Source: Streptomyces pacificus (GTDB lineage Bacteria > Actinomycetota > Actinomycetes > Streptomycetales > Streptomycetaceae). From it: a DNA stretch of 64,000 bases. This document shows positions 1 through 64,000 of this stretch, in pieces; within the stretch, counting starts at the first letter, position 1; every line of letters begins with the position of its first letter. The position numbers and the translations under genes are program-made. Location: positions 434,001 to 498,000 of the forward strand of contig NZ_BLLG01000003.1 in the NCBI RefSeq assembly GCF_011766325.1. The letters are read 5' to 3'. The notes under the pieces are model-generated. The model was not told the origin of the DNA, searched no databases, and saw only the letters and a program-made list of their open reading frames with translations.

Positions 1-710
1 ACACCACGCTCGCGGGCAGGGAGGGCACCGACTTCGGCCGTCGCTGGAAACGCCATCAGCACGCCGACGAGAGCCGGACGGGAACAGCGCCGTTCAACCG
101 GACGACGGTCATGGCGCTGCACGGGGGCGGCATCGAGGGCGGCACCTCCGAACTCTGCCTGGGGATCGCCGGCTACCACCCCGCCACCCTCGAAACCGTG
201 CAGGACGGCCGTCCCGTGCATGACTACTGGATGTTCGAGGGGCTGCGCTCCTCCGGCAACCGGGAACTCCACGTCACGTCCACGAACTGCGACGACCGGA
301 TCGCCCTCGCCTTGGCCGAGGGCAGTCTCAACGTGTTGAGCCTGCACGGCTGTACGGCCGCCCAGGCCGGCGCCCCGGCCTCCGCTCCGGAGGCGGTCGT
401 GGTCGGTGGCGGCAGCGGCGACTTCAAGGATGCCCTGCACCTGGAGCTGGGGAAGGCCGGGTTCACCACGATCGACGGCTCCGAAGTGCCGGATCTCGCG
501 GGCGTCAAGCCCGGCAACCCCTGCAACCGCACCCTGCTCGGCGAGGGCGCCCAGCTGGAACTCACCGCGGAACTGCGCGTCGCGATGTTCGGGGTCTACA
601 CCAACGCGGGACGCCCCGGGAGCACCACCGAGGTGTTCTGGCGCTTCACGGCCGCCGCGCGGGCGGCGGTGGCTCGTCTGGAAGCCCAGCCGGGCCAGAT
701 CCTGCTGTGA
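1..710 (+). CDS. poly-gamma-glutamate hydrolase family protein, 5' end missing
   Basis: The reading frame is open from base 3 and runs into the window from outside, so the ATG at 111 is internal. The residues before it (AGREGTDFGRR.. then FNRTTVMALHGGGIEGGTSEL) form the expected lead-in to the conserved HGGGIE(G/P)GTSEL motif of the DUF867/PghP family, which are zinc peptidases first known from phages that cut poly-gamma-glutamate. A second conserved segment is LHGC near 344-355. Family members are usually secreted, and the signal peptide would lie outside the window. The gene ends in TGA at 708-710 and is followed by about 180 bp without a gene before the convergent pgl. Family assignment is fairly sure; the physiological substrate is not. 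Confidence 0.8.
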   Translation, partial: TTLAGREGTDFGRRWKRHQHADESRTGTAPFNRTTVMALHGGGIEGGTSELCLGIAGYHPATLETVQDGRPVHDYWMFEGLRSSGNRELHVTSTNCDDRIALALAEGSLNVLSLHGCTAAQAGAPASAPEAVVVGGGSGDFKDALHLELGKAGFTTIDGSEVPDLAGVKPGNPCNRTLLGEGAQLELTAELRVAMFGVYTNAGRPGSTTEVFWRFTAAARAAVARLEAQPGQILL

Positions 711-891
711 CGGCCGGCGCGCGCCGGGATGGCGTACTCCCCGTCGCGACGCCCGGCACTGCAGGTCCGGCGCATCGCCGCGCAGCCGGCTCAGCCGATG
801 GGGCCCATGACGAGGCCGGTCCGGCGCCTTGCGCTGCACCGGACCGGATGCCGCGCCGCTGTCTGACGCACTCGCACGGAGCGAGGCCGTG

Positions 892-1698
892 TCAGGCCAA
901 GGCGGGCGGGTAGAGGTCGCGCGGCAGCTGGGAGGCGGCCGCCGCGTCCAGCAGCCACAGCGTCCGCGACCTGCCGTATGCGCCGGCCGCCGGGGCCTGG
1001 ATCTCGCCCGCGCCCGACAGGGCGATGCGCGCGGCGCCCGCCTTGTCCTCGCCGGCCGCGAGCAGCCACACCTCGCGCGCCGACCGGATCGCCGGGAGCG
1101 TCAGGGTGACGCGCGTCGGCGGGGGCTTCGGCGCCCCGTGGACGCCGACGACCGTGCGCTCGGTCTCCCGCACCGCGGGAAGCTCGGGGAACAGCGACGC
1201 GACGTGGGTGTCCGGGCCGACACCCAGCATCAGCACGTCGAACGCCGGCACGTCGCCGCCCGCGGCCGCGGCCGCCGACCGGTAGTGCTCGGGCTCCGCG
1301 GCGGCGGCCAGCTCCGCTGCGTACGCCGCTGCCGCGGCGTCCGGGTCGCCGCCGTGCGGCCCGTCCGACGCGGGCATCGGATGCACCCGGGCCGGGTCGA
1401 GCGGCACCGAGTCCAGCAGCGCCTCGCGGGCCTGGGTGACGTTGCGCTCCGGATCCCCCTCGGGAAGGAAGCGCTCATCGCCCCACCAGAGGTCCAGCCG
1501 ATTCCAGTCGACGGCGTCCCGCGCGGGCGCCGCGGCGAGCGCGGCCAGCAGGCCGTTGCCGTTGCGCCCGCCGGTGAGGACGACCGACGCCGAGCCCCGG
1601 GCGGCCTGGGCGTCCACGATCTTCGTGATCAGCCGTGCCGCCGCGGCCCGGGCCATCAGCTCCTTGTCGCGGTGGACGACGAGTTGCGGGGTGCTCAT
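892..1698 (-). CDS. pgl: 6-phosphogluconolactonase
   Basis: 268 aa, the usual length for the DevB/Pgl family. It hydrolyses 6-phosphoglucono-delta-lactone to 6-phosphogluconate, step two of the oxidative pentose phosphate pathway, in the cytoplasm. Visible motifs are LTGGRNGNGLL near residues 41-51, the WWGDERFLP block and a GVGPDTHVASLFP block, all typical of the family. The start ATG overlaps the opcA stop by 4 nt (ATGA), which implies translational coupling, and it is the last gene of the tkt-tal-zwf-opcA-pgl operon. The downstream gap to the convergent gene is short and shows no strong terminator. Confidence 0.95.
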   Translation of the reverse strand: MSTPQLVVHRDKELMARAAAARLITKIVDAQAARGSASVVLTGGRNGNGLLAALAAAPARDAVDWNRLDLWWGDERFLPEGDPERNVTQAREALLDSVPLDPARVHPMPASDGPHGGDPDAAAAAYAAELAAAAEPEHYRSAAAAAGGDVPAFDVLMLGVGPDTHVASLFPELPAVRETERTVVGVHGAPKPPPTRVTLTLPAIRSAREVWLLAAGEDKAGAARIALSGAGEIQAPAAGAYGRSRTLWLLDAAAASQLPRDLYPPALA

Positions 1699-2807
1699 TT
1701 CGACGCCGCCCTCCTCGCCGGTGCCTTCGCGGAGGCCTTGCCGCCGCTTCCTTCCCCGCCCCTCGCTGCGGCCTTGTCCGCGGCTTCGTCCGTGTCCTTC
1801 CCAGGGACCGGCTCCGCGGTCGGGTCCGGGCGCCTCGCCGTGCTCCGCCTCGCGGCGGAGCCGCCGCCGGCCGCATCGGCCCGCTCGTTCAGCCGGCCGA
1901 CCCCGAACCGCAGCGTCGTGGCGTATATGTCGTCCGGGTCCAGCCGCCGCAGCTCCTCGGCCAGCAGCTCGGCGGTGTCACGCCGCTTCAGCGCCACCGC
2001 GCGGTCGGGCTGGCCCTCGATGGACAGCGTCGCCAGCGAGCCGTCCGCGCGGTCCAGCACGATGGTGCCGCTGTCCGTGGTCAGCCGCACGGCCGTGAGG
2101 CCGGGACCGCCGGAGGCCGTGCGCGTCACCGGTACGTCCAGCCGGTCGCCGAGCCACATCCCCAGCAGCTCGCAGCTCGGGTTGAACCCCTCGCCCTCGA
2201 CCTCCGCTCCGGTGATCCGCCAGTCCACCTGGTCCAGCGCGGCCGCGAGCATCGAACGCCAGGGGGTGATGCGGGTCCAGGACAGGTCCGTGTCGCCCGG
2301 GGTGTAGGCGTCGGCGCGGGCGGTCAGCTCGGCGACCGGCTGCTCGCAGGCGTAGGTGTCGGTGACCCGCCGCTGGGCCAGTGCGCCCAGCGGGTCGCCT
2401 GCCGGGTCCACCGGCGCGTTCACCGGCCACCACACCACGACGGGCGCGTCCGGCAGCAGCAGCGGCAGCACCACGGACTGGGCGTGGTCGGCGACCTCGC
2501 CGTACAGCCGCAGGACGACGGTCTCGCCGGTGCCGGCGTCCGCGCCGACCCGGACCTCGGCGTCCAGGCGGGCCTTGGCCCGGTCGCGCGGCGAGCGGGA
2601 GACCCGCTTGATCACGACGAGCTTGCGCGAGGGGTGCTCGCGGGCGGCCTCGTTGGCCGCCTTCAGCGCGTCGTAGGCGTTCTCCTCGTCGGTGACGATG
2701 ACAAGGGTGAGGACCATGCCGACGGCGGGGGTGCCGATCGCCCGCCGGCCCTGCACCAGCGCCTTGTTGATCTTTCCGGAGGTGGTGTCCGTAAGGTCGA
2801 TCTTCAT
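1695..2807 (-). CDS. opcA: glucose-6-phosphate dehydrogenase assembly protein OpcA
   Basis: 370 aa. OpcA is known in cyanobacteria and actinobacteria as a factor needed for assembly or activation of glucose-6-phosphate dehydrogenase; it has no known catalytic role. The N-terminus [18 protein letters not shown] and the internal PVVVWWP stretch are characteristic. The last ~45 residues are a low-complexity Ala/Lys/Arg/Gly tail that is probably disordered. The start overlaps the zwf stop by 4 nt (ATGA), and its own stop overlaps the pgl start in the same way. Position directly after zwf supports the assignment. Confidence 0.93.
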
Positions 2808-4336
2808 GGTCGGCGCCAGCTCCGTCCGTCTCGTGCGAGCATGTCGTCCGCCTCGACCGGACCCCAGGTCCCGGCCGGGTACTGCGCGGGCCTGCCGTGC
2901 TTCTCCCAGAACTCCTCGATCGGGTCGAGGATCTTCCAGGACAGCTCGACCTCCTCCACCCTGGGGAAGAGGTTCGAGTCGCCGAGCAGCACATCGAGGA
3001 TCAGCCGCTCGTACGCCTCAGGGCTGGACTCCGTGAAGGACTCGCCGTAGGCGAAGTCCATGGAGACGTCGCGGACCTCCAGGGAGGTGCCGGGCACCTT
3101 CGAGCCGAAGCGCAGTGTCACGCCCTCGTCCGGCTGTACCCGGATGACCAGGGCGTTCTGCCCCAGTTCCTGGGTGGCCGTGCGGTCGAAGGGGGAGTGC
3201 GGCGCGCGCTGGAAGACGACCGCGATCTCGGTGACCCGGCGGCCGAGCCGCTTGCCGGTGCGCAGATAGAACGGCACTCCGGCCCAGCGCCGGTTGTCGA
3301 TCTCGAGTTTTATCGCCGCGTAGGTGTCGGTCTTGGAGCGGCGGTCGATGCCGTCCTCCTCGAGGTAGCCGGCGACCTTGGCGCCGCCCTGCCAGCCGGC
3401 CGCGTACTGGGCGCGCACGGTGCCGGCGGCCAGGTCGCGGGGCAGCTTCACCGCCCCCAGCACCTTGGTCTTCTCGGCGGCCAGCGCGTCCGCCTCGAAG
3501 GACGCCGGCTCCTCCATCGCGGTCAGCGCCAGCAGCTGGAGCAGGTGGTTCTGGATGACGTCGCGCGCCGCGCCGATACCGTCGTAGTAGCCGGCCCGGC
3601 CGCCGATGCCGATGTCCTCGGCCATGGTGATCTGGACGTGGTCGACGTACGAGCGGTTCCAGAGCGGCTCGAAGAGGGTGTTGGCGAAGCGGAGCGCCAG
3701 GATGTTCTGGACGGTCTCCTTGCCCAGGTAGTGGTCGATGCGGAAGACCTGGTCCGGCTCGAACACGTCGTGGACGAGCGAGTTGAGCTCCATCGCGGAC
3801 GCCAGGTCGTGGCCGAACGGCTTCTCGATGACGGCGCGCCGCCACGAGCCGTCCTTCTGCTCCGCGAGCCCGTGCTTCTTCAGCTGCCTGACGACCTTGG
3901 GGAAGAACTTCGGCGGCACCGAGAGGTAGAAGGCGAAGTTGCCGCCCGTCCCCTGCGCCTGGTCGAGTTCTGTGATCGTCTTCTTCAGGGTCTCGAACGC
4001 GTCGTCGTCGTCGAACTCGCCGGGGACGAAACGCATGCCCTGGATGAGCTGGTGCCAGACCTCCTCCCGGAAGGGAGTGCGGGAATGCTCCTTCACCGCC
4101 TCGTGGACCTCGTGCGCGAAGTCCTGGTCGTCCCACTCCCGGCGGGCGAAGCCCACCAGGGAGAAGCCCGGAGGCAGGAGCCCGCGGTTGGCGAGGTCGT
4201 ACACGGCCGGCATCAGCTTCTTCCGTGACAAATCGCCCGTGACGCCGAAGATCACCAGACCCGACGGTCCCGCGATGCGCGGGAGCCGTCGGTCCGCGGC
4301 GTCACGGAGCGGATTCGCTCCGTGTGCGGAAGTCAC
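2804..4336 (-). CDS. zwf: glucose-6-phosphate 1-dehydrogenase
   Basis: 510 aa from the GTG at 4336-4334. It oxidises glucose 6-phosphate with NADP+ to the lactone, the entry step of the oxidative pentose phosphate pathway. The coenzyme-binding motif [10 protein letters not shown] is at residues 31-40 and the active-site RIDHYLGKE motif lies near residue 205. A longer open frame exists upstream, but it runs inside tal. The GTG has GGAGGG nine bases upstream (within the end of tal), and the following residues [16 protein letters not shown] match actinobacterial Zwf N-termini. tal stops only 5 bp upstream. Confidence 0.96.
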
Positions 4337-4341
4337 GGTGC

Positions 4342-5484
4342 TCAGCCCTCCGAGGGAGCGAGGCGCTGCAGCTCGGCCTCGGTCGACTTGAGCAGGTCGT
4401 TCCAGGACGCCTCGAACTTCTCGACGCCCTCGTCCTCGAGCAGCCGGACGACGTCGTCGTAGGAGATCCCGAGCGCCTCGACGGCGTCGATCTCCGCGCG
4501 GGCCTGCTCGTACGTCCCGCGGACCGTGTCGCCCGTGATCCGCCCGTGGCCGGCGGTCGCCTCCAGCGTGGCCTCCGGCATGGTGTTGACGGTGCCCGGG
4601 GCGACCAGCTGGTCCACATACATGGTGTCCGGGTACGCCGGGTCCTTGACGCCGGTCGAGGCCCACAGCGGGCGCTGCGCGTTGGCCCGCGCCCTGTCCA
4701 GCGCGGCCCAGCGCTCCGACGGCGGCACCGATGTGTCGGCCGAGCCGAACACCTCCTCGTAGGCCTGGTAGGCGAGCCGGGCGTTGGCGAGGGCCGCCTT
4801 GCCGCGGAGTTGCTTCGCCTCGTCCGTGCCCAGCGCGTCCAGCCGCTTGTCGATCTCGGTGTCCACCCGGGACACGAAGAACGAGGCCACCGAACGGATC
4901 TTGGAGAGGTCCAGGCCCGCGGCCTTCGCCTTCTCCAGACCGGCCAGATAGGCGTCCATCACCTCGCGGTAGCGCTCCAGTGAGAAGATCAGCGTGACGT
5001 TGACGCTGATGCCGAGGCCGATGACCTCGGTGATCGCCGGAAGGCCGGCCCGGGTCGCCGGGATCTTGATGAACGTGTTCGGCCGGTCCACCAGCCAGGC
5101 CAGCTGCCTGGCCTCGGCGACGGTCGCCGCCGTGTGGTGCGCCAGCCGCGGGTCGACCTCGATCGACACCCGGCCGTCCTGGCCTCCCGTCGCGTCGAAC
5201 ACCGGGCGCAGCACGTCCGCGGCGTCGCGTACGTCCGCGGTGGTGATCATGCGGAGGGCCTCCTCCACGGTCACCCGGCGGGTGGCGAGGTCGGAGACCT
5301 GCGGCTGGTATCCGTCGCCTGACGAGATGGCCTTCTGGAAGATGGACGGGTTGGTGGTGACGCCCACGACGTGCTGCTGGTCGATGAGCTCGGCCAGGTT
5401 GCCGGACGTGATGCGCTTGCGCGACAGGTCGTCGAGCCAGATCGCGACGCCTTCGTCGGAGAGGCGCTTGAGTGCGTCTGTCAT
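4342..5484 (-). CDS. tal: transaldolase
   Basis: 380 aa from the ATG at 5484, preceded by AGGAG 11 bases upstream. It transfers dihydroxyacetone units between sugar phosphates in the non-oxidative pentose phosphate pathway. [13 protein letters not shown] near residue 40 and the Schiff-base lysine in FIKIPAT are visible. The length fits the long actinobacterial/cyanobacterial subfamily (about 370-380 aa). The open frame continues far upstream across tkt on paper, but the homologous protein begins [12 protein letters not shown]. Gap to tkt is 35 bp, so it is cotranscribed. Confidence 0.95.
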
Positions 5485-5519
5485 GAGAGTTGCATCTCCT
5501 GTTAGTCGTATGGCCGGCG

Positions 5520-7640
5520 TCAGCCCGCGGTCGCGGAGTTCCCGGTCGTCGAACCGAGGACGGCCCGCGCGGCGGCGGCCACCGCCTCGGGGGTGAAGCC
5601 GAACTCGCGGAACAGCACCTTGCCGTCGGCCGAGGCGCCGAAGTGCTCCAGCGACACGATCCGCCCGGCGTCGCCCACGAAGCGGTACCAGGTCAGCCCG
5701 ACACCGGCCTCCACGGCCACCCGTGCCTTCACCGAGGGGGGCAGTACCGCGTCCCGGTACCCCTGGTCCTGCTCGTCGAACCACTCGACGCACGGCATCG
5801 AGACGACCCGCGTCGCGACGCCCTCGGCCTGCAGCCGCTCGCGGGCCTCCACGGCCAGGTGCACCTCGGAACCGGTGGCGATCAGCACGACCCGGGGCTC
5901 GGCGCTCCCGCCGCCCGGACCCTCGGCCTCGAACAGGACGTAACCGCCCCTGGCCGCGTCCTCGTTGGGCTCGTACGTCGGCACGCCCTGGCGGGTCAGC
6001 GCCAGACCGTGCGGGGTGCCCACCCGGAACTCCTTCGTCCAGCGGCGGAGGATCTCGCGCCATGCGATCGCCGTCTCGTTGGCGTCCGCCGGGCGCACCA
6101 CGCTCAGCCCCGGGATGGCGCGCAGCGAGGCGAGGTGCTCCACCGGCTGGTGGGTCGGCCCGTCCTCGCCGAGACCGATCGAGTCATGGGTCCAGACGTA
6201 GGTCACCGGCAGGTGCATCAGTGCCGACAGCCGGACCGCGTTGCGCATGTAGTCGGAGAAGACGAGGAACGTGCCGCCGTAGACACGGGTGTTGCCGTGC
6301 AGCGTGATGCCGTTCATGATCGCGGCCATCGCGTGCTCGCGGATGCCGAAGTGGATGGTGCGGCCGTAGGGGTCCGCCTCCGGCAGCGGGTTGCCCTTCG
6401 GCAGGAACGACGAGGTCTTGTCGATCGTGGTGTTGTTCGAGCCCGCGAGGTCGGCGGAACCGCCCCACAGCTCCGGTACGACGGCGCCGAGCGCCTGCAG
6501 CACCTTGCCGGAAGCGGCACGGGTGGCGACCGCCTTGCCGGTCTCGAACACCGGGAGCTTCCCCTCCCAGCCGGCCGGCAGTTCGCCCGCGCGGATCCGG
6601 TCGAACTCGGCGGCGCGCTCCGGGTTGGCGGCGCGCCACTCGGCGAACGCCTTCTCCCACTCCTCGCGGTCGGCGCGCCCGCGGTCCAGGGCCCGGCGGG
6701 TGTGCCGGAGGACCTCGTCGGAGACCTCGAAGGACCGCTCAGGATCGAAACCGAGGACGCGCTTGGTGGCCGCGACCTCGTCGTCGCCCAGCGCGGCACC
6801 GTGCGCGGCCTCGGTGTTCTGCGCGTTCGGCGCGGGCCACGCGATGATCGAGCGGACGGCGATGAAGGACGGACGCCCGGTCTCCTCCTTGGCCGCCTTC
6901 AGCGCCTCGTACAGCCCGGCCGGGTCCAGGTCGCCGTTCGGCAGCGGCGCCACGCGCCGGACGTGCCAGCCGTACGCCTCGTACCGCTTCAGGGTGTCCT
7001 CGGAGACCGCGGTCTCGGTGTCGCCCTCGATGGAGATGTGGTTGTCGTCCCACAGCAGCACCAGGTTGCCGAGCTTCTGGTGCCCGGCGAGCGAGGACGC
7101 CTCGTGGGAGATGCCCTCCTGGAGGCAGCCGTCGCCGGCGACGGCCCAGACGGTGTGGTCGAACGGCGAGGTGCCGGGCGCCGCGTCGGGGTCGAACAGA
7201 CCGCGCTCGTAGCGGGCGGCCATCGCCATGCCGACGGCGTTGGCGACCCCCTGGCCCAGCGGTCCCGTCGTCGTCTCCACGCCCGTGGTGTGCCCGTACT
7301 CGGGGTGGCCCGGGGTCTTGGAGTCCCAGGTGCGGAAGGACTTGAGGTCGTCGAGCTCCAGGCCGTAGCCGGCCAGGTAGAGCTGGATGTAGAGGGTCAG
7401 GCTGGAGTGGCCGGCGGAGAGCACGAACCGGTCCCGGCCGGTCCAGTCCGCGTCGGCCGGGTCGTGCCGCATCAGCTTCTGGAAGAGGACGTACGCCGCG
7501 GGGGCCAGGCTCATCGCCGTACCGGGATGGCCGTTGCCGACCTTCTGTACGGCGTCAGCGGCGAGGACGCGGACGGTGTCCACGGCCCGCTGGTCCCATG
7601 CGGTCCACTCGAGGTCTGTGGTGGTCGGCTTGGTGCTCAC
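5520..7640 (-). CDS. tkt: transketolase
   Basis: 706 aa, starting at GTG 7640. A thiamine-diphosphate enzyme that moves two-carbon ketol units in the pentose phosphate pathway. The N-terminal half has [13 protein letters not shown] and the ThDP/Mg motif [13 protein letters not shown]. The middle pyrimidine domain has [10 protein letters not shown] and the FGIREHAMA block, and the C-terminal domain has LIATGSEV. It is the first gene of the minus-strand operon; the 363 bp divergent gap to ctaB should hold its promoter. Confidence 0.96.
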
Positions 7641-8003
7641 CCTGGGTCAGGGCTCCTCTCCACATGTTCGGGTCCCGGTGACGGGAGGTACCGGGAGGTG
7701 TCGAGCCTACCCTCGCAGCGGCGCGCGCCCTTTCGGGTGCACGTCTCTCCCTTCGGACACATCAACCAGCCTGCGGGTACCGGCCCGACTTCGCCTGTTG
7801 TCGGCGGCTCACTCCGGTGATTACGGACCGGGCGGCGGTAGCGCTCAACACGACCGACCCCCGCGAAGGACGGCATGGGGCCAACGTCTAGAGTGGCGTG
7901 GTACGCGCAAGCCTTCACCGGGCATCCACGCCTCCGCGAACCCCTCCCGGGTACCGGCGATGCCCCCGCGAAGCTTGCTGGGAATTCTCTGTCAGGGGTG
8001 TGC
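7641..8003. other. divergent intergenic region between tkt and ctaB
   Basis: About 360 bp with no convincing gene. On the plus strand a TAGAGT hexamer at 7889-7894 is a possible -10 element for ctaB, giving a leader of roughly 100 nt; no good -35 is visible. The tkt promoter must lie on the other strand but cannot be fixed by eye. Confidence 0.4.
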
Positions 8004-8951
8004 GTGACGGCCGTCGAGTCCCGACCCGCCGGGGTCGTCTTGACTCCCAGCCCGGGGGCCCGCCGGCCGTTCGGGGCCCGCGTCAAGGCCTTCGTGGCGC
8101 TGACCAAGCCGCGGATCATCGAACTGCTCCTCATCACCACCGTACCGGTGATGTTCCTGGCCGCGCAGGGCGTGCCGGACCTCTGGCTCGTCGTCGCCAC
8201 CTGTGCCGGCGGATACCTCTCCGCGGGGGGCGCCAACGCGCTCAACATGTACATCGACCGCGACATCGACGCCCTGATGGACCGCACCGCGCAGCGCCCC
8301 CTGGTCACCGGCATGGTCTCGCCGCGCGAGGGCCTGGTCTTCGGCATCGCCCTGGCCGCGGTCTCCACGCTCTGGTTCGGACTGCTCGTCAACTGGCTGT
8401 CGGCGGCCCTGGCGCTCGGCGCGCTCCTCTTCTACGTCGTCGTCTACACGATGCTGCTCAAACGCCGCACCGCGCAGAACATCGTCTGGGGCGGTATCGC
8501 CGGCTGCATGCCGGTGCTGATCGGCTGGTCGGCCGTCACCGGCTCCATGTCCTGGGCCGCCGTCGTCCTCTTCCTGGTCATCTTCTTCTGGACCCCGCCG
8601 CACTACTGGCCGCTGTCGATGAAGGTGAAGGAGGACTACGCGCGCGCGGGCGTGCCGATGCTCCCCGTCATCGCCTCGAACAAGGTCGTCGCCCGGCAGA
8701 TCGTCGTCTACAGCTGGGTGATGGTGGCGGTCTCGCTGCTGCTGACCCCGCTCGGCTACACCGGCTGGTTCTACACGGCCGTCGCGCTGGCGACCGGCGG
8801 CTGGTGGCTCTGGGAGGCGCACGCCCTGCAGAGCCGCGCCAAGGCGGGCCTGACGGGCGGGAGGCTGAAGGAGATGCGGCTGTTCCACTGGTCCATCACC
8901 TATGTCTCGCTGCTGTTCGTCGCCGTCGCCGTCGACCCCTTCCTGCGCTGA
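8004..8951 (+). CDS. ctaB: protoheme IX farnesyltransferase (heme O synthase)
   Basis: 315 aa from the GTG at 8004. An integral-membrane UbiA-family prenyltransferase that adds a farnesyl group to heme b to give heme O for aa3-type cytochrome oxidase. The prenyl-diphosphate motif [17 protein letters not shown] is clear, followed by the QRPLVTG segment; multiple hydrophobic helices follow. The open frame reaches back to 7875, but AGGGG five bases before GTG 8004 and the start TAVESRPAG.. fit the Streptomyces family. ctaA lies 0.8 kb downstream on the opposite strand and performs the next step. Confidence 0.93.
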
Positions 8952-9045
8952 CCGGCCGCCCCGGGGCGCCCCCGAGGCCGCGGGTGGCGCAGGCCACGCG
9001 GCAGGGCGGTCGCCCGGTGATCTACCCGGGAGTAGCATCCTGGTC

Positions 9046-9387
9046 ATGGCAGACACCGAGGTTGACCTGAAGCGGTCCGCGAAGGCCGAGCGCAAGGCGG
9101 CGAGACTCGCCCGGCAGATCGGCGCCTTCGCCAAGGCCCACGGCGGGGCCGAGGGCCAGCTCGCCTACATCGGGCAGAGCGGCACCCGGATCATCCTCGT
9201 CGGCGAGGACGGCGGCTGGGGAGACCTGGTCGCACCGACCCACGAGATCGCCGTCAAGGCCGCCGGGAAGTCCGGCATCACCCTGCACGAGGCCTTCGAC
9301 GGCGACCTCGCCCTGAAGGTCCGCACCGGTCCCTACGAGTGGACCCGGATGGCCGGTATCCAGATCGGCGGCCCGTCGAACGGCTGA
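9046..9387 (+). CDS. conserved hypothetical protein between ctaB and ctaA
   Basis: 113 aa; I do not recognise a named family. The N-terminus (residues 5-35) is strongly basic and helical (KRSAKAERKAARLARQ), followed by a compact predicted alpha/beta region with GQSGTRIILVGEDGGWGD and ending EWTRMAGIQIGG. No signal peptide or membrane segment. A TAGCAT hexamer at 9033-9038 sits seven bases before the ATG and there is no Shine-Dalgarno sequence, so the mRNA is probably leaderless. This small gene commonly accompanies ctaB in actinomycetes, which hints at but does not prove a heme or oxidase connection. Confidence 0.75.
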   Translation: MADTEVDLKRSAKAERKAARLARQIGAFAKAHGGAEGQLAYIGQSGTRIILVGEDGGWGDLVAPTHEIAVKAAGKSGITLHEAFDGDLALKVRTGPYEWTRMAGIQIGGPSNG

Positions 9388-9782
9388 CCGCTCCGCGCCC
9401 CGGTGACGGCACCGGGGCACGGCCGTCGCGTCCCGGGGCAGCACCTCGCGGGCGGCTCACCTCACCCGTGAGGACGGGTGCGACGACGTGCCGCGCCGGG
9501 AGCCCGGCTGATCGACACCCCGTCCCCGGTGGACCGGTACTGCCGCGGCGTCCTCCGAACAGAGCCTGGGCTTGGGGACCTTCGAGGCCCAGCTCGGCGG
9601 TACGGGCGGGCCGCCTGCGCCGGCGCCACCTCCGGAACCGGCGGAACCGGTGGGACCGGCGGAACCGGTGGGACCGGCTGCGACCGGCCCGGCTGACCCG
9701 GCTGACGGCTGACCCGGGCCGGACGGGACCCGCCCCGGCTGCGGCCCAAGAGGCCGGGCAGGGCCTGGCCGGCCCGACCGGG
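9388..9782. other. intergenic region with 9-bp tandem repeat
   Basis: Convergent gap between the small unknown gene and ctaA. No gene is convincing. It contains five tandem 9-bp units of consensus GGRACCGGY at 9634-9678, followed by GC-rich sequence with repeated GGCTGAC words. A transcription terminator is expected here, but no single long hairpin stands out. Confidence 0.5.
9634..9678. repeat. five tandem 9-bp repeats (GGRACCGGY)
   Basis: Units read GGAACCGGC, GGAACCGGT, GGGACCGGC, GGAACCGGT and GGGACCGGC with no gaps. The period is a multiple of three, but no gene covers it. Probably slippage-prone intergenic filler. Confidence 0.85.
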
Positions 9783-10751
9783 TCAGGCCGCCGTGAGCGC
9801 GGTGTCCGCAGCGGCCGGGGCCCCGGGGGCGGCGACCGGACGCTCCCGCAGGCTCAGCGCCAGCCGCAGCACGGCGATCCACATCAGCGAGGAGCCGAGC
9901 ATGTGCACGCCCACCAGTACCTCCGGTACATCGGTGAAGAACTGCACATAGCCGATGGCGGCCTGCGCGACCAGCACGCCGATCAGCTCCCGTACCCGCG
10001 CCCGGGTGTCGTCGGGCGCGTCCACGATCCGCAGCGCCAGCCACATCGCCACGCCGAGCAGGCACACCAGCCAGGCCAGCGCGGCGTGCACATGGGCCGC
10101 GTCCACCCAGTCGAACGGCATCCTCGGCACATCGCTGCTGTCGCCCGCATGCCTGCCGGAACCGGTCACCGCGGTGCCCGCCGCGATCAGCAGCCCCGCG
10201 GCGGCGGCCAGCGCCCAGGACAGCCGCCGTACCGGGCGGGGGACCCGGGGCCGGGGGGCGGTGTCGCCCTCACCCGCCCGGACCCAGGTGACGGTGGCGA
10301 CCGTCAGCAGGGCGTTGGCCGCCAGGAAGTGCCCGGCCACCGACCACGGGTTGAGTCCCGCCCACACGGTGATGCCGCCGAGGACCGCGTTGCTCATCAC
10401 CACCCAGAACTGCGCCCAGCCGAGCCGGGTGAGCCCCCGCCGCCACGGCTTGGTGGAGCGCGCCGCGACGATGGCCCAGCCCACCGCCGCGCACAGGACG
10501 TACGTCAGCATCCGGTTGCCGAACTCGATGGCGCCGTGGATACCCTGCTCGGGCGTCGCGAACAGGCTGTCGTCGGTGCACTTGGGCCAGGTGTCGCAGC
10601 CGAGACCGGAGCCGGTCAGCCGGACCGCGCCGCCGGTGACGATGATGACCACGCTCATCACGACGGGTGCGAGCGCGGCACGCCGGAGGGTCTTGGGCGA
10701 CGGCGTCCAGCGCCGGGCGATGGAGGCGAGGGGGGTCTGCACGGCGACCAT
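9783..10751 (-). CDS. ctaA: heme A synthase
   Basis: 322 aa, an integral-membrane COX15/CtaA protein that oxidises heme O to heme A. The signature GGAVRLTGSGLGC with WPKC lies near residues 40-57, a cysteine pair found in this family. Conserved histidine regions are HGAIEFGNR, AGHFLAANA, HVHAALAWL and the late GVHMLGSS. About eight hydrophobic segments are present. The C-terminus is a short Ala/Pro tail. Pairing with ctaB on the other side of a small gap is the normal actinobacterial arrangement. Confidence 0.93.
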   Translation of the reverse strand: MVAVQTPLASIARRWTPSPKTLRRAALAPVVMSVVIIVTGGAVRLTGSGLGCDTWPKCTDDSLFATPEQGIHGAIEFGNRMLTYVLCAAVGWAIVAARSTKPWRRGLTRLGWAQFWVVMSNAVLGGITVWAGLNPWSVAGHFLAANALLTVATVTWVRAGEGDTAPRPRVPRPVRRLSWALAAAAGLLIAAGTAVTGSGRHAGDSSDVPRMPFDWVDAAHVHAALAWLVCLLGVAMWLALRIVDAPDDTRARVRELIGVLVAQAAIGYVQFFTDVPEVLVGVHMLGSSLMWIAVLRLALSLRERPVAAPGAPAAADTALTAA

Positions 10752-10842
10752 CGTAGAGGGGGGCTTGTGCGCGTTTTCACGAGGGGCCCCCGGGCCGGGG
10801 CCGCCCGCCCCTCCCGGGGCCGCGCCCCGGCCAGGGGAGGGC

Positions 10843-11661
10843 TCACTCCCAGCGGAAGAACCTCGCCGCCGCGGCGAGCCCCGGCACCGCCCAGCCCGCC
10901 AGGATCCCCAGCTCGCCCCACGGCAGCGCCGCGCCGTCCCGGAGCACGTCGCGCAGCCCGTCGGACAGCGCGGAGATCGGCAGCAGCGCCAGGACCGTCT
11001 GCGCCGCGTCAGGGAACCTCTCCAGCGGCACGATCACCCCGCCGCCGACCAGCAGCAGCAGGAAGACCAGATTGGCCGCGGCGAGCGTCGCCTCGGCCCG
11101 GAGGGTGCCGGCCATCAGCAGGCCCAGACCCGAGAAGGCCGCGGTGCCCGCGACCAGCAGCAGCGCCACGGAAACAGGGTTGCCCCGCGGCGACCAGCCG
11201 AGCCCGAGGGCGATCAGCGTCAGCAGCGCGATCTGAAGGACCTCCGTGACCAGGACGGCGAGGGTCTTGGCCGCCATCAGCCCCCAGCGGGGGAGCGGGG
11301 AGGCGCCCAGCCGCTTCAGCACGCCGTAGCGGCGCTCGAAACCGGTGGCGATCGCCTGCCCCGTGAAGGCGGTGGACATCACGGCCAGGGCCAGGACGCC
11401 GGGGGCGAGGAAGTCGACGGCCCGGCCCGCGCCGGTGTCGACGATGTCGACGGTCGAGAAGAGCACCAGCAGCAGTGACGGGATGACCACCGTCAGCAGC
11501 AGCTGCTCGCCGTTGCGGAGCAGCATCCGCGTCTCCAGCGCCGCCTGCGCCGTGATCATCCGGACGACCGGGGCCCCGCCCGGCCTCGGGGCGTACGCGC
11601 CCCCGCAGCCGGAGGGGCCCGGTGGGCCGGGTGTCCGGTCCGTGGTCACCTCAGCGGTCAC
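10843..11661 (-). CDS. ABC-2 type transporter permease
   Basis: 272 aa from the GTG at 11661, which overlaps the stop of the ATPase gene (GTGA). After a ~25-residue Pro/Gly-rich N-terminus there are six hydrophobic segments (for example QLLLTVVIPSLLLVLF and FLLLLVGGGVIVPLERF). The layout is that of DrrB/ABC-2 export permeases, with FERRYGVLKRLGASPL in the first cytoplasmic loop. It should form a membrane exporter with the upstream ATPase. Substrate cannot be read from the sequence; lipids, drugs and natural products are all known for the family. Confidence 0.88.
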   Translation of the reverse strand: MTAEVTTDRTPGPPGPSGCGGAYAPRPGGAPVVRMITAQAALETRMLLRNGEQLLLTVVIPSLLLVLFSTVDIVDTGAGRAVDFLAPGVLALAVMSTAFTGQAIATGFERRYGVLKRLGASPLPRWGLMAAKTLAVLVTEVLQIALLTLIALGLGWSPRGNPVSVALLLVAGTAAFSGLGLLMAGTLRAEATLAAANLVFLLLLVGGGVIVPLERFPDAAQTVLALLPISALSDGLRDVLRDGAALPWGELGILAGWAVPGLAAAARFFRWE

Positions 11662-12584
11662 GACCGCAGCTCCTTCCCCGTGAGCTCCAGGAAGACGTCC
11701 TCCAGGGTGCGGCGCTCCACGGTGATGCCGTCCGGCATCACCCCGTGCTGCGCGCACCAGGAGGTGACGGTGGCGAGCAGCTGCGGGCCCACGGTGCCGC
11801 TGATCCGGTACCCGCCCGGCGTCAGCTCGGCCGCGGCGGTGCCGTCCGGCAGCGCCTTCAGCAGGGAGCCGAGGTCGAGGCCGGGGCGGCCGGTGAACCG
11901 GAGCGTGTTCTCGGCGCCGCCGCGGCACAGCTGCTCGGGGCTGCCCTGGGCGGCGACCCGGCCCCCGTCGAGGATCGCGACATCGTCGGCGAGCGCCTCG
12001 GCCTCGTCCATGAAGTGCGTGGTCAGCACGACCGTCACCCCGTCGGCGCGCAGTTCGCGCACGAGGTTCCAGGTGGCGCGGCGGGCCTGGGGGTCGAGTC
12101 CGGCGGTCGGCTCGTCCAGGAAGACCAGTTCGGGTCGGCCCACGACGGCCATGGCCAGCGCCAGGCGCTGCCGCTGCCCGCCCGAGAGCCGCCGGTACGG
12201 CGTCCTGCCGCAGGAGCCGAGGCCGAGCCGTTCGGCCAGGGTGTCCACGTCGAGGGGGTGGGCGTGCAGTTTCGCCATATGGCGCAGCATCTCGTCGGCG
12301 CGGGCGCCCGGGTACACGCCGCCGGACTGCAGCATCACGCCGATCCGCGGGCGCAGCCGCGCCGCGTCTGCGGCCGGGTCGAGGCCGAGGACGCGGACCG
12401 TGCCGGTGTCGGCGCGGCGGTAGCCCTCGCAGGTCTCGACGGTGGTCGTCTTCCCGGCTCCGTTCGGGCCGAGGACCGCGGTGACGGTGCCGCTGCGGAC
12501 GTCGAGGTCGAGCCCGTCCACGGCGGCCTTGGCTCCGTACCGCTTGACCAGGCCCCGTACCCGGACGGCGGACTCGTTGTTCAT
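11658..12584 (-). CDS. ABC transporter ATP-binding protein (DrrA/CcmA type)
   Basis: 308 aa from the ATG at 12584. Walker A GPNGAGKTT at residues 39-47, signature RRLSGGQRQR, Walker B LVFLDEPTAGLD and the H-loop TTHFMDEAE are all intact. The C-terminal ~90 residues form the DUF4162-like extension common in exporter ATPases. It is the first gene of a two-gene operon with the permease. It lies divergent from sufR; a 40-nt perfect palindrome sits 30 bp upstream of its start. Confidence 0.9.
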   Translation of the reverse strand: MNNESAVRVRGLVKRYGAKAAVDGLDLDVRSGTVTAVLGPNGAGKTTTVETCEGYRRADTGTVRVLGLDPAADAARLRPRIGVMLQSGGVYPGARADEMLRHMAKLHAHPLDVDTLAERLGLGSCGRTPYRRLSGGQRQRLALAMAVVGRPELVFLDEPTAGLDPQARRATWNLVRELRADGVTVVLTTHFMDEAEALADDVAILDGGRVAAQGSPEQLCRGGAENTLRFTGRPGLDLGSLLKALPDGTAAAELTPGGYRISGTVGPQLLATVTSWCAQHGVMPDGITVERRTLEDVFLELTGKELRS

Positions 12585-12613
12585 GCCGGGCAGTCTAGGG
12601 AGGGGCGCGCGGC

Positions 12614-12653
12614 CGCCGGGGCCCGGGGCGGGATCCCGCCCCGGGCCCCGGCG
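12614..12653. repeat. 40-nt perfect palindrome in the ABC/suf divergent region
   Basis: The two 20-nt halves are exactly complementary with no spacer (core GGGCGGGATCCCGCCC, centre between 12633 and 12634). It lies 30 bp upstream of the ABC ATPase start on the minus strand and 180 bp upstream of the iron-box-like site. It could be an operator, an untranslated-leader hairpin or an insulating terminator. Confidence 0.85.
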
Positions 12654-12833
12654 CGGATCCGGCCACCCCGGGAAGCCCGGGTGAGCGGTGGCTGCCCGGT
12701 GGGGACGGGGGCGCACAGGGGCTCTCCCACGGGGACGGACCGCCGGTCAGCGGGGGTGGACCGGCGCCGCGTGTGCCCTCCGGGCCCCTCCCGACTCCTC
12801 GGCGCCGATCGGGCGACTGATCGTTTCCGCAGG

Positions 12834-12852
12834 TCAGGTTAGGTTTCCCTAA
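12834..12852. promoter_or_regulatory. DmdR/IdeR/DtxR-type iron-box-like site upstream of sufR
   Basis: The 19 bases TCAGGTTAGGTTTCCCTAA match the DtxR-family consensus TTAGGTTAGGCTAACCTAA at 15 of 19 positions, with both outer half-sites well kept. It lies 73 bp before the sufR start. In mycobacteria the iron regulator IdeR is known to influence the suf operon; a similar role for DmdR here is inference. Confidence 0.55.
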
Positions 12853-12911
12853 GTGATGGACGGCACCGCCCGCCCGGTGGGACGCGGCTTGTCAGTCTCT
12901 CGGGAATTACG

Positions 12912-12925
12912 CAACAATGGCGTTG
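12912..12925. promoter_or_regulatory. probable SufR operator CAAC-N6-GTTG
   Basis: CAAC AATGGC GTTG is a perfect 4+4 dyad with a 6-bp centre, directly at the chosen sufR start (its last G is the first base of the GTG). From memory, work on Streptomyces SufR described a CAAC-N6-GTTG palindrome as the binding site of the [4Fe-4S] form. That would make this an autoregulatory operator. The dyad is seen; the binding claim is from recall. Confidence 0.55.
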
Positions 12926-13785
12926 TGAAAAACGTCGGAGCCGTGGGGGAGTCCCCCCAGGAGGAGCTCGCGACCGGGGAGCGGTCCACCCGCAACCGGG
13001 TCGCGCGGTCGATCCTGGACCACGGCCCGTCCACCGTCGCCGATCTCGCGGGGCGCCTCGGGCTCACCCAGGCCGCCGTGCGCCGCCATCTCGACGCGCT
13101 CGTCTCCGACGGCGTCGTCGAGGCCCGCCAGCAGCGTGTGTACGGTACGCGCACCCGCGGCAGGCCCGCCAAGGTCTTCGCCCTCACCGACTGCGGCCGG
13201 GACGCCTTCGACCAGTCCTATGACGTCCTCGCCGTGGACGCCCTGCGCTGGATCGAGGAGAACGCGGGAGGCGAGGCGGCCGTCGCCGCCTTCGCCCGGG
13301 ACCGTATGGAGGCCCAGGCCGAGGCGTACCGCCGGGCCGTGGAGACCGCCGATCCCGCGGCGCGCACCGAGGCGCTGGCCAGGGCGCTGACCGCGGACGG
13401 GTACGCTGCCACGGCGCGTCACGCCCCGGTCGGCGAGCAGCTGTGCCAGCACCACTGCCCCGTCGCCCATGTGGCGGAGCGGTATCCGCAGCTGTGCGAG
13501 GCGGAGACGGAGGTCTTCTCCCGTCTGCTCGGCACCCACGTACAGCGTCTGGCCACCATCGCCCACGGCGACGGCGTGTGCACGACCTTCATCCCGAAGG
13601 CCGCCCACCGGCCCGACGAACGCTCGGCCGGCGGGTCCGGCACGGCCGGCGGCCCCGCCGGGACCGCCGAGGCGGCCGAGAGGACCGCCCCGGCCGCCGG
13701 GGCAGCCAGGACCGCGAAGGCGGCCAGGACTGCCAAGATCAGTTCGCAAGCATCTGCAAGCACGTCCGGGAGGAACCCCGCATGA
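12925..13785 (+). CDS. sufR: Fe-S cluster-responsive transcriptional regulator SufR
   Basis: 286 aa from the GTG at 12925; an in-frame GTG at 12853 exists, but it would place the regulatory sites inside the gene. A winged helix-turn-helix covers about residues 25-75 ([16 protein letters not shown].., [14 protein letters not shown]). Four cysteines C174, C178, C191 and C219 (CQHHC..C) match the cluster-binding pattern of SufR repressors. The last ~50 residues are a low-complexity Ala/Thr/Arg/Lys tail that differs from usual family members. Its stop overlaps the sufB start (ATGA). Likely represses the suf operon when clusters are plentiful. Confidence 0.9.
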
Positions 13786-15203
13786 CTCTCCCCACGGAGA
13801 CTGCCCACCCCGAGCTCGAGGGCCTGGGCAAGTACGAATACGGCTGGGCCGACTCCGACGCCGCTGGTGCCGCTGCGAAGCGCGGCCTCTCGCAGGAGGT
13901 GGTCCGGGACATCTCCGCGAAGAAGTCCGAGCCCGAGTGGATGCTCAAGATGCGTCTGAAGGGCCTGAAGCTCTTCGAGAAGAAGCCCATGCCGAACTGG
14001 GGCTCGGACCTCTCCGGCATCGACTTCGACAACATCAAGTACTTCGTGCGCTCCACGGAGAAGCAGGCGCAGTCCTGGGAGGACCTGCCCGAGGACATCA
14101 AGAACACCTACGACAAGCTCGGCATCCCCGAGGCCGAGAAGCAGCGCCTGGTGGCCGGTGTCGCCGCGCAGTACGAGTCCGAGGTCGTCTACCACCAGAT
14201 CCGCGAGGACCTGGAGGAGCAGGGCGTGCTCTTCCTGGACACCGACACCGCGCTGAAGGAGCACCCGGAGCTCTTCAAGGAGTACTTCGGCACGGTCATC
14301 CCGGCCGGCGACAACAAGTTCGCCTCGCTGAACACCGCGGTGTGGTCCGGCGGCTCCTTCATCTACGTGCCGAAGGGCGTGCACGTCGAGATCCCGCTCC
14401 AGGCCTACTTCCGGATCAACACCGAGAACATGGGCCAGTTCGAGCGGACGCTGATCATCGTCGACGAGGACGCCTACGTCCACTACGTCGAGGGCTGCAC
14501 CGCCCCGATCTACTCCTCGGACTCGCTGCACAGCGCCGTGGTCGAGATCATCGTCAAGAAGGGCGCCCGCTGCCGCTACACGACCATCCAGAACTGGTCG
14601 AACAACGTCTACAACCTGGTCACCAAGCGTGCCGTGGCGTACGAGGGCGCGACCATGGAGTGGGTCGACGGCAACATCGGCTCGAAGGTCACGATGAAGT
14701 ACCCCGCCGTGTACCTGATGGGCGAGCACGCCAAGGGCGAGACCCTGTCCATCGCCTTCGCGGGCGAGGGCCAGCACCAGGACGCCGGCGCCAAGATGGT
14801 CCACATGGCGCCGAACACCTCGTCGAACATCGTCTCCAAGTCGGTGGCGCGGGGCGGCGGCCGCACGTCCTACCGCGGCCTGATCGAGATCGGCGAGGGC
14901 GCCCCCGGCGCCAAGTCCAACGTGCTCTGCGACGCGCTGCTCGTGGACACGATCTCCCGGTCCGACACCTACCCGTACGTCGACGTCCGCGAGGACGACG
15001 TCTCCATGGGGCACGAGGCCACCGTCTCCAAGGTCTCCGAGGACCAGCTCTTCTATCTGATGAGCCGGGGCCTGTCCGAGGACGAGGCGATGGCGATGAT
15101 CGTGCGCGGCTTCGTCGAGCCGATCGCCAAGGAGCTGCCGATGGAGTACGCACTGGAGCTGAACCGGCTGATCGAGCTGCAGATGGAGGGCGCGGTCGGC
15201 TGA
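13782..15203 (+). CDS. sufB: Fe-S cluster assembly protein SufB
   Basis: 473 aa, start ATG 13782 with AGGA about nine bases upstream; starts inside the sufR stop (ATGA). SufB is the scaffold on which Fe-S clusters are built, in complex with SufC and SufD. The sequence has the usual [10 protein letters not shown].., [16 protein letters not shown] and [12 protein letters not shown] blocks, the conserved cysteine in YVEGCTAP, and the C-terminal beta-helix segment [15 protein letters not shown] with conserved cysteine in SNVLCDALL. Full length, no disruption. Confidence 0.97.
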
Positions 15204-15265
15204 CGCCGCCGCACCGCCCGCAGCGACGCAGATCTCTCACGTAGGAAGCGAGCAACACGACAGCC

Positions 15266-16480
15266 ATGGCTGAGGCTCAGAACTCCCCGACCCCCCACTC
15301 CGCCCGGGCGGGGGGCCCCCCACCGGCGGGCTCCACCACCGCCGGCTCCCTCGCGGTGGCGGCGGAGTCGACCGTCGCCACCCGGATGAGCGCACCCCCG
15401 TCGTTCGACGTCGCGGACTTCCCGGTACCGCACGGCCGCGAGGAGGAGTGGCGGTTCACGCCGCTGGAGCGCCTGAAGGGCCTCCACGACGGCACCGCCA
15501 CGGCGGACGGTTCGATCAGGGTCGAGGTGAGCGCCCCCGACGGCGTCACCGTCGAGTCCGTCGGGCGTGACGACGCGCGCGTCGGCCGGGCGGGCGCGCC
15601 CGTCGACCGGGTCGCCGCGCAGGCGTTCTCCTCGTTCGAGAAGGCCACCGTCGTCTCGGTCCCCAAGGAGACGGTGCTGACCGAGCCGGTGCGGGTGACC
15701 CTGCACGGCGAGGGGGGCACCACCTTCGGGCACACGGTCTTCGAGGTCGGCGCCTTCGCCGAGGCCGTCATCGTCATCGACCACACCGGCGACGCCGTGC
15801 GCGCCGCCAACGTGGACTTCCTGATCGGCGACGGAGCCAGGGTCACCTTCGTCTCCGTCCAGGACTGGGACGACACCGCCGTGCACTGCTCCCAGCACAA
15901 TGTGCTCGTCGGCCGCGACGCCGGCTTCAAGTCGGTGGTCATCACCTTCGGCGGCGACGTCGTGCGCCTGCACCCCCGCGTCGCGTACGCGGGCACCGGC
16001 GGCGAGGCCGAGCTCTTCGGGCTGTACTTCACCGACGCCGGCCAGCACCAGGAGCACCGCCTGCTGGTCACCCACAACACGCCGCACTGCAGGTCCAACG
16101 TCGTCTACAAGGGCGCGCTGCAGGGCGACGACGCGCACGCCGTCTGGATCGGGGACGTCCTCATCGAGGCCGCGGCCGAGGGCACCGACACCTACGAGAT
16201 GAACCGCAACCTGGTCCTGACCGACGGTGCCAGGGTCGACTCCGTGCCCAATCTGGAGATCGAGACCGGCGAGATCGTCGGCGCCGGACACGCCTCCGCC
16301 ACCGGCCGCTTCGACGACGAGCAGCTCTTCTACCTGATGGCCCGGGGCATCCCGGAGGCCGAGGCCCGCCGCCTGGTCGTCCGCGGCTTCTTCGCCGAGC
16401 TGGTCCAGCAGATCGGCCTGCCGGACGTGGAGGAGCGCCTCATCGCCACGATCGAGGCGGAGCTGGAGGCGTCCGTCTGA
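15266..16480 (+). CDS. sufD: Fe-S cluster assembly protein SufD
   Basis: 404 aa. SufD is the paralogue of SufB and forms the SufBC2D complex, important for iron entry. The first ~40 residues are a Pro/Ala/Gly-rich extension, then VPHGREEEWRFTPLERLKGL starts the normal domain. The C-terminal DEQLFYLMARGI and ARRLVVRGFFAEL are shared with SufB. The gap to sufB is 62 bp, larger than other gaps in the operon. The stop TGA overlaps the next ATG by one base. Confidence 0.95.
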   Translation: MAEAQNSPTPHSARAGGPPPAGSTTAGSLAVAAESTVATRMSAPPSFDVADFPVPHGREEEWRFTPLERLKGLHDGTATADGSIRVEVSAPDGVTVESVGRDDARVGRAGAPVDRVAAQAFSSFEKATVVSVPKETVLTEPVRVTLHGEGGTTFGHTVFEVGAFAEAVIVIDHTGDAVRAANVDFLIGDGARVTFVSVQDWDDTAVHCSQHNVLVGRDAGFKSVVITFGGDVVRLHPRVAYAGTGGEAELFGLYFTDAGQHQEHRLLVTHNTPHCRSNVVYKGALQGDDAHAVWIGDVLIEAAAEGTDTYEMNRNLVLTDGARVDSVPNLEIETGEIVGAGHASATGRFDDEQLFYLMARGIPEAEARRLVVRGFFAELVQQIGLPDVEERLIATIEAELEASV

Positions 16481-16797
16481 TGGCCTTCGTCCGCGCCTGT
16501 GGGCTGAGCGAGCTGGAGGAGGACACCCCGAAGCGGGTGGAACTCGACGGCACGCCGGTCTCCGTCGTCCGCACGGAGGGCGAGGTGTTCGCGATCCACG
16601 ACATCTGCTCGCACGCCAACGTCTCCCTGTCCGAGGGCGAGGTGGAGGACTGCCAGATCGAGTGCTGGCTGCACGGTTCCAGCTTCGACCTCCGCACCGG
16701 CAAACCGTCCGGTCTTCCCGCGACGCGCCCCGTCCCCGTGTACCCCGTAAAGATCGAAGGGGACGATGTGCTCGTCTCCGTCACCCAGGAGTCCTGA
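16480..16797 (+). CDS. Rieske-type [2Fe-2S] ferredoxin in suf operon
   Basis: 105 aa. The Rieske ligands are C43-x-H45 and C62-x2-H65 (CSHANVSL.., CWLHGSSF), all present, so it should bind a [2Fe-2S] cluster. Such proteins are labelled bifunctional or non-heme iron oxygenase ferredoxin subunits. In actinobacterial suf operons one sits between sufD and sufC, probably supplying electrons or acting as a target in cluster assembly (inference). Start overlaps the sufD stop by one base; sufC follows after 7 bp. Confidence 0.92.
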   Translation: MAFVRACGLSELEEDTPKRVELDGTPVSVVRTEGEVFAIHDICSHANVSLSEGEVEDCQIECWLHGSSFDLRTGKPSGLPATRPVPVYPVKIEGDDVLVSVTQES

Positions 16798-16804
16798 GTC
16801 ACCC

Positions 16805-17569
16805 ATGGCAACGCTTGAAATCCGCGACCTGCACGTCTCCGTCGAGGCCGAGAACGGCCCCCGGGAGATCCTCAAGGGCGTCGACCTGACCGTGAAGCAG
16901 GGCGAGACCCACGCCATCATGGGCCCCAACGGCTCCGGCAAGTCGACCCTCGCCTACTCCCTCGCGGGCCACCCCAAGTACACGGTCACCGGTGGCACCG
17001 TGACCCTGGACGGCGAGGACGTCCTGGAGATGTCCGTCGACGAGCGCGCCCGCGCCGGCGTCTTCCTCGCCATGCAGTACCCGGTCGAGGTCCCCGGTGT
17101 CTCGGTCTCCAACTTCCTGCGCACCTCCGCCACCGCCCTCCGCGGGGAGGCCCCCAAGCTGCGCACCTGGGTGAAGGAGGTCAGGGAGACCATGGAGCGG
17201 CTCCAGATGGACCCCTCCTTCGCCGAGCGGAACGTCAACGAGGGCTTCTCCGGCGGTGAGAAGAAGCGCCACGAGATCCTGCAGCTGGAGCTCCTCAAGC
17301 CGAAGATCGCGATCCTCGACGAGACCGACTCCGGCCTCGACGTCGACGCACTGCGCACCGTCTCCGAGGGCGTCAACCGCGTCCGGGAGACCGGTGAGGT
17401 CGGCACCCTGCTGATCACGCATTACACGCGCATCCTGCGCTACATCAAGCCCGACTTCGTCCATGTGTTCGCGAAGGGCCGTATCGCCGAGTCCGGCGGT
17501 GCCGAACTCGCCGACAAGCTCGAGGCGGAGGGCTACGAGGCCTACACGAAGGGCGGCGTATCCGCGTGA
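16805..17569 (+). CDS. sufC: Fe-S cluster assembly ATPase SufC
   Basis: 254 aa from ATG 16805. A cytoplasmic ABC-type ATPase of the SufBC2D scaffold. Walker A GPNGSGKST is at residues 40-48, the SufC-type signature GFSGGEKKRHEI, and Walker B IAILDETDSGLDVD with the D-E-T-D variation typical of SufC. THYTRILRYIKPDFVHV follows, as expected. The start of sufS overlaps its stop (GTGA). Confidence 0.97.
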   Translation: MATLEIRDLHVSVEAENGPREILKGVDLTVKQGETHAIMGPNGSGKSTLAYSLAGHPKYTVTGGTVTLDGEDVLEMSVDERARAGVFLAMQYPVEVPGVSVSNFLRTSATALRGEAPKLRTWVKEVRETMERLQMDPSFAERNVNEGFSGGEKKRHEILQLELLKPKIAILDETDSGLDVDALRTVSEGVNRVRETGEVGTLLITHYTRILRYIKPDFVHVFAKGRIAESGGAELADKLEAEGYEAYTKGGVSA

Positions 17570-18822
17570 CACAGATGCCGGGCCTCCTCGACACCGAGGC
17601 GATCCGCAAGGACTTCCCGATCCTCGACCGCGTGCTGCACGACGGCCACAGGCTCGTCTACCTGGACAACGCGGCGACCTCGCAGAAGCCCCGCCAGGTG
17701 CTCGACGCCCTCGCCGAGTACTACGAGCGCTACAACGCCAATGTCCACCGCGGTGTGCACGTGCTCGCCGAGGAGGCCACGGCACTGTACGAGGGCGCGC
17801 GCGACAAGGTCGCCTCCTTCGTCAACGCGCCGAGCCGCAACGAGGTGATCTTCACCAAGAACGCCTCGGAGTCGCTGAACCTCGTGGCGAACATGCTGGG
17901 CTGGGCCGACGAGCCGTACCGCGTGGACCGCGAGACCGAGATAGTCATCACGGAGATGGAGCACCACTCCAACATCGTCCCGTGGCAGCTGCTGGCGCAG
18001 CGCACCGGCGCGAAGCTGAGGTGGTTCGGCCTCACCGACGACGGCCGCCTCGACCTCTCCGGCATCGAGGAGGTCATCACCGAGAAGACGAAGATCGTCT
18101 CCTTCACGCTGGTCTCCAACATCCTGGGCACGGTCAACCCGGTCGAGCGGATCGTCCGCCGGGCCCAGGAGGTCGGCGCGCTCGTCCTGGTCGACGCCTC
18201 GCAGGCCGCCCCGCACATGCCGCTGGACGTCCAGGCCCTCGGCGCCGACTTCGTGGCCTTCACCGGCCACAAGATGTGCGGCCCGACCGGTATCGGCGTG
18301 CTCTGGGGCCGCCAGGAGCTGCTGGAGGACCTCCCGCCGTTCCTCGGCGGCGGCGAGATGATCGAGACCGTCTCGATGCACTCCTCGACCTACGCCCCCG
18401 CGCCGCACAAGTTCGAGGCGGGTACGCCCCCGGTCGCCCAGGCCGTCGGCCTCGGCGCGGCCGTGGACTACCTCACCGCGATCGGCATGGACAAAATCGC
18501 CCAGCATGAGCACGCCATCACCGAGTACGCGGTCCGGCGGCTCCAGGAGGTCCCCGATCTGCGGATCATCGGCCCGGTCACGGCCGAGGACCGCGGCGCG
18601 GCGATCTCCTTCGTACTCGGCGACATCCACCCGCATGACGTGGGGCAGGTGCTGGACGAGCAGGGCATCGCCGTCCGGGTCGGCCACCACTGCGCACGGC
18701 CGGTGTGCCTCCGGTACGGAATTCCCGCGACCACGAGGGCGTCGTTCTATCTGTACTCCACGCCGGGCGAGGTGGACGCGCTGGTCGACGGCCTGGAGCA
18801 CGTCCGCAACTTCTTCGGCTGA
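17566..18822 (+). CDS. sufS: cysteine desulfurase SufS
   Basis: 418 aa, GTG start. A PLP-dependent group II cysteine desulfurase that provides sulfur as a persulfide. The PLP lysine is K236 in TGHKMCGPTGIG, and the catalytic cysteine is C376 in RVGHHCARP, with the short loop of the SufS group. Other blocks include YLDNAATSQKP and HHSNIVPWQ. Overlaps sufC by 4 nt and is followed after 10 bp by sufU, its zinc-dependent sulfur acceptor. Confidence 0.96.
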   Translation: MTQMPGLLDTEAIRKDFPILDRVLHDGHRLVYLDNAATSQKPRQVLDALAEYYERYNANVHRGVHVLAEEATALYEGARDKVASFVNAPSRNEVIFTKNASESLNLVANMLGWADEPYRVDRETEIVITEMEHHSNIVPWQLLAQRTGAKLRWFGLTDDGRLDLSGIEEVITEKTKIVSFTLVSNILGTVNPVERIVRRAQEVGALVLVDASQAAPHMPLDVQALGADFVAFTGHKMCGPTGIGVLWGRQELLEDLPPFLGGGEMIETVSMHSSTYAPAPHKFEAGTPPVAQAVGLGAAVDYLTAIGMDKIAQHEHAITEYAVRRLQEVPDLRIIGPVTAEDRGAAISFVLGDIHPHDVGQVLDEQGIAVRVGHHCARPVCLRYGIPATTRASFYLYSTPGEVDALVDGLEHVRNFFG

Positions 18823-18832
18823 GGGGCCTGAC

Positions 18833-19288
18833 GTGAAGCTTGATTCGATGTACCAGGACGTCATTCTGGACCACTACAAGCACCCGCACGGGCGGGGCCT
18901 GCGGGACGGTGACGCCGAGGTGCACCACGTCAACCCCACCTGCGGCGACGAGATCACGATGCGGGTGAAGTACGACGGCACCCGTATCGAGGACGTCTCC
19001 TACGACGGCCATGGCTGCTCCATCAGCCAGGCGTCCGCCTCCGTGCTGAACGAACTGCTCGTCGGCAAGGAACTCGCCGAGGCGCAGAAGATCCAGGCCG
19101 CGTTTCTGGAGCTGATGCAGTCCAAGGGCCGGATCGAGCCGGACGACGCGATGGAGGAGGTGCTGGAGGACGCGGTGGCGTTCGCCGGCGTCTCCAAGTA
19201 CCCGGCGCGCGTGAAGTGCGCCCTGCTGAGCTGGATGGCATGGAAGGACGCGACGGCGCAGGCGCTGTCCGAAGGGAAGACCGCATGA
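18833..19288 (+). CDS. sufU: Fe-S assembly sulfur acceptor SufU
   Basis: 151 aa from GTG 18833, with GAGGGG just upstream. An IscU-like protein of the SUF system that accepts sulfur from SufS through a zinc site. C37 (NPTCGDE, with D39), C62 (GHGCSIS) and C129 (VKCALL) are the expected ligands. The ~20-residue insert between the second and third cysteine typical of SufU is present. An in-frame ATG at 18848 is an alternative start. Overlaps the next gene by 4 nt (ATGA). Confidence 0.95.
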   Translation: MKLDSMYQDVILDHYKHPHGRGLRDGDAEVHHVNPTCGDEITMRVKYDGTRIEDVSYDGHGCSISQASASVLNELLVGKELAEAQKIQAAFLELMQSKGRIEPDDAMEEVLEDAVAFAGVSKYPARVKCALLSWMAWKDATAQALSEGKTA

Positions 19289-19680
19289 CCGAGAACCCCG
19301 AGACCGCGGCGGAGAAGGACTGGCCGGACGAGGAGACCTTCTCCTCCGAGGCCGCGGCGCCGACGAGCACCAAGGCGTCCGAGGAGGAGGTCCGGGAGGC
19401 CCTCTACGATGTCGTCGACCCCGAGCTGGGCATCGACGTGGTCAACCTCGGGCTGATCTACGGCATCCACGTCGACGACGCCAACATCGCCACCCTGGAC
19501 ATGACACTGACCTCCGCGGCCTGCCCGCTGACGGATGTGATCGAGGACCAGGCGAAGGCCGCGACGGACGGCATCGTCAACGAACTGAAGATCAACTGGG
19601 TCTGGATGCCGCCGTGGGGACCGGACAAGATCACGGACGACGGCCGCGAGCAGCTGAGAGCGCTCGGCTTCAATGTCTGA
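19285..19680 (+). CDS. sufT: metal-sulfur cluster assembly factor (DUF59/SufT-like)
   Basis: 131 aa from ATG 19285. After a ~30-residue acidic N-terminus the MIP18/DUF59 domain begins (EALYDVVDPELGIDVVNLGLIYG), and the conserved cysteine motif appears as LTSAACPLTD. The family assists maturation of Fe-S proteins; in actinobacteria it is the last suf gene. Translation is coupled to sufU. A 7-bp tandem repeat starts directly at the stop codon. Confidence 0.92.
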   Translation: MTENPETAAEKDWPDEETFSSEAAAPTSTKASEEEVREALYDVVDPELGIDVVNLGLIYGIHVDDANIATLDMTLTSAACPLTDVIEDQAKAATDGIVNELKINWVWMPPWGPDKITDDGREQLRALGFNV

Positions 19681-19720
19681 CGGCTGACGGCTGACGGCTG
19701 ACGGCTGACGGCTGACGGCT
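19681..19720. repeat. 7-bp tandem repeat (CGGCTGA) directly after sufT
   Basis: Five exact copies of CGGCTGA plus five more bases, phased with the TGA stop of sufT. Because 7 is not a multiple of 3, the array places TGA in all three forward frames, acting as a multi-frame stop. Probably replication slippage. Confidence 0.9.
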
Positions 19721-19778
19721 CCGGCGCCCCCGGGGCGGGCAGGTCTCGCGGTGCTACGCCGCGGTGGGGCCCGTTCGC

Positions 19779-19813
19779 CGGACGGGGAGAACCCGTCCGC
19801 ACCGTTGCGGTGC
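19779..19813. terminator. two adjacent short hairpins downstream of suf
   Basis: CGGACGGG-GAGAA-CCCGTCCG (8-bp stem, 19779-19799) is followed at once by GCACCG-TTG-CGGTGC (6-bp stem, 19799-19813). There is no U-tract, as is usual in Streptomyces. Placed 100 bp after the suf operon they may help end transcription. Confidence 0.5.
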
Positions 19814-19872
19814 GCGGAGCGCCCCAGCCGGCCCCGAGCGGCCCATCGGCGGCCACCGGCGGCCCAGGACAC

Positions 19873-19929
19873 CGCACGGCCGTGCCCTCCGATCTGCCCG
19901 CCAGGCAGATCGGAGGGCACGGCCGTGCG
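19873..19929. terminator. perfect 26-bp inverted repeat, likely suf operon terminator
   Basis: 26-nt arms (19873-19898 and 19904-19929) are exactly complementary around a 5-nt loop CGCCA; the arm contains GTGCCCTCCGATCTGCC. It is by far the strongest hairpin after the suf operon, symmetric on both strands, and marks the probable end of the backbone before the accessory island. The rest of 19681-20391 is GC-rich and holds no gene I can support. Confidence 0.7.
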
Positions 19930-20391
19930 CGTTGCGCCGGACTCCCGGCCGGTTGCCCGGCCGCCTGGCCGTCCTGCCGCTTCCGCCCGGCGATCGCGGC
20001 CTTGCGCGGTCGTGGCCGCCCGTCGCGCGGGCTGCCACGGCCCTGACGGGTGCCGGTGCGGCCCGGCCCGGGCCGGCTTGGGGAACGGCCGCGCGGCGGA
20101 CTGGCCGGCGGTCTGCCGCAGGGCCCGGAGGTTCCGCGGCGTGGAGGTTCCGGCCCGGACCGCGGGAAACGCGCGGGTTCGCGGATTCCGGGACCGGTGT
20201 GACGACGAACCCGGCCGCCTGCCCACCGTTAAAGGCGGCTCGGCGAGCAGGTTCCACTAGCCGTTGACCACTGGGGTCAGCCAGATGAAGATCCAAGTGC
20301 AGGAATAGCCTCTCGGAACAGCTCGTAAGATCCGAATAGACCAGAGCCCAGGTGGGCAGCACTGCCGCACACAGGAAGAGGAGGGGGCACG

Positions 20392-21042
20392 TTGCCCAAG
20401 TTCTGGATCGGACCGCGGGAGTACCCATCGAAGAAAGCCGCGCAGGAAGCCGTCCGCGACGTGCTGTACGGATACAGCGTGGGCAGCATCGTGGACCAAG
20501 AGGCGGATCACCTGCTCCTGCTGGACCTGCTCGACCTGCACGCAGAGGCTGACATCAAGATCGGTGTGGGCGTGGAGGCCTTCGTAATCGCACCACCGCT
20601 GCAAGGGCCGTACCCGGGGTTCGAAGTAATCCGCACCGACGGTACCCAGATCGACTTCTCCTACCTGGCCTGCCTGAAGCCGCCGAGCTATCGCCAGCAG
20701 GTCTCTGCCGCGATGCGCGTTGAAGTCAAGGACGACGTGAGCGCCTACTTCACTTCCCGGGTGGCAGCGAACACCCTGGTCTCGGACGAATCCGGGAGGG
20801 AGCTGGACATCACCGACACCCACGTCAGCTACTACCGAGGCCCGTCGTTCGCGGAACTCGCCGCGGCGTTAACTGAGGAAGTCGGCGGATGGGACGCGAT
20901 CGAGCTGACCACGTCGAGCGACCCAGGTCGGGGGCAGTTCACCGACCGCTCGCTCGCTGAGCGGTGGCGCAAGTACCACCAGGAGCACGCGGTCCTCGGG
21001 CTGCTGTCCTCACAGGAGAACCTGCGCCGCCCACGCAGGTGA
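20392..21042 (+). CDS. DUF3223 domain-containing protein
   Basis: 216 aa from a TTG at 20392, chosen because GAGGAGGGGG lies just upstream and the domain starts immediately. Residues ~10-105 match the DUF3223/DCL-type domain: SKKAAQEAVRDVLYGY, then LLDLHAEADIKIGVGVEAF, and DGTQIDFSYLACL. In plants this domain occurs in chloroplast rRNA-processing proteins; bacterial function is unknown. The rest (~110-216) is unrecognised. Codon 160 is TTA (20869-20871), rare in Streptomyces and read only by the bldA tRNA. Codon bias is weaker than in the backbone. It ends base-to-base against a convergent gene. Confidence 0.75.
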   Translation: MPKFWIGPREYPSKKAAQEAVRDVLYGYSVGSIVDQEADHLLLLDLLDLHAEADIKIGVGVEAFVIAPPLQGPYPGFEVIRTDGTQIDFSYLACLKPPSYRQQVSAAMRVEVKDDVSAYFTSRVAANTLVSDESGRELDITDTHVSYYRGPSFAELAAALTEEVGGWDAIELTTSSDPGRGQFTDRSLAERWRKYHQEHAVLGLLSSQENLRRPRR

Positions 21043-21729
21043 CTAGCGCCGCTGCCTCAGGTAATCCGGGCCCAGGTTGACCTGCCAGTCCTGCACGTTG
21101 GTGATCTGATCGAAAAGCAGGTCCAGCGTGGTGCACGCCTCACCCGCCCGGCGTGCGAACTCGGGGACATCGACGTAGAGAGGGTCAGGGCGGGCCGGCA
21201 CCGTCGCCCCGCCCTGACCCTTGACCATGCTGTACCGCAGCGCCTGGCCGCTCGGATCCAGGGCATGGACCTCGTCGCAGAGCGATGTGACGTCGTCCCG
21301 CAGGCGCATCCGGAACATCGGCGCGAGCTGGACGAGATAGCCGGTCAAGACGCTGAGCTGATGAGTCTGAGCGAGCTTCTTGCCGACTTTTTCCACAACC
21401 TCGGGTGCCTCATCGCCCGGCGCAACCTCGAACTTGATGCTGTCGACCAAGGCGCGCAACACTACTTTGAGCCCAAGTTCGAGAGCGTGCCGGTAGTTGT
21501 ACAACACGACCAGCACCAACGAATCGTCCATACGGTTGGCGTACCAGCGTTCGGCCAGAAGGTCGGCAGCCGTACGGAACGCGAACGCAAGCTCCGCATC
21601 GGTCTCCAGCTCCGGCGCAGCGGCCCCAGAGGACGAGACAGCAGGCCGCCCGCCAAGGACCGCGTAGTTCTCTGTCCAAGGACTCGGGCACGACCGGGAG
21701 AATACGGCACGATGGGTCACGAGGAACAT
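21043..21729 (-). CDS. hypothetical protein with HEPN-like helical region
   Basis: 228 aa; I recognise no named family. Residues ~48-95 are helical with LVVLYNYRHALELGLKVVLRAL, which resembles the R-x-x-x-x-H / YRHALEL.LK pattern seen in HEPN-type and related uncharacterised proteins. The C-terminal part has EFARRAGEACTTLDLLFDQI. No signal peptide or membrane segment. The start is uncertain: no Shine-Dalgarno precedes the ATG at 21729 and the first ~40 residues look poorly conserved. It ends immediately beside the convergent DUF3223 gene (21042/21043). HEPN proteins are often RNases in toxin-antitoxin or phage defence systems, but that is inference only. Confidence 0.55.
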   Translation of the reverse strand: MFLVTHRAVFSRSCPSPWTENYAVLGGRPAVSSSGAAAPELETDAELAFAFRTAADLLAERWYANRMDDSLVLVVLYNYRHALELGLKVVLRALVDSIKFEVAPGDEAPEVVEKVGKKLAQTHQLSVLTGYLVQLAPMFRMRLRDDVTSLCDEVHALDPSGQALRYSMVKGQGGATVPARPDPLYVDVPEFARRAGEACTTLDLLFDQITNVQDWQVNLGPDYLRQRR

Positions 21730-22139
21730 CTTGAATGCTTGGGCGACGGGATGAGAGCGATTTTTAGTCCAGCTCGCAGACCGCCCCGTTCGGCCCTCCG
21801 TCCTGGTGGCTGCCGCCCACCAGTCCGATAGACCCGCGACCAGGTCGAACTAGTCGCCGATACGCGCCGCTTCTCTCACAGGCGCCAGCGCCAGCCGCAC
21901 ATCGTTGGCGGCCACTACAGCGGCCCGCACGTCAAGCGCGCCAGTTCACAGAATCTACGACTCGGCAGGGCTCGAACCGGACCGAGCGACCGGCGCCTCG
22001 CGCCAGGAGTCGTATGGGTTGGGGCCAACTCGCGTTAGATTACAGGGAGATCACCTCAGGGGGATCTGGTGCGACTGGCGGCTTCTGTGGGCTTTTGTTC
22101 CCGTGGCTGCCCGGCTGAAGTCAAGGGGGGATCCGTGGC
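21730..22139. other. intergenic region in accessory island
   Basis: About 410 bp of mixed base composition with no convincing gene. It contains a possible folded element at 21956-22014: an outer stem TACGACTC/GAGTCGTA encloses two short hairpins (GCTCG..CGAGC and GGCGC-CTC-GCGCC). One strand includes GGTTCGAGCCC, which resembles a tRNA T-arm, but no full tRNA can be drawn. A GGGGGG run at 22126-22131 precedes the next gene. Confidence 0.35.
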
Positions 22140-22652
22140 ATGAAGTACAAGAGCGAAGCTCAGATCATGAAGGCGCTTGGGATCGAGTCCTGGAGGAACC
22201 TCTCAAAGGACAAGATGGTCAGGTTCGCAGCCATGATGCCCAACATGGACACCGAGGTGGCTCTCAAGATCGTCGAGCAGTTCCCCGCGTTCAAGGACTT
22301 CGCCAAGGATGCTGTGAGTGCCGTCGAGAGAGCACACGAGTCTACGCTCTCGGCCAACAACCACAGTCAGGAGCATGTCCACCGGGCCTGGCAGGAGGTC
22401 AGGGACATCCTCAAGGGCGAACTCGGCAAAGACGACCTGAGTCGGGAAGAGAAGAAGTTTCTGATCGAGCAAATCCAGGAAACTGCCAGGATGCAATCTC
22501 AAAAGGACAGCGAGAACAAGCAATTCCTGGATGGGGCGCTCAAAAAGGTGCTGGTCGGCGCTACCGCCGCAGTCGCCCTCGGTGTGGCTTTCGTCGGCGG
22601 CAGAGTGATGGCTGAGTCCAAGGACGGTACCGAGAGCTCCCAGGACGCCTGA
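22140..22652 (+). CDS. hypothetical tail-anchored coiled-coil protein
   Basis: 170 aa, not recognised. It starts at ATG 22140 with a G-rich ribosome site about 8 bases upstream. Residues 1-130 are charged, Lys/Glu/Gln-rich and mostly helical (for example EEKKFLIEQIQETARMQSQK), consistent with a coiled coil. Residues ~136-157 (VLVGATAAVALGVAFVGGRVM) form one membrane segment near the C-terminus, leaving a short tail, so the bulk should face the cytoplasm. Codon use is far less GC3-biased than in neighbouring backbone genes, which points to recent transfer. It converges on the recombinase module 11 bp away. Confidence 0.6.
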   Translation: MKYKSEAQIMKALGIESWRNLSKDKMVRFAAMMPNMDTEVALKIVEQFPAFKDFAKDAVSAVERAHESTLSANNHSQEHVHRAWQEVRDILKGELGKDDLSREEKKFLIEQIQETARMQSQKDSENKQFLDGALKKVLVGATAAVALGVAFVGGRVMAESKDGTESSQDA

Positions 22653-22663
22653 GCTGGGCTCGG

Positions 22664-24988
22664 TCACCTGGGCAGCTTCGCCGTGCGCTCGGGATGGGCC
22701 GCGGTGACATAGTGCATGGCGGTCTTCTCCGTGATCCCGAAGAGCCTCATCAGCCGGAGGGGGTCCGCTGTTTCTGCTGCTTCGTTGAGAATGCGGTCCT
22801 GGCGCAGGCGTACCAGGGTGAGGCCTGGCGGCACGTCGACACGGAGCAGGGTCTTACCGACGGCGGGGTGGTCGGGGTCGAGCGCCGATCTCTAGCTGAC
22901 GAGCAGGCGGGGGTTGGTCGAGGCGGGCCAGCGGCGGTGTCTGTAGTCAAGCCAGTCGGCGGCGATCTGGTGGGTGAGTTCCTCCAGGTAGAGGGTGTGC
23001 CGTCGAAGGCCACGGTGGATGACGAGGGTGCCGCGTGCGAGGTCCAGGTCGCAGGTCAGGATCGTGCGGAGTTCGTGGACGGGCACGGCGTGGACTGCGG
23101 CCAGGACAAGGACCAGACGCCCGAGCGGGGTCTTCGTCTGCTGCAAGGCGCTGGCCAGCAGGTCGCTGGGAACGGGCTTCGGGATGCCTGTCGGGTTCCC
23201 CACGCGAAGGTGCTGGGCGGGGTCTCGGAAGACCACCCGTTCCCGCTTCAGTGTTCTGAACAAGCTGCCCAGGGCGAGAGCGAGCTGCCTGCGGGCACGT
23301 CCGGCATAGCCGTCCACAGCCGCCTCGACGTGCTGCCGGGTGACCTCTCGAAGCGAGAGCACACCTGCCTCCGTCCAGGTGGTGAGCACGGGCTGGAGGG
23401 AGGCCAGGTACGGGCGGATCGCGTCGTAGCTGCGGACCTCGCCTTCGTGGCGCCCCCGGCTTCGCAACACCTTCACCCACTGCCCTACCTCGTCGGCGAG
23501 GTTCTCCGGCAGCGCGGCGAGGGCGGTGTCGATCCACGTCAGATCGACGTCGCGGTGAAGGTCGGGGTCCTGGAGGAGGATGCCCCGGTCTCGCAGGAAC
23601 TGGCAGACGGTCTTGGCCTTGAGGTCTGGGCCGGTCCGAGCCAGGTCGTGGATATCCCGCTCGGAGATGGCCGCTTGGGCGCCGCACCAGTAGAGGAGGA
23701 TGCTCAGGGTGCGGATGTTGCTGTTGTGGCTGGGTGACTGCCGCTCGTGCAGAACCCGGCTGAAGTCCTCGACCAGCCGTGCGGCCGTCCCGCTCAGCAC
23801 CAGCTCGGCCGTGTTCCGGCCCTGGAGGCGCGGCAGCAGCCGCGTCCAGTCGCGCCGGATGGCAAACAGCTGCTCCTGCCCGGCAGCGGTGTGCGCCGGT
23901 GCGGGTGGCAGGTCCGCGCGGGACGGTTCGTCGAGCGGGATCGTCGGGGACGGCCCGGATCCGCCGACGGCCACGTCGATCAGCAGCTGCGTGTACCGGA
24001 TGGTGGCGGGCTGGGCGCCGTCAAGGAGACGGTACGGGCGGCAGCCGCGGCAGCGGCCCTTCCGCAGCGGGAGTTCCTGCCGGTGGCAGCGTGCGCAGGT
24101 GCCCCTCGCCAGCTTCTCGCGCCAGTGCCGACAGGGAGTGCAGCGGGAGCCGTACTGGCCAGAGGTCATCCACGCCTGGCAGTCCGCACACGACCGCGGC
24201 GACCGGCACCGGGGCACCCGGCCGACCACGGTCCGGGGTGGGCGCCGGCTTGCTGGGAGCAGTCGCAGGGCTTCCGGCTCGAAGGCCAGCAGCCCGGCCC
24301 GCTGGAGAACGAGGCGGGTGGTGTTGCGGCAGGCGGGCAGGTCCCGCAGGAGCACCTCGGGCATGAGCCGGGTGCCTTCGGCCGCGCGGACCGCCAGCGC
24401 GAGTCGCAGCAGCGCGGCCTTGCGGTAGCGGTTCCCGCGACTCAGCCCCTGTTCGGCGGCGATCTCCTCCAGGACCGTCTGGGCCTTCTCCCACCCGGGA
24501 ACCGGTCGGCCCGCGACTGCCCGGACCGTGTCCGCGGTCAGAGTCCTGGGGATCGTGAACAGCGGGATCTGCCCCCACACGCCCGGCTCCAGCACCGCAG
24601 GCGGCTGCTCGGCGCCCGCGCGCTGCTGCTTGAGTCTGAGGTTCCACACCTCGCTGGTCCGCGGGCCAGCGCCGTCGGCCCGGCTCAGCTGGCGGGCGGA
24701 GTCCGCGCGGTCATGATAGACGCCGACCGTCAACTGGAGATCACGTGGCGGTGCCCCATCGATCCCCAGGGCCCACTCGGCGTCGTCCAGCAGCCGGATC
24801 GCCTGCAGGCACGAGCGGCACAGACCGTCGGAGTTCAGCAGCCGCTCGTGCCGGCACCGCGGACACGTTCCCCGCTCACGGTAGTGCTGTCGCCAGCGCC
24901 TGCACCCGGCGCAGGCCCCCCTCTGGTTGAGGACGACCCAGCCCAGACAGTCCACACAGCTCCGGGCCGTTGCCCGGTCCGCGGCCAC
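22664..24988 (-). pseudogene. large zinc-ribbon tyrosine-recombinase-like gene with in-frame amber stop
   Basis: Read through the TAG at 22894-22892, the frame encodes 774 aa; the stop truncates it to 698. The N-terminal third holds two arrays of CxxC pairs (CVDC..CAGC..CPRC..CRSC near residues 16-60, and CADC..CTPC..CARC..CRGC near 270-330), suggesting zinc ribbons. The C-terminal part resembles a tyrosine recombinase: GRLVLVLAAVHAVPVHELR is the box I region, and the segment after the stop continues in frame with LRQDRILNEAAETADPLRL, LFGITEKTAMHYV and AAHPERTAKLPR, which carries the box II/III equivalents and probable nucleophile Tyr. The stop is one change from CAG (Gln). Third gene of a recombinase operon. 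Confidence 0.75.
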
Positions 24989-24994
24989 CGGCGC

Positions 24995-25339
24995 TCAGCT
25001 CGGCGGGAGCGAGCGCGGCCCGCTCCCCCGGCGGCTTCCCGGCACCGGCCGCACCGGCCCCGACGGCAACTCCACGCCGTCGGCCGTCCGCTCCCCTTCC
25101 TCCAGCACCGCCTGGGTCCCAGCGAGGGGCTCGGCCTGCAGTAGGTCCGCGACGGTGCAGCCCAGTGCGGCGCACATCATGTCCAGGTCCTCCAGCCGCA
25201 CCGTGACCGGAGTCCCGCCCCACAGCGCGGCGACCTTGCTCAGCGACGGGTTGAATCCGACCTGCCGGAACGCGGCCAGTACCTCGGTCGGCCGCCACAG
25301 ATCCCGCTGCGCGGCTACCATCCGCAGATTCCACTTCAC
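24995..25339 (-). CDS. XRE-like helix-turn-helix protein of the recombinase module
   Basis: 114 aa. Residues ~30-75 (LSKVAALWGGTPVTVRLEDLDMMCAALGCTVADLL) form a Cro/C1-type helix-turn-helix of the short HTH_26 kind; the C-terminal ~40 residues are Pro/Gly/Arg-rich. The ATG overlaps the end of the integrase gene (25336-25339), and the large recombinase begins 7 bp after its stop, so all three are cotranslated. The likely role is control of, or accessory function in, recombination. No damage visible. Confidence 0.75.
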   Translation of the reverse strand: MKWNLRMVAAQRDLWRPTEVLAAFRQVGFNPSLSKVAALWGGTPVTVRLEDLDMMCAALGCTVADLLQAEPLAGTQAVLEEGERTADGVELPSGPVRPVPGSRRGSGPRSLPPS

Positions 25340-26550
25340 CTCAGGTTCCCCCTGTCCATCACCAGTCGTTGGGCCGCCCGGGAGCTGGCCTCCAGGTTCG
25401 CGTGCTCAGGATCGGCCTGCGCGGTCGCCATGTACCGAAGAGTCGTGGTTGCCCAAGCATGTCCGAGGACCTTCTGTACCTCCCACAACGTCATCCCGCG
25501 CTCGTAGTTGTGGGTCGCGCACGCGTGCCGGAGAAGGTGCGGGAACAGGTCGGTGACCGGCCCGCTCAGGTAGCTCGCCGCCGCGCTGTGCAGGGCGCGA
25601 CGGAACGTCGAGGGCACGATCGCCGGCGCGATCGGCAGGTTCAGAGCCGCGACCGCCGTGGGCTTGCGCTCCGACGGCCACAGCGGCGCCCGGGGGTGCT
25701 CGGCATCGTCGCCGAACTCGCCCCGGATCTGCTCGATGTACCACCACAGCAGAGCCCGGCCCTCCTGGAACAGGTACGCCTCGCGCGGCCGCGGGCCCGA
25801 GCCGCTCGCGCCCTTGCCCAGGACGACGAACCGGCCCCACTGGCCGTGCTCCCAGTGCACGTCCCCCATGCAGACCCCGCACAATTCCGCCGCGCGGACG
25901 CCCGACAGGTAGGCGATCTTCGTCATCACGTAGTCGCGGCAGGCGACCAGGTACTTCCGCGTCCGTGGCAGGTCCTCGCGCCAGCGGCCGAAGAAGTCCT
26001 TCATCGCCGCCTGCGACGGCGGGATCCTCAGCCCGAAGTCTCCTCGGTGCCGGGGCCTGTTGAACGGATCGATCGGCGACTCGACCACAGCCCCAAAGCG
26101 GCTCATGATCTCGCCCGCTTACCGCTGCTCCAGGAACGCGAAGTACCGGTCGATCTTGCCGATCTTGGCTCGTATCGTCGACTGGGCACGCTTCCCCGGT
26201 CCGGCGAAGTACCGGTCGACCTCACGAGAAGTGAGCTGCCAGGGCACTGTGCCGTAGAACTCACAGACCTCGATCACCGGCTTGATCAGCCCGTCCAGCG
26301 TCTCCTGCGCCAGCCCGGCCGCATCCCGAGCCCACTGGTACTCCGACAGCGTGTCCAGGAAGAAGCTCTCTTCATCGTGCGCCGAGATCCTCGCCTGCCG
26401 GCGCCGCTGAAGCGTCACGACGTCCGCGAGCCCGGCCTCGACCGACACCGCGGCCGGATCCACCGGCGAGCCCGGCTCCGGCACGGTGCGTACGAGCGAC
26501 AGCGTGCGACTTTCGAAATCCGATACAACGCCGCAGATTACGGCGATCAC
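25336..26550 (-). pseudogene. tyrosine-type site-specific integrase split by an ochre stop
   Basis: Two pieces in the same frame, 26550-26119 (143 codons, SAM-like core-binding domain) and 26106-25336 (256 aa, catalytic domain), are separated only by a TAA at 26121-26119 and four sense codons. Read through, the sequence would be FLEQR-x-AGEIMSRFGAVVESP. The catalytic residues are all present: Arg in LSGVRAAEL, HLLRH in box II, LGHAWATTTLRY with the His and nucleophile Tyr. TAA is one change from TAC/TAT (Tyr). An ATG 12 bases after the stop could allow restart, giving a two-piece enzyme. First gene of the trio with the XRE and large recombinase genes. Confidence 0.78.
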
Positions 26551-26567
26551 TCGCAGAATCTGCGAGT
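26549..26567. repeat. 9-bp inverted repeat at the integrase start
   Basis: ACTCGCAGA-A-TCTGCGAGT is a perfect dyad with a single central base, overlapping the GTG start of the integrase. It could be the operator for the XRE protein or part of the element's attachment site. Confidence 0.6.
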
Positions 26568-26612
26568 TACCGCGGAGATCTCACACCATCGAGTGAACGG
26601 ATCCAGTACGCC

Positions 26613-26625
26613 GCTCTACCAGCTG
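26613..26625 (-). other. tRNA D-arm-like remnant beside the integrase
   Basis: On the minus strand the 13 bases CAGCTGGTAGAGC equal the conserved tRNA D-arm core, but the flanks do not fold into an acceptor, anticodon or T arm. As integrases commonly use tRNA genes, it may be a relic of an attachment site 60 bp upstream of the integrase start. The remainder of 26568-26862 shows no gene. Confidence 0.35.
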
Positions 26626-26862
26626 AAATGCGTCTTCGACGCGTCGTGCGGCCGCGAACGAACCCGTACGTACTCCACCAATCCCGCCCCCGTGCCGTCC
26701 GCTCCTGCCACCGTCTGCCCGTGCCGGCCGGCAGGCCTCGCCCCCTCCCCGCCGGGTCCCCGATGCCACCGGGGCGCGGCGACCGGTCCTGGCCGGGGTC
26801 GGCGAGGCCCTGTCCCCCGCTGCGTGTGCACGGCCGCACCCGTATGTACGGCCGCACCCCTC

Positions 26863-26884
26863 CATGTGTACGGTCGTACACATG
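26863..26884. promoter_or_regulatory. operator palindrome overlapping the SMR gene start
   Basis: CATGTGTACG-GT-CGTACACATG is a perfect 10-bp inverted repeat whose last three bases are the ATG of the efflux gene. Related GTACGG words occur just upstream (near 26846-26850). It is the natural site for the TetR regulator encoded next. Confidence 0.75.
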
Positions 26885-27202
26885 GCTTACGGACTGCTGG
26901 CCGCGGCGATCGCGGCCGAGGTCGCCGGCACCACGGCGATGAAGTACAGCGAGGGTTTCACCCGGCTCTGGCCGTCGCTGGCCACCGTCATCGGGTATGT
27001 GATCGCTTTTGCGCTGCTCGCGCAGGCGCTGAAGACGCTCTCCGTCGGCACGGCGTACGCGATCTGGGCCGGGGTCGGGACGGCGGCCGTCGCGGCGATC
27101 GGCATGCTGTTCCTGCACGAGTCCACCAGTCCGGTGAAGATCGCCGGAATCGCCCTGGTCGTCGCGGGGGTCGTCGTGCTGAACCTCGGCGGTGCGCACT
27201 GA
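26882..27202 (+). CDS. SMR family multidrug efflux protein (EmrE/SugE-like)
   Basis: 106 aa from ATG 26882. Four hydrophobic helices make up the whole protein. The essential membrane glutamate is E13 (AAAIAAEVAGT), and the YAIWAGVG motif of helix 3 is present. It should pump cationic compounds out using the proton gradient as a dimer. An earlier ATG at 26864 lies in the operator, so 26882 is preferred. Its stop overlaps the start of the TetR gene (TGATG). Confidence 0.9.
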   Translation: MAYGLLAAAIAAEVAGTTAMKYSEGFTRLWPSLATVIGYVIAFALLAQALKTLSVGTAYAIWAGVGTAAVAAIGMLFLHESTSPVKIAGIALVVAGVVVLNLGGAH

Positions 27203-27849
27203 TGGGGCGTCGGTACGACCCCGACCGGCGCCGGCGCATCATCGACGCCGCGATCCGGGTCGTCGGGCGCCGGGGCATCGCGGGGCTGAGCCACCGCACG
27301 GTCGCCGCCGAGGCGCAGGTCCCGCTCGGTTCGACGACCTACCACTTCGCCTCGCTGGACGAACTGCTGGTCGCCGCACTGCGCCAGGCGAACGAGGGCT
27401 TCGCCGCCGCCGTCCGGGACAGCGGGGCCCTCGCCGACCCACGCTGTGATCCGGCCGGGGAGCTGGCCCGGCTGCTGGGGGAGTGGCTCGGAGGCGAACG
27501 GAACGGCGTGGAACTGGAGTACGAGCTCTATCTCGCCGCCCTGCGCCGTCCCGCGCTCCGCCCGGTCGTCGCCGAGTGGACCGAGGGCGTCACCCAGGTC
27601 CTCGCCCGCCGCAGCGACCCGGCGACGGCGCGGGCGCTGGTGGCTCTGATGGACGGAGTCTGTCTCCAGGTCCTGCTCACGGACACCGCCTACGACGAGG
27701 AGTACACACGCGTCATGCTGACCCGGATCCTGGCTTCCGGAACGGCAACGGCAACGGCAGGCAGAGACCCGGTGGACGACCGGGGTGCGCGGTGGCGGCC
27801 GCGACCGGCACCTGAGACCGGTTCGCTCCCGCCCGCCCCCGCCGGTTAG
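27202..27849 (+). CDS. TetR family transcriptional regulator
   Basis: 215 aa. An N-terminal helix-turn-helix covers residues ~10-52 (RIIDAAIRVVGRRGIAGLSHRTVAAEAQVPLGSTTYHFASLDEL), followed by an all-helical ligand domain of the TetR_C type; the last ~30 residues are a loose Gly/Arg/Pro tail. It overlaps the SMR gene and is therefore cotranscribed; it probably represses both through the palindrome at 26863. Its TAG stop overlaps the -10 element of dapD. Confidence 0.9.
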   Translation: MGRRYDPDRRRRIIDAAIRVVGRRGIAGLSHRTVAAEAQVPLGSTTYHFASLDELLVAALRQANEGFAAAVRDSGALADPRCDPAGELARLLGEWLGGERNGVELEYELYLAALRRPALRPVVAEWTEGVTQVLARRSDPATARALVALMDGVCLQVLLTDTAYDEEYTRVMLTRILASGTATATAGRDPVDDRGARWRPRPAPETGSLPPAPAG

Positions 27850-27852
27850 GTT
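27847..27852 (+). promoter_or_regulatory. probable -10 element of leaderless dapD transcript
   Basis: TAGGTT (TAnnnT) lies six bases before the dapD ATG, too close for a leader with a ribosome site, so the mRNA is probably leaderless. The hexamer includes the stop codon of the preceding TetR gene. Confidence 0.5.
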
Positions 27853-27858
27853 CTCCTC

Positions 27859-28860
27859 ATGACTGACTCGCCCGACAGCACCACCGCCCCTCGCCCCAGC
27901 GGCGCCGTCGCCGCCGGCCTCGCCACCGTCGCCGGCGACGGCACCGTGCTCGACACCTGGTTCCCCGCCCCCGAGCTGTCCGCCGGGCCCGGCCCTGCCG
28001 GGACCGAGCGGCTCACGCCCGGCCAGGCGGCCAACCTGCTCGGTGAGGGCGCCGCCAAGGCCGTCGGCGTGGACGCCCGGCGCGAGGTCGAGGTCGTCGC
28101 CGTCCGTACGGTCATCGCCTCGCTCGACGAGAAGCCGATCGACGCGCACGACGCCTACCTGCGCCTCCACCTGCTCTCGCACCGGCTTGTGCGGCCGCAC
28201 GGCCAGAGCCTCGACGGAGTCTTCGGCCTGCTCGCCAACGTCGCCTGGACCTCCCTCGGCCCGGTCGCCGTCGACAACGTCGAGCGGGTCCGGCTCAACG
28301 CCCGTGCCGACGGCCTTCACCTCCAGGTGACCTCGATCGACAAGTTCCCGAGGATGACGGACTACGTCGCGCCCAGGGGCGTCCGTATCGCCGACGCCGA
28401 CCGGGTCCGGCTGGGGGCGCACCTCGCGGAGGGCACCACCGTCATGCACGAGGGCTTCGTCAACTTCAACGCGGGCACCCTCGGCACCTCCATGGTGGAG
28501 GGCCGCATCTCCGCGGGCGTGGTGATCGGCGACGGCTCGGACATCGGCGGCGGCGCCTCCACCATGGGCACCCTCTCCGGCGGCGGCAATGTGGTCATCT
28601 CCGTCGGCGAGCGCTGCCTCGTCGGTGCCGAGGCGGGTGTCGGGATCGCGCTCGGCGACGAGTGCGTCGTCGAGGCCGGCCTCTACGTCACGGCGGGCAC
28701 CCGCGTCACCCTGCCGGACGGCCAGATCGTCAAGGCGCGTGAGCTCTCCGGCGCCTCGAACATCCTCTTCCGCCGCAACTCGGTGACCGGCGCCGTCGAG
28801 GCCCGCCCGAACAACGCGGTCTGGGGCGGCCTCAACGAGGTGCTCCACAGCCACAACTGA
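27859..28860 (+). CDS. dapD: 2,3,4,5-tetrahydropyridine-2,6-dicarboxylate N-succinyltransferase
   Basis: 333 aa, the actinobacterial DapD length. It succinylates tetrahydrodipicolinate in the diaminopimelate/lysine pathway, also feeding peptidoglycan. The C-terminal half shows the hexapeptide left-handed beta-helix ([52 protein letters not shown]). [10 protein letters not shown] is a conserved family segment. An independent backbone gene after the SMR/TetR pair. Confidence 0.95.
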
Positions 28861-29177
28861 CGCACGCCGTCCCGCCCCAGGGGCCCCAGGCCGCGGGGCC
28901 CGCGCGCTCGGCCGCGTGGGGCGGAGGGGGGAGCGGAGGGTGAGCGCGCGCACCCCGGGGAGCGCGGGCTCCCGGCAGTGGTCTCGGACCGGAGCCGGGA
29001 CCCGCCCGGGGCCCTGCGGAGCGGCCGGGCGACCGGGCCGGGACGCCCGCGCTCTGTCCGGTCGCGGGCGTCCGGGCCTCCGCGGCCGGACCGGCGGTGC
29101 CGCCGCGCCGGCCGCGCACAGCGCCGGCCGCGGCGTTCGGCTCGGCCGGTTCCCTCCCCCGACGGCGGCTTCCCGGG
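28861..29177. other. convergent intergenic region dapD / nuclease
   Basis: 317 bp, extremely GC-rich, no gene seen. It includes a 12-bp direct repeat GCGCCGGCCGCG separated by CACA around 29107-29135. Termination for both flanking genes should happen here. Confidence 0.4.
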
Positions 29178-31022
29178 CTACGGGCGGAAGCGGAGCACCT
29201 GCGGGTCGTGGTCGCTGTTCTGCTCCGCGAACTCCGCGTTGATGTGGACGCTGTCGTAGCTGAAGTCGTCGATCGACGGGCTGATCAGAATCTGGTCGAG
29301 CACCTGGCTGTTGCCCTGGTACACGTACGAGTAGCGGTCCGCGCGCGGCAGCGACATGATCGCCGGGTACAGCGCGCCGCCGTCCGTGAGCGCCTTCGTG
29401 GTCTCGGAGAACTCGAAGTCGTTGATGTCCCCGAGCACCACCACGTTCGCGTTGCGCTGGGCCTTCAGGATGTCCTTCACGAAGGTGTTCACGGTCTGCG
29501 CCTGCTGGAGGCGCTTGGCCTCGGAGGAGCGGGTCGGCGGCTGGTGGTGCGAGGTCAGGCTCTCGTCGCCGCCCTTCGAGCCGAAGTGGTTGGCGATGAC
29601 GAACACCGTGCGGCCGCGGAAGACGAACTCCCCCGCGAGCGGCTTGCGGCTGTTGTCCCAGGCGGCGTTCGCCGGGTCGATCCGGCCGGGGGAGTGGGTG
29701 AGGGCGGCGCGGCCGTACGCGCGGACGACACCGGTCGCCGCGGTCGCGCTGCCGCCCGGGCGGTCGGTGAAGGAGACCCGCTCGGGGTTGAAGAGGAACA
29801 CCTGGCGGATGTTGCCGCCGGGCTGGCCGCCGTCCTTGTTGTCCTCCGGGTCCACCGAGCGGAAGTCGTACGCCGGGCCCCCGGCGGCCGCGATCGCGTC
29901 CGTGAACCTGCGGACGGTCTCGTCCGCCGCGACCACACCGTCGTTCTTCGTCCCCGTGTTGTCCTGGATCTCCTCCAGGGCGACGATGTCCGGCGTCGCG
30001 AGGTTCTCCACGACGGCGGCGGCCAGGGCGTCGAACTTCTCCTGCGGGTCGGACGGGTCCAGGTTCTCGACGTTGTACGTGGCCACGGACAGTTCGCCGC
30101 GGCGCTCCTGGCGGGTGCGCTCGCGCTCAAGGCCGCGGTCCTGCACGGTGCCGAGGGTGCGGGCCGTGAGGGTGTAGCCGCCGTACTGGCTGAAGTCCAG
30201 CGGGCCCTCGGTGGTGCCCGACAGCACGTCACCGACGTTGGCCTTCGGGAACGGCTGCTCGGCCGTCGGCACCAGCGACTGGATCTGCAGCCGGCCGGAG
30301 TTCTGGGAGGCGTACGAGCCGTAGCGGGTGCCCCCGCGCAGGGTGGGGTTCTCCCACGGCTTCACCGTGACCCACAGCTCCGCGTACGGGTCGGTGGCGC
30401 CGACGATCCGCGAGGACCCGATGCGGACGTTGCTGCCTTCCAGGGACTCGTAGTAGTCGAGGGCGTAGCTGCGGGGCCGCAGCGGCAGCGCGTTGATGCT
30501 GTTCCCGGCGGCGGGGTCGCCTTCGGGCGCGTACGCCGACGGCACGGACCGGCCGGTGATGGTCACGGGTGCGGGCAGCGCGTTGCCCGAGGAGACCACG
30601 GTGACGGCGGGCTTGGAGATCTGGGTGATCGATTGGTTGCCGGAGCCGAGACCGCCCGGGACGTACTCGCCGACCGTGCCGGAGACCTCGACCGCGTCGC
30701 CGGCGGCGACCGTCGGTGTGGAGCCGGTGTAGACGAAGAGGCCCTCGCTGGTGGCGGGGTCGGTGTCGGGCCGCGGGTCCTGCATCCAGAAGCCGCGCGA
30801 GGAGCCGTAGGTGCGGACACCGATGACGATGCCCCCGACGTCCACGACCTGCTGCCCGACGAGCGGGGAGGTACGGGTCGTGCCCTGGATGTCGTGAATG
30901 CGGACGGTCGGGCCGGCGCTCTCGGCGTCGGCGGCGGCCGAGGGGGAACCGGCGAGCAGACCCGCGGCCAGTGCTGCGGCCGCGACGGCCGCGACAGCGG
31001 CAGATCTCGGTATGGAAGGCAT
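29178..31022 (-). CDS. secreted endonuclease/exonuclease/phosphatase family protein
   Basis: 614 aa. Residues 1-31 are a signal peptide (basic start, hydrophobic Ala core, cleavage after SAAADA). Residues ~40-300 form OB-fold/lamin-tail-like modules typical of extracellular nucleases (ExeM/NucH type: IHDIQGTTRTSPLVGQ.., VGGIVIGVRTYGSSRGFW). The metal-dependent EEP catalytic domain follows from ~310: ATYNVENL, DIVALEEIQDNTG, ANHFGSKGGDE, GDINDFEF and a final NSDHDPQVLRF. All catalytic residues are present. It likely degrades extracellular DNA for phosphate and nutrients. Upstream there is a 7-bp hairpin GGTGGCC..GGCCACC near 31049-31068. Confidence 0.9.
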   Translation of the reverse strand: MPSIPRSAAVAAVAAAALAAGLLAGSPSAAADAESAGPTVRIHDIQGTTRTSPLVGQQVVDVGGIVIGVRTYGSSRGFWMQDPRPDTDPATSEGLFVYTGSTPTVAAGDAVEVSGTVGEYVPGGLGSGNQSITQISKPAVTVVSSGNALPAPVTITGRSVPSAYAPEGDPAAGNSINALPLRPRSYALDYYESLEGSNVRIGSSRIVGATDPYAELWVTVKPWENPTLRGGTRYGSYASQNSGRLQIQSLVPTAEQPFPKANVGDVLSGTTEGPLDFSQYGGYTLTARTLGTVQDRGLERERTRQERRGELSVATYNVENLDPSDPQEKFDALAAAVVENLATPDIVALEEIQDNTGTKNDGVVAADETVRRFTDAIAAAGGPAYDFRSVDPEDNKDGGQPGGNIRQVFLFNPERVSFTDRPGGSATAATGVVRAYGRAALTHSPGRIDPANAAWDNSRKPLAGEFVFRGRTVFVIANHFGSKGGDESLTSHHQPPTRSSEAKRLQQAQTVNTFVKDILKAQRNANVVVLGDINDFEFSETTKALTDGGALYPAIMSLPRADRYSYVYQGNSQVLDQILISPSIDDFSYDSVHINAEFAEQNSDHDPQVLRFRP

Positions 31023-31233
31023 CAGGGAACTCCGGAGTGAGGATCGAGGGGTGGCCCTGTGCGGCCACCGATGGTTCTACGCGCGTCAATGTCTTGTGTG
31101 GACGTGCGGCTTGTCAAGAGGTGCCGGGTGCAGGGGGATTGACGGGTCCGTGAATCGGAAGGCAACGGGCGGATTGCGTCTACGCTGGGGGCCGCTACGA
31201 GCCGGAGACGACCAGAGCCGAGGAGAGCCCCCC

Positions 31234-32688
31234 ATGCCAGAAGACCGCCCCGCCGGACGCAGTGTCCTGCCGCCCGTGCGGCTGCCCTCGGAGGCGGAAC
31301 TGGCGCGGGACGCGCTCGGGGCGCCCCTGCTCGCCCGGGCCGTCCGGCTGGCGCGCTGGGCCGGGCCCGGGACCAGGGTCGGCGCGGGCGGTGAGCTCGT
31401 CGACGAGCAACTCCCGGCGGCGGCGGAGGCGTTGGGGCTGCACCCGGACGACGACGGACTCGCCTACGCGAGCGAGGCCTGGCGGATCGCCGTGGACACC
31501 GGGCTCGTCGAGGCCAGGGACCCGGAGGACGACGCGGCCGAGTACGGCACGGTCACCCACGGCGAGGCGCTGCCGCTGGTCACGGGCGGCGGACCGCAGG
31601 ACATCCTCGCACTCTGGCAGGACGCCTTCGACGCGGTCTTCGCCGACGCCATCGCCCCCGTGCTCGAGGACCCCGGCGCGATCATCGGCCCGGACGGCGG
31701 GATCGACTTCGACGCCCTCGGCTGGGACCCCGAGGCGGAGACCGAGTTCCTCGACGCCGTGCTCGGCAATCTGTACGCGCTGACCGTCGGCGAGACGGGC
31801 GGGTCGGAGGGGCCGGTCCCGCTGCCCGCGCTCGCCGCGTCGCTGATCGTCCCCGACGATATGCGGGAGCCCACGGACGCGGTGCTGGAGCAGGTCTCCG
31901 AGGCGATGATGCGCCTGGACGACCAGTTCCGGGTGCTGGAGCCGATCGGGCTGGTGGAGTACCGGCCCGTCGACGAGGCGCTGATGGCCGAGGAGGGAGC
32001 CGAGTCCGCCCTCCCGGCCGAGGAGGAGGACTTCTCCCGCTACGGGCTGGTGAAGCTCACCCCCCTCGGACTGTACGGGGTCCGCAACCGCCTGATCGAG
32101 GGCGGGGAGCCGGTGCCGACCCTCGGCGACCTCGCGGACAAGGGCGCGGACGCGCTGCTCGACGGGGTCGCGCACTACCCCGACGGCGCCGCGCTTGCGG
32201 AGACCGCGCAGTGGCTCGAAGGGCGCGCCCCGCTGCAGGCGGCGCGCGAGCTGCTCACCGCCGCCCGGGGCGCCGACCCGGGCGCGCCGCTGCGGCGGCT
32301 GCGCTGCCAGCAGGCGCTCGCGCTGGCCGGCCCCGAGGCGGAACCGGCGGTCCGGGACGTCCTGGACGACCGCGAACTCGGGGGCCTGGCACGGGTCTGG
32401 CTCGCCGAGCGCGGCTCACCGGACGTACCGCCGCCGCCGGAGGCCATGGTCTTCTGGCTCGCCGTCGACACCATCGCGGCCCAGCTCGACGCCGAGGGCG
32501 ACCTGGCCGAACTCCAGGACCTCATCGTGGGCCTCGTGGGCCGGCACGGCGGCTTCTTCGACGCGGTCTGGCGCGTCGACCACCCTGCCGCGGTCGATGT
32601 CCTCGAGGCGATGGGCCGCCTCCACCCCGACAAGAAGACGGCCAAGGACGCCCGCAAGGCGGCGTTCAAGGCCCGCTCGCGGGGCTGA
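31234..32688 (+). CDS. hypothetical protein, related to the one at 57335-58765
   Basis: 484 aa from ATG 31234, preceded by GAGGAGAG. No named domain recognised. It is Ala/Leu/Glu-rich and mostly helical. Landmarks: LARAVRLARWAG near residue 35, a mid-protein LVKLTPLGLYGVRNRL that reads like the end of a winged helix, and a HEAT-like C-terminal half ending RLHPDKKTAKDARKAAFKAR. The same order of landmarks occurs in the 476-aa protein 26 kb away (AVRVARW, LTPLGNWAVWVKL, AHPDPALAKAVRRAAFQVH). Soluble and probably cytoplasmic; function unknown. Confidence 0.8.
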   Translation: MPEDRPAGRSVLPPVRLPSEAELARDALGAPLLARAVRLARWAGPGTRVGAGGELVDEQLPAAAEALGLHPDDDGLAYASEAWRIAVDTGLVEARDPEDDAAEYGTVTHGEALPLVTGGGPQDILALWQDAFDAVFADAIAPVLEDPGAIIGPDGGIDFDALGWDPEAETEFLDAVLGNLYALTVGETGGSEGPVPLPALAASLIVPDDMREPTDAVLEQVSEAMMRLDDQFRVLEPIGLVEYRPVDEALMAEEGAESALPAEEEDFSRYGLVKLTPLGLYGVRNRLIEGGEPVPTLGDLADKGADALLDGVAHYPDGAALAETAQWLEGRAPLQAARELLTAARGADPGAPLRRLRCQQALALAGPEAEPAVRDVLDDRELGGLARVWLAERGSPDVPPPPEAMVFWLAVDTIAAQLDAEGDLAELQDLIVGLVGRHGGFFDAVWRVDHPAAVDVLEAMGRLHPDKKTAKDARKAAFKARSRG

Positions 32689-33085
32689 CGCCGTCTCGAA
32701 CCCCGGCGGGCCCCCGCGCGGGCGGTCCCGTGGAACAAGCCTCGCGGCATGCGTCGCGGGCGGGCGTGCGACGGGTGCCCGGGCACGGCCGCAGGCCGGT
32801 GCCGGTGCCATACCGTCCCGGGCCCTCAGATGCTGCCGTGCGTGCTGCGGTGGGGGAGCGGGGGGCGCCGCCGGCTCGGGGCCGGTTGCGCACAGGCCCG
32901 GCGCGGCGTCCGCCGGCCCTCGGGGCGCGCCATGCAGGAGTGCCGGGACGCGGGCTCGCCGTCCCGCGGGGGGACGGGATACGGAGAAGGCCTCGGTCCG
33001 TCGCCCGCGAGGCGCTGAACACGGGCCGATGCGATCGGCCGTGGGGATTGAGCCGGGGGAGGGTGGAGGGCACATACTGCAGACG
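32689..33085. other. intergenic region without recognised gene
   Basis: About 400 bp, GC-rich, with poorly structured open frames on all strands. A CATACT hexamer seven bases upstream of the next ATG may be its -10 element. Nothing else could be supported. Confidence 0.4.
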
Positions 33086-33316
33086 ATGACTGAATCCTTC
33101 GCCTCCCGGAGGCGCCTGCTGCCCACCAGCCCCTTCCACCGCCCTGACCCGGCCGCCCCACCGATCGAGCAGTTCGAGGTCGGAGACCGGGTCTCGCATG
33201 ACCAGTTCGGACTCGGAAGAGTCACCGGAGTCGAGGGCGCCGACGCCGTCCTCGTCGACTTCTCGGGGCGGCAAGGGAGGATCCTGAGCCCGTTCACCAA
33301 ACTGGTCAAGCTCTGA
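33086..33316 (+). CDS. small CarD/UvrD-C-tudor-like protein
   Basis: 76 aa. Residues ~30-76 (FEVGDRVSHDQFGLGRVTGVEGADAVLVDFSGRQGRIL) match the small beta-barrel found at the C-terminus of UvrD/PcrA helicases and related to the CarD/Tudor fold, which in those proteins contacts RNA polymerase. Here it stands alone behind a ~30-residue Arg/Pro/Ser-rich leader. Stand-alone versions are widespread in Streptomyces; role unknown, possibly RNA polymerase binding (inference). Confidence 0.75.
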   Translation: MTESFASRRRLLPTSPFHRPDPAAPPIEQFEVGDRVSHDQFGLGRVTGVEGADAVLVDFSGRQGRILSPFTKLVKL

Positions 33317-33326
33317 CCTCACACCT

Positions 33327-33356
33327 CCGGGCCGCCGCTGACCGGCGGCGGCCCGG
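33327..33356. terminator. bidirectional terminator hairpin
   Basis: CCGGGCCGCCGC and its exact complement form a 12-bp stem with a 6-nt loop between two convergent genes that end at 33316 and 33380. No U-tract. Confidence 0.75.
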
Positions 33357-33379
33357 AAGCCCGGGGTGCGCGCCCCGGC

Positions 33380-34576
33380 TCACAGCGCCCGGGCGGCCGG
33401 CTTGACCATGCCCCGGACCGTCCGGGACTTCACGAACTCGCCCATGGCGGTCATCTCCCACTCGCCCGAGAACTGGCGGATGAGCTTCGCCATCATCACC
33501 CCGGTCTGCGGCTCGGCGCCGGTGAGGTCGAAGCGCACCAGCTCCTCGCCCGTCGCGGCGTCGATCAGCCGGCAGTACGCCTTCGCGACCTCGGTGAACT
33601 TCTGGCCCGAGAAGGAGTTCACGGTGAAGACGAGTCCCGTCGCCTCGGCCGGGAGCCTGCCGAGATCCACGACGATCACCTCGTCGTCGCCCGCGCCCTC
33701 GCCGGTGAGGTTGTCGCCGGAGTGCTTGATCGCGCCGTTCAGGATGGAGAGCTTGCCGAAGTAGCAGCTGTCGAGGTGGTTGCGCTGCGGTCCGTAGGCG
33801 ATCACGGAGGCGTCCAGGTCGATGTCCCGGCCGCGGTGGGCGGGCTCCCAGCCCAGCCCCATCTTGACCTGGGAGAGCAGCGGACGGCCGCCCTTGACCA
33901 GGGACACGGTCTGGTTCTTCCGGAGGCTGACCCGCCCCTTGTCCAGGTTGATCTTGCCGGAGCCGGGTGGGACCGCGGAGGCGGGCGAAGGCGCGGGCGA
34001 GGGGGCGGCTGCCGGTGCGGCCGGAGCCGAGGACGCGCCCACCGCTACCGCGGGCGGGGGCGCCGCGGCCGGTTCCTCGTCGACCGAGACCCCGAAGTCG
34101 GTGGCGATGCCGGCCAGCCCGTTCGCGTACCCCTGACCGACGGCGCGCGCCTTCCACGCCCCGTTCCGCAGGTAGATCTCCACGACGACCAGGGCCGTCT
34201 CCGCACCCAGGCGCGGCGGCGTGAAGGTCGCCAGCGCCGAGCCGGCGTCGGCGTCCCTGATCGTGGCGGTGGGCTCCACGCCCTGGAAGGTCTGCCCGGC
34301 GGCGTCCGGGCTGGCGGTGACGACGATCTTCTCGATGCCGGGCGGAACGGCCGCGGTGTCGACGATGATCGCGTCCGGCGCGGAGCCGCCGCCTGCGCGG
34401 TAGGTCACCCCGGGGCCCGAGGGCTGGTTGTAGAAGATGAAGTCGTCGTCGGAGCGCACCTTGCCGTCGGAGGTGAGCAGCAGGCCCGATACGTCGAGCC
34501 GCACCGGAGCGGCGACGTCCACCGCCACACGGGTGGCGGCCAGGGGGATGTTCGAGCCGGGGGTCATAGCTGTCAT
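33380..34576 (-). CDS. double TerD-domain protein (tellurium resistance family)
   Basis: 398 aa with two TerD-type beta-sandwich domains, residues ~3-165 and ~208-395, joined by an Ala/Pro/Ser linker (~168-205). Domain 1 has the calcium-binding pattern SDDDFIFYNQ; domain 2 has DLDASVIAYGPQRN and GEGAGDDEVIVVDL. TerD proteins bind calcium and take part in stress-response membrane complexes, not only tellurite resistance. An in-frame ATG three codons on (34567) is an alternative start. Convergent with the tudor-like gene. Confidence 0.9.
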   Translation of the reverse strand: MTAMTPGSNIPLAATRVAVDVAAPVRLDVSGLLLTSDGKVRSDDDFIFYNQPSGPGVTYRAGGGSAPDAIIVDTAAVPPGIEKIVVTASPDAAGQTFQGVEPTATIRDADAGSALATFTPPRLGAETALVVVEIYLRNGAWKARAVGQGYANGLAGIATDFGVSVDEEPAAAPPPAVAVGASSAPAAPAAAPSPAPSPASAVPPGSGKINLDKGRVSLRKNQTVSLVKGGRPLLSQVKMGLGWEPAHRGRDIDLDASVIAYGPQRNHLDSCYFGKLSILNGAIKHSGDNLTGEGAGDDEVIVVDLGRLPAEATGLVFTVNSFSGQKFTEVAKAYCRLIDAATGEELVRFDLTGAEPQTGVMMAKLIRQFSGEWEMTAMGEFVKSRTVRGMVKPAARAL

Positions 34577-34711
34577 GACTGGGGTAACGAGCGAGATCGC
34601 TTTGCCGTTCCCTTACCTTGGGCCGGGCCGGGACGGGACGGGACGTTGACGGGTCCTGCATACCGCGCCCCGCCCACCAGCCGGAATCAGTCTTTCCGGT
34701 TCCGGTGCGCG

Positions 34712-36160
34712 CTAGGCGAGTGCCGCCCGCATCATCTGCTGCGCGATCGGCGCCGCGAGTCCGTTGCCGCTGACCTCGGAGCGCGCCGCCCCCGAGTCCT
34801 CGACGACCACGGCGACCGCCACCATGGCCCCGGACCCGGCGTCCTCGGCGTACGAGGTGAACCAGGCGTACGGCGTCGCGCTGTTGTTCTCGCCGTGCTG
34901 GGCGGTTCCCGTCTTGCCGCCGACCTCGGCGCCGTCGATCCGGGCGTTGCTGCCCGTACCGTCCTCCACGACCGTGACCATCGCGCTGCGCAGTTGCTCC
35001 GCGGTCCGTGAGGAAACGATTCGCTCGGTGTCGGAGTCCGGGTACTCCCGCAGGGTGGACCCGTCCGCGTCCACGACCCTGGACACCATATGCGGCGACG
35101 CCAGCAGCCCGTCGTCGGCCAGGGCGGCCGACACCATGGCCATCTGCAGCGGGGTGGCCGTGACCTCGAACTGCCCGATGCCGGTCAGTGCCGTCTGCGC
35201 TTCGTCCATGTCCGCCGGGTACACACTCGTGGCGGCGCGCACGGGGACGTCCTGCTCGGAGTCGTTGAAACCGAACTTCTCCGCCATCGCCCGGAGCTTG
35301 TCCTTGCCGAGCTGCTCCGCCATCCTGCCGAAGACGTTGTTGCAGGAGTACCGCAGGGCGGTGCGGATCGTGGCGTCCTCGCAGGGGGCGGAAGCGTTCT
35401 CGTTGACCAGCACCGTCCGGGTGTTCGGCAGGGTGTAGGGCTGGGGGCTGTCGGTCGGCTCGTCGACGGACGAGTACAGCCCGTCCTCCAGCGCCGCCGC
35501 GGCGACCACCAGTTTGAAGGTCGAGCCGGGCGGCAGCGGCTGCCGGAGGGCCCGGTTGACCATCGGCTGGTCCTCGTCCTCGGTGAGCTGCTGCCATGCC
35601 TCGCCGTCCGTGGTCCCGCTGATCTGCGACGGGTCGTACGACGGAGTGCTCACCACGGCCAGGACCCGCCCGGTGGCCGGATCGATGGCGACCGCGGCGC
35701 CTTTGGTGTCGCCGAGCGCCTCGAAGCCCGCCCGCTGGACCGCCGGGTCGATGGTGGTGAGCACGTCCCCCGGCTGGGCCTGCTTGCCGACGAGGACGTC
35801 GAGCGGGTTCTTCAGCCGGCTGTCCGTGCCGTCGAGCACATCGCCGTAGATGCCCTCGAGCTGAGTGGATCCGTACGCCTGTGAGCTGTAGCCGGTGACG
35901 GGCGCGTAGAGGGCGCCGTCCGTGTACGTGCGCTGGTAGGCGAGGTCGCCTCCCTCCGTCCGCTGCGAGCCGGTGACCGGGGAGCCGGCCACGACGATGT
36001 CGCCGAGCGGCTGCGCGTACTGCGCGATGGTGTTCCGCCGGTTGTGCTTGTCGTCCGCGAGCGCCTTGGCCTCATAGGCCTGCACCCAGGTCGCCCGCAG
36101 CAGCAGGGCGAACACCAGGAGCAGGCTGAAGACCGCGGTGCGCCTGATCGTCTTGTTCAT
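34712..36160 (-). CDS. class B penicillin-binding protein (PBP2/FtsI-like transpeptidase)
   Basis: 482 aa from the ATG at 36160. An N-terminal membrane anchor (residues ~9-22, FSLLLVFALLLRATW) is followed by an extracellular dimerisation region and the transpeptidase domain. Active-site motifs are complete: S-x-x-K in PPGSTFKLV, S-x-N in RYSCNN, K-T-G in GGKTGTAQ. It crosslinks peptidoglycan. The short non-penicillin-binding module and the stand-alone context (no ftsW/rodA neighbour in the window) suggest a non-essential Streptomyces PBP rather than FtsI. Confidence 0.92.
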   Translation of the reverse strand: MNKTIRRTAVFSLLLVFALLLRATWVQAYEAKALADDKHNRRNTIAQYAQPLGDIVVAGSPVTGSQRTEGGDLAYQRTYTDGALYAPVTGYSSQAYGSTQLEGIYGDVLDGTDSRLKNPLDVLVGKQAQPGDVLTTIDPAVQRAGFEALGDTKGAAVAIDPATGRVLAVVSTPSYDPSQISGTTDGEAWQQLTEDEDQPMVNRALRQPLPPGSTFKLVVAAAALEDGLYSSVDEPTDSPQPYTLPNTRTVLVNENASAPCEDATIRTALRYSCNNVFGRMAEQLGKDKLRAMAEKFGFNDSEQDVPVRAATSVYPADMDEAQTALTGIGQFEVTATPLQMAMVSAALADDGLLASPHMVSRVVDADGSTLREYPDSDTERIVSSRTAEQLRSAMVTVVEDGTGSNARIDGAEVGGKTGTAQHGENNSATPYAWFTSYAEDAGSGAMVAVAVVVEDSGAARSEVSGNGLAAPIAQQMMRAALA

Positions 36161-36694
36161 CTCACAGTAGGACGAGTCGCACGGGGAGTCCCGTTCCGGA
36201 GGGGTCGGTTTTCTCACCGAACCCTCATCAGGCCGGGGAGCGCCCCGAGCGGGATGCCTCGGGGGCGTCCCCGGACGGGATGCCCCGGACGGGATGCCCC
36301 GGACGGGTCGGGCCGGGCACGTTCTGCGGCGGTGAGCGGCCGATCGGGACCGACCTATCCCGACTCGCCCACCCGGACTCGCCCACCGGGCCCGTTTGTC
36401 GGGGCCGCCAGGGCGTGCAGCGGCCGTTCCGGTACCAGCAGCAGCAGCGCCCGGGGGGCCGAGGTCGCCACACCGCGCCCCGGCCGGTTCCGGGCGCCGC
36501 ACGGCGCGCCCTTGACCGTCTGCTCGCGGTCGGGTTGGGCTGCCGAGCCACCCGGGGGAGGAGGCCGCGGCGGGTGCGGCACCGGTCTCGCGGGCAGCCC
36601 CCCGAACCGGGAGGCCGCGTACGCGGGTCGGGGGCGACGGCCGAGGCCGACGCGACAGCCGGGACGGGTGGACGCCCCGTTAGGGTGGGGGCGT
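36161..36694. other. divergent intergenic region with repeats
   Basis: 534 bp between the PBP gene and the aminotransferase. It has 14-bp tandem units CCCCGGACGGGATG near 36268-36306 (three copies plus a diverged one at 36244) and a direct repeat GACTCGCCCACC at 36362 and 36376. TAGGGT at 36681-36686, eight bases before the aminotransferase ATG, is a likely -10 element for a leaderless transcript. No gene seen. Confidence 0.5.
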
Positions 36695-37738
36695 ATGGAC
36701 ACCCTGGGGGGCGCCGAGTTCGCGCCCACGTCGACGTATCTGAACACCGCCTTCTGCGGCCTGCTGCCGAGGCGCTCGGTGGAGGCCGTCGGACGGCTCG
36801 CCCAGGAGATCGCCGACGGTCGCCCGGAGGGCTCGGGCAGCACCGGGGCCGTCGAGGCCGCCAGAGCGTCCTTCGCCCGGCTGATGGGGGTGTCCGCGGA
36901 CCGGGTCGCGCTCGGCGGCTCGGTCGCCGTCCACGTGGGGCTGATCGCGGCCTCCCTGCCGGCCGGGGCGGAAGTCGTCGTCCCCGAGGGGGAGTTCACC
37001 TCCGTGGTCACCCCCTTCACCACCCGGGACCTGAAGGTGCGGTACGCCCCGCTCGACTCGCTGGCCGAGGCGGTGGGGCCCGGCACCGCGCTGGTGGCGC
37101 TGTCCGCGGTGCAGTCCGCCGACGGCCGGATCGCCGATCTGCCGGCGGTGCGGGCCGCCGCGGCCGTGCACGGCGCGCGCGTCCTGCTGGACGCGAGCCA
37201 GGCCGCCGGCTGGCTTCCGCTGGACGCGGGACGGTACGACTACACGGTCACCGCCGGGTTCAAGTACCTGCTGTGCCCGCGCGGCGCGTCCTTCCTCACC
37301 GTCACCGAGGAGGCGCAGGAGTCGCTGGTCCCGGTGCACGCGGGCCGGTACGCGGCGAACGACCCGGGTGGGAGCACCTACGGGCCGGTCGAGGACTTCG
37401 CCCGCTCGGCCAGACGCTACGACGAGCCGCCCTCGTACCTCTCCTACCACGCGGCGGCGCAGTCCCTGCCGCTGCTCGAGGAGACGGGTGTCGCGGCGGT
37501 GCACGCCCACGGCACCGCGCTCGCGGCCCGGTTCCGGGCCGGACTGGTGGGGCTCGGGCATGAGCCGGTGCGCGGCGACTCGGCGATCGTCGGGGTACCC
37601 GGACTCGGCGAGCGCGGGCCCCGGCTCGCCCGCGCGGGAGTCGTCACGTCGGCCAGGGCCGGCGTTCTGCGGGCCTCGTTCCACCTCTACAACTCGGCCG
37701 CCGATGTCGACCGGGCGCTCGACGTGCTCTCGGGCTGA
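36695..37738 (+). CDS. aminotransferase class V family protein
   Basis: 347 aa from ATG 36695. A PLP enzyme of the class V (cysteine desulfurase-like) fold: GGSVAVHVGLIAASL, the PLP-contacting LLDASQAAGWLPLD and the Schiff-base lysine in TAGFKYLLCPRG. RASFHLYNSAADVDRAL closes the C-terminal domain. A cysteine at the desulfurase position is not evident, so it is more likely a lyase or aminotransferase of the isopenicillin-epimerase/kynureninase-like group. Substrate unknown. Confidence 0.85.
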   Translation: MDTLGGAEFAPTSTYLNTAFCGLLPRRSVEAVGRLAQEIADGRPEGSGSTGAVEAARASFARLMGVSADRVALGGSVAVHVGLIAASLPAGAEVVVPEGEFTSVVTPFTTRDLKVRYAPLDSLAEAVGPGTALVALSAVQSADGRIADLPAVRAAAAVHGARVLLDASQAAGWLPLDAGRYDYTVTAGFKYLLCPRGASFLTVTEEAQESLVPVHAGRYAANDPGGSTYGPVEDFARSARRYDEPPSYLSYHAAAQSLPLLEETGVAAVHAHGTALAARFRAGLVGLGHEPVRGDSAIVGVPGLGERGPRLARAGVVTSARAGVLRASFHLYNSAADVDRALDVLSG

Positions 37739-37794
37739 CCGGGCGCGTCCGCCGGCTGCCGGCCGGCCGGGCTCCGGCCTCCGGGCATGGGGAA

Positions 37795-37822
37795 GGGGCC
37801 GGCCGATGGTGCGGCCGGCCCC
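37795..37822. terminator. bidirectional terminator between aminotransferase and ectD
   Basis: GGGGCCGGCCG-ATGGTG-CGGCCGGCCCC is a perfect 11-bp stem with a 6-nt loop, 57 bp after the aminotransferase stop and 92 bp after the ectD stop on the other strand. Confidence 0.75.
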
Positions 37823-37913
37823 CTGCCCGCATCTCGCGGCGGCCCCACCGGGAGGTGCGGTCACCGCGCTCCGACGCCGTGTTCCGGGGCGTCCCCCGGA
37901 ACCGGCCCCGAGC

Positions 37914-38804
37914 TCACCTCACCGGCGTGAAGTCCCGCGCGCCGATGAACGTCGGACGCGGCACCGGCGCTGCGAACGGCTCCCGCGCGGCGTTCTCCAC
38001 GCTGTTGAACACGATGAAGACATTGCTGCGCGCGTACGGGGTGATGTTGTCCCCGGAACCGTGCATCGCGTTGCAGTCGAACCAGGTCGCCGAGCCGGCC
38101 CTGCCGGTGAACAGCCGGATGCCGTGCCGGTCCGCGAACGCGGTCAGCGCTCCGTCCGACGGGGTGCCGGCGTCCTGCATCTGCAGCGACTTCTTGTAGT
38201 TGTCCTCGGGAGTCTCGCCGGCGCAGCCGAGGAACGTCTTGTGCGAGCCGGGCATGATCATCAGCCCGCCGTTGGTGTCGTAGTTCTCGGTGAGGGCGAT
38301 CGACACCGACACGGTCCGCATGTGCGGCAGCCCGTCCTCGGCGTGCCACGTCTCGAAGTCCGAGTGCCAGTAGAAGCCCGAGGCCCCGAACCCGGGCTTG
38401 ACGTTGATCCGCGACTGGTGGACGTAGACGTCCGAGCCGAGGATCTGCCGCGCCCGGCCCACGACGCGCTCGTCCCGTACCAGGGCCCCGAAGACCTCAC
38501 TGATCTTGTGGACCTCGAACACCGAGCGGACCGACTGCGACTTCGGCTCGACGATCGAGCGCTCGTCGGCGCGGATCAGCGGGTCGTCGACCAGCCGGTC
38601 CAGCTCCGCGCGGTAGATCTCCACCTCGGCCGGGGTGAGCAGCTCGGGCATGGCGAGGAAGCCGTCGTGCTCGTATCCCTGGAGGTCGGCCGCGGAGATC
38701 GGGCCCGGCGTTGCGGGCGCCGACCACACCACCGGGTCCTGGCGGGGGACGGCGGTCTCGGTGGCGCCGCGGGTCGGGTAGAGGTCGGTGATCGCGGTGG
38801 TCAT
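37914..38804 (-). CDS. ectD: ectoine hydroxylase
   Basis: 296 aa. A non-heme Fe(II)/2-oxoglutarate dioxygenase converting ectoine to 5-hydroxyectoine. The iron ligands are visible as H-x-D in FYWHSDFETWH and the distal His in the NAMHGSGDN segment, together with GGLMIMPGSHK and the 2-oxoglutarate arginine region further on. It starts 2 bp after the ectC stop, at the end of ectABCD. The product protects against osmotic and thermal stress. Confidence 0.96.
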   Translation of the reverse strand: MTTAITDLYPTRGATETAVPRQDPVVWSAPATPGPISAADLQGYEHDGFLAMPELLTPAEVEIYRAELDRLVDDPLIRADERSIVEPKSQSVRSVFEVHKISEVFGALVRDERVVGRARQILGSDVYVHQSRINVKPGFGASGFYWHSDFETWHAEDGLPHMRTVSVSIALTENYDTNGGLMIMPGSHKTFLGCAGETPEDNYKKSLQMQDAGTPSDGALTAFADRHGIRLFTGRAGSATWFDCNAMHGSGDNITPYARSNVFIVFNSVENAAREPFAAPVPRPTFIGARDFTPVR

Positions 38805-38806
38805 GG

Positions 38807-39235
38807 TCAGCCCTCCTCGGTGTGCTGGTGGTTCCCCCCGGCCTCGGGTTCCGGGGCGGGGTAGGTGCCGTTCTCGTCGTGGTCCTCCCGTCCGGTGACG
38901 GGCGGGTTGAAGACGCAGACGCAGCGGAAGTCCGTCTTGGGACGCAGCGTGTGGCGCTCGTGGCCGTCCAGCAGGTACATCGTGCCGGGCCTGATCCAGT
39001 GCGCCTCACCGGTCTCGTCGTTCGTCAGCTCGGCCTCGCCCTCCACGCAGAGCACGGCCTCGATGTGGTTCGCGTACCACATCGACGTCTCCGTGCCCGC
39101 GTACAGCACGGTCTCGTGGAGGGAGAAGCCCGCCCGCTCCTTGGCGAGCACGATCCGCTTGCTCTCCCAGGTGCCGGACTTCGAACGGACGTGCCGGTCG
39201 GTGTTCTCGATGTCCTTGAGCGATCGGACGATCAC
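38807..39235 (-). CDS. ectC: L-ectoine synthase
   Basis: 142 aa, GTG start at 39235. A cupin that cyclises N-gamma-acetyl-diaminobutyrate to ectoine. [18 protein letters not shown], the [18 protein letters not shown] cupin strand and [16 protein letters not shown] are diagnostic. The C-terminal ~25 residues are acidic and His-rich (EDHDENGTY.., NHQHTEEG). Middle gene of ectABCD. Confidence 0.96.
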
Positions 39236-39298
39236 GGTGTTCTCAGAACCTTTCTTTTCTCGCCGTACGGGGGGTGGGTCGGGGTGCCGCGGGGGGCG

Positions 39299-40567
39299 TC
39301 AGGCGGTCTCGCGGACGGCGCGGGCCAGAGTGCGCAGGCCCTCGTCCAGTTCGTCGGGCGTCACGGTGAGCGGCGGCAGCAGCTTCACCACCTCGCTCTC
39401 CGGGCCGGAGGTCTCCAGCAGCAGGCCCAGCTCGAAGGCGCGCGCGCAGACCGCCGACGCACGGCTCTTGTCGGCGAACTCCAGGCCCCAGACCAGACCG
39501 CGGCCGCGGTAGTGGGCGCCGAGGGCGGAGTTCTCGTCGCAGATGCCCAGGAGGGCCTGCTCGACCTGCTCGCCGCGGGCCAGGGTCTGCTTCTCCATCT
39601 GCCCGTCGGCCCAGTAGGCGTCCAGCGCGGCGGCCGCCGTGACGAAGGCGGGGTTGTTGCCGCGGAAGGTGCCGTTGTGCTCGCCCGGCTCCCAGACGTC
39701 CAGCTCCGGGTTGAACAGGCAGAGGGACATGGGCAGGCCGTAGCCGCTGATGGACTTCGACAGGGTGACGATGTCCGGGGCGATGCCCGCCTCCTCGAAG
39801 GAGAAGAAGGCGCCGGTGCGGCCGCAGCCCATCTGGATGTCGTCGACGATGAGCAGCATGTCCTGACGCCGGCACAGGTCGGCCAGCGCCCGCAGCCACT
39901 CGGGGCGGGCGACGTTGATGCCGCCCTCGCCCTGCACGGTCTCGACGATGACCGCGGCGGGCTTGTTCAGCCCGGACCCCTGGTCCTCGAGCAGGCGCTC
40001 GAACCAGAGGAAGTCCTGGACCTGGCCGTCCAGGTAGTTGTCGAACGGCATCGGGGTGCCGTGGACCAGCGGGATGCCGGCACCGGCGCGTTTGAAGGCG
40101 TTGCCGGTCACCGCGAGGGAGCCGAGCGACATCCCGTGGAAGGCGTTGGTGAAGGAGACGATCGACTCGCGGCCCTTCACCTTGCGGGCCAGCTTCAGCG
40201 CGGCCTCGACGGCGTTGGTGCCGGTCGGGCCGGGGAACATGACCTTGTAGGGCAGGTCACGCGGCCGCAGTACGGCGTTCTGGAAGCTCTCCAGGAAGGC
40301 GCGCTTGGCGGTCGTCGCCATGTCCAGGCCGTGGGTGATGCCGTCGCGTTCCAGGTAGTCGAGCAGCGCGCGTTTGAGTACGGGGTTGTTGTGGCCGTAG
40401 TTGAGCGATCCTGCGCCGGCGAAGAAGTCGAGATAGGTGTGGCCGTCCTCGTCGGTGAGGCGGGCGCCCTGCGCGCGGTCGAACACGGCGGGCCAACCGC
40501 GGCAGTAGCTGCGCACCTCCGACTCCAGGGTCTCGAAGACACTCAGGGCGGGCGGGGTGATGGTCAC
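39299..40567 (-). CDS. ectB: diaminobutyrate-2-oxoglutarate transaminase
   Basis: 422 aa, GTG start with AGGAG ten bases upstream. A class III PLP aminotransferase making L-2,4-diaminobutyrate from aspartate semialdehyde, the first step of ectoine synthesis. GPTGTNAVEAALKLAR, DDIQMGCGRTGAFFSFE and the PLP lysine in TLSKSISGYGLP are visible. 63 bp before ectC and 142 bp after ectA. Confidence 0.96.
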   Translation of the reverse strand: MTITPPALSVFETLESEVRSYCRGWPAVFDRAQGARLTDEDGHTYLDFFAGAGSLNYGHNNPVLKRALLDYLERDGITHGLDMATTAKRAFLESFQNAVLRPRDLPYKVMFPGPTGTNAVEAALKLARKVKGRESIVSFTNAFHGMSLGSLAVTGNAFKRAGAGIPLVHGTPMPFDNYLDGQVQDFLWFERLLEDQGSGLNKPAAVIVETVQGEGGINVARPEWLRALADLCRRQDMLLIVDDIQMGCGRTGAFFSFEEAGIAPDIVTLSKSISGYGLPMSLCLFNPELDVWEPGEHNGTFRGNNPAFVTAAAALDAYWADGQMEKQTLARGEQVEQALLGICDENSALGAHYRGRGLVWGLEFADKSRASAVCARAFELGLLLETSGPESEVVKLLPPLTVTPDELDEGLRTLARAVRETA

Positions 40568-40709
40568 AGCGTGTCACTCCTGATGTGGGGTCGGACGGAG
40601 CTGGGATGCGGGTCGTGCGGGGGTGTGCGGGCGTGCCGGGGCGGCCCGGCGCCGGAACAACAGGTCCGGGTCCGGGGCACGGGACACGGGACCGGCTGGT
40701 CCACCGGCC

Positions 40710-41252
40710 TCAGTCGCCGCCGGGGGCGGCGGTTCCGCCGGAGGCGCCGGGTCCGATGGGTGGTCCGATGGGTCCGATGCGGTACAGCACCTCGGGCTGG
40801 TGTCCCCCGTCGGGGAAGAGCCCTCCGTCGAACAGGACCTCGCGGTCCAGCGACGCGCCGTGCCGGGCCGCATACGAGGTGAACAGGCGGTCGGAGGCGG
40901 TGTTGTCCGGGGTGACGGTCGTCTCGATCGCGCGGATGCCGCGCGGGGCGACCCGGTGGGTGAGTGCGTCGAGGAGCGTGCCGGCCAGTCCGCGGCCGCG
41001 GTGCCCGCCGTCGACGGCGACCTGCCAGACGACCAGCACGTCCGGGCGCTCGGGCCGGACGTAACCGGTGACGAAGGCGATCGGCTCGCCGTCCGGGCCG
41101 CGGGCCACCACGGAGGTCGCGGCGAAATCGCGGCACCACAGCAGATAGCTGTACGAGGAGTTGAGGTCCAGGACCTCGGAGTCGCGGGCTATACGCCAGA
41201 TGGCGGCTCCGTCCTCCACGCTCGGGCTGTCGATGCTCAGTGCGGTGGTCAT
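40710..41252 (-). CDS. ectA: L-2,4-diaminobutyrate acetyltransferase
   Basis: 180 aa, a GNAT acetyltransferase forming N-gamma-acetyl-diaminobutyrate. The acetyl-CoA loop GHRGRGLAG is near residues 82-90; LDLNSSYSYLLWCRDF is characteristic of EctA. First gene of the operon. Upstream (minus strand) TAAATT lies eight bases before the ATG and there is no Shine-Dalgarno sequence, so it may be leaderless. A low-GC region precedes it. The operon is expected to respond to salt stress. Confidence 0.95.
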   Translation of the reverse strand: MTTALSIDSPSVEDGAAIWRIARDSEVLDLNSSYSYLLWCRDFAATSVVARGPDGEPIAFVTGYVRPERPDVLVVWQVAVDGGHRGRGLAGTLLDALTHRVAPRGIRAIETTVTPDNTASDRLFTSYAARHGASLDREVLFDGGLFPDGGHQPEVLYRIGPIGPPIGPGASGGTAAPGGD

Positions 41253-41988
41253 GCGGATTCAATTTACCGAGCAAATTCATAAAATGCATCGTGGGGAGGG
41301 GTTGGCGAGTCTTGCCCGATGTGTTATCGCGCGAGCGCGCACCCTGGCGTGAGCCTGGGGTGAATTATCCCTTTTGGCCGGGATTTATCGGACAGAACGC
41401 CGTTTGTGTGGTGTCCGTCACACTGGCGAGAGGCTCGTGGAATGACTCTCGGGCCTCGCGGGAATCGATGCGTTTAGGGCCCGGGAAAGCGGGCAGACGA
41501 ACACAGGGAGCAGCTCTTGGAAAAGGTGCTCACGGAATTCTCTTATTAATGCTCTGTTTGTTTTTCGGTGTGGCTGGGAGAATGGGTTCTGTCGGGATTC
41601 GGGGAGTGCGGCAAAGCGCGCCCACACAGCCCCGCCGGCATCCGCGGTGGAGAACGGCACCGCGGGAGCCGCGGTGGCCCACGCGTTCCAGGGGGCCCCG
41701 GGGTCTTGCGGCTCTCGGACCTCTCCGCGGCCCCGGGCCCTGCTGCGCCCCCAGGGTCTTCGGGGTTCACGGGGGCCCCGGGGTTCACGGGGTTCCGCCG
41801 CCCTCCGGCCGCCTCGGGCCCCGGGCTCCCGAGGCCCTCGCCGGGCCGCCGCGAGCGGGCGGGCCCGGGTGTCTCCTGCGTACCCTGCGCACCCTGCGAA
41901 CTGGGTGTCCGGCCCCCGCGCCCCCGGCCGTGCCGGGTGCCACCGGTCGCGGGACGGGCCCCGGAGAGGGGCTCGTAGAGTGCCCCCC
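41253..41988. other. long divergent region upstream of ectA, partly low GC
   Basis: 736 bp without a supported gene. 41253-41600 has several AT-rich blocks unusual for this genome (for example TTCTCTTATTAATGC near 41540 and GTTTGTTTTTCGG near 41558), fitting a promoter/regulatory region for the osmotically induced ect operon. 41640-41940 is GC-rich with repeated GGGGTTCACGG words near 41760-41795. TAGAGT at 41976-41981 lies seven bases before the amidohydrolase ATG, a probable -10 of a leaderless transcript. Confidence 0.5.
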
Positions 41989-43077
41989 ATGAGCGATCAC
42001 GCGGTGCTGCATGTGAAGGGGCGGGTACTCGTCGGGCCGGACGACGTGCGGGACGAACTGTGGGTGGTCGGCGGGCGCGTCGCCTACCGGCGCCCGGCCG
42101 CCGGGGACGTCCGCACCGTCCGGGGCTGGGTGCTGCCCGGTCTGGTCGACGCGCACTGCCACGTCGGGCTCGACCGGCACGGCGCGGTGGACGAGGCGAC
42201 CAGCGAGAAGCAGGCGCTGACCGACCGCGACGCGGGCACCCTGCTCATCCGCGACGCCGGATCCGCCGCCGACACCCGCTGGATCGACGACCGCGAGGAC
42301 CTGCCGAGGATCATCCGCGCCGGGCGCCACATCGCGCGCACCCGCCGCTATATCCGCAACTACGCCCACGAGATCGAGCCGGAGGACCTCGTCGCCTATG
42401 TGGGGCGCGAGGCCCGGTGCGGCGACGGCTGGGTCAAACTCGTCGGCGACTGGATCGACCGGGAGGTGGGCGACCTCACCGCCTGCTGGCCGCGCGGCGC
42501 GGTCGAGGCCGCCATCGCCGAGGCGCACCGCCTGGGCGCGAGGGTCACCGCGCACTGCTTCGCCGAGGACTCGCTGCGCGACCTCGTCGAGGCGGGCATC
42601 GACTGCATCGAGCACGCCACCGGACTGACCGAGGACCTGATCCCGCTGTTCGCCGAGCGCGGCGTGGCCATCGTCCCGACGCTGGTCAACATCGCCACCT
42701 TCCCGCAGCTCGCGGCCGGTGGCGAGAGCAGGTTCCCGCGCTGGTCGGACCATATGCGACGGCTCCACGAGCGCCGTTACGACACCGTCCGCTCGGCCTG
42801 GGACGCGGGCATCCCGGTCTATGTCGGCACCGACGCCGGCGGTTCCCTGCCGCACGGGCTGGTGGCCGCCGAGGTCGCCGAACTGGTCAAGGCCGGGCTC
42901 CCGGTGGCCGACGCGCTCGCCGCGACGACCTGGGGCGCACGGGCCTGGCTGGGGCGGCCGGGCCTGGAGGAAGGCGCCCCCGCGGATCTGGTCGTGTACG
43001 AGAGCGACCCGAGGGCGGACGTACGGGTGCTGGCGGCGCCGAGTGCGGTGGTCCTGCGGGGGCGTGTCGTCGGCTGA
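41989..43077 (+). CDS. amidohydrolase family protein
   Basis: 362 aa from ATG 41989. A metal-dependent hydrolase with the TIM-barrel amidohydrolase pattern: metal-binding VDAHCHVGL, the lysine region WVKLVGDW, TAHCFAED and EHATGL histidines, and the late aspartate in VGTDAGGSLPHG. The final region APADLVVYESDP is typical of imidazolonepropionase/dihydroorotase-type enzymes. Substrate not identifiable. It lies between the ect and cob clusters, convergent with cobC. Confidence 0.88.
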   Translation: MSDHAVLHVKGRVLVGPDDVRDELWVVGGRVAYRRPAAGDVRTVRGWVLPGLVDAHCHVGLDRHGAVDEATSEKQALTDRDAGTLLIRDAGSAADTRWIDDREDLPRIIRAGRHIARTRRYIRNYAHEIEPEDLVAYVGREARCGDGWVKLVGDWIDREVGDLTACWPRGAVEAAIAEAHRLGARVTAHCFAEDSLRDLVEAGIDCIEHATGLTEDLIPLFAERGVAIVPTLVNIATFPQLAAGGESRFPRWSDHMRRLHERRYDTVRSAWDAGIPVYVGTDAGGSLPHGLVAAEVAELVKAGLPVADALAATTWGARAWLGRPGLEEGAPADLVVYESDPRADVRVLAAPSAVVLRGRVVG

Positions 43078-43286
43078 CGGGCCGTGCCGCGGACCGGGGG
43101 CCGGGCGTGCGGGCCCCGGGAGGCCCGCGCCGCGGTCGGCGCCGGCGGCACGACGGGTGCCACCGCGGGTGTCACCGCGGGCGTCACGGTCCGCGCCACC
43201 CGGCGGCGACGCCGCATCCCGCTCGGGGGCACGCTCCGCAGGCGACCGCCCCGCGCCTTCACGTCCGCCGCACCGCCGCGCGGCGG

Positions 43287-44336
43287 CTACGCCCCGACGA
43301 GGGCGAGTGCCTGGTCGAGTGCCTGGAGGAAGCGGTTCGTCGTGGCGCGGTCGCGCACCGCGAGCCGCAGCCAGTCGCGGTCCAGCCCCGGGAAGGTGTC
43401 CCCGCGCCGGGCCGCGAAGCCGAGTGCCCGCAGCCGTTCGCGCACCTCGTCCGCGCGGCCGATGCGGACGAGGACGAACGGGCCCGCCGCCGGCACCGCC
43501 CGTACCTCGTCGAACTCCGCCAGGCCGGCGAGCAGATGCGCCCGGTCCGCCGCGATCAGGTCGGCCGCCCGGGCGGCCTCCGCGAGCGCCCGCGGCGACA
43601 TGCACGCCTCGGCCGCGGCGAGCGCGGGGGTCCCCACCGGCCAGAGCGGCTGGGCCCGTTCGAGCCGGGCGACCGTGCCGGGCTCGGCCAGGACGTAGCC
43701 GATGCGCAGCCCCGCGAGGCCCCAGGTCTTGGTGAGGCTGCGGACCACGACGAGCCCGGGCACATCGGTGCGCGGGGCGAGGGTCTCCGGTTCGCCGGGA
43801 ACCGCGTCCATGAACGCCTCGTCGACGACCAGGATGCGCCCGGGCCGGGCGAGCCGGGCCAGTTCGGCGGCCGGGTGGAGGACCGATGTCGGGTTGGTGG
43901 GATTGCCGACGACGACCAGGTCCGCGGACTCGGGCACGGCGGCCGCATCCAGCCGGAATCCCTCCTCCGCGCGCAGCACGACCCGCCCCACCTCGTACCC
44001 CGCGTCCCGCAGCGCCGCCTCGGGCTCCGTGAACTGGGGGTGCACCACCACCGGACGGCTCACCCGCAGGGCCCGCGCGATCAGTACGAAGGCCTCCGCA
44101 GCGCCCGCGGTCAGCAGCACCCGCCGCACGGGTACCCCGTGCCGCGCCGCGACCGCCGCCCGTGCCGCACGGCCGTCCGGATAGGCGGCGAGCGACGCCA
44201 GGGACGCCGCGATGCGCTCCCGCAGCCACACCGGAGGGGTGCCGGTGCGGACGTTGACCGCGAGATCGGTCAGTCCGCCCTCGCGGACCTCCGCGTCGCC
44301 GTGGTGCCGCAGATCGTGGAAGCCGGCGTCGCTCAC
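43287..44336 (-). CDS. cobC: CobC-like aminotransferase (L-threonine-phosphate decarboxylase type)
   Basis: 349 aa, GTG start. A class I/II PLP enzyme: NPTNPTSVLHP, VVDEAFMDAVPGE and the PLP lysine in RSLTKTWGLAGLRIGY. In cobalamin synthesis CobC/CobD enzymes make the aminopropanol-phosphate linker; its position at the end of the cob cluster supports this. Rv2231c-like proteins of the same type are annotated cobC. About 220 bp separate it from the upstream gene, including a GGC/GGT microsatellite. Confidence 0.82.
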   Translation of the reverse strand: MSDAGFHDLRHHGDAEVREGGLTDLAVNVRTGTPPVWLRERIAASLASLAAYPDGRAARAAVAARHGVPVRRVLLTAGAAEAFVLIARALRVSRPVVVHPQFTEPEAALRDAGYEVGRVVLRAEEGFRLDAAAVPESADLVVVGNPTNPTSVLHPAAELARLARPGRILVVDEAFMDAVPGEPETLAPRTDVPGLVVVRSLTKTWGLAGLRIGYVLAEPGTVARLERAQPLWPVGTPALAAAEACMSPRALAEAARAADLIAADRAHLLAGLAEFDEVRAVPAAGPFVLVRIGRADEVRERLRALGFAARRGDTFPGLDRDWLRLAVRDRATTNRFLQALDQALALVGA

Positions 44337-44471
44337 GGTCGTCCCGCCAGGGCCGGAACCGGTGGGGCGGCGGCCCGCCGATGGCGGTCGGCGACCGGAC
44401 CGGCCGACTCGTCGGGGAGGCCGTCCGCGGCGATGAGCGGTGCGGGCGGGGGAGTCAACTGTTCTCCTTGC

Positions 44472-44508
44472 GGTAGTGGCGGTGGTGGCGGCGGCGGCGG
44501 TGGTGGCG
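44472..44508. repeat. GGC/GGT trinucleotide microsatellite
   Basis: A run of GGT and GGC triplets between cobC and the CbiG/CobE gene with two interruptions. On the minus strand it would encode poly-proline in one frame, but no gene is supported in 44337-44555. Confidence 0.85.
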
Positions 44509-44555
44509 ACGCCGCCGGTGCTGTCCGGCCGGCCCGCCGTCGTTCGGATCCGGGA

Positions 44556-45041
44556 TCATTCCGGCGCCACCGGCTCCCCGGGCGGCGGGACCGGTGCGGG
44601 AGCCCGGGGCTCCCCGGGCGCCGGGGCCGCCTGCGGAGCCGAAGGATCCGCACGCCGTACGATGGCGCAGGTCACCGCGCCGGGGCGCCCCTGACCGCCG
44701 GATTTCCTCTTCGCCACGACGAGTTCCCCGCCCTCGGCGAGAGCGGCCGCCTCCGCCACCGACCCGGTACCCACCACGACGGCCGCCGCGGAAGGGTTCG
44801 GCACCGGTACCCGGGCGAGCTCCGCGGCCGGGTAGGCCCGCACCGGGACGCCGAGCGCGGCGGCCGCGGCTGCGACACCCGGTTCCCGTGCCTTGGCGGC
44901 CACCGTCGCGAAGGCCACGACCGAATCCGCCGCCGCACCGGCCTCCCGCAGTGCGTCCCGGACCAGACCGAGCACCTCGCCCGCGGGCGCACCGCGGCGC
45001 GCCCCGACCCCCACGACGAACCGGTCCGTGCGTCCTGTCAT
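44556..45041 (-). CDS. cobalamin biosynthesis protein, CbiG C-terminal/CobE-like
   Basis: 161 aa from ATG 45041. Residues ~7-130 match the CobE/CbiG_C fold: RFVVGVGARRGAPAGEVLGLVRDAL, VVAFATVAAKAREPGV, LGVPVRAYPAAELARVPVPNPS and SVAEAAALAEGG. In CbiG this domain helps open the macrocycle lactone in precorrin/cobalt-precorrin processing. The C-terminal ~30 residues are Pro/Ala-rich. A stand-alone C-terminal domain is common in actinobacteria. Confidence 0.85.
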   Translation of the reverse strand: MTGRTDRFVVGVGARRGAPAGEVLGLVRDALREAGAAADSVVAFATVAAKAREPGVAAAAAALGVPVRAYPAAELARVPVPNPSAAAVVVGTGSVAEAAALAEGGELVVAKRKSGGQGRPGAVTCAIVRRADPSAPQAAPAPGEPRAPAPVPPPGEPVAPE

Positions 45042-45507
45042 GGCGTGGCTCCCGGTGTGCCGGGGGCGGGATCGGACGGCAGGTACCCACGGCGGTGCCC
45101 GCCGCGCTCGGCGCGGCCTTCCCGGCGGGCGGCGGTACGGGGCCGGCGGTCGCGCCCGAGGCCGTTCCCCACGACGCCGCTGACGGCCTCCACCCGGGCA
45201 CCGTGACCGGCCCCTACGGGGCCGGGCGCCGCGGGGCCGTCGCCATGCCGTTCGCCGCTGCCCCCCGCCCGGCCGCCTGCGGTGCCCCCACACCGCTGTG
45301 CACGATGCCGCCTCATCTGCTGGGCGGCTGCCCCGGCTTCTTCGGCGCTGCGCCGCTCCGTCCCGCCGCCGTGGAGGCCCTGCCGGAGGTCCCCCGGGCC
45401 CGCCCGGCCCGCCCGGCCGGGTGGACGCCGCCGTGCACGGCCCGGGGCGGGGCCTTCCGCCGGCCGGTGACCGGCCGGGCGGTGTGACGTGCCGGGGCCA
45501 CCGGCGC
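45042..45507. other. gap inside the cob cluster with no supported gene
   Basis: 466 bp between cobB and the CbiG-like gene, the only large gap in an otherwise tightly packed stretch. Open frames here are compositionally random (Arg/Gly/Pro/Ala) in all frames. It may be the scar of a lost cob gene or simply GC-rich filler. Confidence 0.4.
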
Positions 45508-47025
45508 CTATCCCCGCGCTTCCCACGCCGCGCATCCCTCGGCGAAGCGGCGGGCCGCGCCCGGAGCGCCCGCCCAGTGCGTGTGCACATAGCTCGCGTG
45601 CACACCGCCCTGTACGAAGCCCTCGACCCGGGGCTCCGGCTGCCGGAGCCCCCAGGCCGGGGCCGCTCCCGCGCCCGGCTCGATCACGGTGCGGTGGAAC
45701 TCGTGGCCGCGCATCCGGGCCCCGGCCGGGGCCAGCGCGCTGTCGCCCACGGCCACGGCGTCCCGGTAGCCCAGCGTCAGCCGCTCCGTCATCCGGGCGC
45801 CGGCGTCCAGCACCCCGCACATGGGCCTGCCGTCGAGGGAGCGCGCGAGATACAGCAGCCCGGCGCACTCGGCGGCGACGGGCGCCCCCGCACGGGCGAG
45901 TTCGGCGACCGTCTTGCGGAGACGGGAGTTGGCGGACAGCTCCGGGGCGTACACCTCGGGGAAGCCGCCGCCGATGACCAGGCCGGCCGTGCCGGCGGGC
46001 AGTTCCTCGTCGCGCAGCGGGTCGAAGGTGACGACGTCGGCACCGGCCGCCCTCAGCAGCTCCGCGTGCTCGGCGTACGAGAACGTGAACGCGGCGCCCC
46101 CCGCCACGGCGATCACGGTCCGCCGGCCGCCGGCCCCGAGCGGTCTCGGGCCGCCGGCTCGGACGGTCCGCCGGTCCCCGGCCCCCGGGGGCTCCGGGTC
46201 CGGGGCTTGCGCGGACCACCGGCCGGCGGCTTCGGGTGGCCTCAGGCCGCCTCCTCGGGCGGGCCGGCGACTCGGGGCTCCGGCAGCGGGGGGCTCCAGT
46301 GCCGTGCCGGGGTCCCAGGGGTCCCCGGGGAGCGGCGGGGCGCTGCGCGCCAGGGCCAGCAGTGCCGGGAGGTCGCAGCCCGCCCGCACCTGCTCGGCCT
46401 GCGCGCCGACCGCGCCGACGGCCTCCGCCCGCCGCTCGGCGACCGGAACCAGGCCCAGGTGCCGCGACGGCGTCGCCACCGCAGGAGCGCGGCGCAGCAC
46501 CCCCAGCACCGGCACCCCGGACTCCTCCAGGGCATCCCGGAGCAGGGTTTCGTGGCGGTCGGTGGCGACCTTGTTGAGGATCACCCCGCCGAGCCGCACC
46601 TCCGGGTCCCAGGACGCGAATCCGTGCACCAGGGCCGCCACCGAACGGGACTGCGACGAGGCGTCCACGACCAGGACCACCGGTGCCCGCAGCAGCTTGG
46701 CGACCTGGGCCGTGGAGGCCAGCTCACCGGCTCCGGCCGCCCCGTCGTACAGCCCCATCACGCCCTCGACCACCGCCAGGTCGCACCCGCGCGCGCCGTG
46801 TGCGAGCAGCGGGGCGATCAGCTCCGTGCCGCACATGTACGCGTCGAGGTTGCGTCCCGGCCGCCCGGTGGCGAGCGCGTGGTACCCGGGATCGATGTAG
46901 TCGGGCCCCACCTTGTGCGGCGACACGGCGAGGCCGGCGGCCGTGAAGGCCGCCATCAGCCCCGTCGCGACGGTGGTCTTGCCGCTGCCCGAAGCGGGCG
47001 CGGCGATGACGAGTCGCGCTACCAC
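45508..47025 (-). CDS. cobB: cobyrinic acid a,c-diamide synthase
   Basis: 505 aa, GTG start. An ATP- and glutamine-dependent amidase that amidates the a and c side chains. Residues 1-230 are the P-loop domain (PASGSGKTT at 10-18, GPDYIDPGYH, VEGVMGLYDG). Residues ~303-505 are the class I glutaminase-like domain with Cys387 in AAECAGL and GHEFHR. Between them (~232-302) is an unusual ~70-residue Pro/Gly/Arg-rich linker with repeated DRRTV/GRRTV words. It follows cobO after 19 bp. Confidence 0.95.
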   Translation of the reverse strand: MVARLVIAAPASGSGKTTVATGLMAAFTAAGLAVSPHKVGPDYIDPGYHALATGRPGRNLDAYMCGTELIAPLLAHGARGCDLAVVEGVMGLYDGAAGAGELASTAQVAKLLRAPVVLVVDASSQSRSVAALVHGFASWDPEVRLGGVILNKVATDRHETLLRDALEESGVPVLGVLRRAPAVATPSRHLGLVPVAERRAEAVGAVGAQAEQVRAGCDLPALLALARSAPPLPGDPWDPGTALEPPAAGAPSRRPARGGGLRPPEAAGRWSAQAPDPEPPGAGDRRTVRAGGPRPLGAGGRRTVIAVAGGAAFTFSYAEHAELLRAAGADVVTFDPLRDEELPAGTAGLVIGGGFPEVYAPELSANSRLRKTVAELARAGAPVAAECAGLLYLARSLDGRPMCGVLDAGARMTERLTLGYRDAVAVGDSALAPAGARMRGHEFHRTVIEPGAGAAPAWGLRQPEPRVEGFVQGGVHASYVHTHWAGAPGAARRFAEGCAAWEARG

Positions 47026-47044
47026 GTTCTGCCTGCCGACCGCG

Positions 47045-47653
47045 TCACCACTCGATGCCCCGCTGGCCCTTCTGGCCCGCGTCCATCGGATGCCTGACCT
47101 TGGACATGTCGGTCACGAGGTCGGCGAACCCGACGAGTTCCGGCGGGGCGTTGCGGCCGGTGATGACGATGTGCTGGGTTCCGGGCCGGTCGCGCAGCAC
47201 CTGGACGACCTCGGCCGTGTCGATCCAGCCCCAGTGGAGCAGATAGGCGAACTCGTCGAGTACGTAGAACCGGTACGTCTCGGCGGCCAGATCCCGCTTG
47301 ACCTGCTCCCAGCCCTCGCGCGCCCTGTCCTCGTGGGACTGCTCGCCCTCGGCCGGAGGGCGCTGGATCCAGGACCAGCCCTCGCCCATCTTGTGCCAGC
47401 GGACGGTGCCGCCCTCGCCGCTCGCGCCGAGGACCCTGAGTGCGTTCTCCTCGCCGACCCGCCACTTCGCCGACTTGACGAACTGGAACACCCCGACCGG
47501 CCAGCCCTGGTTCCAGGCGCGGAGCGCCATCCCGAAGGCGGCGGTGGACTTCCCCTTGCCGATGCCCGTGTGCACCATCACCAGCGGCCGGTTGCGGCGC
47601 TGGCGGGTGGTGAGACCGTCGTCCGGAACCACGTCCGGCTTTCCCTGCGGCAC
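47045..47653 (-). CDS. cobO: cob(I)yrinic acid a,c-diamide adenosyltransferase
   Basis: 202 aa, GTG start sharing one base with the chelatase stop (TAGTG). Transfers the adenosyl group from ATP to cobalt. P-loop HTGIGKGKSTAAFG near residue 28, then VGVFQFVKSAKWRVGEENAL, YVLDEFAYLLHWGW and VITGRNAPPELV are typical of CobO/BtuR. Part of the cbiB-cobQ-chlID-cobO-cobB run. Confidence 0.95.
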   Translation of the reverse strand: MPQGKPDVVPDDGLTTRQRRNRPLVMVHTGIGKGKSTAAFGMALRAWNQGWPVGVFQFVKSAKWRVGEENALRVLGASGEGGTVRWHKMGEGWSWIQRPPAEGEQSHEDRAREGWEQVKRDLAAETYRFYVLDEFAYLLHWGWIDTAEVVQVLRDRPGTQHIVITGRNAPPELVGFADLVTDMSKVRHPMDAGQKGQRGIEW

Positions 47654-49881
47654 TACGCTGCCCTCCTGTCGCGGACCATGCTGCCCGTTGCCGTTACGGT
47701 CGCCGTTCCCGTTCCGGTCGTCGATGCGGGTCCGGTCGCTGCCGCCGTTCTCGTGCCCGCCGCTGCCCGTACGTCCCGGACCAGCCCCGCGATGCTGTCG
47801 GCGCGCAGCTCGTCCAGGGTGACGGCGGTGCCGCCGAGGTCACGGGCGAGATCCCCGGCGAGGCCGAGCCGCACCGGGCCCGTCTCGCAGTCCACGACCA
47901 CCGCGGCCGTGCCCCCGGCGGCGTGCAGCCGGGCGGCGCGCCGGGCGAGCGCGAGGGCGTCGCCGCCCGCCCCGGTCGCGCGGCCGTCGGTCACGACCAC
48001 CAGGAGCGGCCGCCGCGAAGGGTCGCGCAGCCGTTCCACCCGCAGTACGTCGTGGGCCCTCAGCAGGCCGGCGGCCAGCGGGGTCCGGCCACCGGTCGGC
48101 AGCTCCCCGAGCCGGGCCGCGGCGGTGTCCACGGACGAGGTCGGCGGTAGTGCCACGTCCGCCGCGGTGCCCCGGAAGGTGATCAGGCCGACCTTGTCCC
48201 GGCGCTGGTAGGCGTCCAGCAGCAGCGACAGCACCGCGCCCTTCACCGACCCCATGCGCCGGCGCGCCGCCATGGAGCCGGAGGCGTCGACGACGAAGAG
48301 CACGAGATTGCCCTCGCGGCCCTCCCGGGTGGCCTGCCGCAGATCGTCTCTGCGTACCACGAGGCCCGGTCCGCGGCGGCCGCGGGCGTGCTGGTGCGGA
48401 GCCGCCGCCCGCACGGTCGCCGACAGGTGCAACGCGGTCAGCGTCCCCTGCGGCCGCTGTGCTCCGGTGGTCCTGCCGTGCTCGGTGCGGGCCCGGGAGC
48501 GGCGTCCGGCGGCGCCCTCGCCGAGGCCGGGCACGCTGAGCGCCCTGGTGCGGAACGGTTCCCCGGCCCGCTCGGCAGCCCGCTCGCCGCCGGCGCCCGG
48601 GGAGGGCGCCCCGGAGGGCTCCGGCTGCCCGGCGGACGGGTCGGACGGGTCGGACGGGCCGGACGGGTGGGACGCCCCGGACGGATGTGACGGCTCGGAC
48701 TGATGTGACGGCTCGGACTGTGCGGCGGAGGCGGCCGAGTCCGGCCCCCGGCTCTGCGGTGGGGCGCCGCCGCCGGGGCCGTCCGGGCCGCTGTCCGGGC
48801 CGGACGGGTCCGCGCCGGGGCCTGGATCGGGATCGCTGTCGGGATCGGGGTCCGGCCGGTCGTCCCCGCCGAACCGCTCCAGCGTCTCGTCGAGCATGTC
48901 CTCGTCGAGGCCGGGTGCGTCGAAGGGATTGCGCCGCCGCCGGTGGGGGAGGGCGAGGAGCGCGGCCTGCCGCACATCCTCCACGCCTACCTCCGTGCGC
49001 CCGGCCCAGGCGGCCAGCGCCGCCGCGGTGCGGGCCATCACGATGTCGGCGCGCATACCGTCCACCTCGAACGCCGCGCAGGTGGCCGCGATCTGCCGGA
49101 GCGCCGCGTCCCCGAGCCGCACCCGGGGCAGCGCCGCCCGCGCGGCCGTGATGCGCTCGCGCAGCACGGCCTCCTCGGCCGCCCAGCGGGCGGCGAACGC
49201 CGAGGGGTCGTCGTCGTAGGCGAGTCTGCGCCGTACCACCTCCACCCGCTGCTCCGGCTCCCGGGAGGCGGCGACCTCCACCGTCAGCCCGAAGCGGTCC
49301 AGCAACTGCGGCCGCAGCTCGCCCTCTTCGGGATTCATCGTGCCGACCAGCAGGAAACGGGCGGCATGCCGTACGGACACGCCCTCGCGCTCCACATGGG
49401 AGGCGCCCATCGCGGCCGCGTCCAGCAGCAGGTCGACCAGGTGGTCGTGGAGCAGGTTGACCTCGTCGACGTAGAGCACACCCCGGTGGGCGTCGGCGAG
49501 CAGGCCCGGCTCGAACGCCTTCACCCCGTCCGCCAGGGCGCGTTCGATGTCCAGCGCGCCGACGAGCCGGTCCTCCGAGGCGCCGACGGGCAGTTCGACG
49601 ATCCGGGCCGGGCGCGCCGCGCCCGGGGCGCCCTCGTGGGGCCCGTCCGGGCACAGCGGGTCGGGCGCCGCGGGCGCGCAGGAGAACCGGCAGCCCGCGA
49701 CCACGTCGACCTCGGGCATCAGGGCGGCGAGGGCGCGCACCGCCGTCGACTTGGCGGTGCCCTTCTCCCCGCGCACCAGCACACCGCCGACGGCCGGGCT
49801 GACCGCGTTCAGCAGCAGGGCGAGCCGCAGGTCGTCCATGCCGACGACGGCGGTGAACGGATAGTGGGGTGCGTTGCTCAC
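47653..49881 (-). CDS. magnesium/cobalto-chelatase fused AAA+ and VWA subunit (ChlI-ChlD type)
   Basis: 742 aa from GTG 49881 (overlaps the cobQ stop, GTGA). Residues 1-330 are the ChlI-like AAA+ domain: Walker [11 protein letters not shown] at 37-46, [29 protein letters not shown]. Residues ~340-445 are an acidic, repetitive Asp/Pro/Ser/Gly linker with PSHPSG-type units. Residues ~525-720 are a von Willebrand A domain with the MIDAS motif DASGSM at 532-537 and [11 protein letters not shown]. In this context it should power cobalt insertion together with a CobN subunit, which is not in the window. The homologous Mg-chelatase role is unlikely here. Confidence 0.9.
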
Positions 49882-51527
49882 GGTGCGGCTCCAGGGGTTC
49901 CGGCGGTGGTCGCAGCGGGGAGGCCGGGTGCGCCCGGCGGGACGAACGGCAGGCCCGGGGGCGCGCCGCCCTCGATCAGGCGGAGCAGCGCGTCGGTGTC
50001 CGCGTGCTCCTCGACGAGGTCGCCGAGGCGGTCGAGCTGGGCCTCGCGCAGCGCGGCGAAGGAGGTGCCGGGGGCGGGGACGAAGCGGCGGCCCGCCGCC
50101 GCGGCGACGGCCCGCAGGAACGCCCGGCGGAACCCGTCGCCCTCCAGCGACCCGTGCCAGTGGGTGCCCCACACCTGGCCGACCCGGCAGCCGTCGAGGA
50201 AGGCCTCGCCACCGAGCACCTCGGCGACACCGTGGTGGATCTCGTACCCCTCGACGGGCTGCCCCAGCGCCTCGCCCGACGGGCGGGCGAGGGTCTTCTC
50301 CGCGGCGAACCGCACCCGGACCGGGAGCAGCCCGAGCCCCGGCACGGCTCCGGCCCGCGACTCGACGCCGTCGTCGATGTGCTCCCCGAGCACCTGGAAG
50401 CCGCCGCAGATGCCGAGTACGGGCCTGCCCTCGGCGGCCCGCCGGGCGAGGGCGCCCGCGAGACCCCGCTCGCGCAGCCACTCCAGGGCGCGCACCGTGC
50501 CCCGGGTGCCCGGCACGATCACCAGGTCGGCGTCGGCGAGTTCCTCGGGGCGGTCGGCGAAGCGCACGACCACGCCCGGCTCGGCCGCCAGCGCGTCCAC
50601 GTCGGTGAAGTTGGACATCAGCGGCACCGCGCAGACGGCCACGCGCAGTACCTCCTCGCCGACCGGCGGCGCCACCGCCGGCTCCCGCACGGCGCCGCGC
50701 AGCGAGATGCGCAGCCCGTCCTCCTCGTCGATGCCGAGCCCGTGCGCGTACGGCAGCACGCCGTACGTCCGCCGCCCGGTGAGCCCGCGCAGCATCTCCA
50801 GCCCCGGCTCCAGCAGCGAGACGTCGCCGCGGAACTTGTTGACGAGGTAGCCGGCGACCAGCTCCTGGTCCTCGGGGGCCAGCAGCGCCGTCGTACCGAA
50901 GAACTGGGCGAAGACCCCGCCCCGGTCGATGTCTCCCACGACCAGCACGGGAAGCCGCGCGGCGCGGGCGATGCCCATGTTGACGAGGTCGGTGCGCCGC
51001 AGATTGATCTCCGCGGGACTGCCGGCGCCCTCGCAGATCACCACGTCATGGGTGGCGCGGAGCTCCTCGAGGCAGGCCGTCACCGTTTCGAGCAGCGCCT
51101 CCCGGCGCCCTCCGCGCAGTACTCCTGCGGAGATGTCCCCGGCCCCGTCCGGCATGCCTCCGGGGGGCCGGGCGTCCTGCTCCGGCCCCGCCGGGTGCTC
51201 CGGCCCCCCGAAGAACCCGCGGGCGCTCAGCTCGCCCACCGGCCGGCCGAGCAGCACGACCTGACTGGTGCGGTCACCGCCCGGCTTCAGCAGCACCGGG
51301 TTCATCAGGGCCGTCGGCTCCACCCGGGCGGCCTGCGCCTGCATGGCCTGCGCCCGGCCGATCTCGGCACCCTCACGGGTGACGAAGGAGTTGAGGGACA
51401 TGTTCTGCCCCTTGAAGGGGGCGACCTTCACACCCCGGCGCACCAGCCAGCGGCAGATCCCCGCCGTCACCACGCTCTTGCCGGCGTCCGACGTGGTCCC
51501 GGCGACCAGCAGCCCGCCCCCGCTCAT
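49878..51527 (-). CDS. cobQ: cobyric acid synthase
   Basis: 549 aa from ATG 51527. Amidates side chains b, d, e and g of adenosyl-cobyrinic acid diamide. The P-loop domain begins [14 protein letters not shown], then [24 protein letters not shown] and DIDRGGVFA; the class I glutaminase domain follows with catalytic Cys in [10 protein letters not shown] and YEIHHG. A ~30-residue Gly/Pro insert (near residue 105) is lineage-specific. Overlaps cbiB by 4 nt (ATGA). Confidence 0.96.
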
Positions 51528-52507
51528 GTGCGCCTCCGCCGCAGCGCCCCGGCCGCCAGGCGCCCGCCCGCGCACACCGCGAGCGCCAGCCCCCCCACGC
51601 GCGCCGAGAGCCGCACCGCCCGCTCGATGTCGGCGGTCTCGACGGCCCGTCCGTCGTCGCCGTTGAGCACGGGCCGGTGCTCGACCCGTCCGCCGTAGGA
51701 CAGCGTCCCGCCGAGCCGTACGCCGAGGGCCCCGGCGAACGCGGCCTCCACGGGGCCGGCGTTGGGGCTCGGGTGCTTCGCTGCGTCCCGGCGCCAGGCC
51801 CGGACCGCACCGCGCGGGTTGCCCCCCGCCACGGTCGCCAGCGCCGCGGTGAGCCTGGCCCCGGGCCACCCCGCCAGGTCGTCCAGCCGGGCCGACGCCC
51901 AGCCGTACCGCCGGTAGCGGGGGGACCGGTGGCCCACCATCGCGTCCAGGGTGTTGACGGCGCGGAACCCGAGCAGGCCAGGAACCCCGCCGATCGCGCC
52001 CCAGACGAGAGCGCCCACGACGGCGTCCGAGGTGTTCTCGGCGACGGACTCGACGACGGCGCGGGCGATGGCGGGGCCGTCCAGCTCCCGGGGGTCGCGC
52101 CCGCACAGATGCGGCAGCCGCTCCCGTGCGGCGCCGAGGTCCCCGGCCGACAGCGCCGCGCCGACCGCGCGTGCCTCCCGGCCCAGCGTGGTGCCGCCGA
52201 CCACGGCCCAGGTGGCGGCTGCGGTCAGGGCGAAGGCGGCGCCGCGCGACCGGCGCGCCCAGGTCGTGGCGAGCGCTCCCGAGGCGACCGCGGCTCCGGC
52301 GCACACGGCGGTGTGCAGGGCGCCCCAGCCTCGGTGGTCGTGCCAGAGCCCCCGCTCGACGGTGGCGGCCGCCCGGCCGAAGACCGCGACCGGGTGCCCG
52401 CGGCGCGGATCGCCGAGGAGCAGGTCGCCGGCCAGCCCGGCGGCGGCGCCGCAAGCGAATGTGATGTCAGGGCGCGGCGGAGCCGGCCCCCCTGCTTCGG
52501 CAGGCAT
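51524..52507 (-). CDS. cbiB: adenosylcobinamide-phosphate synthase (CbiB/CobD)
   Basis: 327 aa from ATG 52507, chosen for GAGGA six bases upstream; a GTG four codons earlier (52519) is possible. A membrane enzyme that attaches aminopropanol phosphate to cobyric acid. Typical blocks: [14 protein letters not shown], the [16 protein letters not shown] motif, [30 protein letters not shown] and [17 protein letters not shown]. First gene of the cob operon, directly behind a cobalamin riboswitch. Confidence 0.94.
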
Positions 52508-52539
52508 GTGCGTCCTCACTCAGGGTCCGCGCCCTGGCT

Positions 52540-52690
52540 CGACGTGACCGGCGGCGAAGAGTTCCTGGCTCCGGGGTGCTCCCTGGTGCTCCGCGAGGGA
52601 GCGCACCCGTGACAGTGGCGGGACCGCGCCGGATTCGCACCGGCTTCCTCTTCTGCTGCCGTGAATGGCCCCGGAAGTCCACCACGGGCC
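52540..52690 (-). ncRNA. cobalamin (B12) riboswitch
   Basis: On the minus strand the conserved core reads AGCCGGTGCGAATCCGGCGC followed by GGTCCCGCCACTGTC (about 52646-52611), the classic B12 box with GCCACTG, and further on GGAGCCAGGAACTC (near 52573-52558), the usual downstream conserved element. It ends about 35-50 bases before cbiB. High coenzyme B12 is expected to shut down the cob operon. Exact ends are approximate. Confidence 0.9.
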
Positions 52691-52844
52691 CCGAACGCCC
52701 GTCAACTCGCCGTTGACCTGCGACAGGACGGGGCCCCGCCACTCGCGGCGCCGGTGCGGGACGCGGTGGCGGGCGGTGTACACGAGCGGGGCCGGGCCCG
52801 CCCGGCAGGCGGGTCCGGCCCCGGTACGAGGCCGTGCCGCGGCG

Positions 52845-53066
52845 TCAGGCGACGATCAGGTAGATCCCGAAGGCCACCGCCGCGGCGCAGAGTGCGAAGC
52901 AGGCGTACGCGCCCGCGCGGGCGAGTCCGGCCGAGCCGCCCTGCGCGGCTGCGGCCTCCTGCTTGGAGAGGCCCGCGATGCCCACGGTGAACAGGCCCAC
53001 GAGGGCGACGGTCACGATGAGGCTCACGCCGAAGACGGAGCCCAGAGCTGCCCAGTCGATCTTCAT
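52845..53066 (-). CDS. small membrane protein downstream of the phosphate transporter
   Basis: 73 aa with two hydrophobic helices: residues ~10-32 (FGVSLIVTVALVGLFTVGIAG) and ~50-72 (AYACFALCAAAVAFGIYLIV), joined by a small Gln/Ala/Gly loop. It begins 12 bp after the pit stop on the same strand, so it is in the same transcript; this pairing is conserved in Streptomyces. Possibly an accessory subunit of the transporter (inference). Confidence 0.75.
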   Translation of the reverse strand: MKIDWAALGSVFGVSLIVTVALVGLFTVGIAGLSKQEAAAAQGGSAGLARAGAYACFALCAAAVAFGIYLIVA

Positions 53067-53078
53067 GTCGTTCTTTCC

Positions 53079-54380
53079 TTACACCGTGGCGGCGGGCGCC
53101 GGAGCTGACTCGGAGGACGGGGCCGCGACGGTGGCCGTCAGCGCCCCCGGGGCGGCCGGGGCGGTCCCGGCGGCGGCCGGCGGCTCGGACCCGGGCCCGG
53201 TCACCGGGGCCGCGGCGACGCCGGCCGGGGGCGGGGAGACGGCCGCGATGGCGGTGGTGACGACGCCCGCGGGCTGGATCTCGTCGTCGGTGACGTTGGT
53301 GTGGTCGACCGGCTGGCGGCGCGAGATCGCCCAGATGGCTCCGGAGCCCGCGACGAGCAGCACGGCCACGGCGGCGATGCCCCAGGTGCCCTGCTTGGTC
53401 AGGAACTCCGCTGCGGCGGCGACGAGGGCGGCGGCGGGCAGGGTCAGGCCCCAGGCGACGAACATCCGGGTCGCGGTGGACCAGCGGACCGCACCGCCCT
53501 TGCGGCCGAGGCCGGCGCCCATCACGGCCCCCGAGCAGGACTGGGTGGTGGAGAGCGAGAAGCCGAGGTGCGAGGACGCCAGGATGACGGTCGCCGCGCT
53601 GGTCTGCGCGGCGAAGCCCTGCTGCGGCTGGAGGTCGGTCAGCCCCTTGCCCATGGTGCGGATGATGCGCCAGCCGCCGAGGTAGGTGCCGAGGGCGATC
53701 GCGACGCCGGCGGAGACGATGACCCACATCGGGGGGTTCGAGCCGGGCGCCAGGACGCCCCCGGTGACCAGCGCCAGGGTGATGACGCCCATGGTCTTCT
53801 GCGCGTCGTTGGTGCCGTGGGCCAGGGACACCAGGCCGGCCGAGGCGATCTGCCCGGCGCGGTAGCCCTTGGAGGTGGACCTGTTCTCGGTGGTGCCGCC
53901 GATCCGGTACGTCAGCCTCGTGGCGACGAGGGCCGCCAGGCCGGCGACGAGGGGAGCCGCGACGGCCGGGATCAGGACCTTGGTGACGATCGTGCCGCCG
54001 TTGACGGCCGAGAACCCGGCGGACATCACGGCCGCGCCGATGAGGCCGCCGAAGAGGGCGTGGGAGGAACTGGACGGCAGGCCCAACAGCCAGGTCAGCA
54101 GGTTCCAGAGGATCGCGCCGACCAGCGCGGCGAAGATCACTTCTGGGCGGATGCCCGCCTCGTTGATGATGCCGCCCGAGATCGTCTTGGCGACCTCGAC
54201 CGAGAGGAACGCGCCGACCAGGTTCAGCACGGCGGACATCGCCACTGCCGCCTTCGGTCTCATCGCACCCGTCGAGATGGTCGTCGCCATGGCGTTGGCG
54301 GTGTCGTGGAAGCCGTTCGTGAAATCGAACACGAGTGCTGTCACGACGACAATCGCGAGCAGCAGGGTGATGTGCTCCAT
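53079..54380 (-). CDS. low-affinity inorganic phosphate transporter (Pit family)
   Basis: 433 aa. Two copies of the PiT signature: FDFTNGFHDTANAMATTISTG near residue 19 and VSLAHGTNDAQKTMG in the second half, each with its GLPSSSSHALFGGLIG or STTQSCSGAVMG partner. About ten membrane segments. The last ~80 residues are an Ala/Pro/Thr-rich cytoplasmic tail. A PHO-box pair 57 bp upstream suggests PhoP control, as known for pitH genes of Streptomyces. Confidence 0.93.
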   Translation of the reverse strand: MEHITLLLAIVVVTALVFDFTNGFHDTANAMATTISTGAMRPKAAVAMSAVLNLVGAFLSVEVAKTISGGIINEAGIRPEVIFAALVGAILWNLLTWLLGLPSSSSHALFGGLIGAAVMSAGFSAVNGGTIVTKVLIPAVAAPLVAGLAALVATRLTYRIGGTTENRSTSKGYRAGQIASAGLVSLAHGTNDAQKTMGVITLALVTGGVLAPGSNPPMWVIVSAGVAIALGTYLGGWRIIRTMGKGLTDLQPQQGFAAQTSAATVILASSHLGFSLSTTQSCSGAVMGAGLGRKGGAVRWSTATRMFVAWGLTLPAAALVAAAAEFLTKQGTWGIAAVAVLLVAGSGAIWAISRRQPVDHTNVTDDEIQPAGVVTTAIAAVSPPPAGVAAAPVTGPGSEPPAAAGTAPAAPGALTATVAAPSSESAPAPAATV

Positions 54381-54436
54381 GAACCGGGTACCCAGGCAAT
54401 CGTTCGGATGGTAGTGGCGCGGGTGAACGTAGGGTT

Positions 54437-54458
54437 ATCGAGTGAACGGAAGGTGAAC
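54437..54458 (-). promoter_or_regulatory. PHO box (two 11-bp direct repeat units)
   Basis: On the minus strand GTTCACCTTCC is followed without gap by GTTCACTCGAT, matching the Streptomyces PhoP direct repeat unit GTTCACCnnnn; another GTTCACC occurs nearer the gene at 54428-54422. The distance to the pit start (57 bp) suits activation or repression by PhoP under phosphate limitation. Confidence 0.75.
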
Positions 54459-55158
54459 TCGGAGGGGCGGCGGAGTGTCTCCAACTGGGTGGAGAACCCT
54501 CCGCTTGTGTCCGCGGCGGCACCCCCGCGCCGCCGGGTCGGGTGCGCGCCGCCCGCGATCACCCCGAACTGGGGGCCTGTAGCGGCCCCCGGCGGCCGTC
54601 CGGCGGCCGTAGAGGGATCCGGCGGCGTCGCGCGGGGGAACGGCGGAAGAGATTCTGGTCACTTCCCAACTCCCCGCGGCGAATTCCGGCCGGTCGGCCG
54701 CTCCGCGGTGCGCGCGGGCGGTGCGGATCGGCCGCCGCGCTGGGCGTCCCTGCCGTGCTCGCCGTGCTCACCGTACGTGCCATGGCCCTTGGTGTTCACG
54801 CCGGCGGTGCTCGGGGCGGTGCACGAGGCGGTGTTCGGGCTGCGCGCGCCCGCCGTGCCCTCGTGCCCGGTTCCCGAGGACGGCCGTGCCTGCCGCGCCG
54901 AGGCGGTCCCGGTGTCCGCGCTCGCGGTGCCCCGGGCGTGCTGACCGGGCCCCCGGTGCTCGGGGCGCCCGTATCCGCCGTGCCCTCGGCGCCTATCCCG
55001 TCGCGCCGGCCTCGTCACGCCCGCGCCGACGCTCTGGGTGCCGGTGCCGGTGCCGGTGCCGGTGCCGGTGCCGGTGCGGGTGCCCGTGCCTTTGCCCGCG
55101 GCAGTTCGCCGCCTCCCCGCCGCTGCCCCCGCCGGCCCGGGCTGACAGGATCGCCCGT
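54459..55158. other. 700-bp intergenic region with hexamer microsatellite
   Basis: No gene supported; open frames have random composition. It contains a GTGCCG microsatellite at 55038-55079 and a CAGGAT hexamer (55146-55151) just before the next ATG that could be a -10 element. Divergent promoters for pit and the aldolase gene should lie at its two ends. Confidence 0.45.
55038..55079. repeat. GTGCCG hexamer tandem repeat
   Basis: Six exact GTGCCG copies followed by GTGCGG and further decayed copies (GTGCCC, GTGCCT). Likely slippage-prone. Confidence 0.9.
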
Positions 55159-55830
55159 ATGACCGAAGCGGAGCAGGAAGCGATATCCAGGGCCTGGTCG
55201 GACCTCGTGGCCATCGCCCGCAGAACGGTCTCCGACGGCCTTGTCGTCGGGACCTCGGGCAATGTGTCCCTGCGCGTCCCCACCGGCACCGGCGACATCG
55301 TGCTGGCCACCCCCACCGGGGTGCACTACGACCGGCTCACCGCCGCGGACGCCGTCGGTGTCCGGCTCGACGGCCGGCAGGTCCTCGGCGAGCTCACGCC
55401 CACCAGCGAACTCCCGATGCACCTGGCGATCCACCGCACCACCGACGCGGTGGCCGTCGTCCACACCCACGCCGTGCACGCCACCGCCGTCTCGACCCTC
55501 GTCGACGAACTGCCGCCGATCCACTACATGGCGGCGGCCCTCGGCGGCCCCGTACGCGTCGCCCCCTACGCCCTGTACGGGACCGACGAGCTGGCCGCCG
55601 GCCTGCTGCGTGCCCTGGAGGGCCGCACCGGTGCCCTGCTGCGCAACCACGGAACGGTCACCTGCGGAGCCTCGCTCGAGCAGGCATTCGACCGCACGGC
55701 CCAGTTGGAGTGGATGTGCCGTCTGTGGCTCGCCGCTCGCTCCGTCCCCGGGCACACCCCCGCCCTCCTCTCCGAACCGCAGCTCCGCGAGGCCGCCGAC
55801 AAGCTCCGCGGCTACGGCCGGCACCGCTGA
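55159..55830 (+). CDS. class II aldolase/adducin family protein
   Basis: 223 aa from ATG 55159. Resembles L-fuculose-phosphate aldolase/ribulose-5-phosphate 4-epimerase: phosphate-loop SDGLVVGTSGNVSLR, the catalytic Glu in PTSELPMHLAIH, zinc ligands VVHTHAVHATA, and the third His in LLRNHGTVTCG. It should split or epimerise a sugar phosphate; substrate unknown. Stands alone, followed by a 59-bp gap to the hydrolase gene. Confidence 0.9.
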   Translation: MTEAEQEAISRAWSDLVAIARRTVSDGLVVGTSGNVSLRVPTGTGDIVLATPTGVHYDRLTAADAVGVRLDGRQVLGELTPTSELPMHLAIHRTTDAVAVVHTHAVHATAVSTLVDELPPIHYMAAALGGPVRVAPYALYGTDELAAGLLRALEGRTGALLRNHGTVTCGASLEQAFDRTAQLEWMCRLWLAARSVPGHTPALLSEPQLREAADKLRGYGRHR

Positions 55831-55889
55831 CGTCACTCCCGCCGCCCGGTCCGCTGGCACCCCGGCGCGGACCTCACCACACTGGAACG

Positions 55890-57017
55890 GTGCGCCCGGC
55901 AACAGCGGCGGCAGCGGCCGTCACCACCCTCATCGGCCTCGGCGCGGCCGCACTCGCCGCCGGCCGGTACGCCGGCGACGCCGCGCTGAAGGCCCCCTTC
56001 GGACACCCGCTGCCCGGCGAGGGGCGGCTCACCGTGCACGCCACCGGACCCGGCCGGGTCACCCTCACCCGCAGCCTCGTCTCCCGGCGCCCCGGCTCCT
56101 ACGGGCTCCGCGGGCACGGTGTGCACGCGGTCGCCGGTCCCGTGCTGGACCAGGTGCCGCACGCCGCCGACACGGTGGTCCGCCGGTTGGAGCGGGTCGA
56201 ACGCGGCAGCCTCGAACCCGGCGCCAAGGTGCGGCTCACCCCCCAGCTGCACGTCGGCGACCCGGGCAGCGCACTCGGCATCGACCACGAGGACGTCGAG
56301 ATTCCGGGCGAACTCGGTTCCCTGCCCGCCTGGCTCGTCCCCGGCCCCCGCTCGACCTGGGTCATCGTGGCGCACGGCCTGGGCACCACGCGCGAGTTCA
56401 CGATGAACCTGATGCCGTTCCTCGCCGAGCAGCGCCTCCCCGTGCTGGCGCCCGCCTACCGGGGCGACCCCGGTGCCCCGGCGCCCCCCGACGGCCTCGG
56501 GCACCTCGGCGACTCCGAATGGCGCGACCTCGACGCCGCCGTGCGCTTCGCGGTCCGCGGCGGCGCGGACCGCGTGGTCCTGCACGGCTGGTCCACCGGT
56601 GCGTCCATGGCCCTGCACGCCGCCGCCGGCTCCGCGCTGCGCGAGCGGATCGCCGGACTCGTCCTGGACTCCCCGATCCTGGAGTGGGAGACCACCCTGC
56701 GCTCCCTCGCCGCGGCCCGCCGCATGCCCGCCGTCCTGCTCCCGCTCGCCGTACGGGCCGCACAGGGGCGCACCGGACTCCACGGCGACCGGCTGAGGGC
56801 GGCCGCCGACCCGGATGCCCTGCGGGTACCCACCCTGGTCTTCCACGGCCCGGACGACACCATCGCCCCGTGGGGCCCGTCCCGGGAACTGGCGACCCGC
56901 AGGCCCGACCTGGTCAGCCTGCAGACCGTGGCGCATGCCCCGCACGCTTCGATGTGGAACGCCGACCCGGCCCGCTACGAGGAGGCGCTCCGGCGCTTCC
57001 TCACCCCCCTGGTCTGA
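55890..57017 (+). CDS. alpha/beta hydrolase with N-terminal membrane segment
   Basis: 375 aa from GTG 55890. Residues 1-28 are hydrophobic (AAAAAVTTLIGLGAAALAAG), a signal anchor. The alpha/beta-hydrolase core begins near residue 140 with WVIVAHGLGTTREFT (oxyanion HG), the nucleophile elbow GWSTGAS, and PTLVFHGPDDTIAPWGPS with Asp, then a late His region APHASMWN. Similar proteins are annotated as serine aminopeptidase S33/dienelactone-hydrolase-like enzymes. Substrate unknown. Confidence 0.85.
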   Translation: MRPATAAAAAVTTLIGLGAAALAAGRYAGDAALKAPFGHPLPGEGRLTVHATGPGRVTLTRSLVSRRPGSYGLRGHGVHAVAGPVLDQVPHAADTVVRRLERVERGSLEPGAKVRLTPQLHVGDPGSALGIDHEDVEIPGELGSLPAWLVPGPRSTWVIVAHGLGTTREFTMNLMPFLAEQRLPVLAPAYRGDPGAPAPPDGLGHLGDSEWRDLDAAVRFAVRGGADRVVLHGWSTGASMALHAAAGSALRERIAGLVLDSPILEWETTLRSLAAARRMPAVLLPLAVRAAQGRTGLHGDRLRAAADPDALRVPTLVFHGPDDTIAPWGPSRELATRRPDLVSLQTVAHAPHASMWNADPARYEEALRRFLTPLV

Positions 57018-57334
57018 CGGCCGTCGGGGGCAGCCGGCTTGCCGCCGGAGCCGTTTCCGCCGCCGGCACGTGCCGTTCGCCCGGAGCCGTCCGGAGCCGT
57101 CCGGAGCCGTCCGGGGCCACCCGCAGCCGTTCCGCCGCCGGCCGCGCCGATCGCCGCCGGCACACACCGCCCGTCCCGGTGCCCGCCGCCGGTCCTCGGT
57201 AGCCGTTCGGTACCTGTTCGATAGCTGTTCGGTACCCGCTCGACGGCCGCTCGGCAGGTTCTCCGACGGCCCCTCGGCCCGGGTTCCCCCGTTCCGATTG
57301 GGCTTTCGGGCCGACAGCGGGGAGACTGCTCCCC
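57018..57334. other. intergenic region with two repeat arrays
   Basis: 317 bp. Three tandem copies of the 10-mer GGAGCCGTCC lie at about 57080-57109. Six 11-bp direct repeats occupy 57194-57259 (described separately), 75 bp before the next gene. No gene seen. Confidence 0.6.
57194..57259. promoter_or_regulatory. six 11-bp direct repeats, possible operator array
   Basis: Units, without gaps: CCTCGGTAGCC, GTTCGGTACCT, GTTCGATAGCT, GTTCGGTACCC, GCTCGACGGCC, GCTCGGCAGGT. The 11-bp period puts each unit on the same face of the helix, as in PHO boxes, but the core GTTCGGTA differs from GTTCACC. The array ends 75 bp before a GTG start. Confidence 0.5.
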
Positions 57335-58765
57335 GTGACGTCCCGTAACCTGCGCGACTCCAGGCTCCGTCTTGTCCGCCCCCGGCCCACCGCCACGGCC
57401 CCCCGCACCGCGACGAACAGGCGCACGCGCCCCGCTCCGCGCCCGCCCGAGGGAACCCCGCCCACCGCGGAGCTGGCCGCCGAGGCACGCGAGGTCCTCG
57501 CCGACGCGGTGCGTGTCGCCCGCTGGGCGGCCGCCCGTCAGGCCGAGGGCAGCGCCGCGGACCGGGACCGGGCCGCAGGGGACCTGCGCCTGACACCGGG
57601 ACAGGTCCACACGGGATGGGACCGGGCCCGGCTCGCCGGGCTCGTGGAACTCCACGGGGGCACGGCACGCCCCGGCTGGCGGCTGAACGCCTGGGACCGG
57701 GACGACACCGCCGTACTGCGCGGCTGGGTCGCCCTCTTCGACGCCTGGCCCCTGGTGCGCTCCGCACCCGCCGGTGTGCCGCCCGGCGCCGTGGCCGAGG
57801 CGGTGGAGGCCGTCCCCCAAGTGCTCTCGCTCCTCCAACTGTCCGCCGGGCCCGTGCTCCTGCCGGCCCTGCTCGATCTCCTCCGGCAGCGGGTGGCGGA
57901 ACTGCGCGAGGAGCGCTGCGAGGTGCCCTACGGGCCCGGGCAGGCCGACGCACCCACCGGGGCCCCCACCGCTGCAGCAGCCCCTGCGGGGGCCCCCGCA
58001 GGGGCTGCCACCGACGCGGCCGACGCGGCCGGCCCGCCCGAGGGCGTACTCCCCGCCCTGCTCGACTGGGCCCTGGAAGGCCTCGCCGCCGTCGGCGCGC
58101 TGACCCTCGGCGAGGACCACGCCACCCTCACGCCGCTCGGCAACTGGGCCGTGTGGGTCAAGCTCGAGCAGATCTGCGTCGCCGCCCAGAGCCCCGCGGG
58201 CCACATCGAGCAGTCCGCCGAGGAGATGCTGCGGGGCTGCGCCCGGCTCAGCCCCGGCCCCGCCCGCGCCGAATACCGGGCCTGGCTCGCCGCCCGCGCG
58301 GTCTCCAGCGCGGTCACCGAGCTCGTGGCGGCCGCCCGCGGTGAGGACGCCCTGCTGCGAGGACTGGCGTTCGAGGCACTCCGCGTCGTGGGTGCGGCCG
58401 CCGAGGCCGATGTCCGCGCCGCCGCCAATGAGCCGTCGCTGCGCCCCTACGCCCTGCTGTGGCTGGCCGAGTACGAGGGAGCCGATCCCGACGACGCCGC
58501 CGAGGCGCTCACCCGGGAAGAGGCGACCTGGCTCTGGGTGGACACCGCAGCCGCCGTCGCCGACCACGGCGAGAGCACCCTGCTGGTGCGCCATCTGGAC
58601 GCCGCGGTGCAGGGCACCGTCCCCGCCCTGCTCGACGAGGTGCGCGCCGTCGGCCATCCGCGCACCGTGCAGGTCCTGGTCGCCCTCGCGGCCGCGCACC
58701 CCGACCCGGCCCTGGCGAAGGCCGTCAGGCGGGCGGCGTTCCAGGTGCACACCGGCGGTTCCTGA
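57335..58765 (+). CDS. hypothetical protein, related to the one at 31234-32688
   Basis: 476 aa from GTG 57335. The N-terminus is basic (RNLRDSRLRLVRPRP..). Landmarks match the other protein: AVRVARWAAA near residue 69, LTPLGNWAVWVKL near 263-275, then a helical HEAT-like half ending AHPDPALAKAVRRAAFQVH. A low-complexity Ala/Thr/Gly/Pro stretch lies at ~205-230. Cytoplasmic, function unknown. Its stop codon is embedded in a 56-nt perfect palindrome that must end transcription. Confidence 0.8.
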   Translation: MTSRNLRDSRLRLVRPRPTATAPRTATNRRTRPAPRPPEGTPPTAELAAEAREVLADAVRVARWAAARQAEGSAADRDRAAGDLRLTPGQVHTGWDRARLAGLVELHGGTARPGWRLNAWDRDDTAVLRGWVALFDAWPLVRSAPAGVPPGAVAEAVEAVPQVLSLLQLSAGPVLLPALLDLLRQRVAELREERCEVPYGPGQADAPTGAPTAAAAPAGAPAGAATDAADAAGPPEGVLPALLDWALEGLAAVGALTLGEDHATLTPLGNWAVWVKLEQICVAAQSPAGHIEQSAEEMLRGCARLSPGPARAEYRAWLAARAVSSAVTELVAAARGEDALLRGLAFEALRVVGAAAEADVRAAANEPSLRPYALLWLAEYEGADPDDAAEALTREEATWLWVDTAAAVADHGESTLLVRHLDAAVQGTVPALLDEVRAVGHPRTVQVLVALAAAHPDPALAKAVRRAAFQVHTGGS

Positions 58766-58815
58766 CCGGGGGGCTCCGGCCCGCCCGCGGGCGGGCCGGA
58801 GCCCCCCGGTCAGGA
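58760..58815. terminator. 56-nt perfect palindrome overlapping the stop codon
   Basis: Two 28-nt halves (58760-58787 and 58788-58815) are exactly complementary with no spacer. The TGA stop (58763-58765) lies in the left arm. It separates the hypothetical gene from the ABC-F transcript, whose -10 is only 28 bp further on. Probable intrinsic terminator without U-tract. Confidence 0.8.
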
Positions 58816-58842
58816 CCACGAAAACCGGTTGCCCGGCCCCGG

Positions 58843-58848
58843 TAGACT
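58843..58848 (+). promoter_or_regulatory. -10 element of the ABC-F leader transcript
   Basis: TAGACT (TAnnnT) ends six bases before the ATG of the 7-codon leader ORF, which places the transcription start at or beside that ATG. No convincing -35 is visible. Confidence 0.6.
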
Positions 58849-58854
58849 GGCCGC

Positions 58855-58878
58855 ATGGCAATTCTCCTCATGGATTAG
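58855..58878 (+). CDS. 7-codon leader peptide MAILLMD upstream of ABC-F gene
   Basis: ATG GCA ATT CTC CTC ATG GAT TAG. Too short for normal gene calling. It lies directly at the predicted transcription start and 64 bp before the ABC-F start. The spacer can pair GACGGCG (58879-58885) with CGCCGTC (58914-58920). Short leader ORFs control several antibiotic-resistance ABC-F genes by ribosome stalling; here that role is inference. Confidence 0.5.
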   Translation: MAILLMD

Positions 58879-58942
58879 ACGGCGTCGAAGCATCCGCGCG
58901 CCCGTCGTCCTTCCGCCGTCCCATCCGTCCTGGAGTCTTTCC

Positions 58943-60541
<1,599 letters not shown>

Positions 60542-61339
60542 TGCCGACTCGGTGCCGACTCGGTGCCGGCTCAGCACGGCGTCGGCCGGGGCGTGCCCGT
60601 CAGGGAGCGGCGAGGCGTCCGGTGCGGCGCCGGCGTCCGGCGCGGCACCGGCGTCCCGTGTGGTGGATCGCGAGGCGCCGGATCGGCCTCGTCGTGGCCC
60701 TGCCCGGTCGGTTCGGCACCGTGGCGATTCCCCGGGCCGTGCGCTTCCCGGCCCGCCCCCACCGGGCGCCCCGGCCCCCGCCTGCGGGCGGAACGGAACT
60801 GCTTTCGCAGCACACGCCCCGGTGGAATCGCCGATTCCGGCGCTCTGCTGCGCCTGCACCACCCGGCGGGACGCCGCACAGGTGAGGGGGCGCAGCGCGG
60901 GACCCGCTTCCCGGGACCGCCGTGCGGGGCTGCCGGGGCGGGATCCCCAGGATGCGCTCCGGCACGGGCACATACCCTGCCGGGAATCGGGGGAGCCGGG
61001 ATGATTCGCCCCGAATGCTCCACTCCCTATGGATCATTCGGCTCAGCCCCGGTCCTTCATCTGGGTGAGCGCGTCTCGTACCCCGGCGTGGCGATCCGCC
61101 GCGGCGCGGCGCCACCCCCACTGGCCGGCAATGCCGGCCTGGACGTCCCTGACCTGGAATTTCAGCCTCCGGACCGGGGGAACATCCAGTCGGCGACCAT
61201 CGGAATACTCCCTTCCGGCAGTGCTGGAGCGCGCATCGCCGCCGAAGCTCGTCGTATGGACCTTGTCGAATGGGTGGCCATGAAGCCCGGTAGGGGTGAT
61301 CATGAGAGTCCAGAGCGCACTTCCCATGAGGAGGCACGG
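60542..61339. other. 800-bp intergenic region with tandem repeats
   Basis: Right after the ABC-F stop come three 11-bp units GTGCCGACTCG (60542-60574, last one diverged), then 18-bp units of type GGCGTCCGGYGCGGCRCC near 60617-60652. The rest shows only compositionally random frames. An in-frame ATG at 61257 precedes the next gene but lacks support. Confidence 0.45.
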
Positions 61340-61561
61340 GTGGCCGAGACTCTGAAGAAGGGCAGCCGGGTAACCGGCGCCGCGCGCGACAAGCTCGCGG
61401 CAGACCTGAAGAAGAAGTACGACTCCGGTGCGAGCATCCGGGCGTTGGCCGAGGAGACCGGCCGCTCCTACGGATTCGTCCACCGGATGCTCAGCGAGTC
61501 CGGAGTCACGCTGCGTGGACGCGGCGGGGCGACGCGGGGCAAGAAGGCCGCTTCGACCTGA
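61340..61561 (+). CDS. helix-turn-helix domain-containing protein
   Basis: 73 aa from GTG 61340, chosen because GAGGAGG precedes it; the open frame extends further upstream. Basic N-terminus (ETLKKGSRVTG), then LAADLKKKYDSGASIRALAEETGRSYGFVHRMLSESG, a resolvase/MarR-like helix-turn-helix, and a basic tail (RGRGGATRGKKAA). Small DNA-binding proteins of this kind are highly conserved in Streptomyces; the role is unknown. Confidence 0.85.
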   Translation: MAETLKKGSRVTGAARDKLAADLKKKYDSGASIRALAEETGRSYGFVHRMLSESGVTLRGRGGATRGKKAAST

Positions 61562-61700
61562 CGTCCCCGTATCCGAGCGTGGTCTGAGGCCGACCGGTCT
61601 CCGGTGTCGGCCACCCGGCTGATCTCGCGGTCGACCGGGTGGTTACTGTGCAGTCACTTGACGCTCACTGCACTGACCGCACCGGAACCGGAGGCGCCTC

Positions 61701-62492
61701 ATGACTTCGCTGGACTCTGTGCTCGACAAGAACGGCGTACGGCTCACCGTCGAAGACGCGGTGGCCACGGTGACCCTCACCAACCCGACCAAGCGCAACG
61801 CCCAGTCTCCCGCTCTCTGGCGGGCGTTGGCCGAGGCCGGGCGGTCCCTGCCGGGTACCGTGCGGGTGGTCGTGCTGCGCGGCGAGGGCAAGTCCTTCTC
61901 CGCCGGGCTCGACCGGCAGGCCTTCACGCCGGAGGGATTCGACGGCGAGCCGTCGTTCATCGATCTCGCACGCGGCTCGGACGCCGAGCTCGACGCCGTC
62001 ATCGCCGCATACCAGGAGGCGTTCACCTGGTGGCGCCGCAACGACATCGTGTCCATCGCGGCGGTCCAGGGGCATGCCATCGGTGCCGGGTTCCAGCTCG
62101 CCCTCGCCTGCGACCTGCGGGTCGTCGCGCAGGACGTGCAGTTCGCCATGCGCGAGACCAGCCTGGGCCTCGTCCCCGACCTCACGGGAACGCACCCGCT
62201 CGTCTCGCTCGTCGGCTACGCCCGTGCGCTGGAGATCTGCGCCACGGGCCGCTATGTCCAGGCCGACGAGGCGGAGCGAACCGGACTCGCGAACCTCGTC
62301 GTTCCCGCGGAGGAGCTCGAGGCGTCGGTTCGGGACCTGACCGCCGCGCTGCTCGCCGCACCGCGTGACGCGGTGATCGAGACCAAGGCACTGCTGCGCG
62401 GCGCGACGTCTCGCGCGTACGAGGAGCAGCGCACCGCCGAGCGGGCCGCGCAGGCACGCCGCCTGCGTGACCTGGCGGGCCTCGCGGACTGA
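61701..62492 (+). CDS. enoyl-CoA hydratase/isomerase family protein
   Basis: 263 aa. Crotonase fold: TLTNPTKRNAQSPALWRAL, the oxyanion segment GKSFSAGLDRQAF and the second oxyanion block AVQGHAIGAGFQLALACDLR. The acidic residue of MRETSLGLVPDLTGTHPLV occupies a catalytic position. C-terminal trimerisation helices follow. Predicted to hydrate or isomerise an acyl-CoA; substrate unknown. GGAGG lies about 8 bases before the ATG. Confidence 0.9.
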   Translation: MTSLDSVLDKNGVRLTVEDAVATVTLTNPTKRNAQSPALWRALAEAGRSLPGTVRVVVLRGEGKSFSAGLDRQAFTPEGFDGEPSFIDLARGSDAELDAVIAAYQEAFTWWRRNDIVSIAAVQGHAIGAGFQLALACDLRVVAQDVQFAMRETSLGLVPDLTGTHPLVSLVGYARALEICATGRYVQADEAERTGLANLVVPAEELEASVRDLTAALLAAPRDAVIETKALLRGATSRAYEEQRTAERAAQARRLRDLAGLAD

Positions 62493-62741
62493 CCGGCCGG
62501 GGCAGCGGCCTGCGGCCGGACCCGCTGGTGGGGCCCGCGGGCGGGGCCTGGGGGTGGGGGGCCCGCCAGTGCGGCCCGGCTGAGGTCCGGAACCGGGGCA
62601 GGGGGCAGCGGCGCACGGCGACGCCAAGGGGCGCTCGCCGCCCCTCGCTCGTTCTCCGGTCCCCGTGCTCGGTCTGGTGCTCGGGCCGCCCCTGCTGCGC
62701 CCGCCTCTGGCATGAGACTCACCTCGGCGGCCGGGCGGCGC

Positions 62742-63704
62742 TCAGTCGCCGAGACCGACCTCCGTGACGAGCACCGCCACGGGAAGCGGCGTCGGCAGCA
62801 CCGTGATGACCGCGGCGCGGACCGCGCGGGCCACCTCCAGGGGGCGGTGGCCCGGCTCCGTCGCGCATTCGACCCGTACGGACGAGTCGTCGGCCCGTAC
62901 GGCCGCACCGAGCAGTCCGGTGAGCCGGGCGACGCCCGGAACGGCGGCCGCGGCGGCGGTGGCGGCCGCGACGGCGCCCGGCCGCCCCGCGGAACCCGCT
63001 CCCGGACAGGCCCCGGCAGCCGTATCCCCGCGGCCCCGCCCGCCCTTCGGCTCTGCGCCGGCCGGGCGCCCCGGCTCCCCCGCGCGATCCGCGGCCCGCG
63101 CCCCGGCCGCCTCCGTCCGGTCCGTGCCGGTCCCGGCCGCCTCCGCGCCGGCTTTCTGCGCCCCGGCCTGCTGTGCTCCATCAGACACGGTCCGCTCCGC
63201 TTCCGCCCCGGCCGCCTCCGTCTCCTGAGGTCCAGCCGGTGCCGGAGGCACCTCCAGCAGGGCCGTGATCCGGAGATCCACGGCCGAGATCCGCAGACCG
63301 AGGCGCTCCTCGGCGGCAGTGAACAGCGCCTCGCGCAGCAGCCCGGCCGGCTCGGCCAGGGGTACCGCGCCGATCGCCGCGAACTCCGCCTCGATCCGCA
63401 GAAGCCCCGGCGGCAGCGCGGCAGGCGGCGCCGGTACGGTCGGCGTCCCGGCCGACCCGGGGTCCGCGAGCCCCACCCGGAGGAGGCCCGGCAGCACGCC
63501 CGGCACCCTCTTGGCGGCCCGCCGCAGCACCTTCTCGGCGGCCTGCTCCGTCAGCCATGCGCCGTCCTCCGGAGCGCCGAGCGGGAGCAGTCTGCCCGGT
63601 CGCAGCCGGGCCCGTACCGCATCGGCCCAACCCTCGGCCGCCGTCATCCGCGTCGCCTTGTCATTGCTCAAGCCTGCCGCATTCTCCGGCGCGGGAGTGG
63701 GCAA
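62742..63704 (-). CDS. hypothetical protein with two Asp23-like segments
   Basis: 320 aa. Two short beta-alpha-beta segments resemble the Asp23/Gls24 fold: residues ~100-150 (RIEAEFAAIGAVPLAEPAGLLREAL.., LRISAVDLRITALL) and ~270-320 (VRVECATEPGHRPLEVARAVRAAV.., VAVLVTEVGL). They are separated by ~100 residues of Ala/Gly/Pro/Glu/Thr low complexity. The divergent neighbour is an Asp23 family gene, which supports a link to the envelope-stress Asp23 system. Start uncertain by a few codons. Confidence 0.7.
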   Translation of the reverse strand: MPTPAPENAAGLSNDKATRMTAAEGWADAVRARLRPGRLLPLGAPEDGAWLTEQAAEKVLRRAAKRVPGVLPGLLRVGLADPGSAGTPTVPAPPAALPPGLLRIEAEFAAIGAVPLAEPAGLLREALFTAAEERLGLRISAVDLRITALLEVPPAPAGPQETEAAGAEAERTVSDGAQQAGAQKAGAEAAGTGTDRTEAAGARAADRAGEPGRPAGAEPKGGRGRGDTAAGACPGAGSAGRPGAVAAATAAAAAVPGVARLTGLLGAAVRADDSSVRVECATEPGHRPLEVARAVRAAVITVLPTPLPVAVLVTEVGLGD

Positions 63705-63759
63705 GGGGACTTAGTGTGGTCAGCGTAGTCGGAATTCCCCACCGCTCGGAAAGGTACGC

Positions 63760-64000
63760 ATGGCGATGACCGACACCGATGTCAGTGTGACCAAGGAATC
63801 AGCCGCAGCGGTACGGCGGGGCGGCGGCGACCCGGGCACCCGGGGCCGTACCACCATCGCGGACGGCGTCGTCGAGAAGATCGCCGCACTCGCGGCCCGC
63901 GACGTGGTGGGTGTCCATGCGATGGGCAGCGGCCTCTCCCGTACCTTCGGCGCGGTACGCGACCGGGTGCCCGGGGGCAAACCGCCCGTCACCCGGGGGG
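63760..64000 (+). CDS. Asp23/Gls24 family envelope stress response protein, 3' end missing
   Basis: The first 80 residues are in the window (start ATG 63760; ATG 63766 also possible; AAGG lies 5 bases upstream of 63760). RTTIADGVVEKIAALAARDVVGVHAMGSG is the standard beginning of the Asp23 domain. TAGTGT at 63712-63717 could be the -10 element. These proteins act at the membrane in cell-envelope stress. The gene runs off the window. Confidence 0.88.
   Translation, partial: MAMTDTDVSVTKESAAAVRRGGGDPGTRGRTTIADGVVEKIAALAARDVVGVHAMGSGLSRTFGAVRDRVPGGKPPVTRG

Follow-up and report, generated by a model that had tools for sequence, protein, structure and literature searches.

We found that an ABC-F gene of Streptomyces pacificus is probably controlled by a translational attenuator whose sensor is a leaderless open reading frame (ORF) of seven codons. 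The gene, probably of the OcrA/PoxtA-like type, lies in a stretch of 64,000 nucleotides of contig NZ_BLLG01000003.1 (positions 434,001 to 498,000), called the window below. Sequence comparison supports this reading through the geometry of the -10 box and the leader, the conserved reading frame of the leader, the covariation between the leader and the Shine-Dalgarno (SD) sequence of the gene, and the recurrence of the same layout with other bases elsewhere. From this layout we infer the transcription start, the translation of the leader, the drug signal and the feedback on the switch.

The -10 box TAGACT is located at 58843-58848, and six bases separate it from the leader ATG at 58855 (all elements of the leader and the ABC-F gene are on the forward strand). 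The leader ORF, ATGGCAATTCTCCTCATGGATTAG (58855-58878), encodes MAILLMD followed by a stop codon and is probably leaderless, as judged from its sequence and its conservation. Between this stop codon and the GTG start of the ABC-F gene at 58943 lie 64 nt. These positions agree with the original prediction, which had placed TAGACT six bases before a 7-codon ORF followed by a 64-nt spacer. In the window, ATGGCNATTCTCCT is found a single time, whereas none of 100 shuffles contains it, and the region 58854-58960 folds more stably than its shuffled versions (z = -2.84; 2 of 200 shuffles were as stable). A scan of 58700-59000 against Rfam gave five matches up to E = 1, all under the gathering scores. 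On the upstream side, a perfect inverted repeat with two 28-nt arms and no loop (58760-58815) is located at the end of the preceding 476-aa ORF, for which no Pfam or NCBIfam match was found up to E = 0.001. On the downstream side of the ABC-F gene, a small HTH_58 protein is encoded at 61340-61561.

The assignment of the downstream gene (58943-60541, 532 aa) to the ABC-F family was borne out by profile searches. Pfam ABC_tran matches the protein in two stretches, corresponding to two ABC domains, and the ABC_tran_Xtn linker was found at residues 230-304 with 28.3 bits (cut-off 25.9). The NCBIfam model NF000355 (ribosomal protection-like ABC-F) was passed narrowly, with 383.9 bits against a cut-off of 380, and this model is poorly selective: another ABC-F protein of the same genome scored 381.8 bits, and 8/14 control genomes contained matches. 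The best PDB match is PoxtA, which like OcrA is an ABC-F protein of the phenicol/oxazolidinone type. Taken together, the profile and PDB matches suggest that the gene probably encodes a ribosome-protection factor of the OcrA/PoxtA-like type. A match to the protein was found in 41/41 genomes of the genus sample, 61/61 of the family sample and 140/148 of the class sample (E up to 1e-150 for the class; the samples overlap).

A relation to OcrA is suggested by the 66% identity between the ABC-F protein and its match in Mycobacterium-like genomes, together with the gene order. In two Mycobacterium-like genomes, read by eye, a thioredoxin-like gene, a crotonase-like gene, the ABC-F gene and a small HTH gene follow each other, and the OcrA neighbourhood was compared by way of the order of Rv1471-Rv1473A. 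In the window, the ABC-F gene is followed by the HTH_58 gene and then by the crotonase gene. The HTH gene after the ABC-F gene is thus common to both, whereas the crotonase gene is placed before the ABC-F gene in the Mycobacterium-like genomes and downstream of it here; the Mycobacterium-like genomes also differ from the window in having no called leader. For Rv1473, an action on oxazolidinones and phenicols and the name ocrA have been proposed (PMC9159947), and its M. abscessus relative MAB_2736c was reported to affect linezolid susceptibility (PMC13041422).

The reading frame of the leader is conserved in relatives, so that a missing conservation of the frame, which the original prediction had named as a refutation, does not apply. 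We called a leader where a TANNNT box stood 4-8 nt before an ATG or GTG that opened an ORF of 3-12 codons plus a stop, at most 200 nt from the ABC-F start. With this rule, leaders were found at 56/58 Streptomycetaceae loci, compared to 0.40 expected from shuffled upstream regions (the loci come from 60 of 101 genomes searched, mostly the best 30 per search and not a random draw, with L029 and L030, near contig ends, left out). The rest of the class gave 28/78 loci with a leader, compared to 0.82 expected from the same kind of shuffling (78 of the 129 genomes with a match, mostly best-scoring, with L117 left out), and no leader was called in the other 50, the Mycobacterium-like ones included. 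All 18 loci of a paralogue, which is about 63% identical, had a leader (0.17 expected from shuffled upstream regions). Fewer than one leader was therefore expected in each of these groups. Of the 20 loci fetched for the paralogue, the remaining two, L153 (truncated, 81% identical) and L154 (full, 90%), are second copies of the ABC-F gene itself, and no leader was called there. Likewise, the five other ABC-F genes identified in the same genome have no such leader within 250 nt of their assumed starts.

Larger samples gave a similar picture. With a 260-nt search window, a leader was found at 126/128 Streptomycetaceae loci. Among the named loci, 71/77 with a start found had a leader, including those of S. 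lincolnensis and S. lavendulae (77 of 80 loci were counted; L175, L208 and L236, where no start was found, were left out). The pattern TAGANT-N6/7-ATGGCNATTCTCCT was present in 163/295 Streptomyces genomes, and its reversed control occurred 0 times among the matches listed.

The spacing between the box and the start codon was 6 or 7 nt in all 102 called leaders, though 4-8 nt were allowed. Since transcription usually begins at this distance, the geometry of box and start indicates that the first bases of the mRNA probably comprise the leader start codon. At one locus with no called leader, L047, TAGACT-N6-GTG coincides with the ABC-F start, which gives the impression of a gene that has itself become leaderless. 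Among the 78 class loci, a TANNNT box is located 5-8 nt before the ABC-F start in 5 (1.8 expected) and 5-12 nt before it in 20, a count without a chance estimate.

Upstream of the -10 box, we identified a conserved element, GAAAA-n4-TTGCCC (58820-58834), with 8 nt between TTGCCC and TAGACT. Of the 126 Streptomycetaceae leaders, 101 have a TTGC that starts exactly 14 nt upstream of the -10 box, and 96 have GAAA within -32 to -15 of the box. The published WblC motif consists of GAAAWY, 3 bp, TKGMNN, 16-19 bp and TANNNT, and in most S. coelicolor WblC promoters transcription is described as starting 7-8 bp after the -10 element (PMC7157823). We rejected a WblC-type promoter at the leader in the window: GAAAA-n4-TTGC is similar, but it stands 8 nt from the -10 box instead of 16-19. 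Written as a loose expression, the motif fits the paralogue promoters in 9/18.

Conservation of the peptide MAILLMD itself did not hold. It is rare, with 2 of the 126 Streptomycetaceae leaders, where MAILLAH (44) is the commonest and MAILLVH accounts for 14; MAECHTHV, MAVCHDHR and MDIPFLVA are counted among the 126 and may be unrelated ORFs. Peptides differ between families, and those of other clades are unrelated: MSTPRIS (paralogue), MMPVAD, M[HRS][TA]PD, xxCEx, VPSVRTP and singletons. Within the Streptomycetaceae, residue 2 is Ala in 120/126 leaders, the middle base of the Ala codon, unpaired in the consensus structure, is C in 124/126, and an in-frame stop at codon 8 was found in 115/126. 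The leader stop codon (58876-58878 here) is TAG in 124/126 and TAA in two, and it lies outside the conserved helix described below.

These counts bear on the possibility that only a structured 5' end is selected, for mRNA stability or for masking of the SD as a temperature or autoregulatory element, and that the short ORF is incidental. Nucleotide-level covariation does account for part of the leader conservation. We nevertheless consider this explanation highly improbable, since the start codon stands 6-7 nt from the box in 102/102 called leaders, the in-frame stop is at codon 8 in most Streptomycetaceae leaders, and both TAG and the unpaired middle base of the Ala codon are almost constant.

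Despite their differing peptides, the leaders have in common a tendency to complement the SD region of the gene that they precede. The duplex between a leader and its own SD was -13.2 kcal/mol, compared to -10.2 (sd 0.5) after swapping among 18 clades, which were grouped by hand from the peptides, and 0 of 20,000 permutations reached this value. With a sliding 20-nt window, the excess peaked at -24 to -5 (z = -5.0; large clades thinned to 8), and it was absent in windows between -48 and -21 and inside the coding region. For clade A (Streptomycetaceae) alone the swap test was weak, with -11.3 for the own SD and -11.0 for the SDs of other clades. For two clades, L071 (rank 18) and L116 (rank 16 of 18), most SDs of other clades paired better than their own.

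Furthermore, RNAalifold, run unprompted on 46 leaders, predicted a helix between the leader and the translation start of the gene. Specifically, the partners of leader nt 1-4 are the two bases preceding the ABC-F start codon and the first two bases of that codon, nt 6-7 pair with -4 and -5, and nt 10-13 (CUCC) pair with GGAG. In the window, the 5' arm of this conserved helix lies within leader nt 1-13 and includes the leader start codon (58855-58867), and the 3' arm (58932-58944) extends from the SD GGAG (58932-58935) into the GTG start codon, of which it includes the first two bases. The paired cells amounted to 96.7%, compared to 91.8% in shuffles and 32-51% in slid versions, and the covariation score was 0.115 compared to 0.042 in shuffles; the ATG columns (nt 1-3) are invariant by the leader-calling rule, and the shuffles ignore relatedness. 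Two of five pair measures were not above shuffles (double-change pairs 258/500, further pair types 86/500). The alignment contains 46 of the 51 leaders available from the named loci, restricted to MA or MP and to a limited length, a selection that partly fixes bases 4 and 5 and leaves bases 6 and 7 free.

Compensatory changes were found at these two positions. Of 114 8-codon leaders whose second residue is A, V or P, 58 have C-G at nt 6 and base -4, 31 have A-U, 6 have U-A and 19 are unpaired there. Nt 6 falls on the wobble position of codon 2, so that peptide-silent GCC/GCA changes are accompanied by base changes upstream of the ABC-F start. When mapped on a tree of 109 ABC-F genes, joint changes of nt 6 and base -4 fell on six branches compared to 1.38 expected (P = 0.0004); four of these branches lead from A-U to C-G and two lose pairing. 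For nt 7 and base -5, four such branches were found compared to 1.57 expected, which is borderline (P = 0.054). A subset with a single SD register contained 81 loci, 43 of them distinct. Comparative analysis thus gives good support to leader-SD pairing in the Streptomycetaceae, with compensatory changes at two pairs.

The paralogue repeats this leader-SD layout with other bases, as seen by comparing its 18 loci (L141-L152 and L155-L160). Its leader ORF is very uniform (MSTPRIS, MSTPRVS or MSLPRIS) and begins 6-7 nt from a TANNNT box. Leader nt 7-16 are predicted to form a helix with the SD of the paralogue itself, and three compensated pairs occur in the 18 sequences; one of these positions has A-U in 8 sequences, G-C in 7 and no pair in the remaining 3. 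The spacer between leader and gene contains further paired stretches in the paralogue.

The original prediction had named a different structure, a GACGGCG/CGCCGTC stem near the ABC-F start. This stem is present here, with GACGGCG at 58878-58884 and CGCCGTC at 58914-58920, inside a 13-nt inverted repeat that is 85% complementary, but it is absent from the consensus structure of the 46 relatives. We therefore rejected it as the key element; the conserved helix instead runs from the leader ORF to the SD.

The position of the conserved helix also bears on whether the leader acts by transcription attenuation, intrinsic or Rho-dependent, with the SD pairing being secondary. Such a mode was proposed for are5sc and tiaA, both of which have uORFs (PMC12421871), and amino-acid genes of S. 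lividans have leaderless leader peptides upstream (PMC8079986). For the intrinsic form, however, we found no terminator-like site in 58700-59100, and the helix ends on the SD and the start codon, with no U-tract. Transcription attenuation thus appears very unlikely to be the main mode of control. The covariation and the consensus fold both predict sequestration of the SD by leader RNA, as expected for a translational attenuator.

To what extent occupation of the leader would free the SD was computed by masking the leader. In 110 8-codon MA leaders, GGAG of the vacant leader had a mean unpaired probability of 0.02 and was leader-paired at 0.94; with 25 nt more coding sequence, the values were 0.06 and 0.84. 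When the leader was masked, GGAG was still mostly paired elsewhere, with an unpaired probability of 0.20-0.25 (0.15-0.16 with more coding sequence), but the folds concerned were weak. In five of six examples, the whole fold was about -6 kcal/mol masked compared to -27 to -33 unmasked, and the masked fold with more coding sequence was -13 to -16 kcal/mol. The cost of opening the SD and start was 10.7 kcal/mol in Streptomycetaceae and 12.2 kcal/mol in the paralogue, and masking lowered it to 6.3 and 5.9 kcal/mol, respectively. The drop was clear in clades A, B, D, F and L066, and there was none in 7/20 clades (P = 0.066 against a control mask, 20 clades), and the vacant leader was costlier to open than a shuffled one in 10/20 clades (P = 0.108). 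Over 20 clades, the mean unpaired probability of the SD was 0.43 for the vacant leader, 0.50 with the leader masked and 0.46 with a control mask (P = 0.032); in clade A it rose only from 0.45 to 0.47. The pairing is thus well supported, and release of the SD by a ribosome occupying the leader is plausible, though the models do not predict it uniformly.

The same helix and anatomy would be expected under plain translational coupling, in which translation of the leader unzips the SD on every transcript and the output is constant or growth-linked, following leaderless (70S) initiation with no drug sensing. The variation of the peptides between clades is also what one would expect if only the passage of a ribosome matters. 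However, the helix encloses the start codon of the leader itself and would thereby depress steady translation of the leader, and Ala2 and TAG have been retained even though neither the middle base of the Ala codon nor the stop belongs to the conserved pairs. In addition, reported ABC-F uORFs respond to drugs (PMC12421871, PMC10201436). We consequently regard coupling without drug sensing as unlikely.

The conserved Ala points to candidate inducers of the proposed attenuator. Linezolid and chloramphenicol were reported to stall ribosomes best with Ala in the penultimate position (PMC8987054). The prevalence of Ala2 in the leaders, these Ala-dependent stalls and the link to ocrA rank phenicol- and oxazolidinone-like drugs as the first candidate inducers in Streptomycetaceae. 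Ala, Ser or Thr follows residue 1 in 15/18 clades, as judged by eye, and is absent from xxCEx, VDMIRLE and VLLLD. As a general phenicol signal, Ala/Ser/Thr was rejected, given these three exceptions and a count made with no base-rate control, and the Ala argument is accordingly limited to Streptomycetaceae.

In the translational attenuator that we favor, transcription would start with the A of the leader ATG or with a neighboring base, and the mRNA would begin with a start codon usable by a 70S ribosome without an SD. In the absence of drug, a ribosome would load on the emerging 5' end, cross the seven codons, terminate and leave, and the vacated RNA would close, hiding the SD and both start codons. 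If a peptidyl-transferase drug or another early elongation block kept ribosomes on the leader, they would cover the 5' arm. Given the size of the ribosome footprint, the arm should be covered wherever the ribosome stands in the 24 nt of the ORF, so that the SD would be open and ABC-F would be made. An arrest peptide would then not be needed, which fits the turnover of peptides between clades. The ABC-F protein could in turn free the stalled ribosome and close its own switch. Among the points against the attenuator are the uneven computed release of the SD and the 50/78 class loci with no called leader; moreover, with the leader start codon in the helix, the closed state should block new initiation on the leader.

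With a conserved leader and a sequestered SD, both supported by computation, the layout would work like translational attenuation. In erm and cat systems, the SD behind a leader ORF is sequestered and is opened by a drug-stalled ribosome; classical erm/cat leaders have their own SD and depend on the stall position. In contrast, any occupied codon should cover the arm here.

Control of ABC-F genes by uORFs is already known, as are leaderless leader peptides before amino-acid genes. For cplR of Clostridioides difficile, transcriptional and translational attenuation with a sequestered SD has been described (PMC10201436). In S. coelicolor, the uORFs of tiaA and are5sc were toeprinted, and the tiaA transcriptional reporter was constitutive (PMC12421871). 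These systems resemble ours in having a short uORF before an ABC-F gene, where a ribosome held on the uORF frees expression (PMC10201436, PMC12421871). Unlike in cplR and tiaA/are5sc, the uORF here would begin at the first base of the mRNA with no SD of its own and would itself be the anti-SD strand, and no terminator was found. At the level of the leader peptides, those given for tiaA and are5sc (MVGDDDISG, MLV, MRS) differ from the present ones (PMC12421871). In S. lividans, the leader ORFs trpL, leuL, ilvL, thrL and metL are described as transcribed leaderless and as attenuators with regulatory codons, several with terminator-like structures (PMC8079986). They share a leaderless leader ORF with our system, whereas here there is no terminator and the leader pairs with the SD.

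We found no report of the present leaders in the open PMC literature, a result that does not establish their absence from print. A search of this literature for six leader peptides returned only papers that were unrelated by their titles and the starts of their abstracts, and the word "leaderless" does not occur in the ABC-F uORF papers PMC10201436, PMC8546547 and PMC12421871.

More tentatively, the leaders might represent a widespread actinobacterial class of switch. The SD and start of the main cistron and the opening codon of the leaderless mRNA would be locked together, and the leader would read ribosome occupancy, whatever the peptide or the stall site. If true, the layout would be kept while the peptides and the paired bases are replaced, in several clades and in the paralogue. 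Such a switch would report drug-stalled ribosomes as well as the supply of 70S ribosomes that start leaderless mRNAs. Under the proposed attenuator, synonymous changes at leader wobble positions should alter ABC-F expression, and a second change just upstream of the ABC-F gene should restore it. This reading also suggests a systematic look for leaderless uORFs. If the attenuator is true, Streptomyces and its relatives would have a drug-response switch with neither an SD for the uORF nor a fixed arrest peptide, which would explain how a conserved OcrA/PoxtA-related ABC-F gene is expressed at a low level until it is needed.
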